Positions 1 to 40,179 of a stretch of DNA of 40,179 nt are shown piece by piece; position 1 is the first letter of the stretch; the number at the start of each line of letters is the position of its first letter. The stretch spans positions 1 through 40,179 of the IMG/VR virus record IMGVR_UViG_3300025617_000048; one strand, given 5' to 3'. A model generated the notes under the pieces. It did not search any database. It had not been told where the DNA came from and was given only the letters and a program-made list of their open reading frames with translations. This DNA comes from a virus. The position numbers and the translations under genes are program-made.

Positions 1-2
1 TT

Positions 3-188
3 GAATCTTTTGAGCAATATAAAAATGTTGTAAAGGATTTAGAGGAATGTAGAGATCAAGATGATGTGGAGAGGGTGATGTATAATATTGGAACTGATTA
101 TATAGATGAATTGGAAGTTCATATTGATTGGATGGATATTATGTTTCCTCGACCTGAAAAAAGTCCTTATTTAAATTATGATAAATAA
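3..188 (+). CDS. C-terminal part of an unidentified acidic protein (cut by window edge)
   Basis: The frame is open from the first bases of the window to a TAA at 186-188, giving 61 residues that end in NYDKStop. The protein is rich in Asp and Glu with scattered aromatic residues (HIDWMDIMF), like the other small accessory proteins downstream. The start lies outside the window. A host-type promoter begins right at its stop codon, so this gene closes one transcription unit. I do not recognise the family. Confidence 0.6.
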   Translation, partial: ESFEQYKNVVKDLEECRDQDDVERVMYNIGTDYIDELEVHIDWMDIMFPRPEKSPYLNYDK

Positions 189-220
189 GTTGGTACTTAC
201 AATTATATTTCGTATATTAA
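188..220 (+). promoter_or_regulatory. Bacteroidetes-type promoter for the 247-522 gene
   Basis: AGTTG (TTG at 190-192) is followed by exactly 20 bases ending in TTCG, then TATATTAA at 213-220. The octamer ends 26 nt before the ATG at 247, and the leader ends in AAAGGTTATG. Spacing and leader length match the other copies in this window. Confidence 0.75.
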
Positions 221-246
221 GGTATATTAATTAAAAAATAAAGGTT

Positions 247-522
247 ATGTTAAAATTTAAAGATTCAAAAAAGAAGTTTACTATTATTTATGAAACTGAT
301 GATATGACGGAAAATCATATTATTGATGGAAAAGTATTAAATGAATATGAGAGAGAGTTAGTATTTTTTGGTGATAGAAATAGAGGAGATATTTTTATAC
401 TTACTTCAGAAGATGATATAGAGGAATGGAATGAAATGATGGAGTGTATTATTGAAGATGAAGAAGAGTGGGATGAAAAATCTAGAGATTTAGGATTGTC
501 TAACTATTTTAATTTTGTATAA
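247..522 (+). CDS. Small acidic protein of unknown function
   Basis: 91 residues, strongly acidic, especially the C-terminal half (runs of Asp/Glu around residues 57-80). It shows no signal peptide, membrane segment or cysteine motif. The ATG follows the conserved leader ending AAAGGTTATG and lies 26 nt after the promoter octamer, which fixes the start. The next gene begins 1 nt after the stop, so the two are probably co-transcribed. A small acidic soluble protein in a phage accessory region could be a host-takeover or DNA-mimic protein, but nothing here shows that; the family is not recognised. Confidence 0.7.
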   Translation: MLKFKDSKKKFTIIYETDDMTENHIIDGKVLNEYERELVFFGDRNRGDIFILTSEDDIEEWNEMMECIIEDEEEWDEKSRDLGLSNYFNFV

Positions 523-523
523 T

Positions 524-754
524 ATGAAGAAATCAGAAATAATAAAAGTATTGGAAAGAAATCTGGAGATATTAAAGTCTCCAGATATTCCGGAAGAAGT
601 AAATATATTTCATACTCTTGATACTGGAGGATATAGTGGAGACTGTAATGAGATATATGATTTTGATTTAGGATTATCTTTTGATAAAGATGAAGATATC
701 TTATTTTTAGAATATGTAGGAGATGAAAATCCCGGTACTAATGGAGTTGTGTAA
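524..754 (+). CDS. Small acidic protein of unknown function
   Basis: 76 residues from the ATG at 524, which lies 1 nt after the previous stop. A TTG three codons upstream (515) is also in frame but overlaps the previous gene and is less likely. The N-terminus (MKKSEIIKVLERNLEIL) is an amphipathic helix; the rest is Asp/Gly-rich. The 3' end of the gene carries the -33 TTG of the next promoter, so coding and promoter sequence overlap. Family not recognised. Confidence 0.65.
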   Translation: MKKSEIIKVLERNLEILKSPDIPEEVNIFHTLDTGGYSGDCNEIYDFDLGLSFDKDEDILFLEYVGDENPGTNGVV

Positions 755-777
755 TTGAATAATAATTCGTATATTTA
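745..777 (+). promoter_or_regulatory. Bacteroidetes-type promoter directly before the 782-997 gene
   Basis: AGTTG (TTG 747-749), 20 bases ending in TTCG, then TATATTTA at 770-777. Only 4 bases separate the octamer from the ATG at 782, unlike the roughly 26 bases at most other copies. A transcript from here would start at or very near the ATG. Confidence 0.7.
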
Positions 778-781
778 GAAT

Positions 782-997
782 ATGATAAAATTAGAACCTC
801 CTGTAGATAAGGAGAAATATAAAGAGATTCCGAGAGGATTGAGTGAATATGATAGAAATAAGGTTTCTAATACTCCTACCCATTTTACTTTAGTTTTGAA
901 TACTGAAGGTAGGTATAAGGGATTTGATAAAGTTACTTACTATAGGGAAAATCTATTAGAAAAAGTTGCTAGATCGAATGAAAGTTCTTATATTTAG
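782..997 (+). CDS. Small protein of unknown function, possibly leaderless mRNA
   Basis: 71 residues, mixed charge, with no membrane segment. The ATG at 782 sits 4 nt after the promoter octamer, so the mRNA may have almost no 5' leader; no later in-frame Met is available as an alternative. The GGTTATG start context of the neighbouring genes is missing here. Its 3' end contains the -33 element of the next promoter. Family not recognised. Confidence 0.6.
   Translation: MIKLEPPVDKEKYKEIPRGLSEYDRNKVSNTPTHFTLVLNTEGRYKGFDKVTYYRENLLEKVARSNESSYI
964..996 (+). promoter_or_regulatory. Bacteroidetes-type promoter for the 1023-1838 gene
   Basis: AGTTG (TTG 966-968), 20 bases ending in TTCT, then TATATTTA at 989-996, overlapping the end of the previous gene. 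There are 26 nt to the ATG at 1023, with the AACAATAAAGGTTATG leader. Confidence 0.75.
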
Positions 998-1022
998 ATA
1001 TAATTAAAAAACAATAAAGGTT

Positions 1023-1838
1023 ATGACAAAAATTGAAATTATCAAAAAAGCTATTATCTCGAATGAAGGAAAGATAGAAGAGCTTAAATCTAAAAGAAGA
1101 GAAGTAGAGGAATCTAAAACTGATGAGCTTTCTAGAATGTATCTAAAATATTTTGGAGAGTGTTTAGTTAATGATGATACGATTCAAGTATCAGATACTT
1201 ATGTCTATTTTAAGAGATTTGATAGTGACTATAACTATCATAAAGAAGTGATGTCTATTTCTGTCCGTCCTAAAAGTTGGAGGGATGATGAAGCTGATTC
1301 TATTGAAACTTCTTTTTACTCTACTAATGCTAATAGTGAATTTGAATTGAAAAGAATGATATTGATTGGTAATGTTGGTCAAGTAATTCTAGATTTTCAG
1401 GATGATATTATTGCTGAATATAATTCTATTTGTGCTAGCTTTAAGGTTGAACTATCTAAATTGAGAAAAGAGATTTGGGATTTAGAGAAGAAGGTTAGAG
1501 AAATGAATTCTGAAATCAATACTATTGAGGATAATGCTTTAATGAAAAAGGTAGAGACTGATGGTATTGAGTTTAAAGTTGATGAAGAGAACTTATATAA
1601 ACTTCCTGATTTAGATGTTCGATTTGATTGGACTGTAAAAAATATCAAAAAGATAAAAGTTACTAGTAAAACTAAATCCGGAAAGAGTGGTGATTTAGAA
1701 TTAGTAACTGTTAGAAAGAATTGGAATTCTGAAAAAGATGAATACGAAACGGTTTACTATACCAATACTTACGAAAGAGTAAGAATGGATAAGATTAATT
1801 ATCTTGTAAGCTGGAATAAAGAAATTATTGTTGATTAG
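1023..1838 (+). CDS. Coiled-coil protein of unknown function
   Basis: 271 residues. Two segments look like coiled coil: residues about 5-40 (Lys/Glu-rich) and about 130-175 (heptad-like leucines and isoleucines among charged residues). Between them is a mixed alpha/beta segment with many aromatic residues, and the C-terminal 80 residues look beta-rich. It begins MTKIE, and two later genes also begin MTK after the same leader, so the cassette includes the first codons. A strong GC hairpin follows the stop. Family not recognised; probably an accessory protein. Confidence 0.75.
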   Translation: MTKIEIIKKAIISNEGKIEELKSKRREVEESKTDELSRMYLKYFGECLVNDDTIQVSDTYVYFKRFDSDYNYHKEVMSISVRPKSWRDDEADSIETSFYSTNANSEFELKRMILIGNVGQVILDFQDDIIAEYNSICASFKVELSKLRKEIWDLEKKVREMNSEINTIEDNALMKKVETDGIEFKVDEENLYKLPDLDVRFDWTVKNIKKIKVTSKTKSGKSGDLELVTVRKNWNSEKDEYETVYYTNTYERVRMDKINYLVSWNKEIIVD

Positions 1839-1861
1839 TTTTTATTGTTTTAATTAGAGTG

Positions 1862-1882
1862 AGGGGGGTTAACCGCCCCCTA
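1862..1882 (+). terminator. GC-rich hairpin, likely transcription terminator
   Basis: A run of six G is followed by TTAA, then CC, a bulged G and five C, giving a near-perfect GC stem in very AT-rich surroundings. It lies 24 nt after the stop of the 1023-1838 gene and just before the next promoter. No long T run follows, so termination efficiency is uncertain. Confidence 0.6.
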
Positions 1883-1895
1883 AACTTACTTAATT

Positions 1896-1928
1896 AGTTG
1901 GATCCTATTAATATATTTCGTATATTTA
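1896..1928 (+). promoter_or_regulatory. Bacteroidetes-type promoter for the 1955-2248 gene
   Basis: AGTTG (TTG 1898-1900), exactly 20 bases ending in TTCG, then TATATTTA at 1921-1928. There are 26 nt to the ATG at 1955. It directly follows a terminator-like hairpin, so this gene forms its own transcription unit. Confidence 0.8.
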
Positions 1929-1954
1929 GATATATTAATTAAACAATAAAGGTT

Positions 1955-2248
1955 ATGACAAAAACAGAATTAAAAAAACAAACTACTAAAAGAGTCCTTA
2001 ATTATCTTATCGAAGAATTTGATATCTATATGATCGATAGAGAGGCTCAATATTTTGATTTCTATACTGATTATAAGAGTAATAGATATAGACTTCAAAT
2101 GGATACTAGAGGTTATGATATTACTAGTTTCGATTCGATTAAGCTATCAGGAGATGGTTGGACTAAAGAAGAGATAGATAGACAGAAGTTTGCTGTTGAA
2201 TTAGAAGATATAATGAATGAAAGAGTTAGGGAGTTAGTTGCTTCCTAA
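1955..2248 (+). CDS. Small protein of unknown function
   Basis: 97 residues, starting MTKTELKKQ after the conserved AACAATAAAGGTTATG leader. It looks mixed alpha/beta, with a Tyr/Asp-rich middle (residues about 25-45) and a charged C-terminal helix. No known motif seen. The 3' end overlaps the next promoter. Similar length and starting residues to the next gene suggest the two may be distant relatives, but the rest of the sequences do not clearly align. Confidence 0.65.
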   Translation: MTKTELKKQTTKRVLNYLIEEFDIYMIDREAQYFDFYTDYKSNRYRLQMDTRGYDITSFDSIKLSGDGWTKEEIDRQKFAVELEDIMNERVRELVAS

Positions 2249-2268
2249 TTCCTTTTTTCGTATATTTA
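2236..2268 (+). promoter_or_regulatory. Bacteroidetes-type promoter for the 2298-2573 gene
   Basis: AGTTG (TTG 2238-2240), 20 bases ending in TTCG, then TATATTTA at 2261-2268, overlapping the end of the previous coding region. The leader is 29 nt, three longer than usual through an extra AAT in the TTAATTAA part, and ends in AAAGGTTATG. Confidence 0.8.
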
Positions 2269-2297
2269 GATATATTAATAATTAAACAATAAAGGTT

Positions 2298-2573
2298 ATG
2301 ACAAAACAAGAATTCTTAGACGGTAAATCATTTTCACTTCCTTACACTTTTAATAACAATACTTACAAGTATAATCCTGGAGGTGTAGAGTTCGGAGCAT
2401 TAGAGCAAGAGTATAGAATGTCAAGTGATGAGCAAAGAGTAATACTTTCAGACTCTATAATGAATGTAGAGAAGATAGGCAGTAAAATGGTTACCCTATA
2501 TACCTTCTTATTTGGAGATAAGATAGTAAAGAAAATTAGATATGAAGATATGGTCGAATTTATCTCGGCCTAA
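2298..2573 (+). CDS. Small protein of unknown function
   Basis: 91 residues, MTKQEFLDG start with the conserved leader. It has a Tyr/Asn-rich first third and a likely beta-rich end (MVTLYTFLFGDKIVKKI). No motif recognised. It is convergent with the minus-strand gene at 2722-2895, and the 148 bp between the two stops hold hairpins. Confidence 0.65.
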   Translation: MTKQEFLDGKSFSLPYTFNNNTYKYNPGGVEFGALEQEYRMSSDEQRVILSDSIMNVEKIGSKMVTLYTFLFGDKIVKKIRYEDMVEFISA

Positions 2574-2721
2574 TCTCCGTCTGATGGCAAGGTGATATAA
2601 GCCTTATATAACACTGACAGTATTGTTCCCTATAGCGGCGTGAGAGCCGTAGTGAGGGCCATACCTATTTGTATATATCTCATAGATTTTGAGTATATAG
2701 GGGTATATATGTATATATTAA
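2574..2721. other. Intergenic region between convergent genes with several hairpins
   Basis: No ORF of note. Three inverted repeats are visible: ATATAA-GCC-TTATAT at about 2596-2610; a GC-rich structure with CGGC 2636-2639 pairing GCCG 2646-2649 and an outer CCCT/AGGG pair (2628-2631 with 2655-2658); and CTCA/TGAG extended by AT pairs at about 2672-2700. Because transcription converges here, a bidirectional terminator is the simplest reading. A small RNA is possible but unsupported. Confidence 0.4.
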
Positions 2722-2895
2722 TTACTTATTTATATTTCTCCTCACATACTCCACTAATATAGGTATACTAATGAACATAACTACAATGTAATGTCCTATA
2801 TGTGCTTTCTCCGGAGTTAACAATAATACTAATCCTACATAGAATTGTAATATAATAATACTAATTTGTAATAATAACTTTACTTCATTACTCAT
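2722..2895 (-). CDS. Small membrane protein, the only minus-strand gene seen
   Basis: 57 residues from ATG (2895-2893) to TAA (2724-2722). Two hydrophobic stretches, residues about 7-28 and 35-49, are joined by a short polar turn (TPEKAHIGH) and followed by a basic tail (EYVRRNINK), so a two-span inner-membrane hairpin protein is likely. The start has the ACGGTTATG context used by plus-strand genes and a properly placed host-type promoter upstream on the minus strand, which makes it convincing despite its size. Function unknown; small phage membrane proteins can act in superinfection exclusion or lysis control, but that is inference. Confidence 0.65.
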   Translation of the reverse strand: MSNEVKLLLQISIIILQFYVGLVLLLTPEKAHIGHYIVVMFISIPILVEYVRRNINK

Positions 2896-2920
2896 AACCG
2901 TTGCATTTTTGTATATATGT

Positions 2921-2953
2921 TTAATATAAGAACTTTTTGTATATAAAACAACA
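2921..2953 (-). promoter_or_regulatory. Minus-strand Bacteroidetes-type promoter for the 2722-2895 gene
   Basis: On the minus strand, GTTG (plus-strand CAAC at 2949-2952) is followed by exactly 20 bases ending in TTCT, then TATATTAA (plus-strand 2921-2928). There are 25 nt to the ATG. The geometry is the same as the plus-strand copies. Confidence 0.7.
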
Positions 2954-3142
2954 ATACTAAGGGAAATTTTTTAGCAAATTTTTCTCTATATAGGGGTTTT
3001 ATTTAATATGTCAAAGAACTTATAGTATTTAATGGGACCTATACTATTAAGGTTATATATGGACGTACTTATCGTACTGGTATCTCTAGGGTGCTTTCTT
3101 TATACTAAGGTATGAACTATTTATAGTTAAAGCAACTATAAA
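2954..3142. other. AT-rich intergenic region between divergent genes
   Basis: No confident gene. An 18-codon ORF at 3059-3115 (ATG to TGA) encodes a hydrophobic peptide (MDVLIVLVSLGCFLYTKV) after AAGGTTATAT, resembling the usual start context. It could be a tiny membrane peptide or chance. No copy of the promoter consensus was found on the plus strand here, so how the 3143 gene is transcribed is unclear. Confidence 0.3.
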
Positions 3143-3574
3143 GTGCATAAATTAGACCCACATACTTTATTCAGTATCTTCGAACAAGGAGATGAAGAAA
3201 TCTATAAAGAAAATAATGTAGAAGAACTTCTTGATAATCCGTATGTGCTTATAGGGATGGTTGTTACAGGAGTAGAAAACTTCTATTTAATTGATAAGAT
3301 GTATACGTTAAAGCATGCAGAAGAATATGGCAGAGTAAGGGATAGTGTTAAGCTTAAGTATTACATTAAACTTTATAAATACCTCGATAGAGTTACACCC
3401 GTAGAAATGGATGTAATGTATAAGATAGGTTCAGATTTTGAGTTAGATAGATCTATTAATGCTATCAATGATATACTCTATTTTTTTCAAGATATAGAAC
3501 ATTATGAGAAATGTGCTAAAATAAAACATTATTCCGATCTTTTAGTTAATAAAAAGTTGGAAACATTGATATAA
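3143..3574 (+). CDS. Unidentified, probably helical protein with a GTG start
   Basis: 143 residues. The first in-frame start is GTG at 3143; an in-frame TAA lies at 3128-3130 and the next Met is about 40 residues in, so GTG is preferred. The sequence is Tyr/Leu/Asp-rich and looks entirely alpha-helical, with no membrane segment. The -33 TTG of the next promoter is inside its 3' end (codons for KKLETLI). Family not recognised. Confidence 0.6.
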   Translation: MHKLDPHTLFSIFEQGDEEIYKENNVEELLDNPYVLIGMVVTGVENFYLIDKMYTLKHAEEYGRVRDSVKLKYYIKLYKYLDRVTPVEMDVMYKIGSDFELDRSINAINDILYFFQDIEHYEKCAKIKHYSDLLVNKKLETLI

Positions 3575-3587
3575 TTTCGTATATTTA
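3555..3587 (+). promoter_or_regulatory. Bacteroidetes-type promoter for the 3614 operon
   Basis: AGTTG (TTG 3557-3559), 20 bases ending in TTCG, then TATATTTA at 3580-3587. There are 26 nt to the ATG at 3614. The leader has ACGGTTAT, but the coding ATG lies further on. Confidence 0.75.
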
Positions 3588-3613
3588 AGTATAAAACGGT
3601 TATATTATTTATT

Positions 3614-3805
3614 ATGTTAGATTTCATTATTTATTACGGATTAATAGGAGTACTCCTTTCAATTTTTTTAAACCTTATATTATGGGCAATGCATAGACCT
3701 TTGTTAGATGGTATGGAGACTTTTGCTTGTATTATATTATGGCCTATTGTCATAACTAGTCTAATTAATACATTAAATGGTATTGAAGAAGAGATAGAGG
3801 AATAA
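3614..3805 (+). CDS. Small two-span membrane protein
   Basis: 63 residues with hydrophobic spans at about residues 3-24 and 37-54, a short polar loop between them (MHRPLLDGME) and an acidic tail (IEEEIEE). No signal-peptidase site is evident. The next gene follows after 17 nt with AAAAGGTTATG and no promoter of its own, so the two form an operon. Function unknown; candidate roles such as entry blocking or lysis control cannot be told from sequence alone. Confidence 0.65.
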   Translation: MLDFIIYYGLIGVLLSIFLNLILWAMHRPLLDGMETFACIILWPIVITSLINTLNGIEEEIEE

Positions 3806-3822
3806 ATTTAAATTAAAAGGTT

Positions 3823-4440
3823 ATGTTAACAGATACAATTACATTTGAAAAAGCATTAGAGTTAGAGAGTGAAGGTAAGTTACTCATCTTTGATACGGGA
3901 GATAGTTTAGGATATCATGAAAGAGCTAAAGAGTGGCAAGATAATTTTCTTCAACTAAGAACCAAAGCCCGTCATGTATCTTCTCAGAATATTGCCGAGC
4001 ATTTTAATGCTCGCTATCTAATAGAGAAAACAAATAAGATAAACGACTTTACTTTTGAGTGGAAATACCTTAGAGGTATAGAGCATACCAGCATTACTTC
4101 GTCTACCGATAATGATATAGAGTACGTATATGCTTTAACTAATAAAGGTTATCCTGATTTAGTAAAGATAGGTATGACTCGAAATACTCCTGAGCATAGA
4201 TTAGGACAGATAAATGGTACCGGGACGGTTGATTTATGGGAGGTAAAGTTCGCTTTACCGGTTAAGCCGGGTACCGGGATGAAAGTCGAGCATCAAGTAC
4301 ATAACTTCTTCCAAGATAAACGTTTACACATCGAGCATAAAAATGATCGTGAAATGTTTAAAATAGATATATTTATAGCAATGGATAAGATACGCGAAAT
4401 CGGATCTTTATTCCAAGCTGGTAATCCAATAATCTATTAA
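3823..4440 (+). CDS. T5orf172 / GIY-YIG-related nuclease-like protein
   Basis: 205 residues. The C-terminal half (about 105-200) reads as a T5orf172 domain, a GIY-YIG relative: YVYALTNKG, then DLVKIGMTR with the Lys-Ile-Gly core, the Arg of HRLGQIN, then VEHQVHNFF and REMFKI near the end. The N-terminal about 100 residues are not recognised and may bind DNA or a partner. Such domains occur in phage and mobile-element proteins and are predicted DNA nucleases. Second gene of the 3614 operon. Whether it acts on host DNA, rival phages or as a homing-type enzyme cannot be decided here. Confidence 0.75.
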   Translation: MLTDTITFEKALELESEGKLLIFDTGDSLGYHERAKEWQDNFLQLRTKARHVSSQNIAEHFNARYLIEKTNKINDFTFEWKYLRGIEHTSITSSTDNDIEYVYALTNKGYPDLVKIGMTRNTPEHRLGQINGTGTVDLWEVKFALPVKPGTGMKVEHQVHNFFQDKRLHIEHKNDREMFKIDIFIAMDKIREIGSLFQAGNPIIY

Positions 4441-4444
4441 GACA

Positions 4445-4579
4445 ATGCAATTTTATACGTTTAACACAACAGATCAACGTCCCTCTCGTATGATCTATCT
4501 AAGTCATAACCCTACTGGTCAATTGGTAAAGATAATGAGCAGATACCTTCGTATAACTCTAAGAAAAAGGAGAAAATAA
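4445..4579 (+). CDS. Short basic protein of unknown function
   Basis: 44 residues, starting 4 nt after the previous stop and ending just before a GC-rich hairpin. The C-terminal 20 residues are strongly basic (RYLRITLRKRRK), as in small nucleic-acid-binding peptides. The position between an operon gene and a terminator supports a real gene; the size and lack of a family keep confidence moderate. Confidence 0.45.
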   Translation: MQFYTFNTTDQRPSRMIYLSHNPTGQLVKIMSRYLRITLRKRRK

Positions 4580-4580
4580 C

Positions 4581-4622
4581 GCGGGCGAACTTCGCGCGTT
4601 TGCGCGGCGGGCTACGCTTTTA
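4581..4622 (+). terminator. GC-rich hairpin, likely terminator of the 3614-4579 operon
   Basis: CGCGC (4593-4597) and GCGCG (4602-4606) form a perfect stem with loop GTTT. The flanks are also very GC-rich, and the segment ends in CTTTTAATAAAA. The GC content of about 40 bases stands far above the AT-rich surroundings. Confidence 0.6.
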
Positions 4623-4661
4623 ATAAAACCCTTACACTCGCCTTATAGAAACTGAAGAAAA

Positions 4662-4694
4662 AGTTGGTTACTAACTTATTTTTTCTTATATTGT
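4662..4694 (+). promoter_or_regulatory. Bacteroidetes-type promoter for the lipoprotein gene
   Basis: AGTTG (TTG 4664-4666), 20 bases ending in TTCT, then TATATTGT at 4687-4694. AAGTT/AACTT in the spacer can also form a small hairpin before TTTTTT, so a terminator for upstream transcripts may be embedded. There are 20 nt to the ATG, whose context is ACGGTTATG. Confidence 0.75.
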
Positions 4695-4714
4695 ATATAT
4701 AAATTAAAACGGTT

Positions 4715-5236
4715 ATGAGATATTTTAAATTTTTATTAGTATTATTTACGGTTTTTACCGTATCATGTTCGCAAGAAGAGGTAAATCCATCATTATGTCC
4801 TGATGGTAATTGCGATGGAGCCTTATTTATTCCTTTTCCTAAGGATAGTAACGGCTTTTATCATGTAGATTTAGATTTTAACGGGGAGTATTTACCTCGA
4901 TTTGATATATACGTAGAAGGAGATGATGTAGATCCTTTTTACTACTATAATGATATGGGTGTTGTACAAGCTGCTTTTGAATCAGATAGTTATTGGATAA
5001 TGGAAAACGGAGTTCAAGTAGATTTAATTCAAGATACTACTATCTATCTAAATAATTCTCCGAGTAATAACGAATATGTTCCTACAAGTACTTCTAAGAA
5101 ATGGGGTAAACGTATTGCCGGACCAATTCCACCTCAGTTTATAGGAGATACAATTACAATCCGTGCGGAAATATATTGGGATGGAGGTTCAAAAAGCAAA
5201 TCTCAATTATTTTATGAAAAATTTATTATTGAATAG
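4715..5236 (+). CDS. Phage-encoded lipoprotein
   Basis: 173 residues. N-terminal lipoprotein signal: basic MRYFK, hydrophobic core, then TVSC with lipidated Cys18. The residues just after it (Ser-Gln-Glu-Glu) resemble the acidic export signals that send Bacteroidetes lipoproteins to the outer face of the outer membrane. The mature part has CPDGNC (a possible disulfide) and a beta-rich, Asp/Tyr-rich domain. It has its own strong promoter and stands alone. Single-gene lipoproteins in phages are often superinfection-exclusion or host-modification factors; here that is inference from location and topology only. No family recognised. Confidence 0.75.
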   Translation: MRYFKFLLVLFTVFTVSCSQEEVNPSLCPDGNCDGALFIPFPKDSNGFYHVDLDFNGEYLPRFDIYVEGDDVDPFYYYNDMGVVQAAFESDSYWIMENGVQVDLIQDTTIYLNNSPSNNEYVPTSTSKKWGKRIAGPIPPQFIGDTITIRAEIYWDGGSKSKSQLFYEKFIIE

Positions 5237-5267
5237 TTGTTTTTTCGAATTATTTTTATTACCTTAG
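5235..5267 (+). promoter_or_regulatory. Weaker host-type promoter candidate for the 5339-7614 genes
   Basis: AGTTG (TTG 5237-5239) overlaps the lipoprotein stop codon. Twenty bases later comes TACCTTAG at 5260-5267, which fits TANNTT but lacks the TTC(G/T) flank of the other copies. Confidence 0.45.
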
Positions 5268-5338
5268 TAATATTATTATTTTAATTAATAGTATAATAAA
5301 TAAATTTTATAAATTAATATATAGATATATAAACATAT

Positions 5339-5512
5339 ATGAGAAATAAAGATTATATAAGTAAAAAATTAGATAGATTAGAATCGGAGTTACGTAAACT
5401 TAATTTTACTATTGGCTCTAATGATAGAGATGCTTCTTATACCATATTAGATAAAGCTAATAATATAATTTCGGATATCACTACACTTTTAAATAGAGAA
5501 ACACAAGATTAA
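5339..5512 (+). CDS. Small helical protein of unknown function
   Basis: 57 residues from ATG 5339 to TAA 5510-5512, ending 2 nt before the next gene. The charged N-terminal helix (YISKKLDRLESELRKL) has heptad spacing and looks coiled-coil; a second helix follows (ASYTILDKANNIISDITTLL). Tight coupling to the HD-domain gene and the clear helix pattern support a real gene. T4-like phages carry small recombination or packaging helpers of this size, but no specific match can be named. Confidence 0.6.
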   Translation: MRNKDYISKKLDRLESELRKLNFTIGSNDRDASYTILDKANNIISDITTLLNRETQD

Positions 5513-5514
5513 TT

Positions 5515-6246
5515 ATGTTAGAAGCAGAACAGATACAAAAAAACTACGAAAAACATTTAAAAATTATTGAAACCTATTTAGGTGGGCGTGCTATTGCTTG
5601 TAAAGAGATGATTAAACATATGGAAGATACCTATGTTATGGCTCCTGCTAGTAGTAAGACTTGGTATCATAATGCATTTCCGGGTGGATATGTAGATCAT
5701 GTTAATAGAGTAGTTCAATATGCAATTGAGCAGCATAAACTCTATGAGAAAATGGGTGGAACTGCTGATTATACTGAGGAGGAGCTTGTATTTGCTGCAT
5801 TGTTTCATGATTTAGGAAAGATAGGTGATGGAGAATCTCCTAACTATATACCACAAACTGATAAATGGCGTCAAGATAAACTATCAGAGATGTATACTTA
5901 TAACCCTGATTTAGATTTTATGCTTATTCCAGACAGATCTTTATATATTCTTCAGAAATTTGGTATAAAAGTTAATCAAAAAGAGTTTTTAGGAATTAGA
6001 TGTCATGATGGTGTGTTTGATAAAGCAAATGAAGCTTACTTTTTCAGTAATGTAGAGTCTTCAAGACAGAAAACCTCTATTATCTCAGTTCTACATACAG
6101 CAGATTTTTTAGCTTCTAAAGTTGAATATGATATATGGAAAAGAAATGGCGGTTCTTCTACACCAAAAGCTAAAAAAACACAATCTTCCACAGGAAAAAA
6201 TGTTAACTCTTCTGTAGGATTATCCAATATGTTAAAAAATCTATAA
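5515..6246 (+). CDS. HD-domain metal-dependent phosphohydrolase
   Basis: 243 residues. HD-superfamily pattern in order: His62 in GGYVDHV, the diagnostic His98-Asp99 in FHDLGK, a second His-Asp at 164-165 (RCHDG), and an Asp in LHTADFLASK. These residues bind divalent metal in HD hydrolases acting on nucleotides or cyclic nucleotides. The last about 40 residues are a polar Lys/Ser/Thr-rich tail ending in a short helix. It sits just upstream of the late sigma factor. The substrate cannot be read; nucleotide or second-messenger hydrolysis is the family expectation. Confidence 0.85.
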   Translation: MLEAEQIQKNYEKHLKIIETYLGGRAIACKEMIKHMEDTYVMAPASSKTWYHNAFPGGYVDHVNRVVQYAIEQHKLYEKMGGTADYTEEELVFAALFHDLGKIGDGESPNYIPQTDKWRQDKLSEMYTYNPDLDFMLIPDRSLYILQKFGIKVNQKEFLGIRCHDGVFDKANEAYFFSNVESSRQKTSIISVLHTADFLASKVEYDIWKRNGGSSTPKAKKTQSSTGKNVNSSVGLSNMLKNL

Positions 6247-6247
6247 A

Positions 6248-6547
6248 ATGTTAGCAGTTATTATAAGTTTATCAATCATAGATGTTGTATTGCTTATTGC
6301 AATACGTAATCTTATAGTGAAAGTAGAGAAATATGAAGATATTACCGTGGATCAAACAAAGTATCTTCAAGATATATCAAATATTATTAAAGATTCACAA
6401 AAGCACCTACATAGTCTCGATGAACGAGGGGTATTCAAATCAGATGATGAGGTCGGTTATTTTTTTGAGCAAATGCAAAACGTACAAAAAGAGCTAGACC
6501 GATACATGCTCCCAGAAAATTATGGCAAGAAAAAGAGCGAAAGCTAA
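6248..6547 (+). CDS. Single-span membrane/coiled-coil protein
   Basis: 99 residues. Residues 2-21 form one hydrophobic span; the rest is a charged helix with heptad-like repeats (residues about 27-80) and a polar end. It starts 1 nt after the HD gene and overlaps the start of the sigma-factor gene by 26 nt, so the three are translated from one message. Similar small membrane-anchored helical proteins occur beside late-transcription genes in T4-like phages, in my recollection, but I cannot assign a function. Confidence 0.6.
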   Translation: MLAVIISLSIIDVVLLIAIRNLIVKVEKYEDITVDQTKYLQDISNIIKDSQKHLHSLDERGVFKSDDEVGYFFEQMQNVQKELDRYMLPENYGKKKSES

Positions 6548-7226
6548 TTATTTTACAACAGAAACAGAGCAGTACATTAATAAGTACAATTTATCTATAG
6601 ATCCCGAATATCGAGCTAAGATTTTTACGGATCATATTTATCTCCCTTTTTATAAATTAGCAGAGAATATTATACATACTTTTAAATTCTACTATACCGA
6701 TGTAGAACGTATAGAAGACTTAAAGCACGAAGTAGTATCAATGCTTTTAGAAGAGAAGATAATGAAATTCGATCCTAATAATGGAGCTAAAGCATATTCC
6801 TACTTCGGAACTATTGTTAAGAGGTGGCTAATAAATTATAACAATAAAAATTATAAAAAGCTTAAGCAGATAGGATCTTTTGATGATATGGAAGAATCAT
6901 ACGAAGGAAGTATGAATGTTAAACTTCCTGGAGGAATAACCCTTAGTCAGTTTCTAGATATGTGGGTTGAACGTACTTACGATAGCCTAGATGATTTATT
7001 TAGTAAAGATACAGAAAAAAGGATAGCAGATGCTGTTTTAACTATTTTTAAAACTAGATATGATTTAGATATATTTAAGAAAAAAGCCTTATATATTTAC
7101 ATAAGAGAAATGACAGATTGCGAAACTCCTCATTTAACCAAAGTTATTTCAATACTCAAAGATGATTTCTATCAAATTTACTATAAGTACCATGAAAAGG
7201 GTAAAATTATAATAAAAGAACAGTAA
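6522..7226 (+). CDS. 55: gp55-like RNA polymerase sigma factor for late transcription
   Basis: 234 residues. Late-gene sigma factor related to T4 gp55: it binds host core RNA polymerase and recognises late promoters. Recognisable stretch: YLPFYKLAENIIHTFKF, then EDLKHEVVSMLLE, then KFDPNNGAKAYSYFGTIVKRW (about residues 40-105), which is the sigma region 2 pattern with the Gly-Ala-Lys-Ala-Tyr-Ser-Tyr-Phe core. No full region 4 is visible, as expected for gp55-type factors. The start ATG overlaps the previous gene by 26 nt. It stands at the head of the structural block it presumably switches on. Confidence 0.85.
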   Translation: MARKRAKANYFTTETEQYINKYNLSIDPEYRAKIFTDHIYLPFYKLAENIIHTFKFYYTDVERIEDLKHEVVSMLLEEKIMKFDPNNGAKAYSYFGTIVKRWLINYNNKNYKKLKQIGSFDDMEESYEGSMNVKLPGGITLSQFLDMWVERTYDSLDDLFSKDTEKRIADAVLTIFKTRYDLDIFKKKALYIYIREMTDCETPHLTKVISILKDDFYQIYYKYHEKGKIIIKEQ

Positions 7227-7245
7227 TCTATTTATTATAAAAGAT

Positions 7246-7614
7246 ATGGATTCGGATAAAGAAATATTTAAAGGTAAGAAATTATCAGACCTTTTTGAAG
7301 AAATATATAATAATTCTAGAGAAACTAAAACTCAAGTAAAGGGTCTAATTGGAGAACTTAAACCTCTTATTGAAAATATAGGAGATGCTACCCTCCTAGT
7401 TCCTATGATTAAGGAGTATATGGAAATTGGAGTTAAAAATGACGAACACCTGATAAAACTCGCTACCGTCATTCAAAGAATTGAAGCAATACAAGCAAAA
7501 AGCTCTGATGGAGATATATTTGACTTCTCAGATCTTCAAGACCTTCTAGAAGAACAGGAAGAGACACAAGAGGAACTTAAAGAGGTTAAAGACAAAGAAG
7601 ATACAGAAGAATAA
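7246..7614 (+). CDS. Conserved-looking helical phage protein, possible late-transcription partner
   Basis: 122 residues, nearly all helical. The core (VKGLIGELKPLIENIGDA, then VPMIKEYMEIGVKNDEHLIKL) looks like a protein seen beside gp55 in T4-like phages; the last about 30 residues are Glu-rich coiled coil. In T4, gp33 couples late transcription to the sliding clamp. The position suggests but does not prove an equivalent role, and I see no clear clamp-binding hydrophobic tail. Its stop overlaps the start of the spike gene by 1 nt. Confidence 0.6.
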   Translation: MDSDKEIFKGKKLSDLFEEIYNNSRETKTQVKGLIGELKPLIENIGDATLLVPMIKEYMEIGVKNDEHLIKLATVIQRIEAIQAKSSDGDIFDFSDLQDLLEEQEETQEELKEVKDKEDTEE

Positions 7615-8801
7615 TGTCTTACAAAACTACATTAAATAGTTTAATTACTTCACGAGGAAGTGGAGGTAGTTCAAAATCATCACCTAATACTGCTACCGCT
7701 GTATATGGTAGAGTTGTTGACATTATCCTAGATGAAAATCACCCAGAGTATTTAAACAAAGGAGGAGGGTTAGCTATTAATGGAGTTTTTTACAAACCAC
7801 TTAATAAAGCGTTTGGAGAAACAATTACCTCCAGACTGCCTTTTGCTTTTCAAAATAGCTCTCATATTAAAACTATTCCCGTAGTAGGTGAAATAGTTGA
7901 AGTAGTAAATACCAATACACCATCAGCTTTAGGCAAAGATAATAAGACGAGAAAGACTTACTCTAAGATTGTTAATATTTGGAATAATCCTAACTCATCT
8001 ATTTATCCAGACATATTAAATAATGAGGATCTAGATGTAACTTCTAATGGAGCATTTAAAGAATTATCAGATGTTAATCCAATTAAATCTGCACCGGGAG
8101 ACATCCAGATTGAAGGTAGACAAGGGCAATCTCTTCGCTTTACAGGAGGTAAAGTAAAAGGTACATCTTATATAAATGATTCAAACGTCGGTAAGCCTTT
8201 AATTATAGTTAGTAACGGACAGTCTACAACTGAACAAGGTTTCACCACATTAGCTGAAAATATAAATGACGATAGTTCTTCTATCTATATGGCTTCAGAT
8301 CACCAACTTCCTTTAATTCAAGCTAGTGAAAAAAGAGAAGCTTATGACGAACAACCAGAAAAAGCTGATCAATTTAAAGGAAATCAAGTAGTAATTAACG
8401 GAGGTAGGTTATACTTTAATGCAAAAGAGAATGATATACAACTATCTAGTGTTAGCTCTATAGGGCTTAATACAGAAGGTTCTATTAACATAGATGGATC
8501 TTCTTATCTCTGTTTAGACGCCCCAATAATCTACTTAGGAGTTAAAGCTAGAACTTCACCAGACAGCAATAGAGAAGCTGTACTTTTAGGTAATCAAACA
8601 GAAGCATTTTTAGAGAACGTATTAAATCTACTGGAAGGAATGGCTAAAGATATGGCTAAAGCTAAAACAATAAAAGGTCACCCAATCCCGGCTATAAACA
8701 AAAGAGGAGTACAAGCACAGCCAGTAATAAGGCAGTTAAAAAACTTAATTAACCCTAGCGGTCCCTCTCAACTTAAATCTAAAAAAGTATTTACTGAATA
8801 A
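7614..8801 (+). CDS. 5: gp5-like baseplate hub/central spike protein
   Basis: 395 residues. An OB-fold-like N-terminal domain (VYGRVVDIILDENHPEY, then IPVVGEIVEVVN, residues about 30-130) is typical of the T4 gp5 hub. It is followed by the spike part, with GDIQIEGRQGQSLRF (about 160-180) and a beta-helix-like stretch where SINIDGSSYLCLDAPIIYLG marks the end. The lysozyme domain of T4 gp5 is absent, as in many relatives. The protein sits at the tip of the tail tube and pierces the outer membrane. TAATG coupling on both sides. Confidence 0.8.
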   Translation: MSYKTTLNSLITSRGSGGSSKSSPNTATAVYGRVVDIILDENHPEYLNKGGGLAINGVFYKPLNKAFGETITSRLPFAFQNSSHIKTIPVVGEIVEVVNTNTPSALGKDNKTRKTYSKIVNIWNNPNSSIYPDILNNEDLDVTSNGAFKELSDVNPIKSAPGDIQIEGRQGQSLRFTGGKVKGTSYINDSNVGKPLIIVSNGQSTTEQGFTTLAENINDDSSSIYMASDHQLPLIQASEKREAYDEQPEKADQFKGNQVVINGGRLYFNAKENDIQLSSVSSIGLNTEGSINIDGSSYLCLDAPIIYLGVKARTSPDSNREAVLLGNQTEAFLENVLNLLEGMAKDMAKAKTIKGHPIPAINKRGVQAQPVIRQLKNLINPSGPSQLKSKKVFTE

Positions 8802-9619
8802 TGGCTCTTAAATCTCAAATATCACTTGTAATTGCAAACCAGCTTGGTAGAATAGAGGGAGAGCTAGAAGCAAGGATACAGTCTGAAGCTACTAGAATGC
8901 TTAATAAATTTGCTAACCAATGTCCTAATAATGATGATCTTATAAAAATTGTTAACACTAGGAATAATTTACTAAGTGGAGTAAATAGATTTCAAAAATC
9001 TTCTAATAGATTTTCCTCTTTTGCCACTAGTATAAGAACAGCTATTAATGTAGCAAGAGTAGTTATAAGATTGCTTTTAAATAACCCTACTCCAACAGCA
9101 ATTGGAACCCCTCCTGGACCATCTGGAGGATTAATTTTTGCTCAAACAGCTGGTAATTTAACTAAACTCGCTGATAGGTTATATAAAATTAATCGAATAC
9201 TAGAAGAGCTAGAAGGAGATGTAGAATCTATTGAAGGATTAGTAGCAGGAGTAGCTCCAAGTTTAAACACTGTAAGAGAAGTCTTAGAATCTGTTAATGT
9301 AAAAATACAAGATTGTATAACAGATCAATCAAATAATTCTGAAGTAATAAAGGACCTGCTCGGTAAAATACAACCATTAGAAAACACAGGTTCAGAAGGA
9401 ACACCAAGTGAAGATTATTTTTATAAAGCAGCAAACGGTAAAAATTACACTCTCGCTATTATACAAGAACAACAAGGAGAAGGTCCTGTACCTAGAAGAA
9501 TTGCAGTAGCAAAAGATAATTTAGGAGTAATAATTCTTAGAGGGCAGCCATCCTTCAGTTCAGACACAAAAGTACTATTAGATGAATTAAAATTCAGAAT
9601 AGATAATCAACTTCCATAA
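8801..9619 (+). CDS. Baseplate-associated structural protein, unassigned
   Basis: 272 residues. The N-terminal 200 residues look almost fully helical, with a hydrophobic/Pro-Gly insert around 100-120 (PTAIGTPPGPSGG) and a coiled-coil region around 125-190. The C-terminal 60 residues are beta-rich (KNYTLAIIQEQQGEG, RRIAVAKDNLGVIIL). It lies between the spike and gp25 genes, so a hub or tape-measure-end role is plausible. No T4 protein can be matched by eye. Confidence 0.6.
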   Translation: MALKSQISLVIANQLGRIEGELEARIQSEATRMLNKFANQCPNNDDLIKIVNTRNNLLSGVNRFQKSSNRFSSFATSIRTAINVARVVIRLLLNNPTPTAIGTPPGPSGGLIFAQTAGNLTKLADRLYKINRILEELEGDVESIEGLVAGVAPSLNTVREVLESVNVKIQDCITDQSNNSEVIKDLLGKIQPLENTGSEGTPSEDYFYKAANGKNYTLAIIQEQQGEGPVPRRIAVAKDNLGVIILRGQPSFSSDTKVLLDELKFRIDNQLP

Positions 9620-9636
9620 AACAACTATTTATAATT

Positions 9637-10083
9637 ATGAAACTCGATCAATTAAGAAAAATCATACGAGAAGAGGTAAAAGCAGCTGTTAAGGAGGAGT
9701 TACAGGAAATGCTTAATGAAGCAGTTAGAGTAGCATCTACTCCTGTTCAACAGTCTCGACAAACAGCTTATGAAAACAGAATAGGTACTCCTACAACAGA
9801 TGTAGCAAAACCAATTAAGAAATCAGAAGACCCTATAATGGAAATGCTTAATCAAACAAGAGCATCAATGACATCAGAAGAATATAAAAACGCATATACA
9901 GGTACTTCTGATATGGTTCAGAAACCAAACTTTGCTTCTATGATGGCATCTAATATGGGAATGACAGAAACTAAAGGTCCTATGCCTGGCTTAGATATTT
10001 CTCAATTCGATTTTGTAAAAAAAGCAGGTGATGTATATAAAAAATCAGTTCAAAAAGATAAAGAAAAATACGGTATAGTATAA
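9637..10083 (+). CDS. Small structural or assembly protein, unassigned
   Basis: 148 residues. The N-terminal amphipathic helix (LRKIIREEVKAAVKEEL) is a pattern I associate with several T4-like phage proteins, probably an interaction helix. The middle is Thr/Ser/Pro-rich and disordered-looking, with many Met; the last 20 residues are Lys-rich. It starts 17 nt after the previous gene and ends 1 nt before gp25. Probably a baseplate assembly or linker protein. Confidence 0.55.
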   Translation: MKLDQLRKIIREEVKAAVKEELQEMLNEAVRVASTPVQQSRQTAYENRIGTPTTDVAKPIKKSEDPIMEMLNQTRASMTSEEYKNAYTGTSDMVQKPNFASMMASNMGMTETKGPMPGLDISQFDFVKKAGDVYKKSVQKDKEKYGIV

Positions 10084-10084
10084 A

Positions 10085-10495
10085 ATGGCATTTAATAGTA
10101 GAAAAATAAACCCTTTAGATTTACAGCCTAGAAAAGCAATAGGCGTATCTTTACCCCTATCTGGTAAAGCAGTATTTAATTCTACTTATCAAACTAAAGA
10201 TGCTATTAGAACTAATTTAATAAATTACTTTCTAACCGGACAAGGTGAACGTTATTTAAACCCAAGCTTTGGTACTATACTAAGAAATTTAATGTTTGAA
10301 AATATTAACCAAGATATGGTGGATAGAGTTAAATCAACTGTACGTAGAGGATTAAGTGAATACTTTCCTACAGTTATTCCAACAGACTTTCAAGTATTAG
10401 GTGAACCAGATACAAATACAGTTACGTTATTACTTAGATATGCTATCCAAGGAACTAATATTGAAGACGAGGTAGTAATTAATTTTGAACAATAA
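10085..10495 (+). CDS. 25: gp25-like baseplate wedge protein
   Basis: 136 residues, the usual size of the GPW/gp25 family, which forms part of the baseplate inner ring and starts sheath assembly. Characteristic segments: AIRTNLINYFLTGQGERYLNP (first 20 residues or so of the core, about 39-60), FGTILRNLMFE, then VKSTVRRGLSEYFP and a beta C-terminus (TVTLLLRYAI). It directly precedes gp6 with a 1-nt overlap, the normal order in T4-like phages. Confidence 0.9.
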   Translation: MAFNSRKINPLDLQPRKAIGVSLPLSGKAVFNSTYQTKDAIRTNLINYFLTGQGERYLNPSFGTILRNLMFENINQDMVDRVKSTVRRGLSEYFPTVIPTDFQVLGEPDTNTVTLLLRYAIQGTNIEDEVVINFEQ

Positions 10496-12321
10496 TGGCA
10501 GAAATTAGAGATATAAAATATGTAGCTAGAGAATTTTCCGATTACAGACAGGAATTAATAGAGTTTGCTAAAAACTACTATCCTGATGCCTATAATGACT
10601 TTTCTCCAACTTCACCTGGAATGATGTTTATTGAAATGGCTGCATATGTAGGAGATATTCTATCCTTCTATCAAGACACACAGCTTCAAGAAACATTTTT
10701 ACAATACGCAAAAGAGCCTGGTAATTTATACACCATGGCTTATATGATGGGGTATAAACCTAAAGTAACTAATGTAGCAGAAGTAGAATTACAGGTATCA
10801 CAAAATATAGGTGCAAACCCAACAACAAACCAACCTAACTGGGATCAAGCATTAGTTGTAAATGAAAATGCAGTAGTTACCGCAAATTCATCCGGGAGAG
10901 TTAACTTTTTCGTAGAAAATAAAATAGATTTTTCATACTCTAGTTCATATGATCCTACAGATGTAGTTATAAGTGAAATACAAGGAGGAGTTCCCTCCCA
11001 ATTTACCCTAACAAAAAAAGTAAAAGCATTTTCAGGAACTGTAAAAACTCTTACACAGACCTATACTACTGCTGAAAAATTCAACACTATAACAATAGAA
11101 GAACCTAATATTATAGGAATATTAGAAATAACAGATTCTTCTAATGACGATGTAACCACATGGTATGAAGTACCTTTTCTAGGACAAGATAGTGTATTCG
11201 TTGAACAAGCTAATATAGGTACTGACTCTCAAAAAGTACCCAACTCTATTCAACTTCAAAAAGTACCAAAGAGATTTACTACTAGGTTTAATTCACAAGG
11301 TCATTTACAGATACAATTCGGAGCAGGTACAACAGGAGTGGATGATTCAATATTTACTCCAGACCCTACTAATGTAGGGATAGGCACAGATCAAGGAGTA
11401 ACCACAATTGATAAGGCATATGATCCATCTAACTTCTTATATACCCAGACGTATGGTTTAGCACCATCTAATACAACTTTAACTATAAAATATATAGTTG
11501 GTGGAGGAATAGAAGCAAATGTACCTGCAAACACATTAACAGGATTCTCCGCTACAGTTACAGCTGTAGATAATACCTTTGAAAATACACTTGCATTTAA
11601 TAATAATAAACCAGCAGCAGGAGGTAAAGACGGAGATACAATAGAAGAAATTAGACAAAACTCTTTACGGTCATTTGCTGAACAGAAAAGAACAGTTACT
11701 CTACAAGACTACACAGTAAGAGGTCTATCATTAGATCCTAAATTTGGCACAGTAGCAAAAGTCTTTGTAACTCAAGATGAGCTAAATAGTACTAAATCTA
11801 TTACAGACTCCATCATAGATAGCAACCCTCTTGCTTTATCTATGTATGTTTTAGCATATGATAATGAAAAGAAATTAGTAACTGCTACCAGTACATTAAA
11901 GGATAATTTAAGAACATACATGTCTTATTATATGCCTCTAACAGATGCATTAAATATAAAAGATGCATTTGTTGTAAATATAGGAGTTAATTTTGATATT
12001 CTAGTAAGACCTAACTATAATAGTAGAGATGTACTACTTGCTTGTAATAACGCTCTTAAAGACTTTTTTGATATTTCTAAATGGAATATCAACCAACCAA
12101 TTAATATATCAACTATCTATAGTTTATTGGATAGAGTTACAGGAGTGCAGACAGTAAGTAAAATAGAAATTATTAATAAACAAGGAGGAAATTATTCTCA
12201 ATATGCATATGATATAAAAGGAGCTACTAGAAATAATGTAGTATATCCTTCATATGATACAATGATTTTTGAGTTAAAATATCCTAACCAAGATATAAAA
12301 GGAAGAACAACAGTACTATAA
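10495..12321 (+). CDS. 6: gp6-like baseplate wedge protein (Baseplate_J type)
   Basis: 608 residues. The start region reads like gp6: REFSDYRQELIEFAKNYYPD, then FSPTSPGMMFIEMAAYVGDIL (core about residues 37-57). The C-terminal half contains the Baseplate_J-like part, with KDGDTIEEIRQNSLRSFAEQ, RTVTLQDYTVRGLSLDP and a beta-rich end (NIGVNFDILVRP). It forms the ring that holds the baseplate wedges together. Coupled to gp25 upstream and to the next structural gene 1 nt after its stop. Confidence 0.9.
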   Translation: MAEIRDIKYVAREFSDYRQELIEFAKNYYPDAYNDFSPTSPGMMFIEMAAYVGDILSFYQDTQLQETFLQYAKEPGNLYTMAYMMGYKPKVTNVAEVELQVSQNIGANPTTNQPNWDQALVVNENAVVTANSSGRVNFFVENKIDFSYSSSYDPTDVVISEIQGGVPSQFTLTKKVKAFSGTVKTLTQTYTTAEKFNTITIEEPNIIGILEITDSSNDDVTTWYEVPFLGQDSVFVEQANIGTDSQKVPNSIQLQKVPKRFTTRFNSQGHLQIQFGAGTTGVDDSIFTPDPTNVGIGTDQGVTTIDKAYDPSNFLYTQTYGLAPSNTTLTIKYIVGGGIEANVPANTLTGFSATVTAVDNTFENTLAFNNNKPAAGGKDGDTIEEIRQNSLRSFAEQKRTVTLQDYTVRGLSLDPKFGTVAKVFVTQDELNSTKSITDSIIDSNPLALSMYVLAYDNEKKLVTATSTLKDNLRTYMSYYMPLTDALNIKDAFVVNIGVNFDILVRPNYNSRDVLLACNNALKDFFDISKWNINQPINISTIYSLLDRVTGVQTVSKIEIINKQGGNYSQYAYDIKGATRNNVVYPSYDTMIFELKYPNQDIKGRTTVL

Positions 12322-12322
12322 T

Positions 12323-13444
12323 ATGGCAATCTATAGAATATTTCCAGAAAAAGATACATTCATCTACACCGACCAGCTTACAGGTAATGCAGGTAAAGAC
12401 GAAATAATAGAAATCGGCGGTTACCCAAGTGCAATAGATGGTACTGGAGAAACTTCTCGTGTTTTATTAAAATTTGCAGATAGCGAAATAGATGATGTAA
12501 TCGCAAATGAAATAGGAAACACCAACTTTAGCTCCAGTATTAAACTCTACTTAGCTGAAGCAAGTGAAATCCCTGCAGAATACAACTTATATGCTTATCC
12601 TATTTTTTCTGCAACAGGAGACTGGGATAATGGAACAGGTAAATTTGGAGATTTGCCAGTTAATACAACAGGGGTTAGCTGGACTTACCAAAATCAAGGG
12701 CTAATTAACCCATGGCCAACTCTAAATTTTGTACAATATACTACAGGATCGTATACAGTAGGTAATGAAGGAGGAGGAAACTGGTACACAGCTTCAAATG
12801 GTGAGAGTATGGAATTTTCTCAAACACATAATCTTTCCTCAGATCACGACGTAGATATTAATGTTACTGCTGCAATAAAACAAATTTATAATGATACGTT
12901 AACAAACAGAGGATTTATAGTTAAGCTACAGGATTCTTATGAGTTTTACCCTAGTTCTTCTGTTCGTCTTAAGTACTTTGGAAAAGATACAAATACAATC
13001 TACCCACCCTTCTTAGAGTTTGGATGGGATGACAGAGTTTACGATCAAGGTAGTTTATCTGTACTTGATACAGATATCTCTATTATAGATATTAAAAATA
13101 ACAGAGGTAAGTATGCCGATACAGGTAAGCAGAGATTTAAAATTACAGCAAGACCTCAATACCCTACACGTACATTTACTACATCATCTGTTTATTTAAC
13201 TAATTATGTACTACCTTCTGCTTCATACTGGGGATTAAGAGATGAGAATACAGAAGAAATGGTAGTTGATTTTAACACAGACTTTACTAAAATAAGTTGT
13301 GATTCTAATGGTTCCTATTTTGATATTTATATGGATGGGTTGCAACCTGAGAGATTTTATCGTATATTAGTTAAAACTACTCTAGACTCCAGTACTGTAG
13401 TAGTAGATAATCAAAATATTTTTAAGGTGGTTAGAAATGGCTAG
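12323..13444 (+). CDS. Baseplate/tail protein with DNRLRE-like beta domain
   Basis: 373 residues. The N-terminal half resembles the DNRLRE-type beta sandwich of secreted and surface proteins: IFPEKDTFIYTD at the start, SRVLLKFADSEI, SIKLYLAEA, GDWDNGTGKF and VDINVTAAIKQI near residue 190. The second half (about 230-373) is another beta-rich domain ending in RILVKTTLD. The position after gp6 suggests a peripheral wedge component (gp7/gp8 territory) or fibre anchor, but homology to those is not visible. It overlaps the next gene by 8 nt. Confidence 0.65.
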   Translation: MAIYRIFPEKDTFIYTDQLTGNAGKDEIIEIGGYPSAIDGTGETSRVLLKFADSEIDDVIANEIGNTNFSSSIKLYLAEASEIPAEYNLYAYPIFSATGDWDNGTGKFGDLPVNTTGVSWTYQNQGLINPWPTLNFVQYTTGSYTVGNEGGGNWYTASNGESMEFSQTHNLSSDHDVDINVTAAIKQIYNDTLTNRGFIVKLQDSYEFYPSSSVRLKYFGKDTNTIYPPFLEFGWDDRVYDQGSLSVLDTDISIIDIKNNRGKYADTGKQRFKITARPQYPTRTFTTSSVYLTNYVLPSASYWGLRDENTEEMVVDFNTDFTKISCDSNGSYFDIYMDGLQPERFYRILVKTTLDSSTVVVDNQNIFKVVRNG

Positions 13445-13775
13445 AGAGAAGATACAAATACAGAAAGAATCTTATAGGTCGAATCAATACTCTAATTTGG
13501 TTGATAGGGAATTTAAAACATTCAAAAAACCAGAAATTACTATTGATACAGATACTGTAGAAGAGTTTTTTAGACTCTACGATAAACTGTACTTCAATAT
13601 TCCCTTAGAAGGTGAAACAAATTCACACCAATACCTTTTACAAAAAAGCTCAGAGTTAGTAGATTTTGAAAAAACTACAGATGATATTCAACCACTATTA
13701 GAAGAAATAGCTCAATTAAGACAACAGCTATTAGAAGCTAATCAACAAATATTTGATTTAGAAAATCAACAGTAA
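13437..13775 (+). CDS. Small coiled-coil tail protein, unassigned
   Basis: 112 residues. The N-terminal half is basic with many Gln/Lys; the last about 35 residues form a clear coiled coil (LLEEIAQLRQQLLEANQQI). The ATG overlaps the end of the previous gene and the stop overlaps the next start by 1 nt, so expression is tightly linked. Possibly a trimerising adaptor between baseplate and fibre. Family not recognised. Confidence 0.6.
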   Translation: MAREKIQIQKESYRSNQYSNLVDREFKTFKKPEITIDTDTVEEFFRLYDKLYFNIPLEGETNSHQYLLQKSSELVDFEKTTDDIQPLLEEIAQLRQQLLEANQQIFDLENQQ

Positions 13776-16700
13776 TGGCAGAAATAGAAAACACTATATA
13801 TAAAATTGAACCTAACGGATTGTCCGGGTTTAGAGGATTATCTAATACAGATTTAGATCTTATACCTTCTGCTGAAATTACCAAGACATTTAAACCTAAC
13901 GATAATTTTATTGAGTTATCTTACTTTACATTAGATGAAGTTAGACTTTTAACTATTCCTAACTACACTAACTATTCTATATTATCAGGAGATACTAGAA
14001 ACGGAGAACAGGGTAATTCAGAAATAAGTATAGATGTAGAACAGGACTACATATCTTATGGATTTCAAGGTACTGAAGTTAAAGCTCTTTACAACTTTCT
14101 AGACTACCCATACTCTGATTCTTTAAATCCTCAAGATTTCTATATAGAAAGCATCTCTCCAGATAGAACAGAACTTAGATTAATCTCAGTTAATCTTGAT
14201 GCTGAAACGGTTAGAGATATTACTAATGTCTTAATTGACAAGTTTATTAACGACGTATATACTCCAGATTTTCACTTGTATTTAAGAGATAATATATTTC
14301 TATCAATTATTAATATAAGTATAGAAGAGTATAGAAATACAAACGCTGTTTTAGTAAAACTGTATAATCCTCTATCAACTTCTGTAAAAACTAAAACTAG
14401 ATTAAATATAGTTGAAAAAGTAGCTGATTCTATATCATATGAGATAAACACAAATATTATCCCTGATGATCCGGTAATACCTACTTTACGAGGAGCTAAT
14501 TTTAATGTAGAGGTAGAGGAACAAACAACTGAACCATCACAATATTTTAATTATGAAGAATTATTTAGCTTCCCTACTAATAATAGCTATAGAGAACTAA
14601 ACTCACTATTTAACGAAAAAGGAGCTGAATTAGGAGTTGAATATACAGATTTCACTAATTTTATTAATTTTTCTTCTGCTGAAGAGAGATTACGTAATTT
14701 TAAATATAAATTAGATTTAATTAATTCTTATCAGGCAAATTTAGATGTAATTAATTCTACAGGTATAACTTATACATCAACCGGAATTACAGGTAGTAGA
14801 GATTATTATGAAAATCTTTTAGATGGAGTTATAAATAATTTTGATCATTACGAAAGACATCTTTATTTTGAAAGCGGTTCAACTGCCTGGCCAAAAAGTA
14901 ATTTAGTAAAACCGTATACTAACCAAGTATCTGCAACTAACGAAGCTATAGCATGGTATACATCTGAATTAGAAGATGCTATACTATTTGACGCACAGAA
15001 TCCAAATATACTTACTAATACTATACCAGCTTACCTTAAAGAAGATACTAGCAACGAACCTTATAATATTTTCATTCATATGATTGGTCAACATTTTGAC
15101 AATCTATGGATCTACACAGATGCAGTTTCTCAAAAATATAATGCTGATAATAGGTTAACTAGTGGAGTTTCTAAAGATCTAGTAGAGGAATTATTGAAAA
15201 ATTTTGGGGTTAAGCTATACACCAGTAATAAATCAGTAGAAGATTTATTTAAGTACTTTACAGCTAACTCTTACGATGCAGAAGGAGAATATCTACCAGC
15301 TCAACCATCAGGAATAATACAATCAGGTCAACAACCAGTATCTCAAAACGATTACCAAAAAGAGATCTATAAAAGAATTTATCACAATCTACCTCTACTT
15401 CTTAAAAGTAAAGGAACAGAACGTGGGTTAAGAGCGTTAATTAACTGTTTTGGAATACCGTCTGATATCTTGAAAATAAAGATATACGGAGGTCAATCAG
15501 TTGAAGAACTACCCTACTTTGGAGGAGAACAAGCATGGACCGGTTCAATAGACAAAGTTCGTTTAGATAATACAGGGAGTATAGCAGAAGGTGATACCCT
15601 TTCTTTCTATACAGGTATAACTAATATAGATAACAAATATACTCAAGATTTACATAGGATTGAAGTTGGATTTTCCCCAGCTGATAATATTAATTCTTAT
15701 ATTTTATCTCAATCAGCAGTATTATTCCCAAATGATTCTTTTAATATAGATGACTATATAGGGGATCCTAGATCAGTTGATACTAACATATACCAATCAT
15801 TAAGATCTTATGCTGATCAAATATTTGAAAATGTAGGATATTATAATTTAAAAGATTTTGTACGCCTGATAAAATTCTTTGATAATGTAGTATTTAGAAT
15901 GGTACGAGATTTTGTACCTGCCAGATCAGTTACAGACGCCGGTATTATAATCAAACCACACCTTTTAGAAAGAAGTAAATATACTTCTCCGGTTATGACT
16001 TGGACAAGACCTGAATACAGCGGATCTATAGATACTGCTTTCGTAACCGGATCAAATGCAGGTGCTTATAAGAATATTGGAACTGGAGCTATAGGTACAC
16101 TGTTTAATAAGGAATCTTCGACAAGGAAGTTATACAATATAGCTACTCCTTTAGGAAGAAGAGGTATTAAAGATAAGCTTCATAATGAACCTAAATTTAA
16201 CGGCGAGCTTTATAATTCTTATATTAAAGTAACCAACGGAGAGATGAATAGTACTAATCCGTTTAAGAATTTAGAATATCCAAACGTAAAATATAATATT
16301 CAATTCTTTCTCAACCCTCCAGAAGACGTATGTCTACTAGAGGTAGGGGACTTAGATACTCAAATATTAGATCCTCTTCTTTCAAACAATACGTATAATA
16401 ACTATAACGTTAGTACATTATTCACTAATTCGTCCCCTGTATATGACTATACTGTTACAGATAGTGTAGGGAATACAACTGGATTAAACGGTTTAGATGT
16501 ACATTATGATTTCTTAGATAACGGAAACTGGACTCAATACGATGAGTATTCAGTAACAGCATTCCATATTAACAATGAATCACTCTTTGATGGTAACTGT
16601 AATAATGAGAGATTAGTAAAATTAGTAGCATGTAACATAGCTGGTATACCTTCAAATATACCATCTACAGTACAACCTCTCCAAACCTACAATCTAAGCT

Positions 16701-17683
16701 CATGGTGGAACTCTAATACATCGCCTAATACAGATATTACCTATATTATAAACGGTACAAATTACACTCCATCAGAAATAGATAATTTTGAATTTTCAGA
16801 AACTGAGTTTACCGACGGACAAACCATCACTATTACTATTCAAGAAAACAATAACCCTACAGTCTGTAAATTAGATATCAACGTTATTTTTAGTAACTGT
16901 ACCATTACAGTAGTAGATAATCAGCAATTCCCAAACCCGCAAAATCAATATACATTTCCATACAATTTCGGCGGTGTGTTAGAGAATGTAACTACTTTTT
17001 CATTCAGATTAGAGTGGTGTGGTAATCAAGGCCTTGGTTTTGGATCTTGTGTTGATGCAGACTATAATGGAATTTGGGTTGAAATAGACCCTAATAATTT
17101 GGTAGAGAGTGGATTACTAAACTCAGTACTTACTCAATACCCAGCAGCAAATACACTGAATTATAACGAAACTATAGCTAATCCTTCATATAATTCTTTC
17201 ACTGCAATACAAGCTTCTCTAGATATTCTGGTGCCTATATTTAGAACACCCATTAGAATGCGATTTAGAGCACAAAATAGCGCCGGTTGCGTAGTACCCC
17301 ACACTCGAACAGTAAGTTTAAGCGCACCTACTCAATCACCACAGTATAATCAATTTGAAATATCTTACAACACATATGTAACTAGTGCCTGCTGTGAAGG
17401 TAATGCCACTCAAACAGTATATACATCTGCACCATCAGTAGATGATTTATTATCTAACCCTCAATTTTGGACGCTATTAAATTCACCCCCTTATATTTGG
17501 AGCTCTACCGATCCTAATGTAGCAGCTCCAACCGGATGGTATACTAACGGAGAATATGCAAGACATTGGAACGGGGAAATGCTAATATGGGGATCTACAG
17601 TTTCTCTACCACCAAGCAACCAACAAACTAGTCTTATTGATTGCAGTAACAATATTCATGTTAACTTAAATTCATGTTTATAG
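13775..17683 (+). CDS. Giant baseplate/tail protein with Cys-containing C-terminal extension
   Basis: 1302 residues. Residues about 1-750 look like a baseplate wedge/tail protein. The stretch NLPLLLKSKGTERGLRALIN (about 538-557) is a conserved pattern of large baseplate proteins and gpI-like tail proteins. From about residue 840 the character changes to Asn/Thr/Ser-rich beta segments with paired cysteines (for example CNNERLVKLVAC, CKLDINVIFSNC, ACCEGN), resembling tandem immunoglobulin-like or adhesin domains. The C-terminus NSCL is Cys-containing. The first part probably docks in the baseplate, and the extension may reach the cell surface. The gene is not an exact match to any T4 gene. Confidence 0.7.
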   Translation: MAEIENTIYKIEPNGLSGFRGLSNTDLDLIPSAEITKTFKPNDNFIELSYFTLDEVRLLTIPNYTNYSILSGDTRNGEQGNSEISIDVEQDYISYGFQGTEVKALYNFLDYPYSDSLNPQDFYIESISPDRTELRLISVNLDAETVRDITNVLIDKFINDVYTPDFHLYLRDNIFLSIINISIEEYRNTNAVLVKLYNPLSTSVKTKTRLNIVEKVADSISYEINTNIIPDDPVIPTLRGANFNVEVEEQTTEPSQYFNYEELFSFPTNNSYRELNSLFNEKGAELGVEYTDFTNFINFSSAEERLRNFKYKLDLINSYQANLDVINSTGITYTSTGITGSRDYYENLLDGVINNFDHYERHLYFESGSTAWPKSNLVKPYTNQVSATNEAIAWYTSELEDAILFDAQNPNILTNTIPAYLKEDTSNEPYNIFIHMIGQHFDNLWIYTDAVSQKYNADNRLTSGVSKDLVEELLKNFGVKLYTSNKSVEDLFKYFTANSYDAEGEYLPAQPSGIIQSGQQPVSQNDYQKEIYKRIYHNLPLLLKSKGTERGLRALINCFGIPSDILKIKIYGGQSVEELPYFGGEQAWTGSIDKVRLDNTGSIAEGDTLSFYTGITNIDNKYTQDLHRIEVGFSPADNINSYILSQSAVLFPNDSFNIDDYIGDPRSVDTNIYQSLRSYADQIFENVGYYNLKDFVRLIKFFDNVVFRMVRDFVPARSVTDAGIIIKPHLLERSKYTSPVMTWTRPEYSGSIDTAFVTGSNAGAYKNIGTGAIGTLFNKESSTRKLYNIATPLGRRGIKDKLHNEPKFNGELYNSYIKVTNGEMNSTNPFKNLEYPNVKYNIQFFLNPPEDVCLLEVGDLDTQILDPLLSNNTYNNYNVSTLFTNSSPVYDYTVTDSVGNTTGLNGLDVHYDFLDNGNWTQYDEYSVTAFHINNESLFDGNCNNERLVKLVACNIAGIPSNIPSTVQPLQTYNLSSWWNSNTSPNTDITYIINGTNYTPSEIDNFEFSETEFTDGQTITITIQENNNPTVCKLDINVIFSNCTITVVDNQQFPNPQNQYTFPYNFGGVLENVTTFSFRLEWCGNQGLGFGSCVDADYNGIWVEIDPNNLVESGLLNSVLTQYPAANTLNYNETIANPSYNSFTAIQASLDILVPIFRTPIRMRFRAQNSAGCVVPHTRTVSLSAPTQSPQYNQFEISYNTYVTSACCEGNATQTVYTSAPSVDDLLSNPQFWTLLNSPPYIWSSTDPNVAAPTGWYTNGEYARHWNGEMLIWGSTVSLPPSNQQTSLIDCSNNIHVNLNSCL

Positions 17684-17717
17684 TTTATACAAAATATATT
17701 TATAGAAAATAAATTAA

Positions 17718-18923
17718 ATGACAGAACAAGAATTTATATCAATACATTTTCCAACAGGACCTGAAAATATAGCAGGTAGATTACACTTAAATGTTACTCA
17801 AATAGGAGAATCAAGTCAAGGTACCGTCTCAAGTATGATCATACACGTAAATGCATATTCTGTAAATGGTAACCAAGATGATAATAGTACAATGATAGAA
17901 AACGTATTAGAGCAAATAGAATCTGTAAAATTTAGTTTTTTAGGTATAGAATACGATCTATCAATTTCTGCTAGAGTATATTATCCAGCCCAAAATCCAT
18001 TTTTTTATTTTTCTTTTGAGGAACAGGTAGTAATAGATGATATATTTAATGAAGATCAATTTTTACCTTCTATTGAAGATGTAACATTTACACCGTATCT
18101 TTTAGATGTTGAATTTGGTTTTAGTGAATTTAATCCACTAATAAGTAACGCAGATTTTGGTAGAAAGTCTTCTAAGATAATGGAATCAGATAGATTAGAG
18201 CAAACCGTCCTACCTGCTAATATAGAATCTCTTTTAAATGAATCAGCAATTAAAGCCTCAATTCAAGATTCCCTATACTATGATTCAGGTTGGTCTAAAG
18301 CAAGGTATGTTGGTTCAAAAACAACAGCACAGGAAAGCGCAGGAATACCCCCAACTTTAACCGGCCGTTCTTTTATAGGAGAAACATTTGCTTCAGGTAG
18401 CGATACCGATTACATCTGTGGTTTAAATAGTAGGGTAGATCAGCAGCTATTTCATACATCTGATAATGAGCTTCCTACTTTTGAATTAGATGAGGATGTT
18501 AATTTTAATCTTGTAGTTCCTTTCGGAAGATATCAAACCGAGTTAATTTACGATGAATTTCCAATAGCAGGCTCTCTGGATATAGGAGATGTATTAAAAG
18601 TCACAAGCGGGGCATACCTGTTCGAATATATAAGAATAAAAGAAGTAGATATACAGCTCAGAAAACTAATTGTAGATAGGGATATTTACGGAGCCTACCT
18701 AATTCCTGACTTCCGTCCAGCGTCTTATATTGCAAGTACTGAATGGACAAAAGTTAAGAGATTTGATATTTTTAGATTTGGAAATACCGGTCTAAATAGA
18801 ATACAACTTGTAAACAATTCAAGAATATACATAAACGGAAATAATACAATACTCGACACAGACGACTTTGGCCAAATTATTTCATCTAGCCAATGTCCAC
18901 CTCCTGGGTACTTAGTAGATTAA
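17718..18923 (+). CDS. Tail structural protein, unassigned
   Basis: 401 residues, beta-rich at both ends. The centre (about 150-230) has a helical stretch followed by DSLYYDSGWSKARYVGSKT, a pattern I associate with structural proteins of T4-like environmental phages. The end (ICGLNS, later KRFDIFRFGNTGLNRIQLV) is beta. It begins 34 nt after the giant tail gene, a wider gap than in the rest of the block. Probably a baseplate-peripheral or fibre-attachment protein. Confidence 0.6.
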   Translation: MTEQEFISIHFPTGPENIAGRLHLNVTQIGESSQGTVSSMIIHVNAYSVNGNQDDNSTMIENVLEQIESVKFSFLGIEYDLSISARVYYPAQNPFFYFSFEEQVVIDDIFNEDQFLPSIEDVTFTPYLLDVEFGFSEFNPLISNADFGRKSSKIMESDRLEQTVLPANIESLLNESAIKASIQDSLYYDSGWSKARYVGSKTTAQESAGIPPTLTGRSFIGETFASGSDTDYICGLNSRVDQQLFHTSDNELPTFELDEDVNFNLVVPFGRYQTELIYDEFPIAGSLDIGDVLKVTSGAYLFEYIRIKEVDIQLRKLIVDRDIYGAYLIPDFRPASYIASTEWTKVKRFDIFRFGNTGLNRIQLVNNSRIYINGNNTILDTDDFGQIISSSQCPPPGYLVD

Positions 18924-18980
18924 AGTTAAGTTTATAAAACAATAAAAATAGATATTTATATAATATACAACAATTAAAAA

Positions 18981-19640
18981 ATGGGATACTTAGATAATTC
19001 AATCGTAACAGTCGATGCAATTTTGACAAAAAAAGGAAGAGAACTTCTCGCCAGAGGAGATGGCTCTTTTAAAATAACCCAATTTGCTTTATCTGATGAT
19101 GAAGTAGACTACACCTTATATAATCCAGAACATCCACTAGGTTCCGCTTACTACGGTCAAGCTATAGAAAACCTACCGCTACTAGAAGCATTCCCGGATG
19201 AAACTCAGATTATGAAATATAAGCTAACTACTTTACCAAGAGGTACTGCTAAGCTACCTATTCTTGATATCGGATATACAGCTATTAGATTAAAGCAAGG
19301 AGCATCATTAGCAATTACCCCACAAACTCTTAACTATTTAGGTTCATCCCAAACCTTTGAAGCAGGTGGATATGTTGCTACTATAGCAGATGCAAGAGTT
19401 CTACAAACCTACAACGGAGTAGGAATCAACACTCCAGAAGCTGAAAGATTAAACTCTACTACTACTTTAGGTACTAACGTATCTAAGACAGTTATAGGTA
19501 CTTCAATTAACTTAACTGGAACTTCCATAAATACTTTGTTTGCAGGTCAAACCACACTACAAACTACTATTACAGTAATTGGTAGAGATTCAGGAGCTAG
19601 AGTAACCGTACCATTAACAATTGTGAAAGTAAATAATTAA
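18981..19640 (+). CDS. Tail appendage structural protein, unassigned
   Basis: 219 residues. N-terminus MGYLDNSIVTVDAILTKKGR continues into ELLARGDGSFKITQFALSDDEVDY; from memory this is a widely shared opening of structural proteins in T4-like environmental phages. The C-terminal 80 residues are Thr/Ser-rich beta strands ending in DSGARVTVPLTIVKV, which looks like a bacterial Ig-like fold. It lies just before the two paralogous appendage genes. A 57-bp gap upstream contains the octamer TATTTATA at 18953. Confidence 0.65.
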   Translation: MGYLDNSIVTVDAILTKKGRELLARGDGSFKITQFALSDDEVDYTLYNPEHPLGSAYYGQAIENLPLLEAFPDETQIMKYKLTTLPRGTAKLPILDIGYTAIRLKQGASLAITPQTLNYLGSSQTFEAGGYVATIADARVLQTYNGVGINTPEAERLNSTTTLGTNVSKTVIGTSINLTGTSINTLFAGQTTLQTTITVIGRDSGARVTVPLTIVKVNN

Positions 19641-19646
19641 TAAGAT

Positions 19647-20657
19647 ATGTCATTTAAAAGATTAGACCAAGAAGATATTTCAATAAGTGCAGAATCAGTA
19701 GTAGCACCATTGTGGTCAACTGATACAAAATATCTTGAAACATTTTTTACTTCATCAGGTCAAGTAGCGTCTAACACAGGGAACTACTATTACGAAATAT
19801 ACGAAAACGACCCTGGATCATCTGTTCCAGCTAATGTACAATTTGCAATAGCTTTTGGACATAAATCAGGTGAAGGAGCTGTACCATTCAATAATGGAGC
19901 TACTTCAAAAACACCTTCATCAACAATTTATGGACAATATAGAAATTTAATATTCGGCGATGAAGATACCGGATTTATGTTTGGTACTTTTGAAGCAGAT
20001 TACTTTTACGTAATTAATGTAGATAGAGCAAGATATAAGGAAAAACTTTTACCAGGATCATTTAACATTACACTTACAAACGGAAGTCGTACTTTAGATT
20101 TAACAGATAATAGTAGAGATTTAGCTACTGTATCTTACGTAGATGCAGGAAGAGTATACGACATTATTAGCGGTTCAGATGGAACTTCTTATGATGGAGG
20201 AACCGGATTCACTACAAGCTACGGTAGTTACGGTAAGTTTCTACCTGATGTAGGAATAGTAGTATTAAATGGACCTGCATTGGATTTGAACAACGTGCAA
20301 GGATTAAACCTGGATACAACTTTTGAGATTGATGGTACAGCTGTAAATTTAAATAAATTTTTTAATACTATAAAAGAAGGTGCTAGCGGATCTCTACAGT
20401 CAGAAGAAACAATTTCTTCTAATTATATTTTTGTTAGAGTGAGAAATAGTGAATTTAACTACTCTACAAACCCTTCAAATATTACAAGTTCTGGAGAATT
20501 ACGTCACGATGTAATGATAAATACTCCACAAGCGTATATTACAACAGTAGGATTATATAACGACAATAACGATCTATTAGGGGTAGCTAAACTATCTAGA
20601 CCTCTTCTCAAAGACTTTACAAAAGAAGCCTTGGTTAGAATCAAACTTGATTATTAA
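19647..20657 (+). CDS. Tail appendage protein, paralogue of the next gene
   Basis: 336 residues, beginning with the motif FKRLDQEDISIS, matched by YKKLNQQDAYIS in the next gene. The C-terminal region (about 265-336: VRVRNSEFNYS, then AYITTVGLYNDNNDLLGVAK and LSRPL) is shared with residues about 290-365 of that neighbour. Beta-rich throughout, no cysteine motif. The two genes probably arose by duplication and encode subunits of the same appendage. Only 3 nt separate them. Confidence 0.7.
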   Translation: MSFKRLDQEDISISAESVVAPLWSTDTKYLETFFTSSGQVASNTGNYYYEIYENDPGSSVPANVQFAIAFGHKSGEGAVPFNNGATSKTPSSTIYGQYRNLIFGDEDTGFMFGTFEADYFYVINVDRARYKEKLLPGSFNITLTNGSRTLDLTDNSRDLATVSYVDAGRVYDIISGSDGTSYDGGTGFTTSYGSYGKFLPDVGIVVLNGPALDLNNVQGLNLDTTFEIDGTAVNLNKFFNTIKEGASGSLQSEETISSNYIFVRVRNSEFNYSTNPSNITSSGELRHDVMINTPQAYITTVGLYNDNNDLLGVAKLSRPLLKDFTKEALVRIKLDY

Positions 20658-20660
20658 TGA

Positions 20661-22265
20661 ATGAGTGCTTACAAAAAACTAAATCAACAAGATGCGTATA
20701 TATCGACTTATACCGCCCGTAAGTCATGGGTTGTTAGTGGAAGTCAATATAGAGAATTAGGAATTCAAAACATTGTTGGTTTATCAGGTTCCGGACATTA
20801 CGTTCCTAACAATTCAGATTTAGCATACGGAGGTAATATAGCAAACTCAGGAAGTACTTCTTTCAATAAGAGATTAGTATTTGAGAGTAATCACCATCTC
20901 TACTACAGTCAATTTAGCGATGCAGTTTTACCTAATTCCTCATCTTACGAAAACTATTTACAATCTTCTTTTGAAGTAAGTGGTTCTAGGTACCTGTATA
21001 CTAGAGTAGCTATTTTCTCTTTACCTAAAGAAATGTACGGTACTCACATTGAACCTAACTCAGTTTCAATAATACCTGATTTTATTAATAGCAATAATGA
21101 AGAAGACAGCGACTTAGACAACTATGTACTTAATAATTATGCTACTGAAGACGGTGTAAATTCAATAGAAGCTGAATACAACCTATATATTGAGAATACA
21201 GAGTTTCTCTTTGGTACCTCTGGAGCGAATTGTAATTTGGCAGACCCAGACTATATACAAAACGAATCTGATTACATACAAGAAACTATCCCTAATCCAG
21301 GAGAATATTTAGATACTGATGAAAAAATTAAAAGTTGTAATGAAATAGTAGACGATGGAGAAGGAAGATTATATTTTAAATATTCTATTCCTAGAGTTTA
21401 TGTAGGTAATGTAATTTATCCTCATGGTCAAATTATTATTACAGATGAAACTGTAGCAATGTATTATAACCACTATTTTGACGCTATCTTAGGGTGGAAA
21501 TCAAATTTACCGATATATACACATAATTACCATTGTAGAATTAAGAATGGTGAATTCAACCACACACTCAACAAAACTGCTCTACAAACCACCGACGGAC
21601 AAATCTCAGACTTAGTATCAGGTTCTTCTTTTCAACCATATATTACTACAGTTGGCTTATACAATGATGCTAACGAACTAGTAGCTGTAGGAAAATTAGG
21701 ACAGCCATTACCTAAATCAGCAGAAACTGATATGGTAGTCATAACTAAGCTAGATATGAATTTTGGTGTAAATAGGTTACCAGGAGGTAGAATAACAACC
21801 CCAGCACCTGTATGTACTCATTATTTCACTTTTAGGAATTTTGTACAAGTAACTGGGGTTGGAATAAACAGTAATGGAAACCCAAATTCTGGTCAACCGA
21901 GATTTACTAATGATGACGGTACCTATCAACTATATTTAAAAAGAGATAACGGCGACTATATAGAAAGAGATACGGATGGTGTACAAAACACATATCACTT
22001 AATCAAAGAAGTAAGAGGAAATGACTCTCATTACAGATCAAGATGTTATGTAGATGTGATTGCAACCGGAAATACAACAGTAGGATTTGATTATCAAGTT
22101 ATCTACGGAGTAAGAACAAGTGAAAGAAATAGAAGAAGTGAAAGATTCTTTATAAACATATTAGAACAATATTTATATGAAAATACACTAAGTTGCAACT
22201 ATACATACGAGACACCTATTGCAGGTACTTTACCGTATAGCTTGAGAGAAGAATCCTCAGCTTAG
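20661..22265 (+). CDS. Tail appendage protein with extra C-terminal domain
   Basis: 534 residues. It shares its opening motif and a block ending around residue 365 (PYITTVGLYNDANELVAVGK and LGQPL) with the previous gene. It then continues for about 160 extra residues: a Pro/Thr linker (TTPAPVCTHYF), Gly/Asn-rich strands, a basic patch (RTSERNRRSERF) and a final Cys-containing part. That extra domain is absent from its paralogue and may bind a receptor. The gene ends in tandem stops (TAG at 22263-22265, TAA at 22266-22268) directly before the group I intron-like RNA. Confidence 0.7.
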   Translation: MSAYKKLNQQDAYISTYTARKSWVVSGSQYRELGIQNIVGLSGSGHYVPNNSDLAYGGNIANSGSTSFNKRLVFESNHHLYYSQFSDAVLPNSSSYENYLQSSFEVSGSRYLYTRVAIFSLPKEMYGTHIEPNSVSIIPDFINSNNEEDSDLDNYVLNNYATEDGVNSIEAEYNLYIENTEFLFGTSGANCNLADPDYIQNESDYIQETIPNPGEYLDTDEKIKSCNEIVDDGEGRLYFKYSIPRVYVGNVIYPHGQIIITDETVAMYYNHYFDAILGWKSNLPIYTHNYHCRIKNGEFNHTLNKTALQTTDGQISDLVSGSSFQPYITTVGLYNDANELVAVGKLGQPLPKSAETDMVVITKLDMNFGVNRLPGGRITTPAPVCTHYFTFRNFVQVTGVGINSNGNPNSGQPRFTNDDGTYQLYLKRDNGDYIERDTDGVQNTYHLIKEVRGNDSHYRSRCYVDVIATGNTTVGFDYQVIYGVRTSERNRRSERFFINILEQYLYENTLSCNYTYETPIAGTLPYSLREESSA

Positions 22266-22268
22266 TAA

Positions 22269-22571
22269 TAAAAATAACAGTCCGATTTAAACCGGGTGAA
22301 TTGCTGGAAACTCCTTAGAGCTCTAACTACCAAAGCGTAACAATGTTAGAGATTGGACAATCAGCAGCCAAGCTACAGGCCATCCTGTAGAAGGTTCAGA
22401 GACTACTGGAGGGAAAATGGGTTCCCTTAATAACCAGAATTAGCGCCCGGCAGGAGAAATCCTGATGATATAGTCCGATCTTTATGGAAACATAAAGTTA
22501 ACATTAATGGTAGTGGCCCGGACACCCCGAAAAGGGGTTCTCGCAAGTCGCTTTCGGATTAACACCATTAC
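22269..22571 (+). ncRNA. Group IA intron-like ribozyme, intergenic and without ORF
   Basis: The conserved core can be folded by eye. P3: CCGGGT 22292-22297 with GCCCGG 22445-22450. P4: TGCTG 22302-22306 with CAGCA 22362-22366. P6: GCC 22367-22369 with GGT 22393-22395, extended by a P6a hairpin (CTACAGG 22373-22379 with CCTGTAG 22384-22390). P7: GACTA 22401-22405 with TAGTC 22471-22475, embedded in the R-like TTCAGAGACTA and S-like GATATAGTCC signatures. P7.1/P7.2 (CTGG/CCAG at 22406/22434 and AGGGAA/TTCCCT at 22410/22422) mark subgroup IA. P8 at 22451-22464 and P9 at 22480-22497 have GAAA loops. A further P9-side domain pairs TAATGGT 22505-22511 with ACCATTA 22564-22570 and holds CCGGA/TTCGG and ACCCC/GGGGT stems. 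I found no convincing P1 with a U-G pair, so splice sites and exact ends are not fixed. Confidence 0.85.
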
Positions 22572-22583
22572 AAAAAAGAAAAA

Positions 22584-24383
22584 ATGAGTATAATTCTTAG
22601 AACAAACAAAGGTTCAGCTCTCACTTACGATGAGATGGATAGAAACCAGTCGCAATTTTATTATTCAAGTTCTTTATCACCTGATGGAACTAAATTAAGA
22701 CTGTTCTTTACCGGTAGTGATAATTTAGATACTGCAACAGAAGATTACGGTCCTACAAGATATGATGAAATTCAATTTCCTTCTAACAATATAAATATAC
22801 CAGAAGCAATCGCTGCTGGTGATAATACGCAGATCCAATTTAATGATAATGGTGCTTTTGGAGCTGATTCAGTATTTGTATTTAATAAAGTACAAAATCG
22901 TTTAGGTATAGGAACAAGTAATCCTTTAGATAGAGTAGATATACAAGGAGATGGTTTTAACGCAGGTTCTATATCACTTAGAGGGGCAACTAGTGGCTTT
23001 CAAGCAGCCATACATGCAAAGGTAAATTTTTACGAAGGCTCTACATTTATAGGGCGTATAGGTAGGACGGATCCTAATAACCATAATTTATATATAACAA
23101 ATAATTACCCACTTCCTTTGAGTGGTGGAAGTAGAGCTCAACCATACGGTAAAGTAAAAGTAGCTATAGGAGATCCTAATGATGATGAATCTAGAGTAGT
23201 AAGTACTTTTGCAAAAACAGGAACCGTTCCTTACTTTGGTGTAGGAATGGGATCAAGTGATCCTAATAGACAAGGTACTTTTGTAGGTCAGCAGGGAATA
23301 GGAATCTCTCTAAACAATGTGAATACAGATCAATCCTTTCTTGCCCCTATTCCTTATTCTATTTATAGCTCTTTAACCCCCAGTGGTCAACACGATCTTA
23401 TACCACATCAATCATCAACAGCCGGTCTATTAATATCCTCACCTAATGAAACTAACGGAGGTAATATCGTAGTAGCTATTAATACAGATACTACAGTAAA
23501 AAATGAAGGATTTAATATTATAAACGCTCAAAACGGAAGCTATGCAAATTCAGAAGTAATTGCTTCTTTTCAAGCAAACGGTAAAGTAGGTATAAATACT
23601 AATTTTCCTTCTGTTGAAGGACTAACAGTAGATGGGATAATATCAGGCTCAGGTAATGGACAAATAGACGGAACTCTTACTGTAGGTACAATAGCAACAG
23701 GTACAGCAGATAATACTTCTGCTTTAGTTGCTACATCTACAGGACTGGTTCAGAAAATAGCAGCAGCTCCTGTACCTTTAGGAGGTATAATTATGTGGTC
23801 AGGGGATACGAATGATATACCAGAAGGATGGAGACTTTGTAAAGATGGAGTAGGAACGGTAAATAATGTTGTAGTACCTAATTTATCTAATAAATTTATA
23901 ATAGCATCTAGTAATTCTACTGGAACACCAACTTCAACAATAGAAGGTCTGGGTACAGGCCCAACCTCTACAGGGGGTAGTACATCTTACACACCAGAGG
24001 GGACTCTTACTTTAGATAAACTGTTACAAACAGATATAGCACCTCACCATCACTTTTTCCTTGCTGACGATAGGTTATATAATAACCTTAATACCAGTTA
24101 CCCAAACAATACTGATTCAATCGGAGGACCTGGTTCGCCTTCTGGTACCGCAGCAACCGGAGTACGTACAATAAATGGGTACGATGCAGATAGTGATTAT
24201 AGTGGAGCTAGGAGAGTGTATGCCACAAGTAAAAACTCACGCTATACAACTACAAACTCAACAACTATAATGCAAACCGCTACTCAAACAAGACCTACCG
24301 GAGCATTTACAGGAACAACCGCATCAAAAGCAATAATACCACCATTCTATGCTTTAGCATATATAATTTATGTGGGAGTGTAA
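22584..24383 (+). CDS. Tail fibre protein with C-terminal phage tail collar domain
   Basis: 599 residues. The N-terminal attachment motif (ALTYDEMDRN, about 12-21) recurs as SLTHQQMDDN in the next fibre gene. The middle (about 110-385) is beta-rich with the fibre phrase RLGIGTSNPLDRVDIQG. The end is a phage tail collar domain: PLGGIIMWSGDTNDIPEGWR (about 397-416), then LCKDG, VVPNLSNKFI and the closing PPFYALAYIIYVGV; its variable loops contain Ser/Thr/Gly-rich inserts. The start has A-rich upstream sequence and no promoter. It follows the intron-like RNA by 12 nt. Confidence 0.85.
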   Translation: MSIILRTNKGSALTYDEMDRNQSQFYYSSSLSPDGTKLRLFFTGSDNLDTATEDYGPTRYDEIQFPSNNINIPEAIAAGDNTQIQFNDNGAFGADSVFVFNKVQNRLGIGTSNPLDRVDIQGDGFNAGSISLRGATSGFQAAIHAKVNFYEGSTFIGRIGRTDPNNHNLYITNNYPLPLSGGSRAQPYGKVKVAIGDPNDDESRVVSTFAKTGTVPYFGVGMGSSDPNRQGTFVGQQGIGISLNNVNTDQSFLAPIPYSIYSSLTPSGQHDLIPHQSSTAGLLISSPNETNGGNIVVAINTDTTVKNEGFNIINAQNGSYANSEVIASFQANGKVGINTNFPSVEGLTVDGIISGSGNGQIDGTLTVGTIATGTADNTSALVATSTGLVQKIAAAPVPLGGIIMWSGDTNDIPEGWRLCKDGVGTVNNVVVPNLSNKFIIASSNSTGTPTSTIEGLGTGPTSTGGSTSYTPEGTLTLDKLLQTDIAPHHHFFLADDRLYNNLNTSYPNNTDSIGGPGSPSGTAATGVRTINGYDADSDYSGARRVYATSKNSRYTTTNSTTIMQTATQTRPTGAFTGTTASKAIIPPFYALAYIIYVGV

Positions 24384-24419
24384 TAAGAATATAAAAGATA
24401 TTTATAATAAAAATATATA

Positions 24420-26786
24420 ATGGCAATACCGGGAATTACATACAGATTAGAACAAAACACTTCTCTTACCCATCAACAGATGGACGATAACTTTAGATCT
24501 GTTATCTATTCTAGTTCTATTCAAGAAAATGGAGATGCTCTATATTTACACTACGATACAAATGATTTATCAGATTATAATAGAGTACCTTTAGGAGGAA
24601 CCGGTAATGTAACCATCTACGGTCAAGAGAATAATAGAATATTAACCTCAGTTGGATCAAATGGAGAAATACAAGCCGAAAGCAATTTTCTTTTTGACGG
24701 TGACGTATTAACTATAGCCGGGAGAGTAAGTCAAGATGATGGTGATAATAACGTATTCATCGGACTTGAAGCAGGTGATTCAATATCAGGTACTATCCGT
24801 AGTGTAGGAATTGGGTACAGATCAGGAAAAAATTTAACAGGAAATAATAACATATCTTACGGATACGGTTCTTTAGAGAATGCTTTGGCGTCTTCTAATA
24901 CAGTTGCTATAGGACATAATTCTTTAAATAGTTTAAGTTCTGGTAATTCAAACACAGCTTTAGGTGCTTCAGCAGGATTAAATCTTAGCTCAGGAGCTGG
25001 TAACTTATATTTAGGTAATGCAGCCGGACCTTCTACAGCAACTGGACAATCAGATAAACTGTATATAAATAATTTTGCATCTGATACTCCTTTAGTATTA
25101 GGAGATTTTGCAACAGGTCAAATAACCTTCTCAGGAGGGGTAACAGGTTCTTCTTTTACGGGCTCTTTTACAGGAGATGGATCTGGGTTAACTGGATTAA
25201 CCGTAACCGATGAATGGGATGGTACAAGAGATGGAGATGCTGAAATAACAGGTTCTCTCATAGTATCTGGTTCAGATGTTATAGTAGACTTTACAAATGT
25301 AGAAAGTATTTCAGGATCAATATTTTCTGGGTCTTTCGTAGGTGATGGCTCTGGACTTACAGGTATAACTACTACTTCAGAATGGGACGGTACAAGAGAT
25401 GGAGATGCTGAAATAACAGGTTCATTTATAGTTAGCGGTTCTTCACCAGTCATAAATCTTAAAGGAGATACCTATATTGATGATAATATTCATATTCATA
25501 ATAAAAATGTTACTTCTATAGGAATTGGCCAAAACAGTTTATCAAGTGTAGGAGTGGGGGTTACTAATGCTATTGCTATAGGTAGATGTGCTTCATATTT
25601 AGCTACAGGTAAGGATAGTGTTACAATAGGTTCAAGAGCAGGTCAAAGACACGGAAACTATTCGGTTATGATTGGAAGTCTTACAGGTGTTAATCATACC
25701 GGGTGTTATAATACAGCAGTAGGTACTTTTGCTTTTCAAGGAAACGGTGCAGGTAGGTACAATACTGCTGCCGGAACTCTCAGTTTAGCTAATACATCTT
25801 CCGGTAATCATAACACAGGATTAGGTCATTTTGCTGTTAGAGGAGTACAGACAGGTAATAACAATACCGGAGTAGGTTCGAATTCTTTATATGCATTAGA
25901 TGGTAATAATAGAAATAACACAGCTATCGGAGCCTTTTCAGGATTTAATGCAAAAGGTAACTGTAACGTATTCATCGGACAGTGTGCTGGACCAGCTACC
26001 TACACTACAACAGTTAACAATAAACTATATATAAACAACTTAGCATCTGATATTCCATTAATTTACGGTGATTTTTCTACCGGTCAAGTAACTATTAATA
26101 GTCAATTATCAGCCTCTATCTTCTCAGGTTCATTTGTAGGAGACGGCTCTAATTTAACTGGAGTAGATTGGGATGGATCTAGAAATGGGGATGCAGAAAT
26201 TACAGGTTCATTTGTTGTATCTGGTTCTGACGTCACTATAGACCTTACAAATACTTTAGCAATATCAGGATCTACCTTCTCAGGTTCCTTTGTGGGAGAC
26301 GGAAGTGGATTGACAGGGATTGAAACAGAATGGGATGGAACTAGAAACGGTGACGCAGAAATTACAGGATCATTAATAGTATCAGGAGCAATTGATGCTG
26401 TCGGATCTATAACTATTGCATCAGAAGGATACCCAGGAAACCCTGGAGTAGAAATGATTCATTTTTATTCTAGTAGTCTAGTAGGTAATCATAACTTGTA
26501 TACATTTGCTATTGATAGCTCTACAGGATATACGGGAGTAAAAGTAGATTATTCACTATCTAATACAAATGAATTAGAAAAGAAAATAGGTACCCTATTA
26601 GGAGCTTGGGATCAGGTAGGTAATTCAACTATAAATGACTCATATACAATAGCAGAAGGAGCTATAGTAAATACATCTTTCTCTATTGATGCATCATCTA
26701 CTACTGAAGCAATACTTAAATTAGATGCTTCTGCTGGTACTTACGATGTAAATATGTTGATAACAGCATTTAAACGACAAGTATAA
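24420..26786 (+). CDS. Tail fibre protein with repeated beta and head-like modules
   Basis: 788 residues. N-terminal fibre motif SLTHQQMDDNFRS. Two kinds of module alternate. One is an adhesin-head-like run of Gly/Asn repeats (VAIGHNSL, NTALGASAG, NTGLGHFAV) ending in a conserved AGP plus KLYINN box. The other is a cassette with GDGSGLTG, EWDGTRDGDAEITGS, VSGS and FSGSFVGDG, present four times in full or in part (about residues 240-345 and 560-660). The C-terminal domain (about 665-788) is unlike the other fibres and probably the receptor-facing tip. Confidence 0.8.
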   Translation: MAIPGITYRLEQNTSLTHQQMDDNFRSVIYSSSIQENGDALYLHYDTNDLSDYNRVPLGGTGNVTIYGQENNRILTSVGSNGEIQAESNFLFDGDVLTIAGRVSQDDGDNNVFIGLEAGDSISGTIRSVGIGYRSGKNLTGNNNISYGYGSLENALASSNTVAIGHNSLNSLSSGNSNTALGASAGLNLSSGAGNLYLGNAAGPSTATGQSDKLYINNFASDTPLVLGDFATGQITFSGGVTGSSFTGSFTGDGSGLTGLTVTDEWDGTRDGDAEITGSLIVSGSDVIVDFTNVESISGSIFSGSFVGDGSGLTGITTTSEWDGTRDGDAEITGSFIVSGSSPVINLKGDTYIDDNIHIHNKNVTSIGIGQNSLSSVGVGVTNAIAIGRCASYLATGKDSVTIGSRAGQRHGNYSVMIGSLTGVNHTGCYNTAVGTFAFQGNGAGRYNTAAGTLSLANTSSGNHNTGLGHFAVRGVQTGNNNTGVGSNSLYALDGNNRNNTAIGAFSGFNAKGNCNVFIGQCAGPATYTTTVNNKLYINNLASDIPLIYGDFSTGQVTINSQLSASIFSGSFVGDGSNLTGVDWDGSRNGDAEITGSFVVSGSDVTIDLTNTLAISGSTFSGSFVGDGSGLTGIETEWDGTRNGDAEITGSLIVSGAIDAVGSITIASEGYPGNPGVEMIHFYSSSLVGNHNLYTFAIDSSTGYTGVKVDYSLSNTNELEKKIGTLLGAWDQVGNSTINDSYTIAEGAIVNTSFSIDASSTTEAILKLDASAGTYDVNMLITAFKRQV
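25207..25430 (+). repeat. Direct repeat coding for the WDG-GDAEITGS cassette
   Basis: Near-identical DNA copies lie at about 25207-25262 and 25375-25430: GAATGGGA, then T or C, then a shared 32-bp block from GGTACAAGAG to AATAACAGGTTC. Diverged copies recur at about 26170 and 26330 in the same gene, about 26915 and 27320 in the next, and 29405 in the third. They could support recombination between fibre genes. Confidence 0.7.
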
Positions 26787-26798
26787 ATAAAATAGAAC

Positions 26799-28463
26799 AT
26801 GGCTAACCAACACATTTTTAATAACACCCTTATAATAACCGGAAGCGTTACAGCTTCTGATGGTTTTTACGGTGACGGTTCTGGTTTAACCGGAATTACA
26901 GCGGTAGCTGAATGGGATGGATCAAGAAACGGAGATGCTGAAATAACAGGATCTTTTCTAGTATCTGGCTCATCAGTAAATGTAGATTTTCTAAACACAA
27001 CCGGGGTTAGCGGTTCATTCAGTGGTTCATTTGAAGGAGAACATACAGGAGACGGTGCAGGTTTAACTAACTTAAATCTAAACGGCTACCAAGCTTCTGG
27101 ATCTACTTTATCAGGGTCTTTTTCCGGTTCTTTTGAAGGAGATGGATCAGGATTAACTAGTTTAGAACCATTTCCCTATAATGGAGATGTATTGATAACC
27201 GGTTCATTAACAGTATCCCAATCAGTAATAGACTTTACAAATACTCCTGCTATATCAGGATCTATATTTTCAGGTTCTTTTGTAGGTGATGGATCTGGAT
27301 TAACCAATATTCCAGCATCTGAATGGGACGGAATAAGAAACGGAGATGCCGAAATAACCGGTTCATTTATAATATCTGGCTCCAGTCCAATTATACAATT
27401 ATTAGGAGACACTACTATTGACCAAAATATTGAGATTTCTAATAGAAATCAATTACAAGATTTAGCAATAGGTTATCAAGCTTTGCCAAATGCTACTGTA
27501 GATAGGTGTACTATTGCAATAGGTAAAAATGCTGCAGCTTCACAAACCTCAGGATTGAGTAATATATTAATCGGTAATGGCGCAGGCGAAAGCGGTGTAT
27601 CAACAGAGAATAATATAGCGATAGGAAACTATGCTTTAAGAAATAATACAGGACAAGATTTAGGAAACCCTAATACTAGAGCTAGTAACGTAGCCATCGG
27701 AACACTAGCAGCTTACTTACTTTCAACAGGATATGAAAATACCATAATAGGAACTTGTGCAGCATATACCAGTACTACTATGGGTCAAAGTACTATTATA
27801 GGATCTGAAGCAGGACTTTATTCTAATGGAAGTTCTAATGTACTTGTAGGACATGAAGCTGGTAGATGCGCTTCATCATTGAATGTAATCATAGGACTAC
27901 AAGCTGCATGGACTAATCAAGGAGGGAGAAATGCCCTTATAGGCTACCAATCAGGATTAAGTTTAGGAACAGGGGCTAGAAATACAGCAATTGGTTTTAA
28001 AAGCGGATACTATGCTAATGGAAACTCAAGCTGTAATGTGTACATAGGAAATGAAGCAGGTCCGAGTACAGGAACAGCACAATGTAATCAGTTATACGTT
28101 GGTGTTAAAAGCGGAGAATCTAATGCATTGATAAGAGGTGATTTTGCAACAGGACAGGTTACAATTAACTCTCAAGTGTCTGCATCAATTTTTAGCGGTT
28201 CTTTCGTAGGAGATGGGTCTGGATTAACAAACGTAGCCGGCTCTGGATTCCCTTACACAGGTACAGCACAAATAACAGGATCATTAATTGTTTCGCAAAG
28301 TGCAGCTGCTAATACTGCTGTTACTTTTGAAAACGGACACGTTATATTATCACAAGTTTCAGCTTCATTAGATGCAGAAGATGATGCAGAAGCAGCAACA
28401 AAAGGAGTACCTTTAGGAGGGTTATACAGAAGTGGTAACTCAATACAAATTAGAATACTATAA
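26799..28463 (+). CDS. Tail fibre protein with the same repeat modules
   Basis: 554 residues. It opens directly with fibre cassettes (ITGSVTASDGFYGDGSGLTG), has two full WDG-GDAEITGS cassettes, then an adhesin-head-like run (ATVDRCTIAIGKNAA, NILIGNGAGES, NVIIGLQAA, NTAIGFKSG, about 235-430) ending in the EAGPSTGTAQCNQLYV box. The short C-terminus (SLDAEDDAEAATKGVPLGGL, then YRSGNSIQIRIL) is, from memory, a common closing segment of phage fibres. It starts 12 nt after the previous stop. Likely a trimeric fibre segment working with its neighbours. Confidence 0.8.
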   Translation: MANQHIFNNTLIITGSVTASDGFYGDGSGLTGITAVAEWDGSRNGDAEITGSFLVSGSSVNVDFLNTTGVSGSFSGSFEGEHTGDGAGLTNLNLNGYQASGSTLSGSFSGSFEGDGSGLTSLEPFPYNGDVLITGSLTVSQSVIDFTNTPAISGSIFSGSFVGDGSGLTNIPASEWDGIRNGDAEITGSFIISGSSPIIQLLGDTTIDQNIEISNRNQLQDLAIGYQALPNATVDRCTIAIGKNAAASQTSGLSNILIGNGAGESGVSTENNIAIGNYALRNNTGQDLGNPNTRASNVAIGTLAAYLLSTGYENTIIGTCAAYTSTTMGQSTIIGSEAGLYSNGSSNVLVGHEAGRCASSLNVIIGLQAAWTNQGGRNALIGYQSGLSLGTGARNTAIGFKSGYYANGNSSCNVYIGNEAGPSTGTAQCNQLYVGVKSGESNALIRGDFATGQVTINSQVSASIFSGSFVGDGSGLTNVAGSGFPYTGTAQITGSLIVSQSAAANTAVTFENGHVILSQVSASLDAEDDAEAATKGVPLGGLYRSGNSIQIRIL

Positions 28464-28466
28464 GAT

Positions 28467-31400
28467 ATGCCAATAATTGGAGATTTAAGAGTATCTGGTT
28501 CTTTAGAGGTCTCAGGATCTCTAACATTATCAGGATCAGCATCGCTAACAGGATCATTTAAAGGTGATGGTTCTCAACTAACAGGTATTACAGGATCTTG
28601 GGATGGATATCTCACAGGTGATTCCTTTATTACGGGTTCTGTTAATGTAACGGGATCGGTAACCGCATCTTTCTTCTCTGGAGACGGATCAGGACTAACC
28701 AACGTAACAGGTAATTGGGACGGTATTCACACAGGATCAGCTTCTATTTCAGGTTCATTAGAAATCAATGGACCGGTATCTCAAATTGGATTAGGTTCTA
28801 GTACATATTTTGGATATAGAGCCGGTGAAAACGACGATAAAACTAATAACTATAATACAGCATTTGGTGATAGTGCTTTTAGAGATAATACCACCGGAAT
28901 ACAGAACACAGCTGTAGGTTTTGAGTCACTAAAACAGAATGATAGTGGCTCAGGAAATACTGCTTTAGGAGCTTTTACTCTTACCAATAACCTAGGAGGA
29001 TTTAATACTGCTGTAGGAAATGCAGCATTAAATACTGATAACTCAGGTGATTACAATGTAGCTATTGGTAATTCTACTCTATTTTCTAATAGTACCGGAG
29101 ATAAGAACACAGGTTTAGGTAGTTTTACTTTATTCTATAATCAAGAAGGGCAAAATAATACTGCTATAGGGTACGGTGCTGGATATAATATAACCGGTAG
29201 TTCCAATAGTAACGTATTCATAGGATATAATGCAGGACCTAACATAGGTTCAACTATATCAAATAAATTATACATAAGTAATAATAGCGGTAGTGCTTTA
29301 ATTTATGGAGATTTTTATACTTCTCAAGTAGAATTTGCCGGAGGAGTTACTGCATCTTCTTTTACAGGTTCTTACTACGGTGATGGTTCTAATTTGACAG
29401 GAGTAGAATGGGATGGCACAAGAGACGGAGATGCTGAGATAACTGGTTCGTTAATTATAACAAATAATTTAACAGTTGACGGTAGAGTCACAGCCCAAGA
29501 ATTTCATACAGAAATAGTATCTTCTAGTATAATACAAGAATCAGGTTCAACTAAATTTGGTGATTCACTAGATGACTTACATCAATTTACAGGTAGTCTA
29601 GATATATCAGGATCTCTAATAATTGATAAAGTATACGAACAACCATCAGAAAATACGCTACTAGTTATAAATGGAAACGGATTAGTAGGTTATAGAGAAT
29701 TTGCAATAACATCAGGTACTTCTGGAACAGATGGTACAAGCGGAACAGACGGTACATCTGGTTCTTCAGGAACAAGTGGTGTTAGCGGCTCTTCAGGATC
29801 ATCAGGATCTTCAGGTACTTCAGGATCTTCAGGATCTTCAGGTATAGACGGTACATCTGGTTCTTCAGGAACTAGCGGAGTGGATGGTAATCCAGGTACT
29901 TCAGGATCTTCAGGGTCTTCAGGTACAGATGGTACATCTGGTTCTTCAGGTACTAGCGGGGTAGATGGTGCACCAGGTACTTCCGGGTCGTCAGGTACAT
30001 CCGGTACATCAGGATCATCAGGATCTTCAGGTACATCAGGATCTTCAGGTACATCAGGATCTTCAGGTACAGATGGAACTAGCGGTACAGACGGTACATC
30101 TGGGACTGATGGTACATCAGGATCTTCAGGTACTAGCGGTATTGATGGTAATCCGGGTACTTCTGGATCTTCAGGTATAAGCGGTACTTCCGGTTCATCA
30201 GGTACTTCAGGTACTAGCGGTTCATCAGGTACTTCAGGCTCATCAGGTTCATCAGGTACAGATGGAACTAGCGGTACTGATGGTACATCTGGAACAGACG
30301 GTAGTTCAGGCACGTCGGGTTCTAGCGGCTCTTCTGGAACAGATGGTACTTCAGGTAGTTCTGGCTCTAGCGGGTCAGATGGTACATCAGGTTCTAGTGG
30401 TACATCAGGAGTAGATGGTACCTCAGGCTCCTCAGGAACAAGCGGTGTAGATGGAACTAGTGGATCTAGCGGTAGTTCTGGAGCAGACGGTACTTCAGGT
30501 AGTTCTGGTTCTAGTGGAGCAGACGGTACTTCAGGTTCTAGTGGTACTTCTGGTAGTTCCGGTACTTCGGGAACTCTTACATTAACCGGTACTACTGATA
30601 ACGGAGTAATTACACTCAATGGATCAGCTCCAAATGCTACTGTTGAATCAGGATTGACATACGATGGAACAGAGCTTAACGTAATAGGTAATCTATCAGT
30701 AAGCGGTACAGGTTCGTTTGCACATATTGAATCCATAACCGGTTCAGCAAAAATAATTGGGGATAACTATATTATATTAAATGCTAATACTCCTGCCGAA
30801 AGATACTCAGGAATTAGAGTATTTGATTCTGGATCATTAAATGAAACAGGTTCTCTAGAATATGACTCAGTAGCTAACCACTGGTTTTACGAATCAGCAA
30901 ACGAAGGATATGCATCAGTAATACTAGCAGGTCCTAAAGCATCTAGAGGTTCTCTAACCCTACCAACATCTGGTTCATTAGTAGTAGCTGACGGTAATCA
31001 CTTAAATACTTCAAATGTAAGCGATCTAAACGGAGTTGTAACAGTAGCAACCCGTACAAATATACAAGGATCTATAACTGGATCTGCAATTAATTTAACT
31101 AGTTTACCTGCTATAGCTGATAATACTGTTTTGGTAATAGATGAAAATGGAAATGTAGGAACAAAAGAATCTGCAGCATCATCAGGTACATCTGGTAGTT
31201 CAGGATCTTCCGGTTCAGATGGTACAAGCGGTTCAAGCGGTTCAAGCGGTACATCTGGTAGTTCAGGATCTTCCGGTTCAGATGGTACAAGCGGGTCCTC
31301 TGGATCTTCTGGTTTAGACGGAACAAATGGCTCTAGCGGAAGTAGTGGTTCAGATGGTACAAGCGGGTCCTCTGGATCTTCTGGTTCAGACGGAGATCCC

Positions 31401-33479
31401 GGTACTTCAGGTTCATCAGGATCTTCCGGTACTTCAGGATCTTCAGGATCTTCAGGTAATTCCGGTACTTCAGGTTCATCAGGATCTTCCGGTACTTCAG
31501 GTTCATCAGGATCTTCAGGTAATTCCGGTACTTCAGGCTCCTCAGGTACATCAGGATCTTCAGGATCTTCAGGTAATTCCGGTACATCAGGTTCTTCCGG
31601 TACATCAGGATCTTCAGGATCTTCAGGTAATTCCGGTACATCAGGTTCTTCAGGATCTAGCGGAGAAGATGGTAATCCAGGTACATCAGGATCTTCCGGT
31701 TCAAGTGGAGAAGATGGTAATCCAGGTACATCAGGTTCATCAGGATCTTCAGGTGATTCAGGAACTAGTGGCTCTTCAGGATCTAGCGGAGAAGATGGTA
31801 ATCCAGGTACTTCAGGTTCATCAGGATCTTCAGGTAATTCCGGTACTTCAGGTTCATCAGGATCTTCAGGTGATTCAGGAACTAGCGGTAGCTCAGGTAA
31901 TTCTGGTACGTCAGGATCTTCCGGTACTAGTGGAATTATACCTCTAGCAACAGATGGAAATAATAGAGTTATAACCTCAGACGGAGACGGAACAGGAACA
32001 GCAGAAGCTAACCTAACATTTGACGGCAATACCTTAGTAGTTAATTGTAATATGACTGTAGGACCTTCACATATAAACACAGGATTTGCAAGTGTTATTG
32101 CTGGGGGAGATGACAACTCTATTACTTCAGCATGTAGCTTTATTGGAGGAGGTAGAAACAACTCTGTAGATCACCAATTTGATGCAATAATAGGTGGATA
32201 TGGCAATACTATATCAAACAGTACGACTGGTTATTCAAATACCGGACACAGTGTAATATTAGGTGGGTGTAATAATTTAATAGATGGTACAAGAGGGTAC
32301 AATCTTATAGGCGGTGGATACGATAATGTCATAACAGGTTCATTTAATGGTTGTGATAACTATGTAAATATTATTTTTGGACGATGTAACACAATCGATG
32401 CAGATGATAAAAATACTATATCAGGTGGGGCAAATAATACCATTTATGGGAATTTTGGAAATGCTTCTATTGGAGGTGGAATTGATAACTGCATTACAGC
32501 TAATGTCGCTACTATAGCCGGAGGGACTGCAAATACAGGTTCAGGAGCTTGTTCTTTTATTGGAGGCGGATGTAGTAACGTTGCTAGTGGTGGTAGATCT
32601 ACTATAGGTGGCGGATTTAATAACGCTGCAGTAGGTATCTTATCTACTGTAGGTGGCGGTGGTGGAAATACAGCAGGTTTAACAGCTACCATAGCAGGAG
32701 GAGATTTTAATTCCGCTGCCGGACAGAGTTCTTTTGTAGGTGGAGGAGTTACTAACAGCGCAAGCGGAAATAAGTCAACTATTGGAGGTGGAGGTGCAAA
32801 CCTCGCTTCAGCATTTGCAAGTACAGTAGCAGGAGGTTGTTGCAATACCGCTAGTGGAGGATTTGCAAGTACAGTAGTAGGAGGTTGTTGCAATACTGCT
32901 AGTGGAGCATGTTCTTTCATTGGAGGAGGACGGAGTAATACTGCTGATACTTGTTTTAGTGCAATATTGGGAGGAAATTATAATAACACTAACTCTATAA
33001 TATGTACTTTTATAGTAGGTAACTGTATTACAGCATTAAGCCCTAACACAACTTATGTAAATAACTTATCTTACGATGGATTTACGTTATATAACGGTGA
33101 TTCAGGTGGAGAAATAGTTTACTACGGCTCTTTTGATGCAACAAACGGTGCAATTGCTGCTGGAGATGTAATTATAGCACGATCTGCTTTAGGGTCAACA
33201 CAATGGCAGAGAGGGGAAAATAATGCAGACTTGACAGCTACTGGACAAGCCGGTGTTGCTCTAGGGACTACACCAGGTGATGGAATCCTATTGAAAGGAT
33301 TTATCAACAATACAACCTACGGAGCATGGGGAGGACAGAAATTATACCTATCCAGTACAGCTGGCGATTTTACAACTTCATTACCTTCTGGAGCAGGAAC
33401 TTATGTTAGAATACTTGGATACGGAGTAGAAAACGATTTAATATATTTTGATCCTGATAAGACTTGGGTAGAATTATAA
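28467..33479 (+). CDS. Giant tail fibre with collagen-like and head-like repeats
   Basis: 1670 residues. Order: fibre cassettes (1-105); adhesin-head-like repeats (about 110-270) with the usual AGP box; one WDG-GDAEITGS cassette; a Gly-X-Y collagen-like tract (417-702); a beta domain (about 703-906) with KIIGDNYIILNA; a second Gly-X-Y tract (907-1156); about 19 IGGG-NN-type repeats with unusual cysteines (about 1208-1510); and a C-terminal domain (about 1530-1670) rich in Gly and aromatic residues, ending KTWVEL. Collagen-like stalks with few prolines (only GNPG and GAPG units) suggest a long flexible trimer. Probably the main host-binding fibre. Confidence 0.85.
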   Translation: MPIIGDLRVSGSLEVSGSLTLSGSASLTGSFKGDGSQLTGITGSWDGYLTGDSFITGSVNVTGSVTASFFSGDGSGLTNVTGNWDGIHTGSASISGSLEINGPVSQIGLGSSTYFGYRAGENDDKTNNYNTAFGDSAFRDNTTGIQNTAVGFESLKQNDSGSGNTALGAFTLTNNLGGFNTAVGNAALNTDNSGDYNVAIGNSTLFSNSTGDKNTGLGSFTLFYNQEGQNNTAIGYGAGYNITGSSNSNVFIGYNAGPNIGSTISNKLYISNNSGSALIYGDFYTSQVEFAGGVTASSFTGSYYGDGSNLTGVEWDGTRDGDAEITGSLIITNNLTVDGRVTAQEFHTEIVSSSIIQESGSTKFGDSLDDLHQFTGSLDISGSLIIDKVYEQPSENTLLVINGNGLVGYREFAITSGTSGTDGTSGTDGTSGSSGTSGVSGSSGSSGSSGTSGSSGSSGIDGTSGSSGTSGVDGNPGTSGSSGSSGTDGTSGSSGTSGVDGAPGTSGSSGTSGTSGSSGSSGTSGSSGTSGSSGTDGTSGTDGTSGTDGTSGSSGTSGIDGNPGTSGSSGISGTSGSSGTSGTSGSSGTSGSSGSSGTDGTSGTDGTSGTDGSSGTSGSSGSSGTDGTSGSSGSSGSDGTSGSSGTSGVDGTSGSSGTSGVDGTSGSSGSSGADGTSGSSGSSGADGTSGSSGTSGSSGTSGTLTLTGTTDNGVITLNGSAPNATVESGLTYDGTELNVIGNLSVSGTGSFAHIESITGSAKIIGDNYIILNANTPAERYSGIRVFDSGSLNETGSLEYDSVANHWFYESANEGYASVILAGPKASRGSLTLPTSGSLVVADGNHLNTSNVSDLNGVVTVATRTNIQGSITGSAINLTSLPAIADNTVLVIDENGNVGTKESAASSGTSGSSGSSGSDGTSGSSGSSGTSGSSGSSGSDGTSGSSGSSGLDGTNGSSGSSGSDGTSGSSGSSGSDGDPGTSGSSGSSGTSGSSGSSGNSGTSGSSGSSGTSGSSGSSGNSGTSGSSGTSGSSGSSGNSGTSGSSGTSGSSGSSGNSGTSGSSGSSGEDGNPGTSGSSGSSGEDGNPGTSGSSGSSGDSGTSGSSGSSGEDGNPGTSGSSGSSGNSGTSGSSGSSGDSGTSGSSGNSGTSGSSGTSGIIPLATDGNNRVITSDGDGTGTAEANLTFDGNTLVVNCNMTVGPSHINTGFASVIAGGDDNSITSACSFIGGGRNNSVDHQFDAIIGGYGNTISNSTTGYSNTGHSVILGGCNNLIDGTRGYNLIGGGYDNVITGSFNGCDNYVNIIFGRCNTIDADDKNTISGGANNTIYGNFGNASIGGGIDNCITANVATIAGGTANTGSGACSFIGGGCSNVASGGRSTIGGGFNNAAVGILSTVGGGGGNTAGLTATIAGGDFNSAAGQSSFVGGGVTNSASGNKSTIGGGGANLASAFASTVAGGCCNTASGGFASTVVGGCCNTASGACSFIGGGRSNTADTCFSAILGGNYNNTNSIICTFIVGNCITALSPNTTYVNNLSYDGFTLYNGDSGGEIVYYGSFDATNGAIAAGDVIIARSALGSTQWQRGENNADLTATGQAGVALGTTPGDGILLKGFINNTTYGAWGGQKLYLSSTAGDFTTSLPSGAGTYVRILGYGVENDLIYFDPDKTWVEL
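29715..30572 (+). repeat. Collagen-like Gly-X-Y tract 1 (about 286 residues)
   Basis: Glycine is at every third residue without a break, mostly as GTS, GSS, GTD and GVD triplets; proline appears almost only in GNPG or GAPG units. At DNA level the 9-bp units (for example GGTACATCA and GGATCTTCA) are degenerate. Expected to be prone to slippage and length change. Confidence 0.9.
31185..31934 (+). repeat. Collagen-like Gly-X-Y tract 2 (about 250 residues)
   Basis: The same Gly-X-Y pattern as tract 1, here with more GNS, GDS and GEDGNPG units. Longer near-identical DNA blocks recur (GGTAATTCCGGTACTTCAG and similar, several times at about 31455-31860), which suggests recent internal duplications. 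Confidence 0.9.
32088..32990 (+). repeat. Adhesin-head-like IGGG-NN repeats, Cys-rich
   Basis: About 19 imperfect 12-20-residue repeats of the type (I/V)(G/A)GGxxN(N/T), as in trimeric adhesin heads. One pair at about 32815-32905 is nearly identical (FASTVAGGCCNTASGG then FASTVVGGCCNTASGA). Several units carry Cys-Cys or Cys-Ser pairs. Confidence 0.8.
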
Positions 33480-33496
33480 AATAATTTAATAAAACA

Positions 33497-33814
33497 ATGA
33501 CTACAACTTGGAAAATATTTGATATGAAACGTGTTTTATCTACCGGATTAATAACCGAGGTAACGTGTGGATGTATAGTTAATCATCCTAGAGGATTTGA
33601 AAGAGAGTTTTTTACTATTGAATTAACAGGTAATCCAAAAGCACCAGGTTTTATAATGTATGAGGATTTAGATAAAGAAACTGTAATAGGATGGGTACAT
33701 TCTGAATTAGGTTCGGAAAAAATACAACAGGTAGAATCACAGCTTCAAAGTAGATTATCTAACATGATATATGAGTTAAATAATCCTACAGAAGGAAAAG
33801 GACTTCCTTGGTAA
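33497..33814 (+). CDS. Small tail-fibre-associated protein, paralogue A
   Basis: 105 residues. Pattern: TWKIFDMKR near the start, YEDLDKETVIGWVHSEL (about 54-72), a helix, and the ending GKGLPW. I recall a small protein family of tailed phages, often beside fibre genes, with this layout (W-I, E-x-L-x-G-W, final PW). The next gene is a diverged copy. It starts 17 nt after the giant fibre. A fibre assembly or tip role is inferred from position only. Confidence 0.65.
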   Translation: MTTTWKIFDMKRVLSTGLITEVTCGCIVNHPRGFEREFFTIELTGNPKAPGFIMYEDLDKETVIGWVHSELGSEKIQQVESQLQSRLSNMIYELNNPTEGKGLPW

Positions 33815-33839
33815 TATGAATATTAAATAAAATAAGATT

Positions 33840-34151
33840 ATGGAACATATTTGGGAAATACATAATTTAAAAAGAAGTATTGATAGTGGATTAGTTGTAT
33901 CTGCTTCATACTACTGTAGAACAGAATTCGACGGTGAAAGTGCAAAAACAGTAAATGAAATTGAACTTCCTTACAAAGATACATTAGATACCGATTTTAT
34001 AGTTTATGAAGAGTTAACTCAAGATATAATTCTCGGATGGATAACAGGTAGTATAGATACAGCTTCTATTTATTTGAATCATTCCGCTTCTATTGCAGAG
34101 GCAATTAACACAAAAAATGCAATTACTACTGGAGAAGGAACTCCTTGGTAA
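33840..34151 (+). CDS. Small tail-fibre-associated protein, paralogue B
   Basis: 103 residues with the same layout as the previous protein: HIWEIHNLKRSIDSGLVV at the start, YEELTQDIILGWITGSI in the middle and GEGTPW at the end. Only about a quarter to a third of residues look identical, so the duplication is old or the copies serve different roles. The promoter for the next unit begins 2 nt after its stop. Confidence 0.65.
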   Translation: MEHIWEIHNLKRSIDSGLVVSASYYCRTEFDGESAKTVNEIELPYKDTLDTDFIVYEELTQDIILGWITGSIDTASIYLNHSASIAEAINTKNAITTGEGTPW

Positions 34152-34153
34152 AA

Positions 34154-34186
34154 AGTTGTTTTTTGAGAGATTATTTCTTATATTAT
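34154..34186 (+). promoter_or_regulatory. Bacteroidetes-type promoter for the glycosyltransferase operon
   Basis: AGTTG (TTG 34156-34158), 20 bases ending in TTCT, then TATATTAT at 34179-34186. AAAA/TTTTTT around the TTG may also terminate the fibre transcript. There are 16 nt to the ATG at 34203, a shorter leader than usual. Confidence 0.7.
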
Positions 34187-34202
34187 AGTCTAAACTAGAT
34201 TC

Positions 34203-35078
34203 ATGACAGTTATATTTCACATTGAAGGTGGCTTGGGAAAACATATAATGGCTACCGCAATTCTTAAAGTAATTAAAAAACACCATCCTAACGATACAAT
34301 TCATGTTGTGTGTGCTTACCCGGATGTATTTAAACATAATCCAGCAGCTGATCAAGTACATCAAAATGGTCAACATGGAGCTTTTTATAGAAATTATATT
34401 AAAGGAAAAGAAAGTAAAACTAAAATATACTTTGCTGACCCTTACACACAATCGGACTTTATTCTTGAGCAAGATCATTTACTAAATATTTGGGCAAATC
34501 AATGGGGATTAGAGTATACAGGAGAAACTCCTCAAATATATTTAACGAAATCTGAAATAGAGTATTTTTCTCCTTTTTATAATACAGATAAGCCAATCCT
34601 AGCAATCCAAACTAACGGAGGACCTCAAAATCAGGGATTTAATTATTCCTGGACTAGAGATATCCCAGAGCCCGCTGTACTTAAAATTATCGAAGAATTT
34701 AAAGCAACTCACTCTATAGTTCATATAAAAAGAGAGGATCAAAAAAAATATCCAGATACTCTTCATGCTTTAGATGGATTTAGAAGTATAGCTATATTGC
34801 TACAGCTTGCAGATAAGAGGTTGTTAATTGATTCTTTTGCACAACACCTAGCTGCAGCATATCAATTATCTTCTACAGTCTGCTGGGTTACAACTAAACC
34901 GGAGGTATATGGCTACGAAATGCACGATAATATTAAAGCTAATGATTTTACTCTATCGGTAGATTTTCTTAATAACCTATATCAACCATTTGGATTATCT
35001 CAAGATATCACAACATGTCCTTATCAAAAACTAGAGGATGTATTTGATGTAGATAAAATAATTAAATCTCTAAAATAA
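34203..35078 (+). CDS. Glycosyltransferase-like protein (GT-B, family 9 type)
   Basis: 291 residues. The N-terminal glycine loop HIEGGLGKHIMATAILKVI resembles the GGLGD loop of heptosyltransferase-like (GT9) enzymes. A second Rossmann-like half follows from about residue 125 (KPILAIQTNGG, SIVHIKRED) and ends with a nucleotide-site-like stretch (LLIDSFAQHLAAAYQLSSTVCW, core 219-238) that has the Asp-Ser-x-x-x-His pattern. It could glycosylate fibres, phage DNA or host surface sugars. The first gene of an operon that overlaps its neighbours; substrate unknown. Confidence 0.7.
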   Translation: MTVIFHIEGGLGKHIMATAILKVIKKHHPNDTIHVVCAYPDVFKHNPAADQVHQNGQHGAFYRNYIKGKESKTKIYFADPYTQSDFILEQDHLLNIWANQWGLEYTGETPQIYLTKSEIEYFSPFYNTDKPILAIQTNGGPQNQGFNYSWTRDIPEPAVLKIIEEFKATHSIVHIKREDQKKYPDTLHALDGFRSIAILLQLADKRLLIDSFAQHLAAAYQLSSTVCWVTTKPEVYGYEMHDNIKANDFTLSVDFLNNLYQPFGLSQDITTCPYQKLEDVFDVDKIIKSLK

Positions 35079-35563
35079 TGACCGACCCAACTTGGATTTA
35101 TAAAGGCACACCAGTAGTTTCGATAAAAGCAATGCCAGAGAATTCATACGGTTTTATTTATGAAGTCACCCATATTCCATCAGGTAGAAAATACTTAGGA
35201 AAAAAAGTACTTTACTTTGAACGTAATAAAAGATTAGGTAAAAGAGCTTTAGAAGCTTTAAGAGAAGAGAGAAAAGCTAAAGGTATTGGAGGTAGAACTC
35301 CATTAAAGCAAAAAGTAGTTACTGAATCAGATTGGAAGACATATTACGGTTCTCAAAAAGAGGTATTAGAATTAGTTAAAGAAGGAAATCAAAAGGATTT
35401 CAAAAGAGAAATATTACAATACGTACCAGATAAAAAACAATTAACTTATTATGAGTGTAAATACCTATTTATAAATGAGGTATTAGAGACCCGTAATAAT
35501 TACATTAACGATAATATCCTCGGTAAATTTTACAGAAAAGATTTTTTAGATGATAAAAATTAA
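35078..35563 (+). CDS. GIY-YIG nuclease-like protein (Seg type)
   Basis: 161 residues. The GIY-YIG core is recognisable as GFIYEVTHIPSGRKYLGKK (about 25-43), with a Lys/Arg-rich helix next, then SDWKTYYGSQ (about 87-96), REILQYV, and a final EcKYLF-type Glu followed by NNYINDNILGKF. This resembles the Seg/GIY-YIG nucleases of T4-like phages, which cut DNA and may home. The long insert rich in Lys/Arg likely contacts DNA. TAATG coupling to the glycosyltransferase gene. Confidence 0.8.
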   Translation: MTDPTWIYKGTPVVSIKAMPENSYGFIYEVTHIPSGRKYLGKKVLYFERNKRLGKRALEALREERKAKGIGGRTPLKQKVVTESDWKTYYGSQKEVLELVKEGNQKDFKREILQYVPDKKQLTYYECKYLFINEVLETRNNYINDNILGKFYRKDFLDDKN

Positions 35564-36098
35564 AGACATAGTAGGACTTCCATCATTAGAATACCACTTA
35601 GAAAACAGACTAACGTTGTCTGAAAATGTCTACCGTTATTCTAGCGAAAGATTTATACAATTATTTGCTGAAGCAAGAGACGCCTGGAGAGACGGTCTTA
35701 TTGAACTCAATGAAGAAGATGCTCAATTATTAGAATCTACAGATATCGGCGAGTATGGAGTATTTGAAGGTGAAAAAGTACCTTTAGATTTACCAATGGT
35801 AGATGAAGCAGAATATAAAGGTAAAGATGTAGCTTTAAATAAACCTAAAAGAGGAGGACCTAAAAAATTCTACGTTTACGTTAAAAACCCTAAAACAGGA
35901 AACGTAAAAAAAGTTAATTTTGGCGATAGCGGTAATTTATCTGTTAAGATAAAAGAGCCAGGAGCAAGAGCTTCTTTTGCTGCTAGACATAACTGCGATA
36001 AGAAAAAAGATAAAACAAAACCAGGATACTGGTCTTGTAATATTGGACGTTATTGGAAATCATTAGGAGGTTCTAAAAATTTTAGTGGATACTGGTAG
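35550..36098 (+). CDS. Conserved phage protein with C-terminal Cys-containing basic domain
   Basis: 182 residues. The N-terminal 100 are mixed and acidic (EYHLENRLTL, ELNEEDAQLL). From about residue 104 comes a basic domain common in phage structural and replication regions: KKFYVYVKNPKTGNVKKVNF, then ARASFAARHNCDKKKDKTKP and GYWSCNIGRYWK with two cysteines. I recall this C-terminal pattern from many T4-like phages, where it is uncharacterised. It overlaps both neighbours by 14 nt. Confidence 0.65.
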   Translation: MIKIKDIVGLPSLEYHLENRLTLSENVYRYSSERFIQLFAEARDAWRDGLIELNEEDAQLLESTDIGEYGVFEGEKVPLDLPMVDEAEYKGKDVALNKPKRGGPKKFYVYVKNPKTGNVKKVNFGDSGNLSVKIKEPGARASFAARHNCDKKKDKTKPGYWSCNIGRYWKSLGGSKNFSGYW

Positions 36099-36336
36099 AC
36101 CGTACATAGAAGAAGGAGAAGTAAGAATCTTTACTCAAAACATATCAGAAGAAGAGATGGTATGGCATAGAGATAGGGAAGATCGTATTATCGAACCTCT
36201 ACATGAAACTGATTGGAAATTCCAATTCGATAATAATAACCCTGAGAGTTTAAAACGACTATTTATTAGAAAGGGTGTCTACCACAGGTTAATAAAAGGC
36301 ACAGGTGAGTTAAAATTACGAGTAATTAAATTATGA
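36085..36336 (+). CDS. Small cupin-like phage protein (GTG start)
   Basis: 83 residues from GTG 36085, which overlaps the previous stop. Beta-rich with EEMVWHRDREDRIIEP (about 24-39), DWKFQFDNN and a final YHRLIKGTGELKLRVIKL (about 66-83). This resembles a compact cupin-type barrel with His in WHRD and YHR as possible metal ligands. I associate it with uncharacterised proteins of T4-like phages. The next ATG overlaps its stop by 4 nt. Confidence 0.6.
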   Translation: MDTGRPYIEEGEVRIFTQNISEEEMVWHRDREDRIIEPLHETDWKFQFDNNNPESLKRLFIRKGVYHRLIKGTGELKLRVIKL

Positions 36337-36683
36337 AATTAACAGACATACTACTCAACGAATACGGAGAGTTCAGACAGCAGGAAAACGAATTAGAGGC
36401 TAAAGTAAAATCTGCTCTTACTAAAGATTTCCATCTTTCAGTTTCAATAGGAGCTTATAGCGGAGGAAGACCTGAAGATGATCCTTTAAAAGATAAAGGG
36501 TTCGGTAGTTTATCGTTTATTGAAAAGGAAGATATTCCTGAAGATGAGTTTAATAAAGTAATTAATATTATTAATTCTAGCGGTTACGAAGTTGATGAAA
36601 AGCAATCAACTAGATTCTATGACTACGAGCCGGGTGAAAGAGACTATTACCCAAAAATTAAGTTTGGGTTTAAAATAAAATAA
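36333..36683 (+). CDS. Small protein of unknown function
   Basis: 116 residues. It starts with a short amphipathic helix (MKLTDILLNEY), a beginning shared with the following kinase-like gene (MKLSKIILEG) and the 9637 gene. A charged helix and then alternating strands follow, with a Tyr/Pro-rich end (YDYEPGERDYYPKIKFGF). The shared start may be a docking helix. ATGA and TAATG overlaps tie it to both neighbours. Family not recognised. Confidence 0.6.
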   Translation: MKLTDILLNEYGEFRQQENELEAKVKSALTKDFHLSVSIGAYSGGRPEDDPLKDKGFGSLSFIEKEDIPEDEFNKVINIINSSGYEVDEKQSTRFYDYEPGERDYYPKIKFGFKIK

Positions 36684-37114
36684 TGAAACTATCAAAAATC
36701 ATATTAGAGGGACCACTTCAATATGATCCTGATTTTAATCGAGAAATTGATAAAATACAAGATCAGGGAGGAAAATATTTAGGTTCTGGAGATTACGGTT
36801 CTGTTTACCTCTTAAACGGTAAAGCTGTGAAAGTAACAACAGACGAAATAGAACTAGATCACGCAGAGATACTTAAAGGTAAAAAAACAAATAATTTTGT
36901 CTATATCTACGATGTTAAAAGACTAGGAGGTAAATTAGGCATCATTACAATGGAGGTTATGGGAGAATATAGAGGTGATATACCAGAAGAATTTATGGAT
37001 GCTCTAGAAAAAGAAGCTGAAAATTACGGTATTGACCCAGAAGAATTAGATGTAAGACCAGACAACTTCATGGTACATCCAAAATCAGGAAAAATAAAAA
37101 TGACCGACGTATAG
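36683..37114 (+). CDS. Minimal protein-kinase-fold protein
   Basis: 143 residues, about half a normal kinase domain. In order: docking-type helix (MKLSKIILEG); glycine-rich loop G34-S-G-D-Y-G39 with Val41; beta-3 lysine K50 in AVKV; possible alpha-C glutamates E57/E62; hinge-like MEVM 90-93; catalytic loop D123-V-R-P-D-N128, matching D-L-K-P-E-N; and a magnesium-site Asp142 in MTDV, where the protein stops. The HRD His and Arg are replaced by Glu and Leu, and the activation segment and most of the C-lobe are missing. It may be a compact kinase or a nucleotide-binding pseudokinase. Last gene before the primase promoter. Confidence 0.7.
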   Translation: MKLSKIILEGPLQYDPDFNREIDKIQDQGGKYLGSGDYGSVYLLNGKAVKVTTDEIELDHAEILKGKKTNNFVYIYDVKRLGGKLGIITMEVMGEYRGDIPEEFMDALEKEAENYGIDPEELDVRPDNFMVHPKSGKIKMTDV

Positions 37115-37145
37115 TTGGTCCTTACTACATTTTTTCGTATCTTTA
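37113..37145 (+). promoter_or_regulatory. Bacteroidetes-type promoter for the primase operon
   Basis: AGTTG (TTG 37115-37117) starts within the previous stop codon; 20 bases ending in TTCG; then TATCTTTA at 37138-37145, the only clear copy with C in the fourth position. There are 17 nt to the ATG at 37163. An out-of-frame ATG lies at 37159. Confidence 0.75.
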
Positions 37146-37162
37146 TATATTAACTGTTATGT

Positions 37163-38089
37163 ATGGATTATACCTTTTTATTAGGTTCAGTAGAGAATGT
37201 ATTAGGAAAAAGTCATAAGAGAGCTAGAGATAACTATGCTTTTCATTGTCCTTTTTGTAATCACCGTAAACCCAAGTTAGAAATCAATATGGTTACTAAC
37301 GATGAAGGTAAAAACTACTGGGAATGCTGGGTTTGTAAAACTAGAGGTCAATCTATATATTCACTTATTAAGCAATTAAAATTACCTAAAAGCGAAGCTC
37401 AAGAAATTCTTAAGTATGTAAAAAAAGGTAAGAAATACGAATATAAGAATGAAGAAATAGTAGAACTTCCTGAAGAGTATCAATCACTCTACTCAGCCTC
37501 TAGAACTTCTATTATTGCTAACAAAGTAAGAAAATACCTATATGAACGAGGACTTACCGACAATGATTTTATTAAATATAATGTTGGATACACAACAAGT
37601 GGAGACTATGGCGGAAGAATCATTATCCCTAGCTATTCTGAGTCCAATAGGCTCAATTATTTTGTTGGAAGAACTTATGAAGGAGCATATTTTAAATATA
37701 AAAATCCCGAAGCTTCCAAAGACATAATATTTTTTGAGAATTTAATTAATTGGAATCAACCGATTATTTTATGTGAAGGAGCATTTGATGCTATGGCTAT
37801 TCGTAGAAACGCAGTTCCTATATTAGGAAAAAGCTTATCTCCTTCCTTAATGAAAAAAATTATTACTTCTAAAGTAGAGGATATATATATTGCTTTAGAT
37901 GAAGATGCACAAAAAGATGCATTAGAAATAGCAGAGAATTTATTAAATCTAGGTAAGAGGGTCTTCCTAGTAGACTTACAACAAAAAGATCCTAGCGAGA
38001 TGGGCTTTCAAGCCTTTACTCGTCTTATACAATCAGCAGAAGAATTAGACCTATCCGGTTTAATGCTGCATAAAATTAACGCCTTATGA
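37163..38089 (+). CDS. 61: DNA primase (DnaG/gp61 type)
   Basis: 308 residues. An N-terminal zinc-binding domain with Cys29-x2-Cys32 and Cys55-x2-Cys58 (plus His34) is followed by a TOPRIM domain: Glu205 in CEGAFDAM and the Asp246-x-Asp248 pair in ALDEDAQ. It makes RNA primers for lagging-strand DNA synthesis together with the phage helicase. The length is close to T4 gp61. The ATG at 37163 is used because the one at 37159 is out of frame. It has its own promoter and overlaps the nuclease gene by 4 nt. Confidence 0.9.
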   Translation: MDYTFLLGSVENVLGKSHKRARDNYAFHCPFCNHRKPKLEINMVTNDEGKNYWECWVCKTRGQSIYSLIKQLKLPKSEAQEILKYVKKGKKYEYKNEEIVELPEEYQSLYSASRTSIIANKVRKYLYERGLTDNDFIKYNVGYTTSGDYGGRIIIPSYSESNRLNYFVGRTYEGAYFKYKNPEASKDIIFFENLINWNQPIILCEGAFDAMAIRRNAVPILGKSLSPSLMKKIITSKVEDIYIALDEDAQKDALEIAENLLNLGKRVFLVDLQQKDPSEMGFQAFTRLIQSAEELDLSGLMLHKINAL

Positions 38090-38868
38090 TTCGTCAAGGT
38101 ACAAATATTTTAAAAGAAAATTCAAAAAATAGATTAGATTTTAAACCTGATCTTAAACAAATTAATTTTTTAGACCGCAGGGTTTACAAAAGAGATGAAG
38201 GAGTATATTATCCCTCAGTCACTACTATCCTTCAATATATGCCAAAGAATAAATTCTTTGATAACTGGTTAAAAGATGTAGGGCATAATGCTGATCTTAT
38301 TATGAGAAAAGCAGGTAAAGAAGGAACCCAGGTACATGAAGCAGCAGAAGCTCTTGTAAAAGGTGAAGAAGTAAACTGGATGGATGATTACGGCAATGCT
38401 AAGTATTCTCAAATAGTATGGGAGATGATTTTAAAGTTCTATGATTTTTGGTCTACTCATAAGCCTGAATTAATCTCCACTGAAGAATTTGTATTTTCGG
38501 ATAAATTTAAATATGCAGGTACTGCTGACTTAGTTGTAAAAATGGATGGTGAAACCTGGCTTTTAGATTTAAAGACTTCTAATTCACTACATAGAGCTTA
38601 TAATCTACAACTTTCAGCATACGCTAAAGCTATAGAGGAAGTTAAAGGTATAAAAATAGACAGAACCGGCATCATATGGTTGAAATCCAGTACTAGATCT
38701 GCTTCTAAAAAGAAAGGAGTATACCAAGGAAAAGGATGGCAGATAAAAGTTATAGATGAGATAGATTATAATTTTGATTTATTTAAAACAATATATAAAC
38801 TATATTCATTAGAAAACCCAGTTACGGAACCTATTTATAAAAAGTACCCAACTAGTTTAAAATTATGA
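38086..38868 (+). CDS. PD-(D/E)XK nuclease (RecB/Cas4-like exonuclease)
   Basis: 260 residues. The core of the PD-(D/E)XK fold is clear: YAGTADLVVKM with Asp148, then WLLDLKTSNS with Asp161-x-Lys163, then the RecB-type motif YNLQLSAYAKAIEE with Gln and Tyr. The N-terminal part has VYYPSVTTILQYMPK, typical of phage members. It is probably an exonuclease in recombination or DNA processing, next to the primase. ATGA overlaps at both ends put it in the primase operon. Confidence 0.85.
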   Translation: MIRQGTNILKENSKNRLDFKPDLKQINFLDRRVYKRDEGVYYPSVTTILQYMPKNKFFDNWLKDVGHNADLIMRKAGKEGTQVHEAAEALVKGEEVNWMDDYGNAKYSQIVWEMILKFYDFWSTHKPELISTEEFVFSDKFKYAGTADLVVKMDGETWLLDLKTSNSLHRAYNLQLSAYAKAIEEVKGIKIDRTGIIWLKSSTRSASKKKGVYQGKGWQIKVIDEIDYNFDLFKTIYKLYSLENPVTEPIYKKYPTSLKL

Positions 38869-39533
38869 AAAAAATACTAATAGTACTTTCTTTTACCTTA
38901 CTTAGTTCATGTGGAGTTGAATGGCAATATGTTACTTTAAATCATGCTGCTCAAGTAGATGGAATCTATAGATCTAGCGATTATAGAGTGAATACTATTA
39001 ATTATAATTTTTCTTTATATAGCTTTAATCAACCTTTTATTTGGAGTGATCCTATGTTTGGTAATAGGTATAATTTCTACAATCCCTACTTAGGTTATAG
39101 TTCATATTGGAACAGATGGAATTGGTACTATCCAAATAATAACTGGTATTGGAATAGATGGAATAGACCCTATAGGTATTGGAACTACTATAACCCGTAC
39201 TTTAGAAGAACTAATGTAAATTATGTAAATGGATATAGAGCAAGAACCTCATCTATTTATAATAATAGAACAAATATATTAAATTTAAATAGAAATGATC
39301 AAACTACTAGATCTAATAAAAGAACAAAACGAGTCAAAACCCAAAGCTATAGTAATGGCAGGAGGAGCAGGAGCAGGCAAGTCATTCCTAATCAATCAAC
39401 TAGGACTAATCAGCCTACCAATGTTCAACCCAGACAAGTACGTGGAAGATCCAGATCATCCGTACCACAACAATCTGTCCGCAGCCAGCGGCCAAGTAGA
39501 CAAAGACGTAGCAGCAGCAGCGGAAACAGGTAA
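38865..39533 (+). CDS. Tyr/Trp/Asn-rich lipoprotein with overprinted C-terminus
   Basis: 222 residues. Lipoprotein signal MKKILIVLSFTLLSSC with lipidated Cys16. Residues about 50-115 are extremely rich in Tyr, Trp, Asn and Arg (YWNRWNWYYPNNNWYWNRWN); a similar composition occurs in uncharacterised flavobacterial lipoproteins, so a host origin is likely. From about residue 144 the protein becomes Arg/Ser/Gln/Thr-rich and hydrophilic; this part is read from the same 239 bp as the start of the P-loop kinase gene in another frame. The C-terminus could bind nucleic acid, wall or capsule polymers. Function unknown; an envelope location is predicted. Confidence 0.75.
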   Translation: MKKILIVLSFTLLSSCGVEWQYVTLNHAAQVDGIYRSSDYRVNTINYNFSLYSFNQPFIWSDPMFGNRYNFYNPYLGYSSYWNRWNWYYPNNNWYWNRWNRPYRYWNYYNPYFRRTNVNYVNGYRARTSSIYNNRTNILNLNRNDQTTRSNKRTKRVKTQSYSNGRRSRSRQVIPNQSTRTNQPTNVQPRQVRGRSRSSVPQQSVRSQRPSRQRRSSSSGNR

Positions 39534-40179
39534 ATCTCTTATTTGGGATACTACAGCATCTAATCCTTCTAAAGTACAAAACTTATTAGATAAAGGATAC
39601 GATGTATACATGATTATGGTATACACTCATCCTATGATTGCTTTCATAAATAATTTTTCTAGACAGAGAAGAGTACCTAAATCAGCTGTATTCTCTACTT
39701 GGCGTAATGTTTATGATTTAATTGGACGTTATAAAGATATGCTTGGAGATAATTTTTCTTTATCTATCAACATGCGAAATAATAAGTTCGCAAAAGAGGT
39801 AGAAGGATTTAATAAAGCAGCAGAGAGAGGAGTAGAAGGAGTTACTAATTACTTAGAAGACTATATGGAGCAAAACGGAGGCAAAGATGCTTTTGGTTCT
39901 ACATTTAGAACAGACTACGAACTTCCATCAGAAGAAGCTATCCAGGCGTTTAATCAAGAAATGACAGATATAGAATTCGATAGAGAGAATGAATCTATGG
40001 TAAAAGAGCTTAAAAAATACTGGGTTAAATTTTATGATAAAAACGGCACTGGTCCTGGTGATGTAAAAATGAGAAGTAAAATAGCTACTATTGAAAGAAG
40101 ATATAATAGTAATAAAGAAAGAGAAAGACAGGTCTTAACAGACATTGCAGATATGTTGGTTGATAGAGAGTTTCAAGAA
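39295..40179 (+). CDS. Zeta-toxin-like P-loop kinase (cut by window end)
   Basis: 295 codons open to the window edge. Walker A motif G23-G-A-G-A-G-K-S30 follows a beta strand (KAIVMAGG). Further zeta-toxin/polynucleotide-kinase-like features: FNPDKYVEDPDHP, a helix SAASGQVDKDVAAAAETG, LIWDTTASNPSKV (about 82-94) and a later Arg-rich lid (FSRQRRVPKS). ATG 39295 is preferred because starting at Met21 would delete the strand before the P-loop. The first 239 bp are shared with the lipoprotein frame. It may phosphorylate nucleotides, sugars or RNA ends; as a zeta relative it could also be a toxin, but the substrate is unknown. Confidence 0.8.
   Translation, partial: MIKLLDLIKEQNESKPKAIVMAGGAGAGKSFLINQLGLISLPMFNPDKYVEDPDHPYHNNLSAASGQVDKDVAAAAETGKSLIWDTTASNPSKVQNLLDKGYDVYMIMVYTHPMIAFINNFSRQRRVPKSAVFSTWRNVYDLIGRYKDMLGDNFSLSINMRNNKFAKEVEGFNKAAERGVEGVTNYLEDYMEQNGGKDAFGSTFRTDYELPSEEAIQAFNQEMTDIEFDRENESMVKELKKYWVKFYDKNGTGPGDVKMRSKIATIERRYNSNKERERQVLTDIADMLVDREFQE

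Follow-up and report, generated by a model that had tools for sequence, protein, structure and literature searches.

The window analysed here is a 40,179-base virus record (IMGVR_UViG_3300025617_000048, positions 1 to 40,179). Toward its 3′ end, a conserved exonuclease gene is followed by a putative lipoprotein gene, which runs into the gene of a P-loop kinase read in another frame of the same strand. The features of this region are collected in Table 1.

Table 1. Features of the exonuclease-lipoprotein-kinase region of the window.
Feature	Position	Strand	Remarks
PD-(D/E)XK exonuclease (PHROG 298)	38086..38868	+	conserved upstream neighbour
Lipoprotein CDS	38865..39533	+	222 aa; stop TAA 39531-39533; homologues share the same architecture
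Signal peptide and lipobox (MKKILIVLSFTLLSSC)	38865..38912	+	Cys16 invariant in 17 aligned lipoproteins
Kinase start region, A-rich, weakly structured, without Shine-Dalgarno	39275..39294	+	inside the lipoprotein gene
Zeta-toxin-family P-loop kinase CDS	39295..40179	+	truncated by the window end; PF06414
Overprinted lipoprotein tail (DQTTRSNK...SSSSGNR)	39297..39530	+	78 codons, +2 frame of the kinase
Walker A (GGAGAGKS)	39361..39384	+	within the overlap; conserved in aligned kinases
WDTTA motif, conserved	39544..39558	+	just 3′ of the lipoprotein stop

The lipoprotein is built of a signal peptide, an invariant lipobox cysteine, an aromatic and Asn-rich middle part, and a low-complexity tail. 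Judged from its N-terminal signal and lipobox Cys, it is a bacterial lipoprotein; the LPAM_1 lipid-attachment model gave weak matches in 4 of 12 relatives (best E 0.16). No family in Pfam, PHROG, or NCBIfam scored above its cut-off and the isolated-phage collection contained no match, while a narrower profile search for host homologues returned a single lipoprotein relative, on a viral-looking metagenome-assembled contig. Structure prediction was of low confidence (pLDDT 46), with the signal helix alone confident, and the remainder of the protein is predicted to be disordered. As a guess held with low confidence, the protein could be anchored in the envelope and act at the host surface or in the periplasm, in superinfection exclusion or lysis, with its flexible cationic tail binding an anionic polymer of the cell envelope.

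The kinase matched PF06414 with 40.4 bits (E 2.9e-10), above the gathering cut-off of 22.3. Five Walker A residues (G23, G24, G26, G28, and K29) are invariant in 16 aligned kinases, and the full-length protein measures about 307-314 aa in relatives. Its predicted structure (pLDDT 86) has polynucleotide kinase (PNK), zeta, and PezT as PDB neighbours, with low TM-scores, and the kinase profile found no match when run against PDB sequences. On its sequence and structural model, the protein is a zeta-toxin-family P-loop protein with a kinase fold, sharing with zeta toxin, PezT, and polynucleotide kinase (PF06414) the common fold, the Walker A motif, and the above-cut-off score. Unlike in zeta toxin and PezT systems, no adjoining antitoxin gene was seen, and no epsilon-like partner was noticed upstream; the gene lies in an operon with a primase-exonuclease before it and a nucleotidyltransferase-like gene after it. 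In relatives such as L011, L018, and L040, the nucleotidyltransferase-like protein (MIALYPGAFKPPHRGHFEVV...) is encoded 3′ of the kinase, usually with a 4-nt overlap with the kinase stop.

Two further open reading frames of the window were noted. A short protein-kinase-like one at 36683-37114 (AVKVTTDEIELDHAEIL...HPKSGKIKMTDV) matches phrog_15752, a phage protein kinase family, weakly (E 0.011). The other, at 35078-35563, encodes a SegE-type GIY-YIG endonuclease (PF19835, E 5.6e-28); its best PHROG carries the label NAD synthetase, which is probably wrong for that family.

The two frames are both open over 239 bp, as the earlier note had reported, while the remaining same-strand gene overlaps of the window span 1-26 nt. 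Given the downstream codon usage of the kinase, the probability that the tail frame holds no stop is 2.2e-7 in the window; in 21 other divergent relatives, taken one by one, it lies between 4e-8 and 2e-5. The openness of the tail frame is far beyond chance. Elsewhere in the window, antisense open reading frames of 348 and 387 aa lie on the minus strand (29690-30736 and 30998-32161) inside a 1,670-aa open reading frame; these are probably codon-bias artefacts.

Four scans of viral contigs yielded 109 distinct kinases, and 93 of them show the same +2-frame overlap with an upstream lipoprotein, 203-254 nt long and kept down to about 50% kinase identity. By this comparison, the overlap is real and conserved among a family of marine phages. 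The tail finishes before the WDTTA strand in those relatives that were aligned. The 16 relatives without overlap are of two types. Either the lipoprotein carries its own N/S/R/P-rich tail and ends at the kinase ATG (L020-L025, L040, L103/L115, and L223), or it is missing and the exonuclease directly precedes the kinase (L081-L090, L106, and L188; L090 begins just upstream of the kinase, with the upstream gene out of view, and its state was assigned from close relatives). These phages, about a hundred in all, form a natural experiment in which the same kinase occurs with the overlap, without it, and without the lipoprotein. The tail-equivalent frame contains 9-13 stops in the six non-overlapping relatives checked. 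The earlier note had named a conserved kinase start accompanied by frequent stops in the lipoprotein frame as evidence against its reading; such stops were found only in lineages without the overlap.

A tree was built from the kinase sequence strictly outside the overlap; it is unrooted and does not give the deepest state. It requires 8 state changes, at least 5 of them on supported branches, and places the non-overlapping sequences nested among the overlapping ones. The overlap thus appears, from this tree, to have been lost several times. One non-overlapping relative, L223, lies within an overlapping clade and its T use is still depressed (16% in non-stop contexts). Because of this position and this persisting overlap-like codon usage, we read it as a recent loss. 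The lipoproteins upstream of the L223 and L040 kinases have similar N-termini (MKKLLLTLTVLILISCSTFKLSTHNYDPIYGP and MRKLLLTLSILILIGCSTFKLSTHNYDPIYGP) though the lineages are distant, which suggests that a self-contained module without overlap was brought in horizontally as a replacement.

The nearest isolated relative found is the Immutovirus Flavobacterium phage vB_FspM_immuto, with primase and exonuclease in matching order. Its exonuclease is 70% identical to that of the window, and a second link is provided by a window open reading frame of unknown function. Immuto differs in that the gene after its exonuclease is neither a lipoprotein nor a kinase, and in the isolated-phage collection neither protein of the pair matched this phage. 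Near the corresponding place, the immuto annotation gives a NadR-type NMN adenylyltransferase.

The kinase start is supported by the ATG, conserved in 107 of 107 relatives, and by the upstream stop, which adjoins this ATG where the lipoprotein is present without overlap. The start region is A-rich, mostly lacks a Shine-Dalgarno sequence, and is weakly structured, with a mean fold energy of -1.4 against -6.3 for internal windows; overlapping and non-overlapping lineages are alike in this. Shine-Dalgarno sequences have been described as generally absent in Bacteroidetes (PMC3155529). Such a start makes independent initiation inside the lipoprotein gene possible, and we infer that the kinase can use it. 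A programmed frameshift was considered and dropped as unneeded, each frame having its own start.

At the level of codons, the earlier note had described a switch in kinase usage at the lipoprotein stop. A recount agrees: T is the last base in 7 of kinase codons 1-78 and in 22 of the following 47, and the change falls on GGT (39529-39531), codon 79, whose T opens the TAA. Leucine in the overlap is nearly always CTA and never TTA, as claimed, the count being 7 CTA and 1 CTG rather than 8 and 1. TTA occurs only after the overlap, where leucine is encoded by 6 TTA, 4 CTT, and 1 TTG.

To follow this signal among the relatives, codons able to take T were sorted by the tail codon that T would form. 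Within the overlap, T was used in 0% of cases where it would create a tail stop (0/1,624), which bears out the claim that T avoidance clears the tail of stops; its use was 6.5% for Phe/Leu, 11% for Tyr, 5% for Cys/Trp, and 39% for Ser. The corresponding values in the remainder of the kinase are 66, 50, 67, 45, and 54%. The 16 non-overlapping genomes serve as a natural control, with normal T usage at the same codons (55, 45, 54, 36, and 54%) and a frame full of stops. Aligned on each genome's own lipoprotein stop, T use is 2.3% at codons -5 to -2 and 66% at codons +1 to +4. In hydrophobic contexts, T use stays under 0.15 for 88 of 91 overlapping genomes and for 0 of 16 non-overlapping ones; counting by phylogenetically independent pairs leaves only 5 pairs, with 4.8 for, 0 against, and a median p of 0.0625. 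Since T avoidance depends on the tail outcome and stops at each genome's own lipoprotein stop, the tail frame would be translated and under selection, which is the only explanation that we find for this pattern.

The nature of this selection was approached by simulating tails with the kinase protein fixed, normal codon usage, and no stops. The simulations predict about 30% hydrophobic residues, against 9-19% observed, and hydrophobicity lies about 4-6 sd under the simulated values in 22 of 22 divergent overlapping sequences; Pro and Gln are in excess over simulation in most tails. An OLGenie-like test found no purifying selection at the residue level (tail dNN/dNS 1.19 [0.81-1.85] for close pairs, about 1.2-1.4; not below 1). 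The earlier proposal that both frames are under selection therefore stands for the composition of the tail and not for the identity of its residues. Our comparisons indicate that selection on the tail concerns composition, with no stops, few Phe, Leu, Tyr, Cys, and Trp, and more Pro, Gln, and Gly.

Synonymous variation in the kinase, which the earlier note had proposed as a check, is lowered in the overlap: the ratio of synonymous differences in the overlap to those in the remainder is 0.79 [0.68-0.92] for close pairs, compared with 1.15 [0.89-1.45] in non-overlapping lineages. The reduction is modest and reaches 0.90 [0.78-1.02] in more distant pairs. With conserved open frames and reduced synonymous variation, the two genes would constitute a functional same-strand overlapping pair; identity-level purifying selection in the newer frame is supportive if present and is not required for a functional overlap.

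The lack of detectable residue-level selection would also be expected if the lipoprotein frame were merely kept open, for instance to end far from the kinase start, with its residues irrelevant. We regard this as improbable, given that T is also avoided for Phe/Leu, Tyr, Cys, and Trp outcomes and far less for Ser, that stop-free simulations fail to reproduce the low hydrophobic content, and that net charge, Pro, and Gly shift from the values of the untranslated frame toward those of self-encoded tails.

This last comparison was made possible by a scan with the N-terminal part of the lipoprotein, which detected further family members on phage contigs where the gene does not lie beside the kinase (L253, L260, L262, and others), and also on a metagenome-assembled contig (L236). 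There the neighbouring gene is not overlapped and the tail is self-encoded (e.g. ...SSGGSSRGGNSRGRN). We compared the composition of 26 self-encoded tails (25 from loci not next to the kinase, and that of L267, which lies before a kinase without overlap) with 89 overlapped tails and with the +2 frame of non-overlapping kinases, which is not translated. In this order, hydrophobic residues (FLIVMWYC) amount to 15.6, 13.3, and 27%, Ser to 17.9, 17.7, and 16.9%, and Pro to 9.0, 9.3, and 4.6%, while net charge per residue is +0.145, +0.160, and +0.254 and hydropathy is -1.48, -1.54, and -1.24. The overlapped tails have Gln, Arg, and Gly in place of the Asn found in self-encoded ones. Since the untranslated frame is even richer in Arg than the overlapped tails (21% versus 17%), Arg richness comes mostly as a by-product, forced by the kinase protein. 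Overprinting as the origin of an Arg/Ser/Gln-rich tail, put forward in the earlier note, agrees with the kinase being the older frame; it is the emphasis on Arg that the comparison corrects. From these compositions, the overlap appears to shift a tail that the lipoprotein needs, disordered and cationic, to synonymous sites of the kinase gene.

The relative age of the two frames is where codon usage points the wrong way. Set against the codon usage of the phage, that of the overlapped part of the kinase gives r 0.11, that of the tail 0.49, and that of the kinase past the overlap 0.97. By the codon-usage genealogy criterion for overlapping frames (PMC8227390), the tail would be named as the older, and a kinase N-terminus extended into a pre-existing lipoprotein gene would follow. 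This order of events is very unlikely, considering that the kinase N-terminus, with its Walker A motif, is also conserved where relatives lack the lipoprotein, that the kinase 3′ of the overlap has the usage of the phage, and that overlapped and self-encoded tails have no evident similarity apart from composition. Dual coding with an older kinase frame, as the earlier note had it, is thus strongly supported, and the criterion designates the wrong frame here, which shows that a common rule can mislead. Least likely of all is a nucleotide-level element or a foreign kinase 5′ end (a structured RNA, a binding site, or horizontal transfer) without tail translation: the GC content of the overlap is indeed 45%, with surroundings at about 30% (28% for the lipoprotein head, 32% for the remainder of the kinase), but the bias depends on which tail codon arises once the following kinase codon is taken into account, stops at each genome's own lipoprotein stop, and is gone where relatives keep the kinase without overlap.

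We are therefore confident, short of certainty, in a real same-strand terminal overlap with a disordered cationic tail selected for composition and an older kinase. The lipoprotein frame enters the kinase gene by 203-254 nt and would supply a tail of about 66-82 residues. As comparison of the sequences shows, the kinase protein is fixed and conserved while the phage tunes the kinase third positions, which are the tail first positions, and exclusion of T there removes stops and Phe, Leu, Tyr, Cys, and Trp from the tail. The kinase would initiate at its own A-rich start in the Shine-Dalgarno-independent manner of Bacteroidota. The lipoprotein would be exported and lipid-anchored, and its C-terminal tail would have to be hydrophilic, positively charged, and flexible, with a constraint on composition but not on exact sequence; this is suggested by a tail dN/dS near 1 and by the way in which self-encoded and overprinted tails have converged. 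The original stop may have been lost and the overprinted tail have taken over from a self-encoded, N/S/R/P/G-rich one, and some lineages would later have returned to a self-encoded tail or dropped the lipoprotein. The broader proposition, that a composition-defined disordered cationic tail can move both ways between its own DNA and the synonymous positions of a neighbour, whose codons are tuned to composition, seems to us somewhat more probable than its opposite; if true, a disordered domain can be encoded in a sequence-independent, interchangeable way.

The nearest known kind of arrangement is that of phage terminal overlaps such as phiX174 A/K and of viral overprinting generally (PMC8227390). 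Viral overlapping genes are reported to be enriched in Arg, Ser, and Pro and depleted in T (PMC6195259). Unlike in those cases, only a low-complexity disordered tail overlaps here, the overlap persists down to about 50% kinase identity and has been lost several times, as far as the tree indicates, the tail composition matches that of non-overlapping homologues, and the genealogy criterion misleads. Spanin pairs (Rz/Rz1; PMC6139136) likewise include a phage lipoprotein whose gene overlaps the adjacent one in a different frame. A spanin pair was rejected, the overlapping partner being a P-loop kinase and not an inner-membrane i-spanin. The case separates stop avoidance from amino-acid selection, and the comparative evidence suggests that selection keeps the composition of a disordered tail rather than its sequence. 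Tests of the dN/dS type can accordingly miss a real overlapped product that is constrained by composition alone.

A last observation concerns the tail end. Nearly all of the 26 self-encoded tails have a C-terminal Asn, and many overlapped tails end in -QN, -KN, or -RN (39525-39530 in the window), though Asn makes up just 7% of overlapped tails. The terminal Asn is possibly a signal at the C-terminus, or it results from where the kinase permits a stop.
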